A stretch of 64,000 nt of DNA. Origin: Terriglobia bacterium. Lineage in GTDB: Bacteria > Acidobacteriota > Terriglobia > Acidiferrales > UBA7541. Made by a program: the position numbers and the translations under genes. Below the pieces are notes generated by a model that made no database searches, was not told where the DNA came from, and worked only from the letters and a program-made list of their open reading frames with translations. Position 1 is the stretch's first letter; the number at the start of each line of letters is the position of its first letter. Location: positions 1 to 64,000 of the forward strand of contig JAIQGG010000004.1 in assembly GCA_020072785.1 (NCBI GenBank). Reading direction: 5' to 3'. This document shows, piece by piece, positions 1 to 64,000 of the stretch.

Positions 1-81
1 AAGAAGCACTCCGAGCGGCTGGAGACCAAGAAGTTTTGCAATACGTGCCGCAAGCAGACCGCGCACAAAGAAGTGAAGTAA
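1..81 (+). CDS. rpmG: 50S ribosomal protein L33, C-terminal part (cut by window edge)
   Basis: The first 26 codons of the window read KKHSERLETKKFC followed by NTCRKQTAHKEVK and a TAA stop. This is the C-terminal end of a zinc-binding type L33: the CxxC pair (C-N-T-C) survives here and the other pair would lie before the window. L33 is a small protein of the large ribosomal subunit near the E site. The order rpmG-trnW-secE-nusG is common in bacteria and supports the call. The 5' end is missing. Confidence 0.9.
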   Translation, partial: KKHSERLETKKFCNTCRKQTAHKEVK

Positions 82-115
82 GGCTGGCGCAGGGGTTTGG
101 GACAGTCCCGAGTTT

Positions 116-190
116 AGGGGAGTAGGTTTAACGGTAGACCATCGGTCTCCAAAACCGAGAGTGGGGGTTCGAATCCCTCCTCCCCTGCCA
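116..190 (+). tRNA. trnW: tRNA-Trp (anticodon CCA)
   Basis: A full cloverleaf can be folded by eye. The 7-bp acceptor stem pairs 116-122 (AGGGGAG) with 180-186 (CTCCCCT), followed by discriminator G and an encoded CCA end. The anticodon stem TCGGT/ACCGA closes the loop CTCCAAA with anticodon CCA. The T arm has GGTTCGAATCC. It sits 34 bases after rpmG and 66 bases before secE, the usual place for tRNA-Trp in this cluster, and is probably processed from the same transcript. Confidence 0.97.
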
Positions 191-256
191 GATGGAAGAG
201 CGCCTGCCGGACCGGGTGACGGCGGCGCCGGGCAAGGAAACGAAGAGGCAGGCAGA

Positions 257-535
257 ATGGCCACGCAGGCGGTCAAAGTGAAGAATGAAGAAGCGCAGGG
301 CGGAATCGGCGGCGAGCTCGGGCAGAAGGTGACGGGCACGGTGCAGAACACGCGGGAATTTCTGCACGAAGTGCGCGTGGAGATGAAGCAGGTGACCTGG
401 CCGACGCGCGAGGACGTGGTTTCGACGACGGGTGTGGTGATCGTGACGGTGTTCTTCTTCGGCGTATTCCTGTGGCTCGTGGATATGGGCGTGCAGAGCG
501 TGGTGCAGTACGTATTCAAACTGTTTGGAGTGTAG
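257..535 (+). CDS. secE: preprotein translocase subunit SecE
   Basis: A 92-residue protein with a charged N-terminal segment, the conserved cytosolic amphipathic stretch ([20 protein letters not shown]), and one C-terminal transmembrane helix at about residues 58-80. SecE clamps SecY in the SecYEG translocon. The stretch around K-Q-V-T-W-P-T is the SecE signature. I chose ATG 257 because upstream in-frame codons run into tRNA-Trp and because GAGGCAG sits just before it. nusG follows after 16 bases. Confidence 0.93.
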
Positions 536-551
536 AGGGGAACGCACGTTC

Positions 552-1085
552 ATGGCGATGCAGTGGTACATCATTCACACCTATTCTGGGTTTGAGAAGA
601 AGGTGAAGGAAAGTCTGGAAGGGCGGGTGGCGGCGTTCGGGCTGCAGGACAAGATCGGGCGCGTGCTGATCCCGATGGAAGACGTCGTGGAAGTGCGCGG
701 CGGGAAGAAAGTGGTTTCGGAGCGGATGTCCTATCCGGGCTACGTGCTGGTGGAGATGGACCTGGACGAGAACACCTGGCACGTGGTGCGGTCGACGCCG
801 CGGGTGACGGGGTTTGTGGGATCGGCGACGAATCCCTCGCCGCTGAGCCACGAGGAAGTGGATGCGATCATCAATCGCGTGCACGTTCCGGCGGACCGCC
901 CCAAGCCCAAGGTGATTTTCGAGCGCAACGAGCAAGTGCGCATCGTGGACGGCCCGTTCGCGAATTTCAACGGTACGGTGGAGGAAGTGGATTCCGACCA
1001 CAGCCGGCTCAAGGTTTCGGTGACGATTTTCGGGCGTTCGACGCCGGTGGAACTGGATTTCGCGAGCGTGGAAAAGCTGGCGTAG
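552..1085 (+). CDS. nusG: transcription termination/antitermination factor NusG
   Basis: A 177-residue NusG. The N-terminal NGN domain begins [16 protein letters not shown], which binds the RNA polymerase clamp. The C-terminal KOW domain has [15 protein letters not shown]. NusG couples transcription elongation to Rho or to ribosomal protein S10. ATG 552 is preceded by AGAGGGGAA at 533-541. A second ATG two codons on (558) is also possible. It lies between secE and rplK as in most bacteria. Confidence 0.96.
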
Positions 1086-1118
1086 CCGGCGCGGTCCAGA
1101 GGGAGATCGAGGCAGGAC

Positions 1119-1547
1119 ATGGCGAAGAAAGTACAGACAACGGTGAAGCTGCAGCTGGCGGCCGCGAAGGCCACGCCGGCGCCGCCGGTGGGCACGGCAC
1201 TCGGCCCGCACGGCGTGAACATCATGGATTTCTGCAAGCAGTTTAATGCCAAGACGGCGAAAGAGCCGGAAGGCATGATCATCCCGGTGCTGGTGACGAT
1301 CTACACCGACCGGACATTTTCGTTCATCACCAAGACACCGCCGGCCAGCGAACTGCTGAAGCGCGCGGCGGGGGTGGTGAAGGGCTCGGCGGAGCCCAAC
1401 CGCAACAAGGTCGGCAAAGTCACCAAGAAGCAGGTGGAAGAGATCGCCAAGACCAAGCTCGTGGACCTGAACACCACGAACCTGGAATCGGCTGTCCGCA
1501 CGGTGATGGGCACGGCGCGGAACATGGGACTGGAAGTCACGGAATAA
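1119..1547 (+). CDS. rplK: 50S ribosomal protein L11
   Basis: 142 residues, normal length for L11. The N-terminal domain has the proline-rich [20 protein letters not shown] segment that binds thiostrepton-class antibiotics, and the C-terminal RNA-binding domain ends with the [14 protein letters not shown] pattern. L11 forms the GTPase-associated centre of the large subunit. AGGCAGG lies before the ATG. It begins the rplKAJL run. Confidence 0.97.
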
Positions 1548-1575
1548 CGAAGTCGCGATCAGGGAGTTGCACGCC

Positions 1576-2289
1576 ATGCGGAAGAAAGCCGGAAAGAAAA
1601 TGGAAGGCGCGCGCAAGCAGGTGGAAGCGCGGCCGTACAAGCTCGCCGAAGCGGCGGAGCTGCTGAAGAAGACGCATCACACCAAGTTCAACGAAACGGT
1701 GGAGCTGGCCGTGAACCTGGGCGTGGACCCCAAGCATTCCGACCAGGTGGTGCGCGGGACGGTGGGGCTGCCGCACGGACTGGGCAAGTCGGTGCGCGTG
1801 CTGGTCATCGCCGGCGGCGACAAGGTGCGCGAGGCGCGGGAAGCGGGCGCAGATTTCGTGGGCGGCGATGACATGGTGCAGAAGATCGTGGAAGGGTGGA
1901 CGGATTACGAAGCGGTGATCGCCACGCCGGACATGATGAAGTCCGCGGGCAAGCTGGGCAAGGTGCTGGGGCCGCGCGGGCTGATGCCCAACCCCAAGAC
2001 CGGCACGGTCACCTTCGAAGTGGGCAAGGCGATCAAGGAGATCAAGGCCGGCAAGGTGGAGTTCCGGGTGGACAAGGCCGGGATCGTGCACTGCGCGATC
2101 GGCAAGATCCAGTTCGACGCCGCGAAGCTGGCGGAAAACGCGCACGCGGTGCTGGCGGCCATCACCAAGGCCAAGCCTGCGGCGGCCAAAGGCAAGTACA
2201 TCCAGAAAATCACGCTGACCTCCACGATGGGGCCGGGGATCCTGATTGACCTGGTCGACGCGGAAACAGCGATCGCCGCAGCGGCATAG
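1576..2289 (+). CDS. rplA: 50S ribosomal protein L1
   Basis: A 237-residue L1, the mobile stalk protein at the E site and in many bacteria a translational repressor of its own operon. Visible signatures are [20 protein letters not shown] and the G-T-V-T motif after it. I chose ATG 1576 with AGGGA at 1561-1565. A TTG three codons upstream (1567) would lack room for a ribosome binding site. It starts 28 bases after rplK. Confidence 0.96.
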
Positions 2290-2303
2290 CGGAGCGGGAA
2301 ACC

Positions 2304-2831
2304 ATGAAAAAGCGCAGCGAAAAGCAACAGGACCTGGACAAGCTGAAGACCGAGCTGGCCAAGGTGTCGACGGTGATCCTGACGACGTTTCAGGGCATCA
2401 CGGTGGAAGACGACACGCGGCTGCGCCGCGCGGTGCAGGCGGCGGGCGGGCGCTACAAGGTGGTGAAGAATACGCTGGCGGAGCGCGCCGGGGTGGGCAC
2501 TTCCGCGGAGCCGCTGCTCAAGGACCTCAAGGGCACGCATTCCATCGCCTACACGGATACGGATCCGGTGGCGCTGGCGAAGGCGCTGACCAAGGTGGCC
2601 AAGGATGTGCCGGCGTTCAAGTTCAAGGCCGGAGTGGTGGAAGGGCGCGTGTTGTCGATCGCGGAGATTCAGCAACTGGCGAGCCTGCCGTCGAAGGAGG
2701 AACTGATCAGTAAGATCATGTTCCTGCTGAACGCGCCGGCGCAGCGCATCGCCGCGGCGCTCAACGCTCTGCCGCGCAACCTGGCGGTAACGGTGAGCGA
2801 GGCCGTGAAGGCCAACAAGTTTGGGTCCTAA
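2304..2831 (+). CDS. rplJ: 50S ribosomal protein L10
   Basis: 175 residues. L10 anchors the L7/L12 stalk to 23S rRNA. The start [18 protein letters not shown] and the RNA-binding [11 protein letters not shown] segment are typical, and the C-terminal helix ([23 protein letters not shown]) is the docking site for L7/L12 dimers. AGCGGGA precedes the ATG. It is 14 bases after rplA and in one transcription unit with rplL. Confidence 0.96.
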
Positions 2832-2841
2832 CCCGCAAGGG

Positions 2842-2863
2842 CCGGGTGGCGCGAGCCTCCCGG
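2842..2863 (+). promoter_or_regulatory. GCGA-tetraloop hairpin between rplJ and rplL
   Basis: CCGGGTGGC and GCCTCCCGG pair over nine positions with one mismatch, closed by a GCGA (GNRA) loop. It lies in the 81-base gap before rplL, where extra L7/L12 synthesis (four or more copies per ribosome) must be arranged. A role in mRNA processing or stability is inference. There is no T-run, so it is not an intrinsic terminator. Confidence 0.4.
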
Positions 2864-2912
2864 GAAGGTCCAATAACAATTCATTTTGTTCTTGAGAGGA
2901 GAAGAAACAGTC

Positions 2913-3290
2913 ATGGCGAAAGTGGAGACGATACTGGACGAGATCAAGGGGCTGACGCTTCTGGAAGCCTCGGATCTCGTAAAGAAAATGGAAGAAGCCT
3001 TCGGGGTTTCCGCGGCAGCGGCGACGTCGGTGGTAGTGGCGGGCGGCGGGGCAGCGGGAGCGGCACCGGCGGAAGAGAAAACGGAGTTCGCCGTGGTGCT
3101 GACCGACGTGGGCGCGAACAAGATCAACGTCATCAAGGCGGTGCGCGAAGTGACGAGCCTGGGGCTGAAGGAAGCCAAGGACCTCGTGGATGGCGCGCCG
3201 AAGACCGTCAAAGAGGGCGTGAACAAGGACGAGGCGGCCACAATCAAGAAGAAGTTCGAAGACGCCGGCGCCAAAGTCGAAATCAAGTAA
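2913..3290 (+). CDS. rplL: 50S ribosomal protein L7/L12
   Basis: 125 residues. The N-terminal dimerisation domain is followed by an Ala/Gly hinge ([14 protein letters not shown], about residues 45-58) and the C-terminal factor-binding domain with [24 protein letters not shown]7/L12 recruits translation GTPases. ATG 2913 follows a strong AGAGGAGAAGAAA. Length and hinge are normal for the family. Confidence 0.97.
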
Positions 3291-3334
3291 GGGTGGCGGC
3301 GGCTTGGGCCGCTGCCAGGCGGGTTTCATAGCGA

Positions 3335-3364
3335 GGCGCGGCGCCCGGGCGGCAGGGCCGCGCC
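3335..3364 (+). promoter_or_regulatory. Stable hairpin in the rplL-rpoB spacer (attenuator or processing site candidate)
   Basis: GGCGCGGC (3335-3342) and GCCGCGCC (3357-3364) form a perfect 8-bp stem around a 14-base loop that itself contains the palindrome GCCCGGGC. It lies in the 257-base rplL-rpoB gap. In Escherichia coli this gap holds an attenuator and an RNase III site that lower rpoBC expression relative to ribosomal proteins; an equivalent job here is inference. No T-run follows. The remaining spacer up to rpoB shows only a smaller dyad (GCCGG/CCGGC near 3420). Confidence 0.45.
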
Positions 3365-3547
3365 AGAGGAATCGTCGTACGCAATTCGAGACTGAGTGTT
3401 ACTTCAACTTCATACGTCCTGCCGGGACCACCGGCGGCCGTGTGCGCGCTGACTTCGGACGGGAGGCGCCGCACCACGGCCGGGTGTCTTCAGTGTCCGC
3501 ACGCTGCTCGAAAGGGTTGAGTCCGAAAGGGACGAGGTAGATCACGC

Positions 3548-7981
<4,434 letters not shown>

Positions 7982-7985
7982 GATC

Positions 7986-8079
7986 GCCGGGGGACGTTCC
8001 GGTTTCGGCCAGAACGTCCTCCCGGCAAGAGTTTTGTAATCGGGTTCTCAGCCGGTCGCGTTTCGCAAGAGAGCGACCG
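7986..8079 (+). promoter_or_regulatory. Two hairpins in the rpoB-rpoC spacer
   Basis: The 141-base spacer is unusually long for rpoBC. Hairpin 1 pairs 7986-7998 with 8013-8026 (13 bp, one bulged A) with a nested CCG/CGG top, and is followed by GAGTTTT. Hairpin 2 pairs CGGTCGC (8053-8059) with GCGACCG (8073-8079). Hairpin 1 has a weak terminator look with only four T residues. They may tune RpoC relative to RpoB or guide mRNA cleavage; that is inference. Confidence 0.4.
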
Positions 8080-8122
8080 CAACCCGGGCCGACGAGGTCG
8101 GACCGGGAGGGAGGAAACAACC

Positions 8123-12322
<4,200 letters not shown>

Positions 12323-12371
12323 ACCGGGGAACCAGCGGGGCTCCGCGAGCCCGCCAGGAGAGGTTCTCGAA

Positions 12372-12417
12372 GGCGTCCGGGTCCCGGGGTTCAGGGCCCG
12401 GGCGCCTTTTTCTTTTT
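12372..12417 (+). terminator. Intrinsic terminator of the rpl-rpoBC operon
   Basis: A 13-bp GC-rich stem pairs 12372-12384 with 12394-12406 (two G-U pairs) over a 9-base loop, and is followed by TTTTTCTTTTT at 12407-12417. It begins 50 bases after the rpoC stop. Confidence 0.92.
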
Positions 12418-12472
12418 GGGGCTGTCTTGTGGCGCCCGGGGAAGCGCCAGCGGGGCGGGAAGGGTATCATTC

Positions 12473-12484
12473 AGGAACGTTCCT
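12473..12484. promoter_or_regulatory. 12-bp palindrome AGGAACGTTCCT, possible operator
   Basis: A perfect palindrome in the gap before the histidine kinase gene, 12 bases upstream of a candidate -35 box. Position suits a regulator-binding site, but a chance palindrome is not excluded. Confidence 0.25.
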
Positions 12485-12496
12485 TCGCCGGAGGGA

Positions 12497-12525
12497 TTGC
12501 CGCGGGCGGGGATCGTTTCTACACT
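12497..12525 (+). promoter_or_regulatory. Candidate sigma-70 promoter of the histidine kinase gene
   Basis: TTGCCG (12497-12502), 17-base spacer, TACACT (12520-12525). It is about 55 bases before the ATG and after the rpoC terminator. Confidence 0.45.
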
Positions 12526-12580
12526 GAGCCATCGGCCCGCATGTATCTCTTGGCCCGGGGGACAGTCTTTTTCCGACGTC

Positions 12581-15217
12581 ATGCCCGATACTGACCAGCG
12601 CGCCTCCGCTTTTCTTCCGGAAGCCCACGGCCCGGGCAGCACCCCTGCAAGCGATTCCGCTCGGCTGGAGCAGTTCGAGCGGCGGCAGAACGAACTGTGG
12701 CAGCAGGCCTTTCTCCTGCTTTTCATCCTGACGATTTTCTTCGCATGGATTTCCTGGGATTCGACGCGCATCCTGGCAAACCAATACAAAGTGCTGCCCA
12801 TCGGTCTGGTGGTGCTGGTAGCCCTGTTCGGCTTGCATACGTGGAGGAAGTCGCGGGAGATCCACCGATTGCGCGAGCTGTTGCGCGGACTGCAGCGGGA
12901 CGCCGCGCCGCCCAGCGAGAAGCAGCTCGACCACCTGTACGGACTGATTACCCGCTCGCAGCAGGGATACCGCGAACTCATTGATTCGTTCGGCGAAATA
13001 CTCCTGGCGCTCACGCCGAAGGGAAACGTGCGCGCGGCCAACCGGAGTTTCGCGGAACTGGTGGGAGCGCCCTTTCCCCAGATCATTGGCCGTCCGATCC
13101 TGGATTTTCTGGAGGCAGCGGAGGCTGGCGGACAGAAGGCGGACGAGCACTCTCTGCAGCACTTCCTGGAGCAGCGCCACTGGGCGGGTGTGGTGAAGAC
13201 GCAGGTGCGGGGCAGCAATACGCCGCGCTATTTCGATTGCGTGGCGCACGCCATGGTCCGCGGCGACAAGGTGCACGGGATCACGCTGCTGGCGCGGGAC
13301 ATCACCGTGCTGCGCGAGAGCGAGGCGCGCTTTACGGAGCTGTTCGAAACCCTGCAGGAAGGCATCTACATCGTCACCCCGGACGAGCGCATCGTGGACG
13401 TCAATCCGGCCCTGGTGCGCATGCTGGGCTACGACTCCAAAGAAGAGTTGCTGGGCCGGCGGGTTTCCGAGTTCTTCGAGGATTCGCAGGACGTAACACG
13501 TTTTTTGCGGGAGGCAGAAGGCAGGGCGGGGATGCAGGTGCGGGAGGTCCGGCTGCGGCGGAAGGAAGGCGTGCCGGTGGTCTGCCTGAATACGGCCACG
13601 ACGGTGCGCGATGCCTCCGGAGCGGTGCTGCGCTATCAGGGCGCGCTGATGGACATGACCGAGCAGCGGAAGATGGAGCGGCGGCTGTACAAGGAGCAAG
13701 AGTTCGCGCGCCAGCTCGTGGAGAGCTTTCCGGACCTGATCCTGGTGCTGGATACGGCCGGGCACTACACGTTTGTCAGCGGGCAGGTGAAGGAAATTCT
13801 GGGCTACGACCTGGACGAAACCGAGAATATGACCTTCGGGGACCGCACCCACCCGGAAGATCGCACCGCGCTGCACACGCTGTTCGACGAGGTGGTGGCG
13901 GGGAAAAAGACGTTCGCGTCGCTGGAGACTCGCATTCAGCACAGGCAGGGCGACTGGCGGCGGATGCGGCTGCATTTCAGCCCGCTGACCAGCGAGTCCG
14001 GAAAAATCGAGGGAGTGGTGATTTCGGCGCGGGACGTCACGCAGCTCAAGCGCCTGGAAGAGCAGCTCATCCAGTCGGAAAAGCTGGCGGCCATGGGGCA
14101 GATGCTTGCCGGCGTGGCGCACGAACTCAATAATCCGCTCACCGCCGTTCTGGGGATCACCGAGCTGCTCCGGGAGCGCGCCGACCTGGACGCCGCGGCT
14201 CAGAGGCAGCTGGAGTTGACGCACCGCCAGGCGCGGCGTGCGGCGCGAATCGTGCAGAACCTGCTGGATTTTTCGCGGCCGGCCGCGCCGCAGAAAAAGC
14301 TACTGAGCGTCAGCCCGCTCGTCGAGCGCACCCTGCAGCTCCACGAGCACTCCCTGCGGCAGAGCAAGATCGCCGTGGAATTCCACCCCGACCCGGCGCT
14401 GCCCTCGGTGATGGGAGACGCCAACCAGCTTGTCCAGGTATTTCTCAACCTGATCACCAACGCGGAACACGCGATTCGCGAAGTGCGCGATTCCGGGAAG
14501 ATTTTGGTGCGCTTGCATCGTGCGGGAGACCGCGTCGCGGTGACCATCCAGGACGATGGTGTGGGGATCCATCAGGAAGCGCTGCCGAAGCTCTTTGACC
14601 CGTTCTACACGACGAAGCGGCCGGGAGGCGGCACGGGGCTGGGATTGAGCATCTGCATGGCGATTGTGCGCGAGCATCACGGGAGCATCGAAGCCGAAAC
14701 GCTGCCGGGAGGCGGGTCGGCGTTCACCGTGTGGCTGCCCGCGGCAGGGCAGCCGCAGGCGGCTTCCACGGTGATGGACACGGCGGCGCACACTGTCGGC
14801 GAGCTGCGGCAGATGGCCGACGTCCTCAAGGGCCGCTCGGTCCTTGTGGTGGATGACGAGGAAAGCATCCGCCAACTGCTCGAAGAAGGGCTGACGGCGC
14901 AGGGACTGCATGTGGATTCCGCGGCGGATTGCGCGGGGGCGCTGGCGTGCGTGCAGCGCATCGAATATGACGCGATTCTGTGCGATCTCAATCTGACGGT
15001 GGGCGGGGTGAGCGGCAAGGAGACGGCCGAGCGCATTCTGAGCGCGCAAGCGCGCAAACCCGCGATCATCTTCATGACCGGGGACCTGATGACCGCTGCC
15101 GGCGCCGATGCCGAGGGCGGGCCGCGCTGGAGGCTGCAGAAACCCTTCCGCGTTTCGGAGGCGCTGGCGATACTTGTCGAGGTCTTCTCCGCCAGTAATG
15201 AGTCTCTCGCGAAATAG
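12581..15217 (+). CDS. Hybrid PAS-domain sensor histidine kinase with C-terminal receiver
   Basis: 878 residues from ATG 12581. Two close transmembrane helices (about 42-60 and 72-90) with almost no loop between them suggest membrane anchoring rather than a periplasmic sensor. Three PAS-like domains follow (about 120-490). HisKA has the phospho-acceptor His514 in VAHELNNPLTAVLGI. The HATPase domain has N, G1 (DDGVGI) and G2 (GGGTGLGLSI) boxes. The receiver near 750-870 has DDE and the phospho-acceptor Asp802 (CDLNL). No response regulator gene is adjacent, so output probably runs by phosphorelay to a distant partner. The signal is unknown. Confidence 0.9.
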   Translation: MPDTDQRASAFLPEAHGPGSTPASDSARLEQFERRQNELWQQAFLLLFILTIFFAWISWDSTRILANQYKVLPIGLVVLVALFGLHTWRKSREIHRLRELLRGLQRDAAPPSEKQLDHLYGLITRSQQGYRELIDSFGEILLALTPKGNVRAANRSFAELVGAPFPQIIGRPILDFLEAAEAGGQKADEHSLQHFLEQRHWAGVVKTQVRGSNTPRYFDCVAHAMVRGDKVHGITLLARDITVLRESEARFTELFETLQEGIYIVTPDERIVDVNPALVRMLGYDSKEELLGRRVSEFFEDSQDVTRFLREAEGRAGMQVREVRLRRKEGVPVVCLNTATTVRDASGAVLRYQGALMDMTEQRKMERRLYKEQEFARQLVESFPDLILVLDTAGHYTFVSGQVKEILGYDLDETENMTFGDRTHPEDRTALHTLFDEVVAGKKTFASLETRIQHRQGDWRRMRLHFSPLTSESGKIEGVVISARDVTQLKRLEEQLIQSEKLAAMGQMLAGVAHELNNPLTAVLGITELLRERADLDAAAQRQLELTHRQARRAARIVQNLLDFSRPAAPQKKLLSVSPLVERTLQLHEHSLRQSKIAVEFHPDPALPSVMGDANQLVQVFLNLITNAEHAIREVRDSGKILVRLHRAGDRVAVTIQDDGVGIHQEALPKLFDPFYTTKRPGGGTGLGLSICMAIVREHHGSIEAETLPGGGSAFTVWLPAAGQPQAASTVMDTAAHTVGELRQMADVLKGRSVLVVDDEESIRQLLEEGLTAQGLHVDSAADCAGALACVQRIEYDAILCDLNLTVGGVSGKETAERILSAQARKPAIIFMTGDLMTAAGADAEGGPRWRLQKPFRVSEALAILVEVFSASNESLAK

Positions 15218-15252
15218 CCCCACCGCCGGGCTGCTGCCACGGGGTGGAAAGA

Positions 15253-16302
15253 TCAATCCCGCGGATTCCGGGGCGTTGCGGATTTCCCGGAGTCGGGCGG
15301 CTGGCCGGGCGCGGCGTCCACCCCAAAATCCCAGACGTATAAATTCATTCCCTCGGGAAGGAACTCCGCGAGGACGTATTCGCCCGGGGGCAGGGGCTGG
15401 CTCAGCGTGAAACGGAAGACCGTCGAGGCGACGTCCCAGCGCTGGAGGGAAATGGTGTCGCGGCTGGTACCCACCTCATGGCCAAAAAAGCTGCGGATGG
15501 ATTCCACCTGGCGCTTGCTGCCTTTGACCGTGGCGCGGATGAGCTCCACTTCGGGCCCGGACTCGCCCGGGCGGCTGCTCTTGCGCACCGGGGAGGCGCG
15601 TTCCGGGTCGGGTGGCGCTTCCCGGAGATAGAACTCGAGGGTGGCCGAAGTGAAGCGCAAACGGGCCTTGCTCCCCGGAATTTCCAGATTGCGCTTGTCG
15701 GGAACGATGGGGATGGGCACGAGTACCTGCTTCAGGAACTGTTTCTTGTCCCGGTGCAACTCCGTGCCGACCTGTTCGAGCGGGGTTACCACGCGGCCTT
15801 CCACGGCGAACATTCCTTCGCCCGAGGGGAGGAAGAGGCCCGGGGCGACCTGCAGGCTGGCGTCCACGTCCAGGGCCAGTTCTGTCTTGCTGGCCTCTTC
15901 TTCCGTGTGAACCTTTTTGGCCAGGGCGTCGGCCGCGCGGGTTTGCTCCGTTTCGGCCTTCGCCGTGGCCTCCCAGTCCACGAGCGCGGCGGGCAGTTCC
16001 TCCCAGGCAGAGCGCTCGATGCTGTAGTAACGGACGCGGTCGCCGTTGCGCTGGTAGGAGCGGACGATGTGGAAGTTGCCGTCCTTGAGAATGAGTCGTT
16101 TGCCGCGGGGGAGCGAAGCGGGCAGGCTGCGGGCCTCGGACTGCGTTGGCGAGGGGGACTCCTGGGCCGCAGGAGATTGCTGGGCGGCGTGCCCGGCAGC
16201 GCCGGCCGGTGCTGCCGGGCAGAGCAGCAGGCCGCAGAAGGCGAACCCGGCTTGGGCGCGGAAGGGAAACCAGCTCGCGATGGGAAAATGCCTCCTGCTC
16301 AT
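15253..16302 (-). CDS. Secreted protein of unknown function
   Basis: 349 residues from ATG 16302. A long basic n-region is followed by a hydrophobic stretch (AGFAFCGLLLCPAAPAGAAG), a likely signal peptide. The mature part has an N-terminal segment resembling short beta-rich repeats (KRLILKDGNFHIVRSYQRNG) then a charged middle and a C-terminal beta-rich domain. I do not recognise a family. The open frame extends upstream to a GTG at 16359, but those codons are the dispersed palindromic repeat and I do not trust them as coding. It converges with the histidine kinase gene. Confidence 0.65.
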   Translation of the reverse strand: MSRRHFPIASWFPFRAQAGFAFCGLLLCPAAPAGAAGHAAQQSPAAQESPSPTQSEARSLPASLPRGKRLILKDGNFHIVRSYQRNGDRVRYYSIERSAWEELPAALVDWEATAKAETEQTRAADALAKKVHTEEEASKTELALDVDASLQVAPGLFLPSGEGMFAVEGRVVTPLEQVGTELHRDKKQFLKQVLVPIPIVPDKRNLEIPGSKARLRFTSATLEFYLREAPPDPERASPVRKSSRPGESGPEVELIRATVKGSKRQVESIRSFFGHEVGTSRDTISLQRWDVASTVFRFTLSQPLPPGEYVLAEFLPEGMNLYVWDFGVDAAPGQPPDSGKSATPRNPRD

Positions 16303-16339
16303 CAGATGCCTCTGGCCAGAGCGGGTTTGCCTCTTCCGG

Positions 16340-16359
16340 GTTGACCGCTTCGCGGTCAC
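16340..16359. repeat. Dispersed palindromic repeat, copy 1
   Basis: GTTGACCGCTTCGCGGTCAC. The arms TGACCGC and GCGGTCA flank a TTC centre. It lies 38 bases upstream of the secreted-protein gene start. Confidence 0.85.
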
Positions 16360-16430
16360 ACCTATCGAGGATAGCGCCGGAGGGGGGCGGGGGCAACCGG
16401 GGGTTGTTCAGCGGGCGCTGGGGCGGATGC

Positions 16431-16468
16431 AAAAGGCGACGGGCTCCGGCGGAGAAGCCGGAGCCCGT
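16431..16468 (-). terminator. Intrinsic terminator of the small HTH gene
   Basis: A 12-bp perfect stem (16439-16450 with 16457-16468, ACGGGCTCCGGC) over a 6-base loop. On the minus strand it is followed by CGCCTTTTG, a short T-run. It begins 26 bases after the HTH gene's stop. Confidence 0.65.
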
Positions 16469-16493
16469 TCAGAATCGATCGGAACGCCGAAAA

Positions 16494-16739
16494 CTAATGG
16501 GTGCACTTGGGAAAAAGGGTGACCAGGACCATCAGGTCGCTGAGAGTGAACAGCCACTGGTCGGCCTGCTTACCGGCAGCTTCGGCGGCCCGGGCAATGA
16601 AACCCAGGTGACGGCTGCGCGCGAAATTGTGGAGGTGGTCCATGCAGATGCCCGTAAGACTTGCCACTTCCGTATCCGTGAAGATTTTTTGACTCGACTT
16701 GATAGTGACCACGGCCGACCTCTCTGTCTCCCCCGTCAC
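16494..16739 (-). CDS. Small MerR-like helix-turn-helix protein
   Basis: 81 residues. The core KIFTDTEVASLTGICMDHLHNFARSRHLGFI resembles the winged-helix start of MerR or excisionase-type proteins, and the tail LFTLSDLMVLVTLF resembles the end of that fold. DNA binding is inferred. It is a single-gene unit with its own terminator. Upstream (16740-16947) is an AT-rich stretch unlike the surroundings, likely its promoter region, with no clear coding sequence. Confidence 0.6.
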   Translation of the reverse strand: MTGETERSAVVTIKSSQKIFTDTEVASLTGICMDHLHNFARSRHLGFIARAAEAAGKQADQWLFTLSDLMVLVTLFPKCTH

Positions 16740-16947
16740 ATCGCGCTTGCCGAACCTCTTTCAGGCTTCTAGCAAGATAGGCGATCACCAGTTGTTAGAG
16801 CAATAGTAGTTCCGTTCTTATGACCAAAAACCAACTATCTAGTACTTTTGCTCCAACTCTCACGCCATGAATAGGTTATCGGAAAAAAATAAAAACGCTT
16901 CGACCCGGAGGAGAACCCGGCGGGCAATTCCAGCCGGGAAAAATTTC

Positions 16948-17466
16948 CTATTTCCGTAAGGTGTCTACGATTTCCAGGATTTGTTTGGTGTGGCGCACTT
17001 CGTGATTGGCCAGAAGGCGAAACCAATCGTAGAAATTCAGATTGCCGAGAAACGGGTGCGGCCAGCTGTACGCACGGAGATCCCGGTCGCGTGTTCCCGT
17101 AAGAAACGCGAGTGTGCGCACGCGGGCCGCGCGCAATTCCGCCAGCATATTTTCTTTTGCACCCAGAAGCGCCGGATCCAGGGGAATCGGTGATTTGCGG
17201 CGCAAGATACGCCGGGCGACGATCCACAGCGGCCAGTGCAGGCGCCGGAAGAAAGGGAGCGGCTTTGGCGGGTGCAGGAGGACACGGCCCGCGGCGTCCG
17301 TCACTGTTCGTTCCACCATGGTCAGATGCGCGATCACTTCGGCGGTTGACCACGCCTTCGCCGCGGGCCTGGCCAGCCACTGTCCCGGAGCCACGGAGTC
17401 TGCGGTATGCAGGAGTTCAGTCCGCGAAACGTTGAGAGTTTCCAGGAGAGGATCGAGAGAAGGCAT
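16948..17466 (-). CDS. DinB-superfamily protein
   Basis: 172 residues. Four-helix DinB/YfiT-type protein with the metal-ligand histidines in AEVIAHLTMVE and LANHEVRHTKQI. Family members include bacillithiol and mycothiol transferases and many of unknown role, so the substrate cannot be given. ATG 17466 has CGGAG nine bases before it. A TTG at 17493 that overlaps the gatA stop is possible but lacks a binding site. It is just downstream of gatA and probably cotranscribed. Confidence 0.75.
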   Translation of the reverse strand: MPSLDPLLETLNVSRTELLHTADSVAPGQWLARPAAKAWSTAEVIAHLTMVERTVTDAAGRVLLHPPKPLPFFRRLHWPLWIVARRILRRKSPIPLDPALLGAKENMLAELRAARVRTLAFLTGTRDRDLRAYSWPHPFLGNLNFYDWFRLLANHEVRHTKQILEIVDTLRK

Positions 17467-17489
17467 AGCGGATGGCTCCGAAACGGCGG

Positions 17490-18929
17490 TCAAAGGTTTG
17501 CGCCGCCCGCCAGTTCGAAAGCCTGGGCCAACTGCAGGGCGCGTGTTTCGGCGAAGGCCGGGGCGAAGATCTGCAGGCCGACGGGCAGGCCGCCGGGAAG
17601 TTTGCCGCAGGGCACGGAGATGCCTGGGAGGCCCGCGAGCGATCCAGTAACCGTATATATATCAGCAAGATACATTTGCAGGGGATCGGCCGTGCGCTCC
17701 CCCAGCTTAAAGGGCGGCACCGGCGACGTGGGGGTGAGGATGGCGTCCACCTTGGTGAAGGCGTTCTGGAAATCCTGGGCGATCAGGGTGCGCACCTTCT
17801 GGCCCTTGAGATAGTAGGCGTCGTAGTAGCCGGCGGAGAGAACATAGGTACCGAGGACGATGCGGCGCTTGACCTCCGCGCCGAAGCCCGTGCCGCGTGT
17901 CTTGCGGTACATGCCGACGAGAGAATCGCCGTTAACGCGCAGGCCAAAGCGCACGCCGTCGTAGCGCGCCAGGTTGGAACTGGCTTCGGCGGTGGCGATG
18001 ATGTAGTAGGTGGCGATGGCGTAGTCGGTGTGTGGCATGGTTACTTCGACGAGTTCGCAGCCCAGCGATTTGAAAAGGGCGATGCCCGCCTCGATCTTCC
18101 GGCGGACGCCGGGGTCCATGCCCGCGCCGAAATATTCTTTGGGAATGCCCAGGCGCAGGCCTTTGACAGGCTTGGCGGCTTCGGTGATGTAGTCGGGAAC
18201 CGGGTCGGTGGTGGAGGTGGCGTCGCGGGGATCGCGCCCGGCGATGACGCCCAGGATCGCGGCGATGTCGCGCACCGAGGTAGCGAGAGGGCCGATGCGG
18301 TCCAGCGAGGAGGCGAAGGCGATCAGGCCGTAGCGCGAGACGCGGCCGTAGCTGCCCATCATGGCTGGAATGCCGCAGAAGGAGCCGGGTTGGCGGATGG
18401 AGCCGCCGGTGTCCGTGCCCAGAGCGGCGACGGCCAGGCCCGCCGCCACGGCGGCCGCGGAGCCGCCGCTGGAACCGCCGGGGACGCAGCCGGGGGCCGC
18501 GGGATTGCCTACCGGGCCGTAGGCGGAGTTTTCATTGGAGCTGCCCATGGCGAATTCGTCGCAATTGGTCTTGCCGAGGAGAACGGCGCCGGCGGCTTCG
18601 AGCCTTTCGACGGCGGTGGCGTCATAGGGCGGGAAATAGTTTTTCAGCATCTTCGAGCCACAGGTGGTGGCCACGCCGCGGGTGCTGATGGTGTCCTTGA
18701 TGGCGATGGGGACGCCGGCCAGCGGGGGCAAGGGCTTGCCGGCGGCGATGAGGGTGTCCACGCGATCGGCCTGGTCGTAGGCGCGTTCCGGGGAAAGCGC
18801 CAGGAAGGCGTTGAGCTCCCAGTTGCGCGCTTCGATGCGCTTGTAGAATTCGGCGGTCAGCTCGCGGGCGGAGATATTCTTCGCCGCGAGGGCCTCTCGT
18901 ACGCCGTCGATTGTCCAGTTCGTCGCCAT
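17490..18929 (-). CDS. gatA: Asp-tRNA(Asn)/Glu-tRNA(Gln) amidotransferase subunit A
   Basis: 479 residues. Amidase-signature enzyme that frees ammonia from glutamine for the transamidation of Glu-tRNA(Gln) or Asp-tRNA(Asn). The catalytic triad is visible: Lys78 in GVPIAIKDT, cis-Ser153 in PGGSSGGS, and Ser177 in GTDTGGSIRQ. It starts 16 bases after the gatC stop. gatB, the tRNA-handling subunit, is not in the window. Confidence 0.96.
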   Translation of the reverse strand: MATNWTIDGVREALAAKNISARELTAEFYKRIEARNWELNAFLALSPERAYDQADRVDTLIAAGKPLPPLAGVPIAIKDTISTRGVATTCGSKMLKNYFPPYDATAVERLEAAGAVLLGKTNCDEFAMGSSNENSAYGPVGNPAAPGCVPGGSSGGSAAAVAAGLAVAALGTDTGGSIRQPGSFCGIPAMMGSYGRVSRYGLIAFASSLDRIGPLATSVRDIAAILGVIAGRDPRDATSTTDPVPDYITEAAKPVKGLRLGIPKEYFGAGMDPGVRRKIEAGIALFKSLGCELVEVTMPHTDYAIATYYIIATAEASSNLARYDGVRFGLRVNGDSLVGMYRKTRGTGFGAEVKRRIVLGTYVLSAGYYDAYYLKGQKVRTLIAQDFQNAFTKVDAILTPTSPVPPFKLGERTADPLQMYLADIYTVTGSLAGLPGISVPCGKLPGGLPVGLQIFAPAFAETRALQLAQAFELAGGANL

Positions 18930-18945
18930 CGTGTCTTTCGAACTC

Positions 18946-19248
18946 CTATCTCTCGATGACCTTGGGGACGCGGAAATAGGGCGGCTCGGGGTCCGGGGCA
19001 TGCTGGAGGACGTCCCCGGCCACGTCGCAGGGCAGGACGGTGTCCTCGCGCAGGGTGGCGTCGGCGGCCTGGTCGCTGGAGAGCACCTGGGCCATAGGCG
19101 CGACGCCGGTGGTGTCCAGCTCGTTGAGCTTGCCGATGTATTCGAGAATGGAATCGAGCTGCGAGCGGTAAGTTTCGATCTCCGCTTCGCGCAACTCCAG
19201 GTAGGCCAGGTCGGCCACCCGCAGCACATCTTCCCGGCTGATCTTCAT
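18946..19248 (-). CDS. gatC: Asp-tRNA(Asn)/Glu-tRNA(Gln) amidotransferase subunit C
   Basis: 100 residues with the GatC pattern: VLRVADLAYLELREAEIETY, then LDSILEYIGKLNELDTTGVAP and a C-terminal PYFRVPKVIE that wraps around GatA. GatC stabilises the GatA-GatB interface. It is the first gene of the gatCA pair. Confidence 0.95.
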   Translation of the reverse strand: MKISREDVLRVADLAYLELREAEIETYRSQLDSILEYIGKLNELDTTGVAPMAQVLSSDQAADATLREDTVLPCDVAGDVLQHAPDPEPPYFRVPKVIER

Positions 19249-19321
19249 GCAAGGCTCCGGCGCGAACCGCGCGAGAAAGCGAGAGGGAATTCTAGCACAG
19301 GGGCGGGGCGGGGCCGCGCGG

Positions 19322-20602
<1,281 letters not shown>

Positions 20603-20671
20603 CACTTTTCAATTCTAGCGTGAATTGGGCGCAGGATGAAATCGCGACCGGTGACTGTTTCAAGGCAGACC

Positions 20672-22474
20672 TTAGCGAGGAGGGCTGGATGGGGCGGAGG
20701 CGAGGGCCTGTTCAACGAGGGCGAGTTGCTGGCTGGCGGGCTGGCTGTCGGGGTGGTAGCGCAGTTCTTCGAGGAACGCGGCTTTGGCGGCGTTGCGGTC
20801 GCCCAGCTGCAACAGGACCAGGCCGAGGGCCATGTGGTAGCCGGCGCCGGCGGGTTTGCGGGCGATGGCCAGGCGCAACTGCGCGGCGGCTTCCGGGAAG
20901 CGCCCTTCGCGGTAATAGGTCATGCCTAGATAGGAATATTGATCGGCATCCGAGGGATTGATGGCGATGGCGCGGCGCAGGAAGGTTTCGGCGGCGTCCA
21001 GGCGCTTCAGCCGGTAGTTCACGTAGCCGAAGTTGTAGTTGGCCAGCCAGAAGTCCGGCCGGTCGAGGACGATCCCTCCGAAGATGGCGGCAGCCTCATC
21101 CAGGCGGCCGCGCTCTGCGAACTGGGAGGCGAGATTGTTGCGGGCCATGGTGTTGCGGGGAGCGCGGGCGACGGCGTGAGAGTAGAGCGCAAGATTGTCG
21201 CGCCAGGGCGAGGCCTGTGCCGCCGTAGCGAAGCTCAGCGCGACGATCAGCAGAGCGGCGATGCCCAGGCTGGGAGAAAACGAGCGCGGCGCAGAATCGG
21301 CAGCCGCGAAGCGCTGGAAGCTCTTCAGCAGCGAGCAGCAGACCAGGGCCAGGGCGATGCTGGGGAGATAAAGATAGCGGTCGTGGACGAAATCGTCCTG
21401 CTGAAAGAAGGCGATGTTCAGGACGGGGAGAAGGGGCAGGGCGAACCACGCGGCGGCCGCCGGGATGGCGGCATCCCGGGAGCGGCGCCACCAGAGCCAG
21501 GCGCAGGCGGCGACGAGGCCGAGGACGATCAACGGAAGCCAGAAGGCGGAACTCCCCGGGCTCCCGACCAGAGGGAAATCATAGAAGAGGCTGAGTCCCG
21601 CGGGCCAGACGAGCTGGCGGAGATAGAACAAAACAAGCGCAGGTGCGGAGAAAAAGACGGTGCGGGCGGAAAGCCAGTGTGATTCCTCCCGGAAACCGTG
21701 GAGCACGGCGAAGCGCGCCGCCAGGTAAAGAGCCGTGACGCCGAGCAAGGGCAGTATTTCGCGTATGGCCCTCCGGAAGCGGTTGGCGAAGCCGTGAAGG
21801 GCTTCGGTGGCGGGGGCGACCCCGGCCAGTACATAGAGGAAAACGATCGCCGGGAGCACGATCGAGGTCTCCTTGCACAAGAGGGCTGCGGCATAACAGG
21901 CGAGTGCGGCGAGGCGCAGAGCAGGGCGCGGCGCCTCCGTGTGACGCAGCCAGAGAAGGAGGCTTCCCAGGACTCCGAGAGCGGCCAGCGCATCAGTCGC
22001 TCCGGAAACCCAGACCACGGATTCGAGATGCACGGGGTGCACGCCGAAGAGCAGGGCGCCGGCGGCGGCGATCCAGGGATCGCGGAAGTGGCGCTGGAAC
22101 AGAGAAAAAACCAACAGGGTCGCCGCCAGGTGCAGGGCGAGACTCGCGAGGTGCCAGCCCGGGGCGTGCTGGCCGAACAGGGCATCGTTGAGCCGCAGCC
22201 AGAGGAAGAACAACGGGCGATAGTAGTTTTTCGCCGCCGCGGGATCATGGAAGCCCCAGACCGAGGAAACAAAGTAGGCGGGCACGGAACTCCAGTTACG
22301 GATCGCGGGGTTGTTCACCACCTGCACATCGTCGTCGTAGACGAAGCCGTAGCGCAGGGCCGGCAGGTAGGGAAGCGCGGTGACGACCGCAAGAAAGACC
22401 AGAAAAGCCACGCGAGACGGGTGCACGGCGGAAGGTGCGCCGGGTGTGCCGGAAGCGGTGCGATCCGCGCTCAT
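20672..22474 (-). CDS. TMTC-like GT-C membrane glycosyltransferase with TPR domain
   Basis: 600 residues from ATG 22474. About ten to twelve hydrophobic helices, beginning VAFLVFLAVVTALPYLPAL. The first loop has YDDDVQVVNN, an acidic motif typical of GT-C enzymes using lipid-linked sugars, followed later by YYRPLFFLW and HPVHLESVVWVSGATD. The C-terminal 150 residues form TPRs (for example DQYSYLGMTYYREGRFPEAA). The layout resembles TMTC/DUF1736-type O-mannosyltransferases. Donor and acceptor are not known. No partner genes are adjacent. Confidence 0.7.
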   Translation of the reverse strand: MSADRTASGTPGAPSAVHPSRVAFLVFLAVVTALPYLPALRYGFVYDDDVQVVNNPAIRNWSSVPAYFVSSVWGFHDPAAAKNYYRPLFFLWLRLNDALFGQHAPGWHLASLALHLAATLLVFSLFQRHFRDPWIAAAGALLFGVHPVHLESVVWVSGATDALAALGVLGSLLLWLRHTEAPRPALRLAALACYAAALLCKETSIVLPAIVFLYVLAGVAPATEALHGFANRFRRAIREILPLLGVTALYLAARFAVLHGFREESHWLSARTVFFSAPALVLFYLRQLVWPAGLSLFYDFPLVGSPGSSAFWLPLIVLGLVAACAWLWWRRSRDAAIPAAAAWFALPLLPVLNIAFFQQDDFVHDRYLYLPSIALALVCCSLLKSFQRFAAADSAPRSFSPSLGIAALLIVALSFATAAQASPWRDNLALYSHAVARAPRNTMARNNLASQFAERGRLDEAAAIFGGIVLDRPDFWLANYNFGYVNYRLKRLDAAETFLRRAIAINPSDADQYSYLGMTYYREGRFPEAAAQLRLAIARKPAGAGYHMALGLVLLQLGDRNAAKAAFLEELRYHPDSQPASQQLALVEQALASAPSSPPR

Positions 22475-22536
22475 GGCACGACTATAGCATCGGGAGATTG
22501 CGCCGCACGGGGCGTCGTGCGGCAAGGATTGCGGGT

Positions 22537-22559
22537 CCGCAAACAGGCGCTGTTTGCGG
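22537..22559. repeat. 10-bp inverted repeat hairpin
   Basis: CCGCAAACAG-GCG-CTGTTTGCGG in the 143-base gap between the HD gene and the TMTC-like gene. A second dyad CCGCACG/CGTGCGG is at 22503-22522. No T-run on either strand, so a rho-independent terminator is not supported. Confidence 0.4.
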
Positions 22560-22617
22560 TACGGCTCCGGCGCGTTTCTGCAGAAGGAGTTTCGTTGGGC
22601 CCTCGCGGAACCATGGA

Positions 22618-23202
22618 CTAGGCGATGGTTCCGCGGAGTCCCAGGGCGTCGGCGTGTTCGCGCAGGGCGGCGATGCAGAAGGCGATGTGTTCTTCGAGGG
22701 GGAGGCCCAGCTCTTCGGCGCCCTTGAGGACATCCTCGCGGCTGACGCCGCGGGCGAAGGCTTTGTCCTTGAGGCGTTTCTTCACGGAGCTGATTTCGAG
22801 ATCGAGGATGCTCTTGGAGGGACGGATGTAGGCGCAGGCGGTGAGGAAGCCGGCGAGCTCGTCGCAGGCGAAGAGGGTGTGTTCGAGGGGGGATTTGCGG
22901 AGGACGCCGGTGTAATCGGCGTGGGAGAGGATGGCGCGGGTGATCTCTTCGGAGTAGCCGAGCTCGCGCAGGATCTTGACGCCTTCGGCGGGATGCTCCT
23001 GGTCGGCGGCATGGGTGGCGTTGGGCCAGCGTTCGTAGTCGAAATCGTGGAGCAGGGCGGTGAGGCCCCAGAGTTCCTCGTCAGCGCCGTTCTTGCGGGC
23101 GTAGGCGCGGACGCAGGCTTCGACGGCCAGAGCGTGTTTGCGCAGGCTTTCCGAGGCCGTGTATTCGCAGAGCAGCTTCCAGGCATCGTCGCGGGTGGGC
23201 AT
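22618..23202 (-). CDS. HD-domain phosphohydrolase
   Basis: 194 residues. HD-superfamily fold: H in RKHALAVEACVRAYA, the HD pair in TALLHDFDYERW, H in the ADQEHPAEG segment and D in ILSHADYTG, the usual metal-binding set. The HDIG-type predicted hydrolase acts on an unknown nucleotide or phosphoester. ATG 23202 is preceded by CGGAGGAGAATCAGCG, a near-perfect ribosome binding site. Confidence 0.8.
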   Translation of the reverse strand: MPTRDDAWKLLCEYTASESLRKHALAVEACVRAYARKNGADEELWGLTALLHDFDYERWPNATHAADQEHPAEGVKILRELGYSEEITRAILSHADYTGVLRKSPLEHTLFACDELAGFLTACAYIRPSKSILDLEISSVKKRLKDKAFARGVSREDVLKGAEELGLPLEEHIAFCIAALREHADALGLRGTIA

Positions 23203-23600
23203 TCGCTGATTCTCCTCCGTTGAAAAAAGATAGCTTACCGTAGGAGCGGGCACAGTCCAAACGGCGGAAGAAGGAAAAAGATTAGACACAGAGAGCACCC
23301 CGACTGAGTCGGGGGAGACGCCGGGCACGGGGTTGGGAGAGGAGAAGAGAAAAATGAAAATGGCGCGGAAAGAGCGGAAAAGAGAGAGGAAATGGACGAG
23401 CCTGTCCGCGCGGACAGGCGAAGATTTGGCGTAAAAGCGGGAAAAGAATTTACGGCACGGAAAAAATAATTGCAGAATCCTCTTGACAGAAAACGGCCAT
23501 TCGCGGGATAGTGCCGCTGCGCCAGTTTCTGCCTTCCCCAGAGCACGTTCCTGCGTTTCTTCCTATCCGCACGCCGGACAAAAGTCAGCGAGGAGCACCG
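23203..23600. other. Divergent intergenic region with inverted repeats
   Basis: About 400 bases between the HD gene (minus) and the XRE gene (plus), visibly richer in A than the surroundings. It holds a perfect 20-bp palindrome at 23400-23419 (GCCTGTCCGCGCGGACAGGC), a smaller dyad CCCCGAC-TGA-GTCGGGG at 23298-23314, and the XRE promoter. I see no convincing coding sequence. Confidence 0.6.
23483..23512 (+). promoter_or_regulatory. Sigma-70 promoter of the XRE regulator
   Basis: Consensus TTGACA (23483-23488), 18-base spacer, GATAGT (23507-23512). It is about 90 bases before the GTG start. Confidence 0.65.
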
Positions 23601-24353
23601 GTGTCGGCACAAAACGAAGCGATGAGCACGTTCGAAATGGATCGGGAAGTCATACGCTGCAAAACCTGCGGTCTCGTGCAGTACCGCACGCGCACCGGCA
23701 ATTGCCGGAGGTGCGTGCGGGCGCTCCCTCAGCGCCTGGAGTTCCTGATACCTCCGCCAGCTCCGCTGGAAGAGGCAGGTGCCGAGCCCGCACAGGAGAA
23801 GTTGGTCAACCAGGAGACGGTCGAGAACATTGGCCAGCGCATCCGGCAGTTGCGCGAGTCGCGCGGGATGACGCAAAGCCAGTTGCAGTCACGCTCGAAA
23901 GTTTCCCGGTCGTACCTCTCGCGCATCGAGAGCGGGCAGATGACGCCGAGTCTCGGGACGCTGGAGAAAATCTCCGAAGCGCTAGGCGTGGGCCTCAACC
24001 GCTTCTTCATCCCGGAATCGGATGGAGAGGCGCTGCTGGAAGATCCCTTCATCCAGGGGTTGCGGCCGTTTCTGCGGCAGCTGGATTGGGAGCAGTGGCA
24101 ATCGATCCTGAAGCGCCTGCAAGCGATCAGCGACCATGTTTCCGGAGGGCCGATCACACTCCGCCCTATCGGTAACCCGGCGCGGCTGACGCCGGCGGTG
24201 CCGGGCCATGGCCAGTTCGGCCACGCAAACAACGGGAACGGCCATATGAGTGGCCACCTGAACGATCAGACGGCGCACCTGCAGAATTCGGCGCAGGGTG
24301 GTTATCTGCGCCGGCCGGGCGCTCCGGTTTATCAGCGGCCGCTCGCGCGGTAG
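23601..24353 (+). CDS. XRE-family regulator with N-terminal zinc ribbon
   Basis: 250 residues. The N-terminal segment C-K-T-C-G-L-V followed by C-R-R-C (about residues 17-35) is a small zinc ribbon. A classic HTH_3 domain follows (about 75-130: IRQLRESRGMTQSQL and SYLSRIESGQMTPSLGTL). The C-terminal 70 residues are rich in Gly, Asn, His and Gln and probably unstructured. Start chosen is GTG 23601 with AGGAG five bases before; ATG 23622 lacks a site. Targets are unknown. It is monocistronic with a strong promoter and terminator. Confidence 0.8.
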   Translation: MSAQNEAMSTFEMDREVIRCKTCGLVQYRTRTGNCRRCVRALPQRLEFLIPPPAPLEEAGAEPAQEKLVNQETVENIGQRIRQLRESRGMTQSQLQSRSKVSRSYLSRIESGQMTPSLGTLEKISEALGVGLNRFFIPESDGEALLEDPFIQGLRPFLRQLDWEQWQSILKRLQAISDHVSGGPITLRPIGNPARLTPAVPGHGQFGHANNGNGHMSGHLNDQTAHLQNSAQGGYLRRPGAPVYQRPLAR

Positions 24354-24378
24354 CTGCGTTCGCGCAGGAAAGTATTTT

Positions 24379-24420
24379 GCGGTGCGCGTGCCCCGATGGG
24401 GCACGCGCACCGCTTTTTTT
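24379..24420 (+). terminator. Intrinsic terminator of the XRE gene
   Basis: A perfect 16-bp stem (24379-24394 with 24398-24413) with a 3-base loop and seven T residues at 24414-24420. Confidence 0.95.
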
Positions 24421-24476
24421 ATTGGCAGCGCCGGCGCCGCGGGCGGGCGAGCGACAGGCAGGGTGCCGGAGAGCGG

Positions 24477-25217
24477 CTATTCGCGGACGACCGTGACGTT
24501 GGCGGCGGGGACTTCCAGGCGCAGGAGGCGGTGCTGCGAATCGAGGTACAGGAGCACCTCGAGATCGGCGGTGGAGACGCGCAGGCCCTCGTAGGATTTT
24601 CCGGCGGAGGTCTGCGTGCCGGTGGCTTCGACGGTGACGGAGCCGGGAGTGAGGTCCTGGGGGATGAGCACGGGAAAGACCTGCGGGCCGCGCTTGGACC
24701 AGTCGTAGAGGCGGGCGAGGATGGCGTAGTGGTGGTAGAGGTTGTTGTCGAGGATGGCGATCCTGGGAGAAGCGAAAGTCAGCTCCTGCTGGAAGGGCTT
24801 GGCGCCTTCCACCTCCAGGTCGATTTTGGCGACGCCGTTTTCGAAGAGGATGTGCGCGCCGTTTTTCTTGTCGCTCTGCGAGGACCATTCGTAGCTGAGG
24901 GGCGCGCCGTCGGGCTGCAGCTGTAGGACGGAGGTAACGCGCGTGGCGTGGCCGTCCGCGGGCGTGAGCTGCACCGAGCCGCGCGCCATCCAGCTGGCGC
25001 CGTCGGCGGCAACTTCAAACTCCTCGGTGCCCACCTGCTGCCCGTCAAGCAGGATACGCAGCTTGCCTTTGTCCGGGGCGAGGAGGCCCGCTGCGGCGGC
25101 CGCGGGAGCGGCTTTCTTGTGCTTCTGCGCGGCGTGCAGCAGCGCGGGGCGCGGGGCGAGCCCGGCGGCGAGAGACAGGATCGTGGCAGCCAAGAGCCAA
25201 GTGCGGCGGTGCTTCAT
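24477..25217 (-). CDS. Secreted protein of unknown function
   Basis: 246 residues from ATG 25217, preceded by GGGAGGC. Signal peptide MKHRRTWLLAATILSLAAGL, then an Ala/Lys linker. The mature domain is beta-rich (LLDGQQVGTEEFEV, LQLQPDGAPLSYEWSS) and recalls lipoprotein-carrier or DUF3108-like folds, but I cannot assign it. It is the last gene of a minus-strand run after aroK. Confidence 0.7.
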   Translation of the reverse strand: MKHRRTWLLAATILSLAAGLAPRPALLHAAQKHKKAAPAAAAAGLLAPDKGKLRILLDGQQVGTEEFEVAADGASWMARGSVQLTPADGHATRVTSVLQLQPDGAPLSYEWSSQSDKKNGAHILFENGVAKIDLEVEGAKPFQQELTFASPRIAILDNNLYHHYAILARLYDWSKRGPQVFPVLIPQDLTPGSVTVEATGTQTSAGKSYEGLRVSTADLEVLLYLDSQHRLLRLEVPAANVTVVRE

Positions 25218-25273
25218 TGTTTCAGCCTCCCTGGTGCGTTCGAAAAATCCACCAAAGCCGTTGCCAGCGGCGG

Positions 25274-25870
25274 CTACGACGGGCGTTTCTCGCCGAGCAG
25301 ATGCGCCGTGTCGCCCGGGGTGACGATACCCAGCTGCAGAATGCGGGCGACGACGGCCGCCGGACTCCCGGAGCTGTCCACGCGATAGTCGGCCTGCTGA
25401 TAGGAGGGCAGGCGTTGCGCGTAGAGAGCGCGGAAACTGGCTTCGTCGCGGAACAACGGGCGGCCGGTCATGGTCATGCAGCGGGCCAGGAGAATTTCGA
25501 CGGGACATTCGAGCCAGATGACGGGGACGCCGGCGTTACGCAGCAATTCGAAATTGGCGGAATGGGCGTAGGTGCCGCCACCCAGGGCCAGGACGGTGGG
25601 TTCGGCGCGCTCGATGGCGCGGCCCAGGACGGCCTGCAGCTGTTCGTGCTCGAGCTGGCGGAAGGCCGGCTCGCCGTGGCGTTCGAAAAATTCGGGGATG
25701 CACAGGCCGGCGGCCTGCTCGATGCGTTCATCGAGGTCGGCAAAGCGCCAGGCCAGCTGGCGGGCGAGGAGCGCGCCGACGGTGGATTTGCCGCAGCCCA
25801 TAAAGCCGGCCAGGCAAAGCACGGAGGGGCGTGCGGCGGGGCCGCGCGGGGGCGAAGGTTGCATGGGCAT
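25274..25870 (-). CDS. aroK: Shikimate kinase
   Basis: 198 residues. Phosphorylates shikimate at the 3-hydroxyl in the chorismate pathway. Walker A is GFMGCGKST (about 22-30), the shikimate-binding DLDERIE follows, then F-F-x-x-H-G-E-x-x-F-R and the ALGGGTYAHSAN loop; the lid arginine is in GRPLFRD. ATG 25870 is used; ATG 25864 two codons later is possible. It lies 18 bases after the DUF4097 gene. Confidence 0.93.
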   Translation of the reverse strand: MPMQPSPPRGPAARPSVLCLAGFMGCGKSTVGALLARQLAWRFADLDERIEQAAGLCIPEFFERHGEPAFRQLEHEQLQAVLGRAIERAEPTVLALGGGTYAHSANFELLRNAGVPVIWLECPVEILLARCMTMTGRPLFRDEASFRALYAQRLPSYQQADYRVDSSGSPAAVVARILQLGIVTPGDTAHLLGEKRPS

Positions 25871-25888
25871 GCGAGGGCGCGAAAGCGA

Positions 25889-26824
25889 TCAATCGCGCTT
25901 TCGGATGCGGATTGTACCACTGAACGAGGAGAGGTTGACCTGGGCGAGGCCGGCGTTGACGCTGCCAGCGAGGCTCTTGGCAAACTTCGAGGAAAGGTGC
26001 TTCAGGCCGTGGGAATCGGGCTTGAGGAAGTCTTGGGCCTGATTGTCCACGGTGCCGCTGGTAGTCTGGGCCTTGAGGTCGAAAGAATCGCTGCCGGAGA
26101 AGCGCACCTCGACCAGGCCCATGCCGCTCTTCATGGTGTAGATGCCGTCGCGCAGAAAATCGCCGTCGTAGAGAATGTTGCCGGAGGTCGTGGAGACGTT
26201 GAGATTGTTGAGCTGCGGCTGCAGGAACTGCGCGCTGCCGCTGATCGAGGCGAAGTTGAGCTTGCCGGCGCATTGCATGCACTGCAGCGATCCGCTGACG
26301 GTCTTTACGATGATGTAGCCGGAGACTTCCTTGAGGTGCACATCGCCGGCGACGGATTCCAGGGTCATGTCGCCATAGACCTGCTCGACGTAGATAGTGC
26401 CCATGCTGGTGGTGTGAATCTGCAGCTCGCTCTCTTCGGGAACGGTGATGTCGAAGGTGGTTTCGACCTCGGCGGGCTTGGCGCTCTTGTCGAGAATGGT
26501 GGTGGAGAGGCCGATGCGGTTAGCCGCCTGCTCCATCTCCACGGCGACTTTGGCGGAAGCCCGGTTGCCGGCGATGACCACTTCGGGATTCTTCCAGGAC
26601 TTTACTTCGATGCGGCCGTTAGTGGCGTTCTGGATGGTGAGGACGGGGTGGGTGCTCACCGTGAAATGCTTTTCGATGTGCTGGCCGGCGGCCTGCGCGG
26701 AGGAGAGGGGCAAAAGAACAGCCGCAGCTCCCAGAAAAAGAGTTGACCGCTTCGCGGTCGCCCAGAAAGCTGACCGCTTCGCGGTCACCCAGAAGATCGC
26801 CCAGCAGGTCGCAGGTGTCGGCAT
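25889..26824 (-). CDS. DUF4097-family secreted beta-helix protein with repeats in the signal peptide
   Basis: 311 residues. The mature protein is a run of short beta repeats (IHTTSMGTIYVEQVYGDMTLESV, KTVSGSLQCM, STTSGNILYDG) typical of DUF4097/adhesin-type solenoids found next to ECF sigma and anti-sigma genes. The signal peptide core LFLGAAAVLLPLSSAQA is preceded by two in-frame copies of the palindromic repeat, giving WVTAKRSAFW-ATAKRST. ATG 26824 starts one base after the anti-sigma stop. Likely a cell-envelope stress protein of the sigma operon. Confidence 0.8.
   Translation of the reverse strand: MPTPATCWAIFWVTAKRSAFWATAKRSTLFLGAAAVLLPLSSAQAAGQHIEKHFTVSTHPVLTIQNATNGRIEVKSWKNPEVVIAGNRASAKVAVEMEQAANRIGLSTTILDKSAKPAEVETTFDITVPEESELQIHTTSMGTIYVEQVYGDMTLESVAGDVHLKEVSGYIIVKTVSGSLQCMQCAGKLNFASISGSAQFLQPQLNNLNVSTTSGNILYDGDFLRDGIYTMKSGMGLVEVRFSGSDSFDLKAQTTSGTVDNQAQDFLKPDSHGLKHLSSKFAKSLAGSVNAGLAQVNLSSFSGTIRIRKRD
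26742..26760. repeat. Dispersed palindromic repeat, copy 2 (inside DUF4097 gene)
   Basis: GTTGACCGCTTCGCGGTCG, read on the minus strand as A-T-A-K-R-S-T in the signal peptide n-region. Confidence 0.85.
26770..26788. repeat. Dispersed palindromic repeat, copy 3 (inside DUF4097 gene)
   Basis: CTGACCGCTTCGCGGTCAC, 27 bases (9 codons) from copy 2, read as V-T-A-K-R-S-A. Confidence 0.85.
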
Positions 26825-26825
26825 G

Positions 26826-27497
26826 TCAGTAGTCTCCACTCCCGCTGCGATCCATCATCGCAGAGAGCAAATCGGCTTTTTTCTGGTAAGCGCCGGAAAG
26901 ATATTCGCGGGCCACCTCGTCCGCCGGCTCCTGGCGGACGCGCTGCTCGCAATGGGCGATGAACTCATCCAGGATCTTGAGATTATCGCGCAGGGAAGCG
27001 TCCACGGGAGAAGCTGTGGCGCCGGCCAGTACCATGCCGGCGACCCCGCGTTCCTGCTGCTGGAGCATGGCCGCGGTATCCGCGTAGGGCAGAGGCTCGG
27101 CGGGGGGCGGCGGAGGCGTGCGGTGCAACTGCACGGCGGCAGCGGCGACGAGCACGAGGCCGACGGCGGCAGTGGCCAGGGCGTGGCTGTGGAAAAGGGC
27201 GGCCAGCGAATGCCGCCAGGAAGATTCCCGCGGCAGGGCCGGTTCCTGGAGGATTCCTTCCGCGGCGAGTTGCGCGCGCAGAGAGGCCCACAGACGCTGC
27301 GGGGGCTCGGCTTCGGCCGGGAGCGCGCGCGCGGCGGCGGCAATGGCAGTGAAATCGGCGAGCAGGCTCTGGCAGGCGTCGCAGCCTGCCAGATGCGTTT
27401 GTGCAGCATCGTTTGCAGGCGTGACCGCAAAGCGGTCACCGTGCAGCGCGAGACCCTCCTGCTCAAGGACCCGTTCGAATTCTGTGCACTTCATCAT
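26826..27497 (-). CDS. Zinc-finger anti-sigma factor
   Basis: 223 residues. The N-terminal zf-HC2 motif H-L-A-G-C-D-A-C (HxxxCxxC) binds zinc and the sigma factor. One transmembrane helix near 105-123 (ALATAAVGLVLVAAAAV) anchors it in the inner membrane, followed by a C-terminal domain with a helical end. Just before the zinc motif, residues HGDRFAVTP are encoded by a palindromic repeat copy. ATG 27497 follows CGGAGCAAGGT. It lies between the ECF sigma gene and the DUF4097 gene. Confidence 0.88.
   Translation of the reverse strand: MMKCTEFERVLEQEGLALHGDRFAVTPANDAAQTHLAGCDACQSLLADFTAIAAAARALPAEAEPPQRLWASLRAQLAAEGILQEPALPRESSWRHSLAALFHSHALATAAVGLVLVAAAAVQLHRTPPPPPAEPLPYADTAAMLQQQERGVAGMVLAGATASPVDASLRDNLKILDEFIAHCEQRVRQEPADEVAREYLSGAYQKKADLLSAMMDRSGSGDY
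27421..27439. repeat. Dispersed palindromic repeat, copy 4 (inside anti-sigma gene)
   Basis: GTGACCGCAAAGCGGTCAC, read on the minus strand as G-D-R-F-A-V-T. Its centre has AAA instead of GAA. Confidence 0.8.
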
Positions 27498-27549
27498 ACC
27501 TTGCTCCGCGGGCGGGACGCTGGGTGGCCCTCCCGCACCTGTTTCCGGC

Positions 27550-27569
27550 GTGACCGCGAAGCGGTCAAC
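27550..27569. repeat. Dispersed palindromic repeat, copy 5
   Basis: GTGACCGCGAAGCGGTCAAC in the gap between the sigma and anti-sigma genes. Flanks GTTTCC (before) and GCT (after) match copy 7. Confidence 0.85.
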
Positions 27570-27585
27570 GCTGCGTATCCCAAAC

Positions 27586-28239
27586 TCAGACGTCCCGTCC
27601 GGTGGGGGACTTGGCCGCCTGTTCTTCCTGGCGGACCTGGCGCGCCTGATCCCGCAGCTCCTCCTGCAGGAGTTCGCGCATGCGCGTCCGCGCCTTGTGC
27701 AGCTGTGACTTCGAATTGCCTACCGAACAGCCCATGATGTCCGCGATCTCGTTGTGCTCGTAACCCTGGATATCGTGGAGCACGAACACTGTGCGGTACC
27801 CCGGGGGCAGCTTTTCGATGGAGCGCTCGAGATTGACGCGGTCGACCGCCCCGTTCAGTTTTAAGTCCGGCGCGCCGAAGTCTTTGCGCGGCCCGCCGCT
27901 CTCTTCATCCGGCTCCGTGGCTTCTTCCAGGGAAGTCGAAGGAAGAGCTTTCTTGCGCAGCCGCATGAGGACGACATTGACGGTCATGCGGTGCAGCCAC
28001 GTGGAAAACGCCGACTCGCCTCGGAACGTGGCGATCTTGCGAAACAGCTGCAAGAAGGCCTCCTGGGCCAGGTCTTCCGCGTCGGACGGATTGTTGACCA
28101 TGCGCAGACACAAAGCGTAGACACGGCGAGTGTGCAGCCGGTAGAGAAACTCAAAGGCCGCTGCATCGCCGCGCTGCGCCAGGCGAATGGCTTCCGCCTC
28201 GGTAAGCGTGCTGGGCTCAGTTGGTCTAGGTCGGGCCAA
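27586..28239 (-). CDS. ECF (RpoE-like) sigma factor
   Basis: About 217 residues. Sigma region 2 (AFEFLYRLHTRRVYALCLRMVNN-) with the -10 recognition helix DAEDLAQEAFLQLFRK, and region 4 with SIEKLPPGYRTVFVLHDIQGYEHNEIAD. Pairs with the adjacent membrane anti-sigma factor. The start is uncertain: the domain frame has only TTG or GTG starts (TTG 28239 used; open to 28350). The well-placed ATG 28267 after GGAGGG is in another frame and stops after 13 codons. A frameshift near 28228 is possible. Confidence 0.85.
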   Translation of the reverse strand: MARPRPTEPSTLTEAEAIRLAQRGDAAAFEFLYRLHTRRVYALCLRMVNNPSDAEDLAQEAFLQLFRKIATFRGESAFSTWLHRMTVNVVLMRLRKKALPSTSLEEATEPDEESGGPRKDFGAPDLKLNGAVDRVNLERSIEKLPPGYRTVFVLHDIQGYEHNEIADIMGCSVGNSKSQLHKARTRMRELLQEELRDQARQVRQEEQAAKSPTGRDV

Positions 28240-28388
28240 CGGTCCAATCGCGGCGCATCCAGTCCATGCGATGCACCGTGTACCCTCCGGAGTTGTCCCG
28301 CGTGTGCGGAACACTTTCTCAAATAGACACTTTGTATGCGCGGCCAGCAACGGGCGCCGGTCCGCAGCGCCGCCAGGGGGCTGCGGCG

Positions 28389-29114
28389 TTATTTTCCCGC
28401 GATTCGCGCCGGACGTCTATGGCGGATGTTGCGCCAGCGGGCCTTGCGTGGAGAGTGCGGGCTGGCCTTGCCGTAGGCCGCGGACTCGAAGTCCGCCAGC
28501 GCCTCCGCGGGCAGGACGTGGAGAAAGGACTTGCACAGGACGATGGTCTCGCGCAGGCAGCTATTGAGGTCGTAGTGAAAGAAATCCAGCGCCAGCCAGG
28601 TCCTGTCGCGCTCCCCGGAAAACTCTTCGACCAACTCCTGAACCGTGGCGGGGAATTCCCGGTCCAGGTCCGCGACCATCTCCTGCAGGCAGTGCAGCTT
28701 GTGCAGGAACTGCGAGCGCTGGGAAAGAAGGACCATGGAGAACAGGGCATTCATGCGGGCGGCGCGCAGGCAGCGAAGGCTCCGGAAATTGGCGGGATCG
28801 AGCGGCGCCACGTTGGGCACCGTGCCGTGATGGCGGCCTTGCGCTTCGATGGCGCGCAGCAGGGCTTCCAGCGGCTGGGTCAGCAAGCGGCTCAGTTCCC
28901 CGCTCACGGCCACAGTCTGCAGCGACTTGGCGATTTGACCTTGCAGGCGCAGGGCCATCGCTTCGTTCAGCGACACGCTGAGCATGGTGTAGGAGGTTTC
29001 CAACTGCTGGCTGAGAGTTTCGAAGGTGCTGGCTTTGGGCTGCGGCAGCCAGGCACACCAATCCTCCTGTACCGAAGTCAGCCGACCGGGAAGGGATGGG
29101 GTCCGCTCTTGCAC
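28389..29114 (-). CDS. Protein of unknown function
   Basis: 241 residues from GTG 29114. Mostly predicted helix with many Leu and Arg residues (YTMLSVSLNEAMALRLQGQIAKSLQTV, LLTQPLEALLRAIEAQG, LALDFFHYDLNSCLRETIVL), no signal peptide and no membrane helix. The C-terminal tail is basic (KARWRNIRHRRPARIAGK). I recognise no family. It is divergent from lysS and ends 149 bases before the sigma-factor start. Confidence 0.65.
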   Translation of the reverse strand: MQERTPSLPGRLTSVQEDWCAWLPQPKASTFETLSQQLETSYTMLSVSLNEAMALRLQGQIAKSLQTVAVSGELSRLLTQPLEALLRAIEAQGRHHGTVPNVAPLDPANFRSLRCLRAARMNALFSMVLLSQRSQFLHKLHCLQEMVADLDREFPATVQELVEEFSGERDRTWLALDFFHYDLNSCLRETIVLCKSFLHVLPAEALADFESAAYGKASPHSPRKARWRNIRHRRPARIAGK

Positions 29115-29138
29115 AACCTTTGCCAGTTAGACGCGCCG

Positions 29139-29144
29139 AGTATA
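29139..29144 (-). promoter_or_regulatory. Extended -10 promoter of the unknown gene at 28389
   Basis: On the minus strand TGCTATACT gives a TGn extension plus TATACT, 25 bases before the GTG start. No good -35 box is seen. Confidence 0.5.
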
Positions 29145-29177
29145 GCAAAGTACTCTCGCCGGTGCGCAACCCCTTTC

Positions 29178-29206
29178 TTGAAGGTGCGGGCTAGCCCCGC
29201 TATACT
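29178..29206 (+). promoter_or_regulatory. Sigma-70 promoter of lysS
   Basis: TTGAAG (29178-29183), 17-base spacer, TATACT (29201-29206). The leader to the TTG start would be about 25 bases. It is divergent from the promoter at 29139-29144. Confidence 0.8.
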
Positions 29207-29237
29207 GCGCACGACCCATGAGAAAGGAAGTTTACCC

Positions 29238-30809
29238 TTGCAATTCGAGCCACTTGACCAGTTCCAGCAACGCCAGAAGAAACTCGAAGAGATGCGGGCG
29301 CTGGGTTATGCCGCGTACCCGCACGAGTTCCGCTGGACGGAGACGCCGGCGGCGCTGGTGGAGGCCTTTGCGGAGACTCCGGCGGCCGAGTTGGAAGCGC
29401 ACCGGCGCGAGGTCCGCGTGGCCGGGCGCATCGTCTCCTACCGGCTGATGGGCAAGGCGGGGTTCGCGCACATTCAGGGAGCGGGAAAGCGCATCCAGGT
29501 CTACGTGAAGCGGGACGTGCTGGGGGAGCGCGCCTTCAAGCTTTTCCAGTTGCTGGATCTCGGCGACAACATCGGCGTGGCCGGGCATCTCTTCCGGACG
29601 AAGACCAACGAACTGTCCATCTGGGTGGAGGAGCTGACGTTTCTGAGCAAGGCCCTGCTGCCGCTGCCGGAAAAATGGCACGGGCTTACGGACATTGAGA
29701 TCCGCTACCGGCAGCGCTACCTGGACCTCATAGCCAACGAGAAATCACGGCAGGTGTTTCTGACGCGGGCGCGCATCGTGCAGGAGATGCGGAGGTTTTT
29801 CGACGGGCGGGGCTACGTCGAGGTGGAAACGCCGATGATGCACCCCATCGCGGGGGGCGCGGCGGCGCGGCCGTTCATCACCCACCACAACACGATGGAT
29901 ATCGACTTGTACCTGCGGATTGCGCCGGAGCTGTTTCTGAAGCGCCTGGTGGTGGGCGGGATTGACCGGGTGTATGAGATCAACCGCAACTTCCGGAACG
30001 AGGGCATTTCCACGCAGCACAATCCGGAATTCACCATGCTGGAGTTCTACGAGGCCTACAGCAACTATCAGGACCTCATGGAGCTGAACGAGCAGCTCTT
30101 CGCGCTGCTGGCGGAGAAGGTGACCGGCTCGACGACGGTGCGTTACGGCGAGCACCAGCTGGACTTTGCGAAGTTTCAGAAGCTGACGATGCGCGAGGCC
30201 GTCGAAAAATACTGGCCCGCGGAGGCCGGAGCCGCGCCCACGCCGGCGGAACTGGCGGCGCCGGGCGGGCCGCGCGCGGCGGTGGCGCGCTACAACCAGT
30301 GGGCCGGGCGCACGGGCGGCGCGCGCATCACGGCCAAGGGCCAGCCCAGCGACGGCGAGTGGACGGGAATGCTTTTCGAAGAGATTGCCGAGAAGCATCT
30401 GATTCAGCCGGTGTTCATCTACGATTTCCCCACGGAGATCTCGCCGCTGTCCAAGCAGAAACCGGAAGATGCCGCGCTGACCGAGCGCTTTGAAATCTTC
30501 GCCGGGGGCATGGAGATTGCCAACGGCTTCTCCGAACTGAACGATCCCGTCGAGCAGGAGCGCCGCTTCCTGGAGCAGATCGCGCAAGGCGGCGAGGAAG
30601 CGCCGAAACAGCTGGACGTGGACTATGTGCGCGCGCTGTGCCACGGCTTGCCGCCTACAGCCGGCGAGGGCATCGGCATGGACCGGGTGACCATGCTGCT
30701 CACCGATTCGCACTCCATCCGCGACGTCATCCTCTTTCCGCTGCTTCGCCCGGAGACCCCGGAAGCGAAGACGGAAGCGCCCGGCGCTTTCGCCGGCGAG
30801 AAAGACTAG
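29238..30809 (+). CDS. lysS: Lysyl-tRNA synthetase (class II)
   Basis: 523 residues. N-terminal OB anticodon-binding domain (VAGRIVSYRLMGKAGFAHIQG), then motif 1 (FFDGRGYVEVETPMMHPIAGGA), motif 2 (NRNFRNEGISTQHNPEFTMLEF) and motif 3 (GEGIGMDRVTMLLT). A proline/alanine-rich insertion sits at about 330-370. Start TTG 29238 has AAGGAAG eight bases upstream; the first in-frame ATG (29293) would cut into the N-terminal helix. The gene heads a run with a Lol permease 13 bases downstream. Confidence 0.96.
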   Translation: MQFEPLDQFQQRQKKLEEMRALGYAAYPHEFRWTETPAALVEAFAETPAAELEAHRREVRVAGRIVSYRLMGKAGFAHIQGAGKRIQVYVKRDVLGERAFKLFQLLDLGDNIGVAGHLFRTKTNELSIWVEELTFLSKALLPLPEKWHGLTDIEIRYRQRYLDLIANEKSRQVFLTRARIVQEMRRFFDGRGYVEVETPMMHPIAGGAAARPFITHHNTMDIDLYLRIAPELFLKRLVVGGIDRVYEINRNFRNEGISTQHNPEFTMLEFYEAYSNYQDLMELNEQLFALLAEKVTGSTTVRYGEHQLDFAKFQKLTMREAVEKYWPAEAGAAPTPAELAAPGGPRAAVARYNQWAGRTGGARITAKGQPSDGEWTGMLFEEIAEKHLIQPVFIYDFPTEISPLSKQKPEDAALTERFEIFAGGMEIANGFSELNDPVEQERRFLEQIAQGGEEAPKQLDVDYVRALCHGLPPTAGEGIGMDRVTMLLTDSHSIRDVILFPLLRPETPEAKTEAPGAFAGEKD

Positions 30810-30822
30810 CGGCCACCCGCAC

Positions 30823-32049
30823 ATGCGATTCGAATGGTTCGTGGCCCGGCGGTACCTCCGGTCGCCCTACCGGCCGGCGGTGCTGCGCCTGGTGACGGGC
30901 TTTTCCGTGCTGGGCGTGGCCGCGGGCGTGGCCACGCTGGTGGTGGCGCTGGCCATGGACACGGGCTTCCGGGAGACGCTGCAGGAGCGGCTGCTGGGGG
31001 TGACTGCGCACGTGTCGCTGACGCGGCCGGGCACCGGGGGGATTCGCGATTATGAGGCGCTGGCGGCGCGGCTGGGAACGATGCCGGGCGTGCGTTCGAT
31101 CACGCCCGCGGTGTACCAGACGGTGTTGATGTCGTTTGGGGGGCAGGCGCGCGGGGTGGTGGCCAAGGGCGTGGATCCAGCGCGGGAGCGGCGCTTTGAC
31201 GAAGCGCTGCAGCGGGTGGTGGCCGGGCATGCGGATTTTACGGCGGACGCCGACGGTGTGGACGCGCTGCTCGTCGGCAAACAGCTCGCCGACGAATGGA
31301 AGGTGTCGCCCGGGGACTACGTTACGCTGACCAGCCCGCAAGGACGGCTGACGCCGTTCGGCCTGCTGCCGCGCACCCGGCGCTTCCGCATCACCGGCGT
31401 CTTCGAATCGGGCTTCTACGATTACGACGAAAACTGGTGCTTCATGACGCTCTCCGCGGCGCAGAATCTTTCCGGCGCGGGCGACCTGGTGAACGTGCTG
31501 GAACTGCGGCTGACGCAACCCGATCGGGCCGGGGAGGTCGCGCGGGAGATGGAGCGCGCGGCCGGAGCGGGGTACGCGGCCACGACGTGGATGGAAGAAA
31601 ACAAGGCGCTGTTCCGGGCTTTACGGCTGGAAAAGCTAGTCACGGCGATCTTCATCGGGCTGATCACGTTTGTGGCCGGGCTGAACATCCTGGTGGTGCT
31701 GACGATGACCGTCACAGACAAGGCCCGGGACATCGCGGTATTGATGGCCATGGGCACGCGCCGCGCGCAGGTGCGGCAGATTTTTCTCTTGCAGGGGCTG
31801 GCTATCGGCTCGACAGGAACGCTGCTGGGACTGGTGGCGGGTTATGTGATCGCCTTCACCGCGGGTACCTACCATCTGATACCGCTCGATCCGCAGGTCT
31901 ATTCCGTGGCCTACGTGCCGTTTCATCCGAGCGTCTGGGACGGAGTGGGAATCGCGCTGGTGGCGATGGGAATTTCCGTAGCCGCAACACTGGTGCCGGC
32001 GCGGGCGGCGGCGCGCTTGCTGCCCGTGGAAATCTTGCGTTATGAGTGA
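30823..32049 (+). CDS. LolC/LolE-family lipoprotein-releasing ABC permease
   Basis: 408 residues with the MacB/LolCE plan: first membrane helix near 25-45 (FSVLGVAAGVATLVVALAM), a large periplasmic domain, and three C-terminal helices (LVTAIFIGLITFVAGLNILVVLTMTV onward). Releases outer-membrane lipoproteins from the inner membrane with LolD. Only one permease gene is present, so it probably works as a homodimer (LolF-like); that is inference. lolD follows after 348 bases. Confidence 0.88.
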   Translation: MRFEWFVARRYLRSPYRPAVLRLVTGFSVLGVAAGVATLVVALAMDTGFRETLQERLLGVTAHVSLTRPGTGGIRDYEALAARLGTMPGVRSITPAVYQTVLMSFGGQARGVVAKGVDPARERRFDEALQRVVAGHADFTADADGVDALLVGKQLADEWKVSPGDYVTLTSPQGRLTPFGLLPRTRRFRITGVFESGFYDYDENWCFMTLSAAQNLSGAGDLVNVLELRLTQPDRAGEVAREMERAAGAGYAATTWMEENKALFRALRLEKLVTAIFIGLITFVAGLNILVVLTMTVTDKARDIAVLMAMGTRRAQVRQIFLLQGLAIGSTGTLLGLVAGYVIAFTAGTYHLIPLDPQVYSVAYVPFHPSVWDGVGIALVAMGISVAATLVPARAAARLLPVEILRYE

Positions 32050-32397
32050 AATAGCAGCATGGAGGAGAAGGGCAAAAGGGGAAGATTTGGCGGTTCGGTT
32101 GCTCTATATTGAGAGATGCAATCGGACCGGGGTCGTCCTTCTGCAACATGGTTGCACAGAGCTTCCCCTGTGCTTCCGAATGCGCTGAAATCGCATGAGT
32201 TAGACTGGTCCGCAAGGAGCGAAAGCCGGGCGTCCGGTGGACGCGGATTGTCACCGGCGAAAAAGGGAAAGAGTTGGGCATTGAGCGGCAGGGCCGGACA
32301 GTAAGGATTAGCCACTGCGCTGGGTGCTGCAGCATCTAAATAAAATAGAGATGCAGCGCGGGGTGGCAGAAGCAGGGGCGCAGCGCGGAAGAAAATT
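32050..32397. other. Non-coding gap between Lol permease and lolD
   Basis: 348 bases without a convincing gene. It contains a dyad TGCAAC-ATG-GTTGCA (32142-32156) and a GCATCT/AGATGC dyad around an AT-rich core (32332-32354). The gap is long for genes that work together, and a separate lolD-clpC promoter may lie here, but I see no consensus pair. Confidence 0.5.
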
Positions 32398-33186
32398 ATG
32401 GACGCAGGGCAGACTAACCCGGAGCGCAAGGCGCGCGAAGCTGGCGGCGCGGCGGGGGAGTGCGGACGAGTGGTGCTGGAGGCGCGCAGCCTGCGGAAAA
32501 GTTACGGCTCGGGCGCGGCGGAATTGCAGATTCTGGCGGACGTGAACCTGTCTTTGCGCGAAGGGGAGATGGCCGCGATCGTGGCGCCGTCGGGAGCGGG
32601 GAAAAGCACGTTGCTGCACCTGCTGGCCGCGCTAGACACGCCAACAAGCGGTACAGTATACTTCGACGCGAAAGCCATCGAAACAAAAGATGACGCGGCG
32701 CTGGCCGCGTTTCGCAATCGCGCCATCGGGTTTGTCTGGCAGCGGCATCAGCTGCTGGCGGATTTTACGGCCGCGGAAAATGTGGCCATGCCGCTGCTGG
32801 TGCGCGGCGAAAAATTTGCTCCGGCGCTCGAACGGGCGCGGGAGCTGCTCGCGGAAGTAGGACTCGCGGAGCGCGCGAGCCACCGGGCAGGAGACCTTTC
32901 CGGCGGGGAACAGCAGCGCGTGGCGATAGCCCGGGCGCTTGTCACCGGGCCATCGGTGCTGCTGGCAGATGAACCGACCGGAGATCTGGACGAGCGGAAT
33001 GCTTGGGCCGTGTTCGAACTGCTGGAACGGCTGCACCGGACGCACCGCCTGACGTCGCTGCTGGCGACGCACAATGCGGCGATAGCGGCACGGTGCGGGC
33101 GGATCCTGGGGCTGGAACATGGCGTTCTGCAATCTCGCGCGGCTGCGGCCGGGGCGAGTGGGACCCGTGGGGGAGAAGCGAGCTAA
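32398..33186 (+). CDS. lolD: LolD-type ABC transporter ATP-binding protein
   Basis: 262 residues. Walker A APSGAGKST, Q-loop FVWQRHQLLADFT, signature LSGGEQQR, Walker B VLLADEPTG and D-loop GDLDE mark a LolD/MacB-type ATPase. It powers the upstream permease. The N-terminal 25 residues and the Ala/Gly-rich C-terminal tail are not conserved parts. ATG 32398 has GGAAG before it. clpC starts two bases after the stop. Confidence 0.9.
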   Translation: MDAGQTNPERKAREAGGAAGECGRVVLEARSLRKSYGSGAAELQILADVNLSLREGEMAAIVAPSGAGKSTLLHLLAALDTPTSGTVYFDAKAIETKDDAALAAFRNRAIGFVWQRHQLLADFTAAENVAMPLLVRGEKFAPALERARELLAEVGLAERASHRAGDLSGGEQQRVAIARALVTGPSVLLADEPTGDLDERNAWAVFELLERLHRTHRLTSLLATHNAAIAARCGRILGLEHGVLQSRAAAAGASGTRGGEAS

Positions 33187-33188
33187 TC

Positions 33189-35615
33189 GTGTTCGAACGA
33201 TACACCGAGAAAGCGCGACGCGTAATTTTCTTTGCCCGCTATGAAGCGAGCCAGTACGGCAGCCCGTACATCGAGACCGAGCACCTGCTGCTCGGGCTGA
33301 TGCGCGAGGACAAGGCCCTGGCCAACCGCTTCCTGCGCCAGCAGGGCTCGATCGAGTCCATCCGCAAAGAGATCGAAGCGCGCATCACCATCCGCGAGCG
33401 GATTTCCACGTCCGTGGAAGTGCCGTTGAGCGCGGAATGCAAGCGCATCCTGAACATGGCGGCGGAAGAGGCCGAGCGCCTGGGGCACAAGCACGTGGGC
33501 ACGGAGCATCTGCTGCTGGGCATCCTGCGCGAAGAGAAGTGTTTCGGCGCGGAGATTCTGATGGAGCGCGGCCTGCGCCTGTCCGCTTTGCGGGAAGAGC
33601 TGGCGCGCACTTCGGGGGAGAAACCACCGGCGGCGCGCCCCAAGGAGACTTCGCTGCTGGCGGAGTTCAGCCGCGACCTGACGCAGGCGGCGGTGGATGG
33701 GGCGCTGGATCCCCTGGTGGGCCGCGACAAGGAAGTCGAACGAGTGATCCAGATCCTGTGCCGGCGCACGAAGAACAACCCGGTGCTGATCGGCGAACCG
33801 GGGGTCGGCAAGACGGCCATCGTGGAGGGCCTGGCGCAGCGCATTGCGGACGGGGATGTGCCGCCGTTCCTGGCGGAAAAGAAGGTCCTGTCGCTGGACC
33901 TGTCGCTGATCGTTGCGGGGACGAAATACCGCGGGCAGTTCGAAGAGCGGCTGAAGACCATCATGAAGGAGCTGATGGAGAACCAGAACTCCATCATCTT
34001 CATCGACGAGCTGCACACGCTGGTGGGCGCGGGTTCGGCGGAAGGCTCGCTGGACGCAGCGAACATCCTGAAGCCGGCGCTGTCGCGCGGGGAGATCCAG
34101 TGCATCGGGGCGACCACCCCGGGCGAATACCGCAAGTCGGTGGAGAAGGATCGTTCGCTGGAGCGGCGCTTCCAGGCCGTGAAGGTGCCGGCGCCGAACG
34201 AGGACGAAGCGATCCAGGTGCTCAGCGGGGTGCGCGAGCGCTATGAGAAATTCCACGCGGTAACCTACACGGATGAGGCCCTGCGCTATGCCGTGTATCT
34301 CTCGAACCGCTACATTCCCGATCGCTTCCTGCCGGACAAGGCCATCGACCTGATCGACGAGGCGGGAGCGCGCGTGAAGCTGCGCCAGGCCACGGTCCCT
34401 GAAGAGGTGGCCGAGGTGCAGAAGCGCGTGAAGTTCATCACCCACCGGATGGAAACGGCCATTGCCAACCACGAATTCGAAAAGGCGCGTTTCTATTCGG
34501 AAGAAGAGCGCAAGGAAAAGGAAAACCTGCGTGTGCTGCGGGAGCGCTTCAAGCTGGACGACGCTTCGACGGGCATCGTGACGCGGGAAGACATCGAGGA
34601 AGTGGTGTCGCGCTGGACGGGCATCGCGGTAACCTCCATCAAGGAAGACGAACAGCAGAAACTGCTGCGCATCGAGCCGGAGCTGCACAAGCGGGTGATC
34701 AGCCAGGACAAGGCCATCACGGCGCTGGCGCGGGCCATCCGCCGCAGCCGCGCGGGGCTGAAATCGCCGCTGCGCCCGGTGGGCTGCTTCCTCTTCCTGG
34801 GGCCGACGGGCGTGGGCAAGACGGAAGTGGCGCGGCGCCTGGCGGAGTTCCTGTTCGGTTCGGAGAAGTCGCTGGTGCGCTTCGACATGTCGGAGTTCAT
34901 GGAGAAGCACTCGGTGTCCAAGCTGATCGGGGCGCCTCCGGGCTATGTGGGTTACGAAGAGGGCGGGCAATTGACGGAGCGGGTGCGGCGCACGCCGTAT
35001 TCGGTGATCCTGCTCGATGAAATCGAGAAGGCCCACCCCGACGTTTTCAACATCCTGCTGCAGGTGTTCGAGGACGGCCAGTTGACCGACGGCCTGGGAA
35101 ATACCGTGGACTTCCGGAATTCCATCATTATCATGACTTCCAACCTCGGCGCGCGGCATTTGCAGAAGCGCACGTCGATCGGATTCGGGGCCGGCGTGGA
35201 CGAAGCCGGGCAGAAGAGCCTCGAAGAGATGGTGATGGGGGAAGTGAAGCGGGTGTTCAACCCGGAGTTTCTGAACCGGCTGGACGAAGTGATCATCTTC
35301 AACCCGCTCGGCGATGAAGATCTGCTGCGGATCATTGACCTGCTGGTCGGGCAGATGAATGATACGCTCATCCACCGGCAGGTCCAGGTGGTGCTGTCGC
35401 CGGAAGCGCGGCAGTGGATTCTGGAGAAGACTTGCGCGGACCGCAGTTACGGAGCGCGGCCGTTGCGGAGAGCTCTGCAGAAATATGTAGAGGATCCGCT
35501 CTCGGAAGCGCTGATTCAGGGAGGAATTCAGCGGCCCGCAACCCTGCAAATGTACGTCGCGGGAGAAGGCCTGGCTTTCCGGCCGCTGGTCGAGGCAACC
35601 CCGGTCATCCACTAG
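33189..35615 (+). CDS. clpC: ATP-dependent Clp protease ATP-binding subunit ClpC
   Basis: 808 residues. Clp N-repeat domain at 1-140 ([20 protein letters not shown]), D1 AAA module with [12 protein letters not shown]-type coiled segment ([20 protein letters not shown]) marking ClpC rather than ClpB, D2 AAA module with GPTGVGKTE and a D2-small domain. It unfolds substrates for ClpP. Start GTG 33189 follows GGGGGAG. No mcsA/mcsB or ctsR genes are nearby. Confidence 0.94.
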
Positions 35616-35725
35616 AGAATCAGAACACGCACAGCCGGCCCATACCGGGCGCGGCAGGAGAAGAGCATCTTGCGTTTCGGGGCGCGGCCTTGAAGACCTC
35701 AGCGGCCGCTTATAGGAGACTCTGT

Positions 35726-38695
35726 TTGTCTGTCCGGGCATTAGGCGCAGGGGTGTTGCTGCTCACCACGGGGTTCCTTCTTCCGGAAGCCGGGGCGGTT
35801 CCAGGGCCCCAGACGCGGCAGAGTTCCGTCCGGCATGCGGTTTCTTTCCAAGCCCACGGCATCTCCGGGCGCGGCGCGGACAGCGCGGCGCGGACCGCAG
35901 CAACGCCGGCCGGGGGCGCGGTGCAGGAGAAGGCGGCGCCGGGGCAGGCGGCTATTGCGCCGGCCGTGGTGGAGCGCATCGATTTCGTCGGTAACCGGCG
36001 GGTGCGCAGCGACACTCTGAAGGCGCGCATCTTCACGCGCGAAGGCGACATTTTCAGTGAAGAGACGCTGAAGCGTGATTTTCAGGCGCTGTGGAACACG
36101 CAGTTTTTCGAGGACGTGAAGCTGCGCGTGGAGGACAGCCCCAGCCGGGCGGGCGCCAAGATCATCATTTTCGAAGTGAAAGAGCGGCCGGTGATCCGGC
36201 GCATCCGCTATGACGGCATCCACTCGGTCTCGGAATCGGACATTCTGGACCGCTTCAAGGACCGCAAGGTCGGGTTGACGGTGGAAAGCCAGTTCGATCC
36301 CACGCGCATCAAGAAGGCCGAGGTGGTGCTGAAGGAACTGCTGGGAGAGCACGGGCGGCAGTTCGCCAAAGTGACCCCGCAGTATGAGCGGATCGCGGCA
36401 AGCAATGCGGTGGTGCTGATCTTCAAAGTGGAAGAGGGGCCGAAGGTCAAGATCGGCTGGATCCACTTTACCGGGAACCACGCGTTCAGCGACCGCAAGC
36501 TGATCCGCGCGATGCGCCATTCGCGGCCCTACGCCATTCCCCTATACTTCCTGGAACTTCCGGTGCTGACGAAGACTTACGACCACGAAAAGCTGAACGA
36601 GGACCTGGAAGTGGGCGTGCGCGGGCTGTACCAGGACAACGGCTACTTCAAGGTGCTGGTGAAGGATCCCATCATAGAGAACGTGGACGTGGAGCGTGGC
36701 GGAATTCCGCTGCCGCTGCCCGGGGTAGGGCGCAAGCGCGGCAAGGCCGTCAACATCACCATTCCCATCGAAGAGGGGGAGCGCTACCGGATGGGGCGGC
36801 TGAACATCGTCAGCGCCGACCCGGACAAAGCGCTGTCGCTGAAGGTGGAGCCGCTGAAGATGAACTTTCCCCTGAAGGAGGGGGACATCTTCGCGGTGGG
36901 CAAGGTGCGCAAATCGCTGGAGGACTACCGCAAGATTTACGGGGAGTACGGGTTCATCGATTTCACGGCGGAGCCGGACACGGAGATGGACGACGAAGCC
37001 AAGCGCATCAACCTGACACTGAAGTTCAACGAAGAGAAGCAGTATTACGTGCGGCGCATCGAATTCAGCGGCAACACCACCACGCGCGACAAAGTCATCC
37101 GCCGGGAGATCCTGGTGGACGAAGGGCAGCTCTTCAACCAGCGCGCCTGGGAAGTGAGCATTCTGCGGCTGAACCAGCTCGACTATTTCGAGCAGATCAA
37201 GCCGGAGGCCGCGGAGATCGCCCGCAACACCAAAGAAGGCACGGTGGACATCAACCTGAAGCTGAAGGAAAAGGGGAAGCAGTCCATCGGCTTGCAGGGA
37301 GGCGTGAGCGGGCTGGCCGGGAGTTTCGTCGGGCTGACCTATCAGACCAACAACTTCCTGGGTCTGGGCGAGACGCTGACGTTTTCCGCGGAGTTCGGCG
37401 ATCGCCAGCGCAATTTCATGTTCGGTTTCACCGAGCCGTATCTCTTCGACCGGCCCATTTCCACCGGGTTCACGCTCTTCTCCAGCCGCTACAGCTTCAA
37501 CCAGGCGCAGCAGTTGGCGCTGACGCTGGGGCAGAAGGTGAGCCTGAACCCGCAGACCATCCAGAACTACAACCAGAACAGCACGGGGTTCACGGTGTTC
37601 GCCAGCTACCCGATGCGGCGGTTTTCGTTCATGCGGCTGGGCCTGAGCTACGGGCTGACGAAGACCAACATCACGACGTTCAGCGACGCCTCCAAGCTGC
37701 TCTTCCAGAGCGTACAGTTCCGCAGTTTTGCGGGGCCCAGCGCGATGAACGGGATCGTCTCCAGCACCCTGACGCCGACGCTGAGCTATAACACGGTGAA
37801 TAATCCGGTCAATCCCACCGGAGGCAAGAGCTTCTTCTATTCGCTGGCGGTGCAGGGCGGCCCGCTGGGCGGCAACGTCAACGCCATCACCAACGTTTTC
37901 GAATACAAGCACTTCCAACCCATGCACAAGCACCGCAACGTGCTGGGCTACCGGGTGCAGACCTCGTACACGACGAGCTTCGGGGGGCTGCAGTTGCCGC
38001 CCTACAGCCGCTTCTACATGGGCGGCGAGGACACGGTGCGCGGGTTCGACATCCGCGCCATTTCTCCGGTGACCTTCATCCCCATTAGCACCGTGCAGCA
38101 GTTTTCCTATTTGGACCCGACGTCGCTGGACGCGGGCGGCAACCCGCGGTTCAGGACCGTCCAGTTGCCGGTCATGACCTACCAGATTACGTTTCCAGGC
38201 GGAGACATGCAGGGCGTGGGCAACCTCGAATACCGCATCCCGATCGTGGGGCCGGTGACCATGGCGCTGTTTGTGGACGCGGGAACGAACGGGATCGTCA
38301 AGCGCAGCGGGCTGCAGCTCGCGGAGACCGGCCTGCAGGATCTGCAGACGTCCTTTCCCAACGCCAACCTGAAAGCCCAGTTACCGCTGGCCTCGGGGAC
38401 GAATTTCCGGCTGCGCTCCTCGGCGGGCGTGGAATTTGTGGTGCAGTTGCCGATCGTGCAGGCGCCGTTCCGCATTTACTACGCCTATAACGTGGCGCGA
38501 ATGCGGGAGCAACTGGTGGCGCCGCCCGGCCTGTTCAACCAGGACACGCTGGACATGCTGAAGCTGTCGCTGCCGCCGGGCGTGTACGCCAACGAAGTCC
38601 TGCCGCAGCTCAATAATTTCGTGAACAATCCCGGGCGGCTGAATTTTTTCGAACCGTCGCACACGTTCCGCTTCACGGTGAGCCGGACGTTCTAG
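35726..38695 (+). CDS. bamA: Outer membrane protein assembly factor BamA
   Basis: 989 residues. Signal peptide SVRALGAGVLLLTTGFLLPEAGA, a variable linker, five POTRA domains at about 75-490 (VERIDFVGNRRVRSDTL, KIGWIHFTGNHAFSD, YYVRRIEFSGNTTT), and a 16-strand beta-barrel that ends in the outer-membrane signal TVSRTF with C-terminal Phe. Inserts outer-membrane proteins. I chose TTG 35726 with AGGAGA six bases upstream; the frame is open back into clpC but those codons precede any signal sequence. Confidence 0.93.
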   Translation: MSVRALGAGVLLLTTGFLLPEAGAVPGPQTRQSSVRHAVSFQAHGISGRGADSAARTAATPAGGAVQEKAAPGQAAIAPAVVERIDFVGNRRVRSDTLKARIFTREGDIFSEETLKRDFQALWNTQFFEDVKLRVEDSPSRAGAKIIIFEVKERPVIRRIRYDGIHSVSESDILDRFKDRKVGLTVESQFDPTRIKKAEVVLKELLGEHGRQFAKVTPQYERIAASNAVVLIFKVEEGPKVKIGWIHFTGNHAFSDRKLIRAMRHSRPYAIPLYFLELPVLTKTYDHEKLNEDLEVGVRGLYQDNGYFKVLVKDPIIENVDVERGGIPLPLPGVGRKRGKAVNITIPIEEGERYRMGRLNIVSADPDKALSLKVEPLKMNFPLKEGDIFAVGKVRKSLEDYRKIYGEYGFIDFTAEPDTEMDDEAKRINLTLKFNEEKQYYVRRIEFSGNTTTRDKVIRREILVDEGQLFNQRAWEVSILRLNQLDYFEQIKPEAAEIARNTKEGTVDINLKLKEKGKQSIGLQGGVSGLAGSFVGLTYQTNNFLGLGETLTFSAEFGDRQRNFMFGFTEPYLFDRPISTGFTLFSSRYSFNQAQQLALTLGQKVSLNPQTIQNYNQNSTGFTVFASYPMRRFSFMRLGLSYGLTKTNITTFSDASKLLFQSVQFRSFAGPSAMNGIVSSTLTPTLSYNTVNNPVNPTGGKSFFYSLAVQGGPLGGNVNAITNVFEYKHFQPMHKHRNVLGYRVQTSYTTSFGGLQLPPYSRFYMGGEDTVRGFDIRAISPVTFIPISTVQQFSYLDPTSLDAGGNPRFRTVQLPVMTYQITFPGGDMQGVGNLEYRIPIVGPVTMALFVDAGTNGIVKRSGLQLAETGLQDLQTSFPNANLKAQLPLASGTNFRLRSSAGVEFVVQLPIVQAPFRIYYAYNVARMREQLVAPPGLFNQDTLDMLKLSLPPGVYANEVLPQLNNFVNNPGRLNFFEPSHTFRFTVSRTF

Positions 38696-38736
38696 GGATC
38701 TCCGGGAGCGGCCCGGCAACGAGATGGCACGAACGA

Positions 38737-38756
38737 GTTGACCGCTTCGCGGTCAC
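38737..38756. repeat. Dispersed palindromic repeat, copy 6
   Basis: GTTGACCGCTTCGCGGTCAC between bamA and the lipoprotein gene. Confidence 0.85.
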
Positions 38757-38765
38757 GCATATAGA
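38738..38765 (+). promoter_or_regulatory. Candidate promoter using the repeat as -35 box
   Basis: TTGACC (38738-38743, the left arm of repeat copy 6), 16-base spacer, TATAGA (38760-38765). It lies 40 bases before the lipoprotein ATG. Confidence 0.35.
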
Positions 38766-38804
38766 GGAAGCGCAGGACGCGGGAGAGCAGGGGAGGCAAG
38801 GCGT

Positions 38805-41800
38805 ATGAAGGCGCTGCAAATGTGGAAAAAGATGGCAGGGGTACTGGCTGCGGCCAGCCTGCTGTTGTCCGGCTGCGGTTCCTCGGGCGGCGGCTCGACG
38901 AAGGTAACCGTGAGTCTGAGCGCGGGTTCCCTGTTCCTGCTGGTGAACCAGACGTACCAGATAACGGGGCAAGCGGTAGGCTCGACAGACCAGTCGATTA
39001 CTTATTCCCTCGGTTACGTGCCGACGGCTACGCTCACCGCCACGCCCACCACCCCCCCCACGCCCTGTCCCACCACCGCCAGCCCGAATCCTGACTGCGG
39101 CACGCTGAGCGCGGTGACCAGCACCTCGACGACCACCACCTCGGGCACCACGACGACTACCAACACGGTCTACACCGTCACCTATACGGCGCCGGCGATC
39201 GTGCCCAATCCCGCCGTGACCGTTTTCATCATCGCCACGGCCAACGCCGACAAGACGGCAACCTCCCACGTCCTCGTGACGCTGGACTCCGGCATCCGCG
39301 TAACCATGACGCCCACGACGGCGACGATCGGCACGCTCGAGTCGTTTCAGTTCACGGCCACGCTGACGAACGACCCCACCTTGAACGACGTCAACTGGTC
39401 GGTCACGGAGACCAACGCCGGTACGGTAAGTGCGACAGGCCTGTATACGGCGCCAGCCAGCGTGCCCAGCCCGGCCACAGCCACGGTTGTCGCCACGGCC
39501 AAGCTGGATCCCACGCAGACCGCCTCGGCCACGGTCACCATCGTCATCGCAGCGGCTCCCACGTTTACCGGGGTCAGTCCGGCGCCGCCGGCTACGGTGC
39601 CCCAGGGCGCGCTGTTCCAGGACGTCTATCTCACGGCGAGCAATCTGCGCTCGACTTCCACGGTGCTGTTCAAGGGCGTGCCGGTAGCCGCCAGTCAGCT
39701 CAAGATCGTCAACGCCACGCTGGCGCGCGTGCGGCTGAACTCCACAGACTTGCTGACTGCGGGGACATTCCCGTTCGAGATCCTGGGCGCTGCTTCGCCG
39801 GCGCCGCCGAACGACTCCATCACCATCGGGCCGGTGCGCCCGGCGCTGATCGGTGTGAATCCGGACAGCACGGTGCCGCCGCAGGCCGTCGCCTCGATTA
39901 CCCTGGACGGCGGGTACTTCGGTCCGGGCAGCAGTCCGCTGGTGACCGCGCAGTTCAACGGCAATTTGGCCATCGTCACGGGAGCCACGGCGCGGCAACT
40001 GGCGGTCACGCTGAATCCGGGCGATCTCAGCCTGCCCGGTCTTTATGCGGTTTCCGTGAATAACAGCAGCGCACCGCAGCCCATGGCTGCCGGCAATTTT
40101 GCGGTGCAGCCGGATCCGGCTTCGAATGGACCATCCGTCGCGGGGCTGGTATCTCTGAAGAGCAGCCCCACGGATACCCCGGCGCCCAGCGCCATCGCCG
40201 TGGACACCACCATCGGCACCGCCATCGTGGCCAACACCGGCAATAACACCGTGCAGCTTTTGAATCTGAACGGCGCCATGCCGGCGCTATTCGGCGCGCA
40301 GATTGCGCTGCTGGGATCTCCGACAGGGGTGGCCGTGGATGAAGAGCGGCACATCGCTGCGGTTGCGGTCTCCAATACCACTGGTACGGTCCGAAACATT
40401 ACGCTTGTGGATTTGGTGGCTGGTGCCGCGATAGCTGGGGGGACGATTGACTTGACCGCGATGTCGGCGGCGTCGGCGACATCGCCGCTGCTGCCGTTCT
40501 CGGTGGGTCTGGATCCCGTCAGCGGGCGCGGGATCGTGGCGTTTTCCAAGACGAACATCGGCGCAATCTTCAATGTGGACCCGGCCGCGACACCCGCGTG
40601 TCTCTCCGGCCTGGGCACGACGCCGTATTGCGTGACCGGAGCGGTGACGCTGAACACCGGCGCCAATCCGCAGATCGCCTTCCAGCCGCGGCTGCACTGG
40701 GCCTTTGTCACGCCGGGCGGATCCGGCCTGATGTCGGTGGTGGATCTGGGAGCGGCGCCGCACCAGGCGGCGATTACGGCGTCCACGGGAGCCAAGCGCA
40801 GCGCAAACGTGGTGACCATCACCACAGCCACGCCGCATGGGCTGGACCCGACGAATCTCGGGGCGGTGCTGATCGCCGGCGTCGCTGATGCCAGCTTCAA
40901 CGGCTCGTTCACGGTGGCCAGCATAGTGGACGCCAACACGTTCACCTATGCACAGACCGCGGCGGATGCCACGAGCGGCGGCGGGCAGGTGAATTTCTCG
41001 AAGCCGCTGCTGACGTTCTCGATTTCGACGAGCATACGCGGCATCGCCATCAACCCGCAGACCTCGCGGGCGGTCCTGGCGGATGCCACTGGGAACTCGA
41101 CTTCGATTTTGAGCACGCTGGACCAGACGAATGCCGGGATTGCCGTGGGACATCCGGTGAGCGGAGCGGGCTTCCAGCCGTTCAGCAACGTGGCCGTGGT
41201 GGTCAAGCCCGGGACGATCGGGGCCACCGGCGTGGATACCATTACGCTGCTGGACCCGACGGCGACCGCGCAGATTTCCGGGCTGCCGCGCGGCGTCCTG
41301 GCGGAAATCCCCACGGGGGGCACGGGTTCGGGCGCCGTAGCCGTGGATCCGGCGCGCAACTGGGCGCTGGTGGCGAATGCGGGGAGTCACGACATCAGCG
41401 TGGTCTCTCTGGGCACGATCCAGACGCCGCAGGTGGCGAGCCTGCGCATTCCGCCGGGGCAGCGGTTGTTCCCGCAGGGGACAACGACCTCGGCGTCGGC
41501 TCTGCCCGTGCAGATTTTCGGCGCAGGCTTCTCCGGTAGCCCACAGGTGCGGCTGGACGGCACGGTGCTTTCCGGAGCATCGCTGGTGAACAGCCGGGAA
41601 ATCGATGTAACCATTCCGGCGTCGTACCTGGCGGCGCCGCGGCGCTACGCACTGGACGTGGTGGTGGGCAGCAATTTCTCCAACGTGACGGACTTCACGG
41701 TGGTCGGCGTGGTGGACATGACCAGCGCGGGATGCCTCACGCCGCAGCCCGCGGGCGTGGCTATTGACGACGTGCGGGACAAGGCCGTCGTCGCCAACAG

Positions 41801-42680
41801 CGGTTGCAACACCATTTCCGTCATCGACCTGAACACCGCCACGGCCGGGACGCCCATTGCCGTGGGCACGGCGCCAGTGGGCGTGGCCACCATCCCGCGT
41901 CTGGGTATGGCAGTGGTGACGAACAGCAACATGAACCTGGCCACGGGCGCCTCCAACGGCGCCGGCACGATTTCCATCGTGGATGTCGTCGCGGGTACGG
42001 TCCTAGCGCCCATCACCGTGGGCACCGATCCCACCGGGGTGGCCATCAACCAGGACACGGGCATAGCCTACGCCGTCAACACCGGATCCAATACCCTCAG
42101 CGCGATTGACCTGAAGGCGGCGACCCCCACGGCAGTAACGGGCGCGGTGGATCAGACGCCTATTTCCATTGCGGTGGATCCGAACCGCAACGTCGCCGTC
42201 GTCGGGGCGATTTTGCAGAACTCGAATCCGCCGCAGGGCGTCATGGACGTCGTGGACACCTCCCTGGCCACGCCGGCGATCAAATCGCGGGTCAACGCCT
42301 CGCCGAGCCTTCCGACGGGCGTGGTCTACGATCCAGCGAACGGGCTGTTCTACTCCGTGGCCAGCCTGAGCAACTCGTTCTATATGCTGAATCCGGATAC
42401 GGGGTCGGCGCAGGGCGTGCGCGTGGGCGTGAATCCGACCTCGCTGGCTTATAACCCCCAGAGCGGGACGCTGGTGACGGTGAATTCGGCGAGCAACACG
42501 CTGTCGTTCGTGGATACGCTGACGATGCGCACGCGGGAGACGCTGGGCTTTGGCACGGCGACCCCGGCCACGACTCCCAGCAATCCGCAATTTGCCGCCG
42601 CTATTCATCCGCGGACGAATCTGGCGGTGATCACCGACGCGGCCAACAACCGCGTCCTGCTGCTGCCGCTGCCGCGCTAG
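38805..42680 (+). CDS. Large surface lipoprotein with Ig-like, IPT/TIG and YVTN beta-propeller repeats
   Basis: 1291 residues. Lipobox L-L-S-G-C gives a lipid anchor at Cys24. Ig-like (BIG2-type) domains, with a Thr/Ser/Pro-rich low-complexity stretch at about 75-125, come first. IPT/TIG-like segments then follow. The C-terminal half repeats the motif (A)-V-x-(N)-x-x-x-N-T-(I/L)-S-(V/A)-x-D-L, the YVTN type beta-propeller signature (for example GNNTVQLLNL and GSNTLSAIDLKA). Such proteins are common in acidobacteria; ligand and role are unknown. AGGGGAGGCAAGGCGT precedes the ATG. Confidence 0.8.
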   Translation: MKALQMWKKMAGVLAAASLLLSGCGSSGGGSTKVTVSLSAGSLFLLVNQTYQITGQAVGSTDQSITYSLGYVPTATLTATPTTPPTPCPTTASPNPDCGTLSAVTSTSTTTTSGTTTTTNTVYTVTYTAPAIVPNPAVTVFIIATANADKTATSHVLVTLDSGIRVTMTPTTATIGTLESFQFTATLTNDPTLNDVNWSVTETNAGTVSATGLYTAPASVPSPATATVVATAKLDPTQTASATVTIVIAAAPTFTGVSPAPPATVPQGALFQDVYLTASNLRSTSTVLFKGVPVAASQLKIVNATLARVRLNSTDLLTAGTFPFEILGAASPAPPNDSITIGPVRPALIGVNPDSTVPPQAVASITLDGGYFGPGSSPLVTAQFNGNLAIVTGATARQLAVTLNPGDLSLPGLYAVSVNNSSAPQPMAAGNFAVQPDPASNGPSVAGLVSLKSSPTDTPAPSAIAVDTTIGTAIVANTGNNTVQLLNLNGAMPALFGAQIALLGSPTGVAVDEERHIAAVAVSNTTGTVRNITLVDLVAGAAIAGGTIDLTAMSAASATSPLLPFSVGLDPVSGRGIVAFSKTNIGAIFNVDPAATPACLSGLGTTPYCVTGAVTLNTGANPQIAFQPRLHWAFVTPGGSGLMSVVDLGAAPHQAAITASTGAKRSANVVTITTATPHGLDPTNLGAVLIAGVADASFNGSFTVASIVDANTFTYAQTAADATSGGGQVNFSKPLLTFSISTSIRGIAINPQTSRAVLADATGNSTSILSTLDQTNAGIAVGHPVSGAGFQPFSNVAVVVKPGTIGATGVDTITLLDPTATAQISGLPRGVLAEIPTGGTGSGAVAVDPARNWALVANAGSHDISVVSLGTIQTPQVASLRIPPGQRLFPQGTTTSASALPVQIFGAGFSGSPQVRLDGTVLSGASLVNSREIDVTIPASYLAAPRRYALDVVVGSNFSNVTDFTVVGVVDMTSAGCLTPQPAGVAIDDVRDKAVVANSGCNTISVIDLNTATAGTPIAVGTAPVGVATIPRLGMAVVTNSNMNLATGASNGAGTISIVDVVAGTVLAPITVGTDPTGVAINQDTGIAYAVNTGSNTLSAIDLKAATPTAVTGAVDQTPISIAVDPNRNVAVVGAILQNSNPPQGVMDVVDTSLATPAIKSRVNASPSLPTGVVYDPANGLFYSVASLSNSFYMLNPDTGSAQGVRVGVNPTSLAYNPQSGTLVTVNSASNTLSFVDTLTMRTRETLGFGTATPATTPSNPQFAAAIHPRTNLAVITDAANNRVLLLPLPR

Positions 42681-42687
42681 GCAGGGG

Positions 42688-42707
42688 CCCCGCGGACAAC
42701 CGCGGGG
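42688..42707 (+). terminator. Hairpin after the lipoprotein gene (weak terminator)
   Basis: A perfect 8-bp stem CCCCGCGG-ACAA-CCGCGGGG seven bases after the stop, without a T-run. It may stabilise the mRNA end or act with Rho. Confidence 0.35.
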
Positions 42708-42896
42708 GCTGGCAGGGGCATCGCAAGTTCGAGCACGGGTTTTGCCGGGAAGCGATGCATGTCCGGGGTGCGTTTTCCGTTGCGAGGGGAAACGCGGCTC
42801 GGCTATACTTCCCGGTTTGTGTGCGGGTCGCCGGGACGCACCGGCGCCCGATCCCAGAGTTTTCGGCCAAGAAGATTGGCGCATAAGGAGAGAAAA

Positions 42897-43514
42897 GTGA
42901 GAGTGGAAACCATGATTCGAACGGCGGCCCTGGCCGCTGCCTGCGTGTTCGGTGCGGCAGCCGCAATGGCCCAGGGGACTCCCGCGCCGGCGACCAAAGT
43001 CGGCACCATCAATGTCCGGCAGGCGATCGTCAACACCGCGGAGGGCAAGCAGGCCTCGGCGGAGCTGCAGTCGCAATTTGCTCCCCGGCAGAACGAGCTG
43101 GAGAACCTGAACAAACAGATGAGCGAACTGCGGCAGCGCTTGGCCGCGGGGGAGCGCACGCTCAGCGACGAAGAGAAGGCCCGCCTGACACAGCAAGGGC
43201 AGAAGATGGCGCAGCAGTTGGAGCGCAAGCAGAACGAGTACCAGGAAGACGTGAACGGTGCGCAGGGTGAAGTGATCGACCGCATCGGACGGAAGATGCT
43301 GGACGTGTTGGACCGCTACGCGCGGGAGAACGGTTATGTCGCAGTGTTCGATACCTCGTCGCAGAATTCGCCGATCCTCTATGCTTCGGCCCAGATCGAT
43401 GTGACCACGGACATCGTCCGCCTCTACGACCAGGCCTACCCGGTCAAGGGTGCGGCCCCGGCCGCCAAGCCTGCGGCCAAGCCCGCTGCGGCCGCCAAAC
43501 CGCCGCAACAGTAA
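42897..43514 (+). CDS. OmpH/Skp-family periplasmic chaperone
   Basis: 205 residues. Signal peptide (MIRTAALAAACVFGAAAAMAQ) after a short leader, then VGTINVRQAIVNTAEGKQAS and a long coiled-coil (QNELENLNKQMSELRQRLAAGE onward), closing with a beta end and an Ala/Pro/Lys tail. It carries unfolded outer-membrane proteins to BamA. Start GTG 42897 has AAGGAG six bases before; an ATG five codons later is possible. A strong terminator follows. Confidence 0.88.
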   Translation: MRVETMIRTAALAAACVFGAAAAMAQGTPAPATKVGTINVRQAIVNTAEGKQASAELQSQFAPRQNELENLNKQMSELRQRLAAGERTLSDEEKARLTQQGQKMAQQLERKQNEYQEDVNGAQGEVIDRIGRKMLDVLDRYARENGYVAVFDTSSQNSPILYASAQIDVTTDIVRLYDQAYPVKGAAPAAKPAAKPAAAAKPPQQ

Positions 43515-43541
43515 GCTTTCGCCCCGGAACGGGAAGCCCAG

Positions 43542-43579
43542 GCAGCCGCACAGCAGGGCGCTGTGCGGCTGCTTTTTTT
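43542..43579 (+). terminator. Intrinsic terminator of the OmpH gene
   Basis: A 13-bp perfect stem (43542-43554 with 43560-43572), AGGGC loop, seven T residues at 43573-43579. Confidence 0.95.
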
Positions 43580-43659
43580 CTTGCGCCGGGGACGAGCGGA
43601 AAAAGGGAGGCCCAGGGCCTGTTTTGCGGGCCTGAGGCCGCTAGCGGAGCCCGCTTCTC

Positions 43660-43688
43660 TTGCTTTTGCATGTACGAATGTCTATACT
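43660..43688 (+). promoter_or_regulatory. Sigma-70 promoter of rimP-nusA-infB
   Basis: TTGCTT (43660-43665), 17-base spacer, TATACT (43683-43688). Predicted start of transcription near 43695, about 100 bases before rimP. Confidence 0.75.
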
Positions 43689-43721
43689 GTAAAAGAGCTC
43701 AGAAGCGGGTCGCACGGAGGA

Positions 43722-43743
43722 GTGGGCGCGAGCCCACTTTTTT
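43722..43743 (+). terminator. Leader terminator (attenuator) before rimP
   Basis: GTGGGC-GCGA-GCCCAC followed by six T residues (43738-43743) lies in the untranslated leader between promoter and rimP. The upstream GGGTCGC at 43707-43713 could pair with GCGAGCCC and break the stem, so an anti-terminator is conceivable. Confidence 0.7.
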
Positions 43744-43794
43744 GTTGCACCAAGCATAATGCAGAGGGCGAGCGGCGGGTGGGGGACTCTTCAC

Positions 43795-44301
43795 GTGAAT
43801 CTGGAGCGCATCCGCGAGGCCGCCGAGCGGGTGGCCCGTTCGGAAGGCCTGGAAGTCGTTGATGTCGAATGGAAAATCGGCAAGCAGCGCTTCCTGCGAG
43901 TGTACATTGACCGCCCTTGGCCTCCGCCTCCGGGGACCGAAGGAGCTTTGCCCGGGACGCATGCCACGGGCATCAGTCATGCCGACTGCGAACGGGTGAG
44001 CCAGCAATTGAGCGTCATTTTGGACGTAGAGGAGCTGATTCCGGGACCGGAGTATGTCCTGGAAGTAAGTTCGCCGGGGCTGGACCGGCAGCTCAGGAAA
44101 CCCGCGGAGTTTGAACGCTTTACGGGCCGCCTGGTGAAGATTACCACGGCGGTACCGGTCGGAAACGCCAGTTTTTTTGAGGGGCGGCTGGCCGGGTTGG
44201 CGGAGGGCAAAGTCCTCCTGGAACTGAAGGGCCGGGAGGCGCGGACGCTGGAGTTGCCGCTGGAAGCGATCCGCAAAGCGCAACTGGTAGTGGAATTCTA
44301 G
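43795..44301 (+). CDS. rimP: Ribosome maturation factor RimP
   Basis: 168 residues. RimP assists late 30S assembly. The typical ERIREAAERVARSEGLEVVDVE start, a proline insertion (RPWPPPPGTEGALPG) in the N-terminal domain, the signature PGPEYVLEVSSPGLDRQLRKP, and the SH3-like C-terminal domain are visible. GTG 43795 follows GGTGGGGGA; ATG 43759 (180 residues) lacks a binding site and lies just after the leader terminator. Confidence 0.88.
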   Translation: MNLERIREAAERVARSEGLEVVDVEWKIGKQRFLRVYIDRPWPPPPGTEGALPGTHATGISHADCERVSQQLSVILDVEELIPGPEYVLEVSSPGLDRQLRKPAEFERFTGRLVKITTAVPVGNASFFEGRLAGLAEGKVLLELKGREARTLELPLEAIRKAQLVVEF

Positions 44302-44310
44302 GAACGAGTT

Positions 44311-45765
44311 ATGTCGAGCCTGCTCTATCAACAGATCGAAATGCTGAGCCGCGAGAAGCACATCGAACCGGATGTGGTGATTGCGGCCATTGAAGACGCC
44401 ATGGTGGTGGCGGCGCGCAAGTATTACAAGACCGAAGAACCCCTGCGCGCCAAGTTGAATCAGGAAACCGGCCATGTGGACGTCTTTGCGGTGAAGACGG
44501 TGGCCGAGGAAGTGACCGATCCGAATGCGCAAGTCAGCCTCGCGGAGGCGCGCAAGACGAATCCCGCGGCGGAGATCGGCACGGAAATCCTGACGCCCAA
44601 GCCGACCGACGTGCTGGGGCGCATCGCGGCGCAGACGGCCAAGCAGGTGATCCTGCAGAAAGTGCGCGAAGCCGAGCGCGACACGATTTACAACGAGTAC
44701 CACACGCGCGTGGGCGAGCTGGTGACCTGTGTGGTGAAGCGCGCTGAAGGCCCGGACCTGATCGTGGACATGGGGCGGACGGAAGCGCGGCTGCCCAAGC
44801 GCGAGCAGTCGCGGCTGGAGACCTACAACATCGGAGATCGCGTGCGCGTGGTGATCCGCATGGTGGACCGTGCGGCGAAGGGGCCGCAGGTGATCGTTTC
44901 GCGGGCGGATTCCGTGCTGGTGCAGCGGCTGTTCGAAATGGAAGTGCCGGAAATTTATGACGGCACGGTGCAGATCCGCGCGGCAGCGCGCGAGGCCGGC
45001 GAGCGCACCAAGATCGCGGTGGCCAGCCGGGACAAGGATGTGGATCCGGTGGGCGCGTGCGTGGGCATGAAGGGCATGCGCGTGCAATCCATCATCCGCG
45101 AGCTGCGCGGCGAGAAGATCGACATCATCCCGTACAACGAAGAAACCGTGGCGTTCGCGCAGAAAGCGCTGAGCCCGGCGAAAGTGACGCGGGTGCAGAT
45201 CGTGGACCCCGAGAACCGCAAGCTCGAGGTCATCGTCGAGGATTCGCAGCTGTCCCTGGCCATCGGCAAGAAGGGGCAGAACGTGCGCCTGGCCAGCAAG
45301 CTCATCGGCTGGGACATCGACATCAAGAGCGAGGAAGAAAAGCGCCGGGAAATCGAAGAGCAGATGACCGCGCTGACCGCGCCGGTCACCCCGCTGACGG
45401 TGCTGGCGGGCGTGGGGCCGAAGACCATCGAGAAGATCGAGGCCGCGGGAATCACCAACGTGGAAAAGCTCGCGGGCATGACGCCGGAGCAGCTCATGGA
45501 AATTCCCGGCATCGGCGAGAAGATGGTGGACAAAATCTACCAGGCGGTGAACCGCTTCTACGAAGGTGGCGGCGAAGCCGCGCCGGCCGCGGGGGAAACG
45601 GCGGAAGCTGCCGCGGAGGAAGAGGCCCCGGCGGCGGAGGCTTCCACAGAGGCCGCAGCGGCAGGCACGGCGGAAGCCGCGGGCGGCGAAGCCGCGCCGG
45701 CCGAAAAAGAAACAGCAGCGGCGACCAGCGGGGAAGAGCCCGCGAGGGAAGAGACGGAATCCTAG
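44311..45765 (+). CDS. nusA: Transcription termination/antitermination factor NusA
   Basis: 484 residues. N-terminal RNAP-binding domain (VVIAAIEDAMVVAARKYYK), S1 domain (VTCVVKRAEGPDLIVDMG), two KH domains (PVGACVGMKGMRVQSI; LAIGKKGQNVRLASKL), then a helix-hairpin-helix (VGPKTIEKIEAAGI) and an Ala/Glu-rich acidic tail of about 60 residues. The rimP TAG overlaps its ribosome binding site (TAGGAACG), so rimP and nusA are probably coupled in translation. Confidence 0.96.
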   Translation: MSSLLYQQIEMLSREKHIEPDVVIAAIEDAMVVAARKYYKTEEPLRAKLNQETGHVDVFAVKTVAEEVTDPNAQVSLAEARKTNPAAEIGTEILTPKPTDVLGRIAAQTAKQVILQKVREAERDTIYNEYHTRVGELVTCVVKRAEGPDLIVDMGRTEARLPKREQSRLETYNIGDRVRVVIRMVDRAAKGPQVIVSRADSVLVQRLFEMEVPEIYDGTVQIRAAAREAGERTKIAVASRDKDVDPVGACVGMKGMRVQSIIRELRGEKIDIIPYNEETVAFAQKALSPAKVTRVQIVDPENRKLEVIVEDSQLSLAIGKKGQNVRLASKLIGWDIDIKSEEEKRREIEEQMTALTAPVTPLTVLAGVGPKTIEKIEAAGITNVEKLAGMTPEQLMEIPGIGEKMVDKIYQAVNRFYEGGGEAAPAAGETAEAAAEEEAPAAEASTEAAAAGTAEAAGGEAAPAEKETAAATSGEEPAREETES

Positions 45766-45771
45766 GAACGC

Positions 45772-48633
45772 ATGACAGACGCAAATCAAGTTCGAATTAA
45801 CGAGCTGGCCCGCGACCTCGAGGTCAAGGCCAAGGCGATCATCGACGTGTTGCCGGAAGTCGGCCTCACCGAGAAGAAGACGCATTCCAGCTCGATCCCC
45901 GTGGATATCGCGGAAAAGGTGCGCAAGCATTTTGAGTCGCTGGCCAAGGCCGAAGCTGCCGCCGAGGCCGCGGTCAAAGCCGAAAAAGAAAGCAAGGATG
46001 CGGCGGCAAAAGCGGCGCGGCAGAAGCCGGCCGCGCCAGCCGCCGCACCTGTTGCGCCTGCACCCGTGGTGGCGCCTGCCGCGCCCGTAGCGGCGAAGCC
46101 CGCAGCACCGGCGGCCGTACCCGCACCGGTGGCCAAGCCGGCTGCGCCAGCCGCCGCACCCGTTGTACCCTCACCCGTTGCGCCTGCACCCGTTGTAGCG
46201 CCTGCCGCACCCGCGCCCGTAGCGGCGAAGCCCGCCGTACCCGCGCCGTCCGCGAAGCCTGCCGCGCCTCCGGCTGGCCCCGTGCGGCCTGCCGCGCCGC
46301 GTCCCCCCCAAGTTCCAGCAGCTCCTGGCCAGCGTCCACCCATGCGGCCGGCTGCGGGTGCGCCGCCGATGCGTACCGGGAATCGTCCGCCTATCTCTGC
46401 ACAGACCGCTGGTCCGCGTCCGGGCACGCCCATTGGGCAGCGTCCGGGTGGACCGCGCCGCGGAGAGCCGATCGGTCAGCGCCCGCCGCAGCAGGGCGGA
46501 CCGCAAGGCCGACCACCGTTTACCGCGCGCCCGGGAGCACCCGGAGCGCCCCCGAGCAGATCGTTTGGGGGACGCACCGGAGCACCGCCGATGGGCACGC
46601 GCCCAGGGCCGCGCCAGCCGGGACGGCCGGGCATGCTGCCGCCGTTTCCGGAAAAGGCGCCGCCCAAGGCCGAGCCCGGCAAGCCGCTGTACACGCGCAA
46701 GCCGACCCAGCGGCAGCGCCCCATTTTGGACAAACGCGAGGCTGAGGGCGAGCGCAAGCTGCACCCGGTGCGTTCGCGCCCGGGTGTGGGCGATCGCCGC
46801 ACGGCGATTGCCGCGCCTGTCGCGCCGCCGGTGCCCCGCGAGCCCCGCGAGGTCACCATTACCGAAGGCATCACCATCCGCGACCTGGCGGAGAAGCTGG
46901 ACATCCGCGCCAAGGACCTCCTGAAGACGCTGCTGGACCGCGGGATTTTCGCCAGCATCAACCAGGCGCTGGACGTGCCCACGGCGAAGACCCTGGCCGA
47001 GGCCTTCAACGGCATCGTCAACGTGGTCTCCTTCGAAGAGGAGATGGTGCTGGAAGTCGCGAAGGAAGAGACCAAGGAAAACCTGAAGGCGCGGCCGCCC
47101 GTGGTCACCGTGATGGGCCACGTGGACCACGGCAAAACTAGTTTGCTGGACGCCATCCGCTCCGCGGAAGTGGCGGCGGGCGAGGCCGGAGGGATCACCC
47201 AGCACATCGGCGCCTACAAGGTGCAGGTGGGCAACCGCAGCGTGGTGTTCGTGGATACCCCGGGTCACGAGGCGTTCACGCGCATGCGCTCGCGCGGCGC
47301 CAAGGTGACGGACATCGTGGTGCTGGTGGTGGCGGCGGATGACGGCGTGATGCCGCAGACGCGCGAAGCGATCGACCATGCGCGAGCCGCGAATGTGCCC
47401 ATCGTCGTGGCCATCAACAAGATTGACAAGCCGGAAGCGCAGCCGGAGCGCGTGAAGCGCCAGCTCAGCGAAGCCGGGCTGATGGCGGAAGACTGGGGCG
47501 GCGACACGGTGTTCGTGGAAGTGTCGGCGAAACAGAAGAAAAACATAGACAAGCTGCTGGAGATGCTGCTGCTGGTGGCGGATATGCGCGAACTGCGCGC
47601 CAATCCGGACGCGCCGGCGAGCGGCACGGTGCTGGAATCGCGCGTGGACAAGGGCCGCGGCCCGGTGGCCACGGTGCTGGTGCAGAACGGCACGCTGCGT
47701 GCCGGCGACTTCTTCATCTGCGGCGCAGTGTTCGGCAAGGTGCGCGCGCTGTTTGACGACCACGGGCGCACGGTGAAGGAAGCCCCGCCGTCCACTCCGG
47801 TGGAAGTGATCGGCGTGCAGGGCGTGCCCGAGGCCGGTGACCATTTCCAGGTGACCGAGGAAGCCAAGGCGCGGCACATCGTGGAATACCGGCAGGCGAA
47901 GCAGCGCGACGCGGCGATGGCCCGCAGCTCCGGGGCGCGCATCACGCTGGACCAGCTGCACGAGCAGCTCAAGGTCGGCGAGGTCAAGGAACTCGGAATC
48001 GTCATCAAGGCCGACGTGCAGGGCTCGGTGGAAGTGCTGAGCGAAATGCTGCCGAAGCTCTCGACGGACCTGGTGAAACTGAAGATCATCCACGCCAGCG
48101 TGGGCGCGGTGACGGAGAACGACGTGCTGCTGGCCTCGGCCTCCGGCGCGATCGTGATCGCCTTCGGGGTGCGCCCGGACCGCAAGGCCGCGGATCTGGC
48201 GCAGCAGGAACACGTGGACATCCGCACCCACAACATCATCTACGAAGTCTCCGACGAACTGAAGAAGGCCATGGAAGGGCTGCTCGAGCCGGTGGTCCAG
48301 GAAACGCATCTGGGGCGCGCGGAAGTGCGCAACACCTTCCGCGTCAAGGGCGCGGGCGCGATTGCCGGCTGCCACGTGCTGGACGGCGTGCTGAAGCGCG
48401 ACGCGCAGGTGCGCGTCCTGCGCGAGGGCACGGTGGTCTACACCTCCAAGCTGAGCTCGCTCAAGCGCTTCAAGGAAGATGCCAGCGAAGTGCGCGCGGG
48501 CTTCGAGTGCGGCGCGGGCATACAGAACTTCAACGACGTGAAGGTCGGGGACATCCTCGAATGCTTCAACGTGCAGAAGCTTACCGCCGCGGAAGCTGCG
48601 GCGCAGGGCGTCGGGTCCGCCGGGCGCAAGTAA
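45772..48633 (+). CDS. infB: Translation initiation factor IF-2
   Basis: 953 residues. N-terminal IF2-N helix ([23 protein letters not shown]), then a 330-residue Ala/Pro/Arg linker, a second IF2-N motif ([22 protein letters not shown]), the GTPase domain ([31 protein letters not shown]) and C-terminal C1/C2 domains that bind initiator tRNA. ATG 45772 starts six bases after nusA, again with TAGGAACG spanning the stop. Confidence 0.97.
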
Positions 48634-48659
48634 CTGCACGCTGTACCGCGGAGCCGCTG

Positions 48660-48941
48660 ATGCCGGTCGGCCTGCTTACCCTGAACTTACATATTGCCGA
48701 AGCGCAATCGCTGAAGGACAAGCGGCAGGTGCTGCGCAGCCTGAAGGACCGGCTGCGCGGGCAGTTCAACGTGGCCGTGGCCGAACTGGAGCATGAAGAG
48801 ACCTGGCAGCGGTCGGTGGTGGGGATTGTGACGCTGTCGAACGATGAGCGGCACGTGCAGGAGACGCTGCAGAAGGCGCTGGCGGAGGCGGACCGTGTGC
48901 TCGGTCCGGCCCTGATCAGCCACGCCATGGAAGTGCTGTGA
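48660..48941 (+). CDS. DUF503 (YlxP-like) family protein
   Basis: 93 residues. The DUF503 pattern is clear: VGLLTLNLHIAEAQSLKDKRQVLRSLKDRLRGQFNVAVAE and later E-T-W-Q-R-S-V-V-G-I-V. The family, often encoded between infB and rbfA, has a proposed role in ribosome biogenesis but no firm function. GGAG precedes the ATG by six bases. Confidence 0.9.
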   Translation: MPVGLLTLNLHIAEAQSLKDKRQVLRSLKDRLRGQFNVAVAELEHEETWQRSVVGIVTLSNDERHVQETLQKALAEADRVLGPALISHAMEVL

Positions 48942-48948
48942 GAGAAGG

Positions 48949-49320
48949 ATGACGACACCCGGACGGCGTCACGAACGAATCGGAGAAGAGATCCAGCACG
49001 AGCTGGCCGCCATGGCCGCGGGGGAGCTGAAGGATCCGCGGCTGGATGTGGGCTTGACGGTGACCGGAGTGAAGGTCACGCCGGACCTGAAGCAGGTGCG
49101 CGCCTATGTGGCGGTGTACGCCGAGGCCAAGGAACAGGTCGAGGCGATTAAGGCCCTGGAGCACGCCGTGGGGTTCATCCGGCGGGAACTGGTAGTGCGG
49201 CTGCATCTGCGGCGGCCGCCGGAGATCCATTTCATACTGGACCGCTCGCAGCAGTACACCGAGCGCGTCGAAGAGCTGTTGCGGGAGTTGAAGAAAAAGG
49301 ACGAGCCGTCCCGGTCCTGA
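48949..49320 (+). CDS. rbfA: Ribosome-binding factor A
   Basis: 123 residues. KH-like cold-shock factor for 16S rRNA processing. Recognisable by RRHERIGEEIQHELAAMAAGELKDPRL and RPPEIHFILDRSQQYTERVEELL. It starts seven bases after the DUF503 gene. A palindromic repeat copy separates it from truB. Confidence 0.94.
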   Translation: MTTPGRRHERIGEEIQHELAAMAAGELKDPRLDVGLTVTGVKVTPDLKQVRAYVAVYAEAKEQVEAIKALEHAVGFIRRELVVRLHLRRPPEIHFILDRSQQYTERVEELLRELKKKDEPSRS

Positions 49321-49347
49321 GCCCGCATGCCGATAACCATTGTTTCC

Positions 49348-49367
49348 GTGACCGCGAAGCGGTCAAC
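49348..49367. repeat. Dispersed palindromic repeat, copy 7
   Basis: GTGACCGCGAAGCGGTCAAC between rbfA and truB. Flanks TTTCC and GCT match copy 5. Confidence 0.85.
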
Positions 49368-49395
49368 GCTTTCCCTTTTCCAAGGATTCTGACCC

Positions 49396-50370
49396 ATGCC
49401 ACGCCAGCCGCAGCCCGCGCCTTTTGACGGCGCTCTCGTGGTGGACAAGCCGCGCGGGAAGACCTCGCACGACGTCGTGGACGCGGTGCGCCGCCTGGCG
49501 GGCTTCCGGCAGATCGGGCATCTGGGCACGCTGGATCCGCTGGCCACCGGCGTGCTCGTGCTGCTGCTGGGGCGCGCCACGCGCCTGGTGCAGTTCTACA
49601 CCGGGCGGCGCAAGCGCTACGCCACCGCCTTCCGCTTCGGCTTCGCCACGGATACCTACGACGCCGACGGCGAAGCGCAGGGGCCGGACGCTGCGCCGCA
49701 GCTGGATGCCGCGCTCCTCGAAAAATTGGCCGCGGAGCGGGTCGGGCGCTTTGAACAGATGCCGCCGCCGTTCTCCGCGAAGAAGATCCACGGGCGGCCG
49801 GCGTACGAGCTGGCACGCCTGAAACAGCCGGTGGAGCTGAAAGCCGTGGCCGTCGAAGTGTTCGAATACAAACTCCTGGGCATCGAAGGCAGCGTGGCGC
49901 GTTTCGAAGTCGAGTGCTCTTCGGGTGCCTACATCCGCTCGCTGGCGCACGAAATGGGGCAGCAGCTGGGTTGCGGCGCGCATTTAGCGGAGATCACGCG
50001 CACGGCCGTGGGCGAATTTTCGCTCGAGCAGGCCATCGGGCTCGAGGAGCTGGCTGCGGCGGCGCAGGCCGGGCGGCTGGCGGAGTTGGTGATTCCCCTG
50101 GAGGGCCTGCTGCCCAATTTTCCGCGCGCGAACGTGCTGCCGATGGTCGAACGGCGGGTGCGGCACGGCGCGCGCTTCAATGTCTCCCTCGCGCAAATTC
50201 AGCCCGGGCGCGTCGAGCTGCCGCCCGGCGCCACCGCGCAGCTCGATGCCGGCGAACCCAAACCGCCGCGGCTGCGCGTCTTCGGCCAGGAAAACAAGCT
50301 CCTGGCCATTGCGGAAGCGGTGGTGCCGCGCACCTACCAGCCCATCGTGGTCTTCGATCCGCTTCCGTAA
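49396..50370 (+). CDS. truB: tRNA pseudouridine(55) synthase
   Basis: 324 residues. TruB makes pseudouridine 55 in the T loop. The catalytic Asp47 is in GHLGTLDPLATGVL. KPRGKTSHDVV at the start, the RYATAFRFGFATDTYDADG segment and C-terminal PUA-like domain are typical. It is the last gene of the rimP operon and converges with the secretin gene; the short gap between them (50371-50471) has only a weak AAAAAG/TTTTT dyad. Confidence 0.95.
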   Translation: MPRQPQPAPFDGALVVDKPRGKTSHDVVDAVRRLAGFRQIGHLGTLDPLATGVLVLLLGRATRLVQFYTGRRKRYATAFRFGFATDTYDADGEAQGPDAAPQLDAALLEKLAAERVGRFEQMPPPFSAKKIHGRPAYELARLKQPVELKAVAVEVFEYKLLGIEGSVARFEVECSSGAYIRSLAHEMGQQLGCGAHLAEITRTAVGEFSLEQAIGLEELAAAAQAGRLAELVIPLEGLLPNFPRANVLPMVERRVRHGARFNVSLAQIQPGRVELPPGATAQLDAGEPKPPRLRVFGQENKLLAIAEAVVPRTYQPIVVFDPLP

Positions 50371-50471
50371 TGTCACGGGAACACAGCAGACTTTCTTCAA
50401 TCCGTTCCACAGCCGAACTGCAAAAAGTTTTTCACCGCCGGAGGGGCGCAGCTGCGTCCCGGGGCGGTGCG

Positions 50472-53438
50472 TTACTGGTCGACAGGCGGAGCCGGGGTGG
50501 CTCCGGAAGCGCCGCCGCCGCGGCCGGCGTAGAAGGTGCGCGAGCGTTTGTGCGGGAGGCGGAGGTGGTGCGGAGTGACGAGGATAAGCATCTCGGTGTC
50601 GCGGGGCTGCTTTTCGCGGGCTCCCGCGAGGTAGCCCGCACCGGGCACGCTGGCGAAGCCCGGCAAGCCGCTGAGCGCGCGGGTCTCTTCTTTGTCGAGC
50701 AGGCCGCCGATTAGCGTCGCTTCGTTGTCGCGCACGCGGATGGTCTGGCTGATGGTGCGGTTGGAAATAATCGGGATGCCGTTGACGCTCTGTCCGGAGA
50801 GCGAACGGATTTCGAATTCCAGCTGCAGCGTAACTTCGTCGTTGGGATGCAGAGTCGGCGTGGCTTTCACCTTCACGCCCAGATCCACGTATTCCGAAGC
50901 GGGGTAGGGCTGCTGCAGAGCGCCGCTGGCGGCGTTGGCCCCCAGGCTGACGGGATCGAAAATGACGGACACCTGGTTGGCCGTGGCTTCGGTGAAGGCC
51001 GCGTCCGGACGGGCGTCGCCGTTGAGGTCGACGGCCACCACGGCGCTGGGGCCCGCGGCGGTGGGCAGGGCAAAGCGCGGCGCGAAGAGGCCCGCGCCCA
51101 GGCCGAGATGCACGCTGATCGTGCTGATGCCCTGGTTGGTCACCAGGAGATCACCTGTGCCGTCGCTGTTGAAGTCGGCGATGGCCACGCCGGAAGGAGC
51201 GGCGCCGGTGGCCAGCGGGGAGCTGGTCGCCGCTTGAAAGGTGGCGTCGCCGTTGTTCAGGAGCACAGTAACAGAATTGTCCGCCTGGTTGACGATGGCC
51301 AGATCCGGGCGGGCATCGCCGTTGAGGTCGCCGGCGGCGAGGGCCACGGGTGTCGTGCCCACGGCGATGGGCGAGCCGGGCGCGGCGTGGAAGGTGCCGT
51401 CGCCGTTGCCCAGCAGGATGGAGAGGTTGTTGGTCGTGCGGTTGACCACGGCGAGATCCGGTTTGCCGTCGCCGTTGAAATCCGCGGCGGCCAGCGCCAC
51501 GGGGCCCTGCTCGCCGCCGGGAAGAAGAAACGGCGAGCCGGGCGCGGCGGTGAAAGCGCCCAGGGCGTTGCCAAGAAAAACGGAGATGGTGTTGTCGCTG
51601 AGATTGCTCACCGCGAAATCGGGTTTTCCGTCGCCGTTGAAGTCGCCGATGACGATGGCGCTCGGGCCGTTGCCGGCGGCGATGGGTGAGGCCGCGGCGG
51701 GAGTGAACGTGCCGTCGCCCTTGCCGAGGAGCAGGGTCACGTTGTTGGACGACTCGTTGGCGACGAGCAGGTCGGGGAGGAAGTCGCCATTGAGGTCGCC
51801 GGCGGCGATGGCCGAAGCTCCGGTCTGATCGGCTCCGAGCACGATGGGTGAACCGGTCGCGGCGGTGAAGTTTCCGCTGCCGCGGTTGAGCAGGATGGTC
51901 AGGGAGCTGTCGTCATGATTGACTACCGCGAGATCGTGCTGCCCGTCGGCGTTGAAGTCGGCAGCCACTAGGGCGAGCGGGTTGTTGCCGGTGCTGAAAT
52001 CGCTGCGCGGCAGGATATTGGCGCCGAGCGCGGGAGTGAAGGAGGGCGTGCCCAGGCTGCCGGAGAGCAGCGCCAGCGTGACCGGAAAGCGGTCGCCCAC
52101 GAAGAAGCTGGCGGGCTTGCCGTCTTGCGCGCGCAGCAGGATGCGCCGGCCGCTGCGCACCAGCGAAAGCGCTTGCGAAAATTGCGCCGCGGCGCCGGGG
52201 AGCGTCGCCAGCAACGTGCTCTGGCCCCCGCCGAAGGCGATGAGCGGCGGCAACAGGGCGCTGGCGCCGAGCTGCCCGGTACTGACCAGCGAGGCAATCT
52301 GGCTCGCGGAGCCCCCCAGCACGCCCTGCGCGCCGAAGATGCGCTGCAGGATGCCGATCAGCGTGGGCAGGTCGGCGGCCTGCTCGAGTGCGGTGATGTC
52401 ACTGGGGCTGAGCGCGAAGACCCGCGTCGAGGAGGGTGGCGTGATGCCCAGCTTCAGGGCTTCGCTGCGGTTCACTTCCAGCAATTCGATCTCCAGTAGC
52501 AACTCGCCGCGGGCCTGTTCCAGCTCGCGGATCAGCTCGCCGGCAAGGGCCACGACGCGCGGGGTATCCCGGATGGTGATGGTGCGGCCGGCGGTGTCCA
52601 CCTGGCTGCGCGTGGCTCCGGCGATCTCGCGCAGCATGCGTTGCAGCTCGATCATCTCCTCGGGGGAGGCGGAGGCGGGCAGAAGGAAGGTCTGCTCAAT
52701 CAGTTGGTCGTACTCGCGGCGCTTGGCCGGCGTGTCGGCGGTGACGAAAAAAGTGTCCGCGGCCATGGGGCGGAGGAACGTCCCGGTCTGCGCGGCGAGG
52801 ATGCCCGCGACGGTGGGGAAGTCCACGTTGCTGAGGCGCAGACGGATGGTGCGCGAAGGCAGCTCGGGATCGAAGAGCGCCTTGAGGCCGAAGGCCTGCG
52901 CGATCTGCTCGTAGGCGTTCTGCGTGTCGCCCCGCAGATCGAAGGTGTGCTTGCCGGAGCGCGGTTGCAGCCGGGCGAGTCCGGCGAAGCGTGGCTCGGC
53001 GGGCGCGGGGGTTTGCGCCTGCGGCGGAGGAGCCATGGCTGCGATCTGGGCGAGGCGTTCGGTGACGTTGCTGTTGCCGGGATCGAGGCGCAGCGCCGCG
53101 CGCAGCTCCGCCACGGCTCCGTGCACATTTCCACCCCGTGCCAGACGCTCTGCGTTGTCCACGCGCTGGTGGACCAGGCTCGAGCGCAGCAGGGCGCCGC
53201 GCTCGAACGCCGGGGCGTCCTGCGGGTCCAGCCGTGCGGCGGCGTCGTAGGCGGCCAGCGCCTCGCCGAAGCGCCCGGCGGCCTCGGCGCGTTTGCCGTC
53301 GTCCAGCAGGCGCTGCGCGCGCCGCGGATCGGGCCGCGGGACATCCTGCACCGCGCTCTGCTGCGCCCCTGCCGGGACCGGGCAGCACAGCGCCAGCAGG
53401 AGCAGTAGTGCGGCGGCGCGCTGGGAGAGACAAAGCAT
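50472..53438 (-). CDS. Secretin with an FG-GAP/VCBS beta-propeller inserted in the secretin domain
   Basis: 988 residues from ATG 53438. Signal peptide (AAALLLLLALCCPVPAGAQQ), two TPRs (about 35-115), a secretin N0/STN-like domain and N-domain repeats (HTFDLRGDTQNAYEQIAQ to about 300), then the first half of the secretin domain up to FFVGDRFPVTL (about 450). At about 480-830 seven FG-GAP repeats with D-(F/L)-N-x-D-(G/x) Ca-binding loops follow at 52-residue spacing. The secretin domain resumes with EYVDLGVKVKATPTL and GLLDKEETR to about 960. It has no neighbouring type II secretion genes. Confidence 0.88.
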   Translation of the reverse strand: MLCLSQRAAALLLLLALCCPVPAGAQQSAVQDVPRPDPRRAQRLLDDGKRAEAAGRFGEALAAYDAAARLDPQDAPAFERGALLRSSLVHQRVDNAERLARGGNVHGAVAELRAALRLDPGNSNVTERLAQIAAMAPPPQAQTPAPAEPRFAGLARLQPRSGKHTFDLRGDTQNAYEQIAQAFGLKALFDPELPSRTIRLRLSNVDFPTVAGILAAQTGTFLRPMAADTFFVTADTPAKRREYDQLIEQTFLLPASASPEEMIELQRMLREIAGATRSQVDTAGRTITIRDTPRVVALAGELIRELEQARGELLLEIELLEVNRSEALKLGITPPSSTRVFALSPSDITALEQAADLPTLIGILQRIFGAQGVLGGSASQIASLVSTGQLGASALLPPLIAFGGGQSTLLATLPGAAAQFSQALSLVRSGRRILLRAQDGKPASFFVGDRFPVTLALLSGSLGTPSFTPALGANILPRSDFSTGNNPLALVAADFNADGQHDLAVVNHDDSSLTILLNRGSGNFTAATGSPIVLGADQTGASAIAAGDLNGDFLPDLLVANESSNNVTLLLGKGDGTFTPAAASPIAAGNGPSAIVIGDFNGDGKPDFAVSNLSDNTISVFLGNALGAFTAAPGSPFLLPGGEQGPVALAAADFNGDGKPDLAVVNRTTNNLSILLGNGDGTFHAAPGSPIAVGTTPVALAAGDLNGDARPDLAIVNQADNSVTVLLNNGDATFQAATSSPLATGAAPSGVAIADFNSDGTGDLLVTNQGISTISVHLGLGAGLFAPRFALPTAAGPSAVVAVDLNGDARPDAAFTEATANQVSVIFDPVSLGANAASGALQQPYPASEYVDLGVKVKATPTLHPNDEVTLQLEFEIRSLSGQSVNGIPIISNRTISQTIRVRDNEATLIGGLLDKEETRALSGLPGFASVPGAGYLAGAREKQPRDTEMLILVTPHHLRLPHKRSRTFYAGRGGGASGATPAPPVDQ

Positions 53439-53481
53439 CGTCAGTGATTGTAGCCTGACAGCGGGTGGGGATGGGGCTGGC

Positions 53482-53510
53482 TTGACGGGGCCACTCCCGT
53501 CGCGTAAACT
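53482..53510 (+). promoter_or_regulatory. Sigma-70 promoter of the iron-transport operon
   Basis: TTGACG (53482-53487), 17-base spacer, TAAACT (53505-53510). Predicted transcription start near 53517. Confidence 0.75.
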
Positions 53511-53517
53511 GAAATTC

Positions 53518-53531
53518 TTAGTTGCAACTGA
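53518..53531. promoter_or_regulatory. Operator-like dyad TTAGTTGCAACTGA
   Basis: A 14-bp dyad with one mismatch whose centre is the perfect palindrome AGTTGCAACT, over the predicted start of transcription. This is a good place for a repressor. The protein is unknown; DtxR, MarR or Fur-type binding cannot be decided by eye. Confidence 0.5.
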
Positions 53532-53549
53532 TGTGCAAGTGGAGACCCG

Positions 53550-54821
53550 GTGTTCTCGGCCTTTCTCATTGCCTTGCGCGAGGGTGTGGAAGCGGCGCTC
53601 GTCGTGGGCATCGTTCTCGTCTATCTGGCGCGCACGGGGCGCGCCCAGCTGTCGCGTTACGTGTGGTCCGGCGTGGGCGCGGCGGCGGCGCTGAGCCTGG
53701 GCGTGGCTGCGGCGCTGGAGCGCTGGCAGGTCAGCCAGGACGGCTTCGAAGGGCTGCTGCTCCTGGTGGCCGCGTTTTTCGTGGTGACCATGATCGTGTG
53801 GATGAACCGCGTGGCCCGGCACCTGAAAAAGCATATCGAAACGCGCGTAGAGTCCTATGCCGGGCGCGCGGGCCGCGCCGCCGGCTTTGGCCTGTTCCTG
53901 TTCGTGTTTCTGATGGTGCTGCGCGAGGGTGCGGAGATGGCGCTGATCCTGCGCGCCGTGGAGCTTTCGACCGAGGGCCTGCAGATCTGGATCGGGACGA
54001 TTGCGGGGATCGCCGCGGCCGTGGCGGTGGGACTGTTTTTCTTTCAGGGCACGTTGCGTGTGGCGCTGCCGCGTTTTTTTGCGGCCACCAGCCTGATCCT
54101 GATGCTCGTGGCCTTTCAACTTGGCCTAACCGGGCTGCACGAGCTGAGCGAGGCGCGCTGGCTGCCCTCGAGCAAGGGCGAGATGGCGCTGATCGGTCCG
54201 ATTGTGCGCAACGACCTCTTTTTCTTTGTGTTCATTCTCGGGGCAGCGGCGCTGCTGGTCTTCCGCGAGTGGACGTCCCTGGCGCACGCGGCGGCGGCTG
54301 CGCAACCCGCGCCGGCCGCCAGTGACGCGGAGCGCCGGCGCAGCGAATGGGAGCGCCGGCGGCAGCGGCGCTGGATGATGGCCGCGGCGGCGGCCTGCCT
54401 GGCGGTGATTTTGGCGTTGACGGCCGACTTCGTCTATGCGCAGGTGCATGCGGCGCCGCCGGCGGCGCGCGGCATCGAAGCGCGCAACGGGGAAGTGCGC
54501 GTCCCCGTCGCCGAGGTGAACGACGGAAACCTGCATCTTTTCACCGTGAAAATAGGCGGCAGCGCGCTGCGCTTTCTGGTAATCCGCAAGCCCAACGGCT
54601 GGGGCACGGCGCTGGATGCCTGCCGCATCTGCGGCGCCGCGGGCTACCGCCAGGACGGGCAGAACGTCATCTGCCGGCACTGCGCTTCGGCGATCTATAT
54701 CCCGTCCATCGGCGATCAGGGCGGCTGCAATCCCATTGGCGTGCCCGCGCGCGTGGACGGCGCGGAGCTGGTCTTGAACGTCTCCGCGTTGACGGAAGCA
54801 TTTCGCGAGGTTCCGCAGTAG
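53550..54821 (+). CDS. FTR1-family iron permease fused to a DUF2318 domain
   Basis: 423 residues. The N-terminal half is an FTR1/EfeU-type seven-helix permease with both iron-binding R-E-G-x-E motifs (LREGVEAAL, LREGAEMAL). The C-terminal domain after a further helix (CLAVILALTADFVYAQV) is DUF2318-like, with C-R-I-C-G-A-A-G-Y and C-R-H-C then GGCNPIGV. In Campylobacter and relatives these are separate genes of an Ftr1/P19 iron system. GTG 53550 follows GGAGACCCG. It is the first gene of a four- to five-gene operon. Confidence 0.88.
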   Translation: MFSAFLIALREGVEAALVVGIVLVYLARTGRAQLSRYVWSGVGAAAALSLGVAAALERWQVSQDGFEGLLLLVAAFFVVTMIVWMNRVARHLKKHIETRVESYAGRAGRAAGFGLFLFVFLMVLREGAEMALILRAVELSTEGLQIWIGTIAGIAAAVAVGLFFFQGTLRVALPRFFAATSLILMLVAFQLGLTGLHELSEARWLPSSKGEMALIGPIVRNDLFFFVFILGAAALLVFREWTSLAHAAAAAQPAPAASDAERRRSEWERRRQRRWMMAAAAACLAVILALTADFVYAQVHAAPPAARGIEARNGEVRVPVAEVNDGNLHLFTVKIGGSALRFLVIRKPNGWGTALDACRICGAAGYRQDGQNVICRHCASAIYIPSIGDQGGCNPIGVPARVDGAELVLNVSALTEAFREVPQ

Positions 54822-54849
54822 ACTTGGTGCTGTCCGCCAACGCGCTCCT

Positions 54850-56151
54850 ATGTTCCTTCGCCTCGTTGCCGACTCCTTCTCCCGCCGCCTGAGCCGCAAG
54901 CTCCTGACGGCGGGCGCGCTGGCGCTGGGCATGGCCGTGGCCACGGCGGCGCTGAGCGTCTCGTTGGACGTGGGCGACCGCCTGGCCAAGGAATTCCGCA
55001 GCCTGGGCGCCAACCTGCTCCTGACCCCGCACGCCGATTCGCTGCCCCTGGAGATCGGCGGCGTGGACTACCGCCCGGCGAATGCCGGCGCGTATCTCCC
55101 GGAAGCGGACCTCGGCAAGCTCAAGACAGTTTTCTGGCGCCACAATATCGTCGGCTTCGCGCCGGTCTTGGAAGTTCCGGTGGAGGCGTGGTCTGCCGCG
55201 TCGAAAACGCCTCCAGCACCGGGTACCGCCGCGCGCGCGACGCTCATCGGGACCTGGTCGCAGCACGCGGTCGCCGTTCCGGACGGCGGCACGTTTGTCA
55301 CCGGAGTGGAAAAGACGAACCCCTGGTGGAACGTGGAACCGCGCTGGTTCGCCGAGGATAAGAAAGAGTGCGTCGTGGGGCAGGCATTCGCGCGCCGCGC
55401 CGGGGTACGCATCGGGGACCTGCTGCAAATCCAAGCCGGCACGGAAACCGTGGGTCTCACGGTCGTGGGTCTGCTTTCCAGCGGTGGCCCGGAGGATGAG
55501 GCGGTCGTCACGCCCATCGCGCTGGCGCAGCAACTGGCGGGCAAGCCGGGGATGTACCGCCGGCTGTATGTGAGCGCGCTGACCAAGCCGGAAGACGCCT
55601 TCGGGCGGCGCGATCCCAAATCCATGACCCCGGCGGAGTTCGACCGCTGGTTCTGCACGCCGTACATTTCCGCCATCGCTCTGCAAGTCGAGCAGGCGCT
55701 CCCCGGCACTGACGCGCGGGTGATTCGGCGCGTGGCCGAGGGCGAAGGGCGCGTCCTGACGCGGGTGCGCAACCTGCTGTGGCTGGTGACTGCCGCCGCG
55801 CTACTGGCCGCGGCGCTGGCCGTGGGCGCCACGTCCGCCGCGATGATTATCGAGCGGCGCACGGAGATCGCGCTGATGAAGGCGCTGGGCGCGGGCTCCA
55901 GCATGGTCAAGAGCCTCTTTGCGGCGGAGCAGATCCTGCTGGCGGTGGTGGGCGGCGCGGCGGGCTACGCGGTCGGAATCATTCTGGCGCGGCTGCTCGG
56001 GCAGGTCGTGTTTGGCGCGGCACCGGAGCCTTCGGGGCTGGTGTTCGCGGTGGTGCTGGTGCTGGCGGTGGGCGTGACGCTGCTCGGCAGCTTTTTCTCG
56101 ATGCGCCGCGCCGCGGCGTTTGAACCCGCGCCGATTCTGCGAGGCGAATGA
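54850..56151 (+). CDS. FtsX-like ABC permease of the iron-transport operon, subunit 1
   Basis: 433 residues with the MacB/FtsX plan: N-terminal helix LLTAGALALGMAVATAALSV, a 250-residue periplasmic domain (LGANLLLTPHADSLPLEIGG onward) and three C-terminal helices (LWLVTAAALLAAALAVGATSAAMII onward). Works with the ATPase gene at 57293. It resembles Cj1661 and Cj1662-type permeases next to Ftr1 in Campylobacter (family knowledge, not checked). Its stop overlaps the next start (ATGATG). Confidence 0.85.
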   Translation: MFLRLVADSFSRRLSRKLLTAGALALGMAVATAALSVSLDVGDRLAKEFRSLGANLLLTPHADSLPLEIGGVDYRPANAGAYLPEADLGKLKTVFWRHNIVGFAPVLEVPVEAWSAASKTPPAPGTAARATLIGTWSQHAVAVPDGGTFVTGVEKTNPWWNVEPRWFAEDKKECVVGQAFARRAGVRIGDLLQIQAGTETVGLTVVGLLSSGGPEDEAVVTPIALAQQLAGKPGMYRRLYVSALTKPEDAFGRRDPKSMTPAEFDRWFCTPYISAIALQVEQALPGTDARVIRRVAEGEGRVLTRVRNLLWLVTAAALLAAALAVGATSAAMIIERRTEIALMKALGAGSSMVKSLFAAEQILLAVVGGAAGYAVGIILARLLGQVVFGAAPEPSGLVFAVVLVLAVGVTLLGSFFSMRRAAAFEPAPILRGE

Positions 56152-57292
56152 TGTTCTGGCGGATTCTCAAGCGGCTGTTGCAGGCCAATCGCGGGCGCCT
56201 GGTGACGGTATTGCTGGCGCTCGGCGCGGGCGCCGCGGTCACCGCCGCGCTGCTCAACCTGCAGGTGGACGCCGAAGAGCGGCTGACGCGCGAGTTCCGT
56301 TCCTTCGGCGCCAACGTGCTGGTCGCGCCGCGCGCCGCCGAAACGGGCGGCGGCGTGACGATGGACGAGGCCGTGCTGCAGCGCGTGCCGCAGCAGTTCC
56401 AGGGCGCGCCGGTGGCCGCCGTGCCGTTTCTCTATCTGGTGGCCGACGTATCCGATTCCGACGCCACGCTGCGCAAGGTCGTACCCGCGGTGGTGGCCGG
56501 GACGCAGCTCGAGGGCCTGGCGCGCGTCGGCCCGGGGTGGAAGATCGAGCCGGCGTCGCCGCTGGCGCTGGCGGGAGGGCACTGCCTGGTAGGTGCGCGG
56601 GTGGCGGCCCAATTCGCCGCGCGGCCGGGCGAAAAGCTGCTGCTGCACCTGGGCGGCCGGGAAGAGACCTGTGTGGTCAGCGGGATCGTCTCCGCGGGGG
56701 GTACGGAAGATAACCAGGTCTTTGTGGATTTGGCGGCGGCGCAGCGCCTGGCGGCGCAGCCGGACCGCCTCAGCCTGATCCAGGTGAGCGTGGCCGGCAC
56801 GCCGCAAGGCATCGAGAGCTTTCTGGGGCAGCTGGCCATCGCGTTGCCGGGGGCCAGCGTGCGCGGGGTGCGGCAGTTCAGCGACGCCGAAGCGCGGCTC
56901 TACCAACGCATCCGCGGGCTGCTGGTGGCCACGGTGGCGCTCATCCTGGTCCTGACCGGGCTGTGCGTGATGGCGGCGATGACCAACGCGGCGATGGAGC
57001 GCACGCACGACGTCGGCTTGATGAAGGCGCTGGGCGGGCCGGTGGAGCGCGTGCTGCGCCTGTTCCTGACCGAAGCGGCGATCCTCGGCGTGGTCGGAGG
57101 GATTCTCGGTGCGGCGGCGGGTATTGCGCTGTCCGTCTGGCTGGGCCAGGCGGTGTTTGGCGTGGCGGCGCGGCCGCGGCTGATTGTGTATCCTGTGAGC
57201 GTGGCCCTCACGATCCTTGTCGCCGTGGCAGGAGCGTTTCCGCTGCGGCATCTGGCGAGCGTGAAGCCGGCCGCCATTTTCCGGGGAAATTC

Positions 57293-57296
<4 letters not shown>
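56148..57296 (+). CDS. FtsX-like ABC permease of the iron-transport operon, subunit 2
   Basis: 382 residues. Same plan as the preceding gene, clearly a diverged paralogue (shared start LLALGAGAAVTAALLNLQ and EFRSFGANVLV). It contains four membrane helices, three at the C-terminus. Overlap with the upstream stop and with the downstream start (ATGA) indicates tight coupling, so the pair probably forms a heterodimer. Confidence 0.85.
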
Positions 57297-58375
<1,079 letters not shown>

Positions 58376-58390
58376 GAGCCCGCGGCCCCC

Positions 58391-58774
58391 ATGCCCATCC
58401 CCCTCGACAGCCGGAAGAAGCCCGCCAGCGTGAAGATCCACGTCTCCAGCGGCGCGGGCGTGGACATCGTCTGGGCGGACGGGCACCCCAGCCATTACGA
58501 CTTCGCCTATCTGCGCGAGAACTGCCCCTGCGCTTCCTGCAACGAAGAACGCAACAAGAAGGAAGTTCTGGCGGGGTTCGCGGGGTCGTCCTCGCCGCTG
58601 CTGCCGATGTACAAGCCCAAGCCCCGGGCGCAAGCGGCGGTGCCGGTGGGAAACTACGCCATTCAGATCAGCTTCAGCGACGGCCACGGCGCGGGCATCT
58701 TCAGCTACGATCATCTCCGCACCATCTGTCCGTGCGCCGAATGCGCGCGGGAATTCCGCTCTCCCGGCGCATAA
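58391..58774 (+). CDS. DUF971-family protein
   Basis: 127 residues. The DUF971 (gamma-butyrobetaine hydroxylase N-terminal-like) domain has GVDIVWADGHPSHYDFAYLRENCPCASC and a second CPCAEC. The paired C-x-C-x-x-C motifs suggest a metal or Fe-S binding role; members are linked with Mrp/ApbC Fe-S carriers. It follows the ATPase by 15 bases and may be the last gene of the iron operon. Confidence 0.8.
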   Translation: MPIPLDSRKKPASVKIHVSSGAGVDIVWADGHPSHYDFAYLRENCPCASCNEERNKKEVLAGFAGSSSPLLPMYKPKPRAQAAVPVGNYAIQISFSDGHGAGIFSYDHLRTICPCAECAREFRSPGA

Positions 58775-58792
58775 ACATTCCTCTTGCGTCAC

Positions 58793-58820
58793 TTGCCGCT
58801 CCTCTGGGGTGCTGGACAAT
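58793..58820 (+). promoter_or_regulatory. Candidate promoter of the APC permease
   Basis: TTGCCG (58793-58798), 16-base spacer, GACAAT (58815-58820), about 50 bases before the ATG. Confidence 0.45.
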
Positions 58821-58872
58821 CCGCGCGAAACATGGGAACATTTTTCCCCGCAACCAGTGAACACTTTCTTTC

Positions 58873-61149
58873 ATGCCATCTGAACCTATCTCTCCCGGGG
58901 CAGTCGCTCAGCCCAGCAGGAACATCCCTCGCGTCATTGTCGCGACAACGGCCCTCCTGACCTTCATTTCCTTCTGGCGGGCGGCGGCCATCGTCCTCAA
59001 CGACCTCGCTTCCTCAGCCTATTATGCCGGCGGCGAAGCCGAAGGCTTTGTCGGCAAGTCCGCGCCGTGGTTCATCCTGGCGGTCATGCTGTTTTCCTAT
59101 GCGGTGCGCGCGGTGTACGTGGAAAGCTGCAGCATGTTCGTGCGCGGCGGGGTGTACCGCGCCGTGAAGCAGGCGCTGGGCGGGAACCTGGCGAAGTTCT
59201 CCGTTTCGGCGCTGATGTTCGATTACGTCCTGACCGGCCCGATCAGCGGTGTAACCGCGGGGCAGTACATTGCCGGGCTGGCGAACGAAACATTCACCTA
59301 TTTTCATATCAACATGCACTTTCCGGCGGGGGCCTCCGCGGTCCTGTTCGCGGTGATCGTGACGGGCTACTTCTGGTGGCAGAACATCAAGGGCATCCCG
59401 GAGTCCAGCGATAAAGCGCTGAAGATCATGAAGCTCGTCACCGTCATGGTGGTGATGCTGATCGTCTGGTGCGTCTATACGCTGCTGGTACGCGGCGGGC
59501 ACCTGCCGCCGATGCCGGCTCCGAAAAACATCGTCCTGGGGGAGAACGCGCTGGGCTGGCTGCACGGCGTGGAACTGGGCAAGTTGTTTGGCATGGTGGC
59601 CATCTTTGTGGGGCTGGGCCACTCGGTGCTGGCGATGAGCGGAGAAGAGTCGCTGGCGCAAGTCTACCGCGAAATCGAGCATCCCAAGCTGCCCAACCTG
59701 AAGAAGGCCGGGCGGGTGATTTTCATCTATAGCCTGCTGTTCACTTCGCTCGTCTCCTTCTTCGCGGTGATGATCATCCCGGACGATGTGCGCCAGAGCT
59801 TCCTGCAAAACCTGATCGGCGGACTGGCGATGAGCCTGCAAGGGCCGTTTCTGGCGCGGCTGCTCTTCCATGGCTTTGTGGTCGTGGTGGGCACGCTGAT
59901 CCTGGCCGGGGCGGTGAATACGGCGATCGTGGGTTCCAATGGCGTGCTGAACCGCGTCTCCGAGGACGGCGTGCTGGTCGACTGGTTCCGCCAGCCGCAT
60001 CGTAAGTATGCAACCTCCTACCGGATCATCAACATCGTGGTGGTGCTGCAGATCATCACCATTCTCATCAGCCGCGGCAGCGTGACCTTCCTGGCCAACC
60101 TGTATGCCTTCGGCGTGATCTGGAGCTTCGCGATGAACAGCCTCTCCGTGCTGGTGCTGCGCTACAAGCACCCCGGCGAGCGCGACTACCAGGTGCCCTT
60201 CAACCTGCGCATCCGCGGCGTCGAGATTCCCGTCGGCCTGGGACTGATCGCGGTGCTGCTGTTCACCATCGCCATCGTGAACCTTTTCACCAAGCCCCAC
60301 GCCACCGTTTCCGGCGTGACTTTTTCCGCGCTGCTTTTCATTGTGTTCACGATTTCCGAGCGCGCTGCGCACAAGGCCAAGGAAAAAAAGGGCGAAGCGC
60401 ATGCCGAGAGCATGGACCAGTTCAACCTCGGGCAGGAAAGCGAACTGACGCCTGCTTCGGTGGGTGCGCGCCCCGGCAACATCATCGTGCCGGTGAGCAA
60501 CTACCACGCGCTCTACCATCTCGGAAACGTCCTGGACCGCTTCAAGCCGGAGCGCCGCGACCTCGTGGTTCTCCACGTGCGCACCCTGGCCCGTGCGGCC
60601 TCCGGCGAGCACGAACTCGATCCCGAGCAGCTCTTCGGCAGCGTCGAGCAGCACCTCTTTTCGCAGGCCCTCTCCATGGCGGAAAAGCGCGGCAAGACCA
60701 TTCGCCTGGCCGTCGTCGGCGCCACCGACCTCTGGGACGGTATCCTGCGCGGCGCGCAGAGCCTGCAGTCCTCGACCATCGTCCTCGGCCACTCCGCGAA
60801 ATGGACGACCGAGGAGCAGGCACGGCAGATCGGCGAGGCCTGGGAAAAACTCGGCGATCCCAAGCCGCAGTTCAACCTGGAGATTCACACGGCCACGGGC
60901 GACAAGGTCTTCAAAGTCCTCGGGCCGCACGCGCCGAACCTCACCATAAACGAGGTCAACGAGCTGCACCAGCTCTGGCTGCGCTTCAGCGAAGTCCTGG
61001 CGCCGGAGGAGCTGCACCACCACGACATCGTGCATTTTGCCCTGGACGAAGTGCAGATGGAGCTCGAGGCGGGCAAGGAAGACGAACTCGTCGAGCGCCT
61101 GCGCAAACACCTCGAAGAGAACAAGCTCAAGCGCCCCCCTACCAGCTAG
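58873..61149 (+). CDS. APC-superfamily amino-acid/amine permease with C-terminal cytosolic domain
   Basis: 758 residues. Twelve hydrophobic helices, with the APC first-helix pattern (ISFWRAAAIVLNDLASSAYYAGG) and conserved second-half helices. After helix 12 (about 500) is a 250-residue soluble region beginning NIIVPVSNYHALYHLGNVL, with USP-like folds (RDLVVLHVRTL, TIVLGHSAKW), a likely nucleotide-sensing regulatory domain. Substrate unknown. A GCACAGGC-TTCA-GCCTGTGC hairpin follows at 61202-61221. Confidence 0.8.
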   Translation: MPSEPISPGAVAQPSRNIPRVIVATTALLTFISFWRAAAIVLNDLASSAYYAGGEAEGFVGKSAPWFILAVMLFSYAVRAVYVESCSMFVRGGVYRAVKQALGGNLAKFSVSALMFDYVLTGPISGVTAGQYIAGLANETFTYFHINMHFPAGASAVLFAVIVTGYFWWQNIKGIPESSDKALKIMKLVTVMVVMLIVWCVYTLLVRGGHLPPMPAPKNIVLGENALGWLHGVELGKLFGMVAIFVGLGHSVLAMSGEESLAQVYREIEHPKLPNLKKAGRVIFIYSLLFTSLVSFFAVMIIPDDVRQSFLQNLIGGLAMSLQGPFLARLLFHGFVVVVGTLILAGAVNTAIVGSNGVLNRVSEDGVLVDWFRQPHRKYATSYRIINIVVVLQIITILISRGSVTFLANLYAFGVIWSFAMNSLSVLVLRYKHPGERDYQVPFNLRIRGVEIPVGLGLIAVLLFTIAIVNLFTKPHATVSGVTFSALLFIVFTISERAAHKAKEKKGEAHAESMDQFNLGQESELTPASVGARPGNIIVPVSNYHALYHLGNVLDRFKPERRDLVVLHVRTLARAASGEHELDPEQLFGSVEQHLFSQALSMAEKRGKTIRLAVVGATDLWDGILRGAQSLQSSTIVLGHSAKWTTEEQARQIGEAWEKLGDPKPQFNLEIHTATGDKVFKVLGPHAPNLTINEVNELHQLWLRFSEVLAPEELHHHDIVHFALDEVQMELEAGKEDELVERLRKHLEENKLKRPPTS

Positions 61150-61539
61150 CCCGCATTTCTCGCCACAGTCAGAGTCACGGCGCGTCGTGCCCCGACAGGT
61201 GGCACAGGCTTCAGCCTGTGCTCTTCTCCTAGCCCCCCGTAGCACAGGCGGAACTTATCCCGTCTTGGTCGGGAGCCACGCCCGCTCTGCAGTTATCCCC
61301 AAAAAGTTGAAATCCATCTTTCCCGCACGTCCAGTGAAACTATCTCGCCCTTCTTCTCGGCGTACCCTCCGCGCCCTCTGCGCCTCTGCGTTATCTTTCT
61401 CTTCCCCCGCCCGCTGCAGCACGAGCACGATTGCCTGTCCCGGCGCTCCCTATGCAACGTCGGTTTACATCCCGCGCGCGGATCCCCCAAGGCAAAATTC
61501 GAGTGTTGTCACCCGCTCGGGAGGCGAGCTGCGGCCGCT
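61150..61539. other. Convergent spacer with short repeats
   Basis: 390 bases between the APC permease and mscL, both of which end here. It has a perfect 8-bp hairpin (61202-61221) and a degenerate tandem run of 9-10-base units of the CCTCTGCG type at 61357-61400, a pattern I associate with dispersed intergenic repeats in several phyla. No coding sequence is convincing. Confidence 0.5.
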
Positions 61540-61977
61540 TCAGGCGGCCAACGGAGCCGTGCAGTGGCCGCAGCGCCGGGCTTTGGCCGGGATGGCCATC
61601 AGGCACTCGGGGCATTCCCGGGTGGTGGGCTCTGCGGGTGGCGCGGGCTTGGCCGTCCAGCGGTTCACCTGGCGCACCAGCAGGAATACGGCAAAGGCCA
61701 CGATCAGGAAGTTGATGATCGTGTTGAGAAACAGGCCGTAGTTGAGCGTGGCCGCGCCGGCGGCCTTGGCCGCGGCCAGCGACTCGTAGGACTTGCCGGA
61801 AAGACTGAGGAAAAGGTTGGAGAAGTCCACATGGCCGATCAGCCGGCCGAGCGGCGGCATCATCACGTCTTCCACAAACGAGGCGACGATCTTTCCGAAT
61901 GCGGCGCCCAGAATCACGCCGACCGCCATGTCCAGCACGTTTCCCCGCATCGCAAAGGCCTTGAATTCCTTGAGCAT
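61540..61977 (-). CDS. mscL: Large-conductance mechanosensitive channel MscL with C-terminal zinc ribbon
   Basis: 145 residues. Two helices with the MscL core [31 protein letters not shown] and MMPPLG, second helix [22 protein letters not shown]. The usual C-terminal helix bundle is replaced by a Pro/Ala linker and a zinc ribbon with C122, C125, C136 and C139. MscL opens under osmotic downshock. Start ATG 61977 follows GGAGGAGGT. Confidence 0.95.
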
Positions 61978-62060
61978 GGCGCACCTCCTCCGGTTGCAGT
62001 CGTCGATTGCTCGCGAGGCCCGGCACAGGCTTCTGCATGGGCGGATGCCTGTGAGCCGGA

Positions 62061-62089
62061 AGTATAGTTAAATGACTGGAAAATTACAG
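62061..62089 (-). promoter_or_regulatory. Candidate promoter of mscL
   Basis: On the minus strand CTGTAA (62089-62084), 17-base spacer, TATACT (62066-62061). The leader contains the dyad CACAGGC/GCCTGTG at 62024-62053. Confidence 0.4.
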
Positions 62090-62141
62090 CGCAGCAATTT
62101 CCGCGGCAACGCGGCCGTGGCATGTCTTTTCTGGGAAGAGC

Positions 62142-62501
62142 TCATCGCGGGCGGAAGACCAGCGCGGTGCCGAGAATCCCGCGCAGGATAAGCAGCCCGC
62201 CCGCGGCGATGAGCAGCGGGCCGACCCAGGCGAAGGGCACGCGGGCGATGGCCGCCAGGAGCGCGCCGGTCAAGACCAGGGAGATTCCCCGCGTCCAGTT
62301 CTCCCAGCGCGCCCGGTACGCGCCCGGCTTGGCCAGCGCGCGCAATCCCCACAGGATCAGCGCCACGCTGACCATCACCCAGGGCAGCGAGTGGCGGTTG
62401 AAGAAGATGCGCCCGCTCACGCCGACCCAGGCTAGCAGCGCGCCGAGCAGCAGAAAAAGCATCTCGTTGATCAGGCGGAAGAGGCGATCCGGCGTGAGCA
62501 T
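62142..62501 (-). CDS. Small membrane protein of unknown function
   Basis: 119 residues with three to four hydrophobic helices (LINEMLFLLLGALLAWVGVS, LPWVMVSVALILWGLRALA, ISLVLTGALLAAIAR, GPLLIAAGGLLILRGILG). No recognised family. It lies 27 bases downstream of the cyclophilin gene on the same strand. Confidence 0.7.
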   Translation of the reverse strand: MLTPDRLFRLINEMLFLLLGALLAWVGVSGRIFFNRHSLPWVMVSVALILWGLRALAKPGAYRARWENWTRGISLVLTGALLAAIARVPFAWVGPLLIAAGGLLILRGILGTALVFRPR

Positions 62502-62528
62502 TGTCGTGCGTTCGGGCGAGAGAGCCGC

Positions 62529-63056
62529 TTAAGCGACCCGTTCGATCTTCACCTTCTGCATGACCACCGGAGTCTTTGGTCGGTCGCCGGAGTCGCGCGG
62601 CGTGTTCACGATCTTGGTGACCACGTCCATCCCTTCGATCACCTCGCCAAAGATCGCGTGCTTGCCATCCAGCCATTCCGTCGCGGCCACGGTGATGAAG
62701 AACTGGCTGCCGTTGGTGTTCGGTCCGGCGTTGGCCATGGAGAGCTTGCCCGGCGTCGCATGCTTCAGCGCGGGGTGGAACTCGTCCTGGAAGGTATAGC
62801 CCGGGCCGCCGCGTCCGTCGCCGCGCGGGCAGCCGCCCTGGATCATGAAGTTGGGGATGACGCGGTGAAACGTCAGCCCATCGTAGAAATTGCGCTTGGC
62901 TTTCTGCCCGGTCTTCTCGTCGGTAAACTCCTTGGTGCCTTCGGCCAGGCCGGTGAAGTTCGCGACGGTTTTCGGCGCTTCCTTCTCGAAGAGCTTGCAT
63001 ACGATGTTGCCCATGGACGTCTCGAAAATCGCGTAAGTTCCTGCTGCTCGGCTCAT
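62529..63056 (-). CDS. ppiB: Peptidyl-prolyl cis-trans isomerase, cyclophilin type
   Basis: 175 residues. Cyclophilin with the active-site stretches [26 protein letters not shown] and [24 protein letters not shown]. No signal peptide, so it is cytosolic. ATG 63056 has AAGGAGAG before it; in-frame codons upstream add no known part. Confidence 0.93.
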
Positions 63057-63208
63057 GCTCTCTCCTTGGCTGCCTCTAAATCGTACACGAAACCCCGCGA
63101 TTCCCGCCACACGGAGGCCTCCGCCCCGGAAACAAACTCCCCGGGAATTGCGGGTAAATCAGTGCATGACATGAAAGAATTGGCACTGCAGACTTCGCTG
63201 GCAACAGA

Positions 63209-64000
63209 TCAGGCCAGGCACTCCGCCAGTTGGACAAGCCTGAACGGGGACTCAATCTGCTCTGCAATCGCGAGACATTTCTCTGCTGCCAGAACTGGAT
63301 GGCGGTCTCGCCGGGGGAATTCGTCGTAGGTCTTGCCTTCCAGCTTCCGGCCAGCAGCGGCTTTGCGGATCCCGCCCCACTGCTTAAAGAAAAACGGCAC
63401 GCCGGCTTGCCGGCATTGATTTCGAAGCGAAAGTACCCATTCTTTTCTCATGGGCCTCGCGCCCGGGCCGCTTTCTCCACCCACGATGACCCAGTTTACG
63501 CCGTCGAGATTCAGCCGGCCTAGGTCTTCGAGTAACGGTTCAATGGACAAGAAGCGCACCGCCACGCTGGCCCTCCGCAGATCGCCAATTCTAGGCAGGC
63601 CATATTTCTGATCCTCTACGCTTACTCCCCACCAGATGTGGGATTCCTGCGCTGCGAATTTCAATGTTGAATTCAGAAGTTCTTTGAGCCGCTGGGACCG
63701 TTTCGTGAGTACCTGGTATGTATGCCACCGGGCGGAGACCATAACCTTCGCGACGGCGGCAATGTAGTCGTCTGGGACTTCCTCATGAAACAGATCGCTC
63801 ATCGAGTTCACAAAAATCATTTTGGGATTTCGCCAGCGAAGCGGCTCTCCCAGCTTCTCGGAAACCAGCCGCAGGTCAAATCCCTGCTCGTATGGATGCC
63901 CTGGCACGCCTCGAAATCGCTCGGCAAATGTCTCCGCATAGCAATGCTTGCAGCCCGGGCTGATCTTGGTGCAGCCCCGGACCGGATTCCAGGTCGCATC
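63209..64000 (-). CDS. DUF5131 (phage Gp37/Gp68-type, radical-SAM-like) protein, 5' end outside the window
   Basis: 264 residues are visible and the frame is open to the window edge. The N-terminal visible part reads ATWNPVRGCTKISPGCKHCYAETFAE, the three-cysteine signature of the family, whose partners include the three-Cys-motif protein TcmP. Later conserved parts are RNPKMIFVNSMSDLFH and IVGGESGPGARPM. Its base composition looks lower in GC than its neighbours. Function unknown; it is likely a TcmP partner or mobile-element gene. Confidence 0.85.
   Translation of the reverse strand, partial: DATWNPVRGCTKISPGCKHCYAETFAERFRGVPGHPYEQGFDLRLVSEKLGEPLRWRNPKMIFVNSMSDLFHEEVPDDYIAAVAKVMVSARWHTYQVLTKRSQRLKELLNSTLKFAAQESHIWWGVSVEDQKYGLPRIGDLRRASVAVRFLSIEPLLEDLGRLNLDGVNWVIVGGESGPGARPMRKEWVLSLRNQCRQAGVPFFFKQWGGIRKAAAGRKLEGKTYDEFPRRDRHPVLAAEKCLAIAEQIESPFRLVQLAECLA

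Follow-up and report, generated by a model that had tools for sequence, protein, structure and literature searches.

Among the protein channels in the bacterial outer membrane, secretins are the largest, and they are opened and sealed by Gate 1. By published definition, the borders of Gate 1, also called the central gate, are hinge glycines (PMC10550240, PMC8563730). The central gate of XcpD comprises residues 466-496 between two pivot glycines (PMC10550240), and the hinges of pIV are Gly267 and Gly297, on which Gate 1 pivots up and outwards (PMC8563730). The Gate 1 tip is short in T2SS structures, where 11-15 residues are disordered (PMC10499894), and a disulfide lock at the gate tip blocked secretion in the XcpD study (PMC10550240). 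We analyzed a stretch of 64,000 nucleotides from a Terriglobia bacterium (the window), in which one minus-strand gene, with its ATG start at 53438 and its stop at 50472, encodes a secretin interrupted at this gate. A preliminary description had the gene running without a break from signal peptide to C terminus, and the single unbroken ORF of 988 aa confirms this. The features of the gene and its conserved neighbors are as follows.

50472..53438, minus strand: whole gene, TPR-secretin with a gate-inserted FG-GAP propeller, 988 aa
53364..53438, minus strand: signal peptide, residues 1-25, sequence MLCLSQRAAALLLLLALCCPVPAGAQ, boundary drawn by eye
53040..53327, minus strand: TPR region, residues 38-133, from Pfam TPR, model helices, and TPR structures among the fold matches
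52509..52961, minus strand: periplasmic N0 and N1/Secretin_N, residues 160-310, from Pfam Secretin_N and fold matches to EscC and PilQ N0
52068..52502, minus strand: secretin C-module part 1, residues 313-457, from alignments with GspD and insert-free orthologs
52095..52097, minus strand: Gate 1 hinge glycine 1, G448, aligned to the glycine in the NVGQDVPV segment of E. coli GspD
50931..52022, minus strand: seven-bladed FG-GAP propeller, residues 473-836, from blade count, AlphaFold2, and the integrin alpha head match
50877..50879, minus strand: Gate 1 hinge glycine 2, G854, from the orthologous G488 of locus L109 aligned to XcpD 5wln
50559..50912, minus strand: secretin C-module part 2, residues 843-960, from PF00263 and the GspD and PilQ structures
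49396..50370, plus strand: truB, conserved syntenic neighbor, outside the mechanism, from synteny
53550..54821, plus strand: FTR1-FtrD fusion (iron uptake), conserved divergent neighbor, from synteny

Judged by its sequence and the predicted fold of its N domains, the window protein is a secretin. A Pfam search returned Secretin (PF00263, 3.8e-25) at 88.9 bits, against a gathering score of 27.5, and the best stretch, residues 843-957, covers profile positions 51-166. Part 1 of the C-module (∼313-457) had no Pfam score on its own but could be aligned with solved GspDs and with syntenic orthologs free of the insert, which themselves score as a single Secretin domain. The proposal that both halves are secretin therefore held by Pfam for part 2 and by alignment for part 1. 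For Secretin_N, the window protein scored below the Pfam cut-off, and an insert-free ortholog scored above it. When the N-terminal part was modeled separately, it matched the periplasmic domain of EscC (Z 10.7) and the N0 domain of PilQ (Z 9.9).

Residues 313-457 terminate in the ascending strand of Gate 1, and in alignments with GspD, XcpD, and EPEC GspD, the insert lies between hinge glycines G448 and G854. Solved GspDs align to both flanks, with ASFNVGQDVPVLSG...NTVERKTVGTKLKVTP of E. coli GspD matching ASFFVGDRFPVTLA...ASEYVDLGVKVKATP of the window protein. In the insert-free ortholog L109, the equivalent glycine is G488; its partner in the alignment is chain residue 462 of XcpD 5wln, which corresponds to G496 by a 34-residue offset (chain start at precursor residue 35) deduced from chain length. 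The two hinges enclose 26 residues in E. coli GspD and 39-40 in the insert-free orthologs; the window protein has 405 residues there, and the other propeller carriers have 383-695. Both glycines are present in all 76 orthologs (counted by pattern; the single row missed reads NLG, with Gly there too). Because the insert is bounded by the two hinge glycines, the propeller replaces the Gate 1 tip. It had been placed in a loop between conserved strands; this was correct, and the loop is more exactly Gate 1. A location in the apical cap gate was ruled out by the hinge-glycine alignment with XcpD numbering.

The insert itself matches FG-GAP_3 in seven stretches (4.9e-67). Its calcium loops begin at residues 494, 548, 599, 653, 704, 755, and 804, giving a spacing of 54, 51, 54, 51, 51, and 49 residues, or 147-162 bases with a mean of 155; the seven repeats first described are thus real, whereas the steady 157-base spacing ascribed to them is not. 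AlphaFold2, run on a lone subunit with an alignment of eight sequences (the window protein and seven relatives), returned pLDDT values of mostly 78-95 for the propeller (∼478-826), mostly 60-90 for the TPR and N domains, and below 50 for the secretin C-module. Structure prediction therefore supports the propeller as a separate folded domain and places the C-module with low confidence. The best structural match to residues 473-836 was the integrin alpha6 head (Z 34.6, 2.8 Å over 328 residues), behind which many integrin alpha subunits were tied and other seven-bladed propellers scored equally high; with the full model, Foldseek returned mainly propellers among the matches listed. In each of the 71 other complete inserts at the Gate 1 site, exactly seven blades were counted, ruling out a blade number that varies as in ordinary FG-GAP repeats. 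From the model and these matches, we are confident that the window protein is predicted to carry one closed, integrin-head-like seven-bladed propeller, as its seven repeats had been taken to indicate.

All seven blades of the window protein have a canonical DxNxDxxxD calcium loop, and the portrayal of its propeller as calcium-binding fits to that extent. It does not extend to the family. Strict loops occur at each blade in 25-54 of the 71 other propellers, most of which keep 2-5; since all seven are retained in only three, binding of calcium is not what the family has in common. A calcium-dependent gate as the family function was accordingly unsupported, with strict loops incomplete in 68 of 71. 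Several genomes have longer inserts of 546-676 residues, the greater length arising because Ig-like domains are nested in the propeller: He_PIG lies between blades 3 and 4 in G012, G021, and G024, and Big_2 lies between blades 1 and 2 in G010. Additional length is found at the same places in G013-G015, G018, and G040. At four loci (L144, L133, L135, and L147), a He_PIG or Big_2 domain sits in a propeller that sits in a secretin gate, a triple nesting.

A search at the order level gave a match in 93 of 95 genomes. Reading of the loci placed the insertion in 72 proteins of one Terriglobia family, including that of the window. The alignments establish a secretin subunit in which the Gate 1 tip is replaced by a complete integrin-alpha-type seven-bladed propeller, an arrangement conserved across this one family. 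A short stretch of 20-21 residues occupies the site in two members of the family (G047 and G048) and in three genomes from sister families (G004-G006); G003 likewise lacks the insert. The insert-free orthologs share the truB-secretin-FTR1 locus, in one genus within the family (two members) and in the sister families. Homologs in another family of the same class have a short loop and different neighbors. Outside the family, a gate propeller was found in none of 20 class-level homologs or 7 further loci checked, and the FG-GAP matches of other phyla included no secretin; the genome-wide scan for gate propellers used exact short peptides. In a phylum-wide search, homologs outside the order were insert-free or of a cohesin type among the open frames inspected, which were a subset. 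The named public relatives are MAGs labeled Terriglobia or Acidobacteria gp2.

Core trees built without the insert place the carriers in a tight cluster and G047/G048 inside the family; a tree uniting all carriers as one clade was not rejected (AU p 0.317). Because G047/G048 nest inside the family on core trees, the sequences suggest a single gain and a single loss of the propeller. These two members form a genus with genomes of 2.6-2.8 Mb (loci L109 5688-7541 and L110 5283-7142) that lacks both the propeller and an adjacent FTR1-ABC operon, a double absence that is possibly a secondary loss. Core and insert distances were correlated (Mantel r 0.80, exceeded in 0 of 2000 permutations), and dN/dS was 0.05-0.25 for the propeller and 0.04-0.27 for the secretin core. 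By these sequence measures, the propeller is under purifying selection and is inherited together with the core. FG-GAP proteins are present elsewhere in the window genome, and a few orthologs look frameshifted in draft assemblies, as might be expected of a neutral relic or an assembly artifact. We find this hardly credible against 72 genomes, a constant blade number, purifying selection, and orthologs with an empty site; an artifact or one-genome oddity was ruled out, since 72 orthologs carry the insert. In four draft genomes (L088, L118, L120, and L123), the secretin gene is split over two or three frames, probably through assembly errors.

Carriers and several noncarriers have the same flanking genes: infB-rbfA-truB to one side, and FTR1 with an FtsX-type ABC operon to the other. 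FTR1-FtrD (53550-54821, plus strand) is followed by two FtsX-type permeases and an ATPase, forming an iron-uptake operon divergent to the secretin across the order. The ATPase (56963-58375, plus strand) is fused to a DtxR-type metal-binding/dimerization domain (PF02742, 5.4e-29), as if, on its sequence, the transporter ATPase carried its own iron sensor. One reading of this pairing, which includes the insert-free orthologs and leaves 111 bases between the secretin and FTR1 start codons, is that the secretin is the outer-membrane port of the adjacent FTR1-ABC iron uptake system, with the propeller as its capture head. We regard this as highly improbable: G052 and G056 have the propeller without an adjacent FTR1, G047 and G048 have the secretin without one, and inspection by eye revealed no obvious Fur-like box. 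Synteny with FTR1 also says little because the truB-infB side is conserved to the same degree.

No pilus or secretion gene lies beside the secretin in any lineage inspected, and its conserved neighbors, housekeeping genes and the iron-uptake operon, include no dedicated partner gene. The absence of pilus and T2SS genes noted earlier is thus true of the vicinity but not of the cell. The genome encodes two other secretins, a PilQ beside pilMNOP (contig C2) and a TPR-secretin-cohesin protein (contig C5, locus L159), along with pilB, pilT, pilC, and another GspE/GspF pair at other places (names assigned from family matches and sequence). The other secretins, ATPases, and GspF/PilC platforms are all on contigs other than that of the window gene. 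At L159 (6937-10103), two pseudopilin genes lie downstream of the TPR-secretin with its C-terminal cohesin domain. The insert-free homolog is directly adjoined by a related TPR-secretin in G183 and G204. T2SSF domains (PF00482) number at least four in each of 12 genomes tested, propeller-less ones included, which equals about two platform proteins. No motor can thus be assigned to the orphan secretin of the window. A link between propeller loss in G047/G048 and platform loss was not seen: both genomes still encode two GspF/PilC proteins, as the rest do.

Such a setting could belong to a repurposed secretin that no longer exports and instead anchors an adhesin-like propeller in the outer membrane. 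The locus is an orphan in every genome examined, as are the insert-free outgroup homologs, and the other secretins of the cell serve T4P and a T2SS-like system. We nevertheless think this quite unlikely, given that N0, N1, the strands of both the inner and the outer barrel, and the two gate hinges have all been retained and that the core evolves at a dN/dS of 0.04-0.27. Conservation of the N domains, barrel strands, and hinges, together with the low core dN/dS, suggests a working ring.

We tentatively favor, at somewhat less than an even chance, a surface crown of ligand-binding heads carried on the gate tips and controlling the gate. Subunits of the window protein would form the usual 12-15-fold outer-membrane ring, and Gate 1 would turn on its glycine hinges, moving upward and outward as in the open T3SS secretin and taking the propellers through the pore one at a time. 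A propeller of the integrin-head type is ∼50 Å. Passage of a single propeller would be feasible because the open secretin pore is 62-65 Å (PMC10499894, PMC8563730). The propellers would end up as a ligand-binding crown around the pore mouth, serving as a head for adhesion or sensing and replacing or regulating Gate 1 closure; through the crown, ligand binding and pore opening may be mechanically coupled. At 36 kDa each, 12-15 propellers occupy 518-647 nm³, compared with 199-302 nm³ for the barrel, taken as a cylinder 65-80 Å wide and 60 Å high. That they are too bulky for the secretin lumen favors the surface crown and makes an extra gate inside the pore, as originally proposed, sterically unlikely. 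The nested Ig domains would also fit surface exposure because He_PIG and Big_2 are typical of cell-surface proteins, and we counted the propeller pI of 4.05 for an outside position. Against the crown, we know of no secretin precedent for a 36-kDa folded domain crossing the outer membrane. Every relative tested has retained the gate arms and hinges, which is compatible with a periplasmic position too, and both the lack of a dedicated partner gene adjoining the secretin and the C-module pLDDT below 50 count against it.

Alternatively, the propellers could lie below the gate in the vestibule, where they would block the resting pore and recognize a substrate or pseudopilus before export. Closed Gate 1 tips sit midchannel, and propellers that folded in the periplasm before the ring is inserted would stay on that side with no crossing needed. 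A vestibule of ∼500-785 nm³ (assumed cylinders 80-100 Å wide and 100 Å high) would hold 12-15 propellers only if wide. The packing would be tight, the N0-N1 and TPR rings need the same space, and the nested Ig domains of some lineages would bring a further 170-270 residues per subunit into the vestibule; we consider this arrangement unlikely, though by no means negligible. A further step would be to see the surface crown as an outer-membrane machine of a new class, with 12-15 integrin-like propellers on a moving gate that mechanically couple ligand binding to gating; we still hold this proposal to be doubtful.

A 36-kDa folded propeller at the gate, apparently since the origin of the family, shows that the gate is able to bear a large rigid domain. 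The gate tips known so far are short flexible loops, unlike those of this soil Acidobacteria family, which offers a system for asking about the opening of gates, the side on which the gate tips are located, and the ability of secretins to display binding heads. Insert-free orthologs at the same locus provide natural controls. In the papers searched, the gate-propeller arrangement was previously undescribed, and a literature search covering a minority of subscription papers and preprints found no relevant paper on FG-GAP in a secretin.

With GspD/XcpD/PulD (PF00263), the window protein shares the C-module strands, the two Gate 1 hinge glycines, N0, and Secretin_N. It differs in its N-terminal TPR fusion, the absence of a gsp operon, and the replacement of the Gate 1 tip by 405 residues that include the propeller. 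In NCBIfam, it scored 66.8 bits against the T2SS GspD equivalog TIGR02517 (cut-off 351.35) and 53.7 against the T4P PilQ subfamily TIGR02515 (cut-off 284.35), and it was far under the cut-offs of other named secretin types too. Nor does it have the context of PilQ, since pilMNOP adjoins a different secretin gene, the one on contig C2. T4P PilQ and Tad RcpA share the secretin fold with Gate 1 and Gate 2, but their Gate 1 has no inserted domain, and their TPR is a separate lipoprotein pilotin (PilF, TadD) rather than a fused region. The TPR-secretin-cohesin paralog shares TPR, Secretin_N, and Secretin (∼28-30% identity in the N-terminal part); it has instead an ordinary gate loop, a C-terminal cohesin, and two pseudopilin genes following. 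Vibrio-type GspD with a cap (top) gate is likewise a secretin in which extra sequence modifies lumen closure. Its ∼20 extra residues are in the apical, membrane-side region (PMC10329019), outside Gate 1 and with no folded domain, whereas the window protein carries its large insert away from that region, between the central-gate hinges. The integrin alpha propeller has in common with the insert its seven FG-GAP blades and closed fold; at 11-17% identity among the matches listed, the insert comes with no integrin leg domains and resides inside a channel gate.
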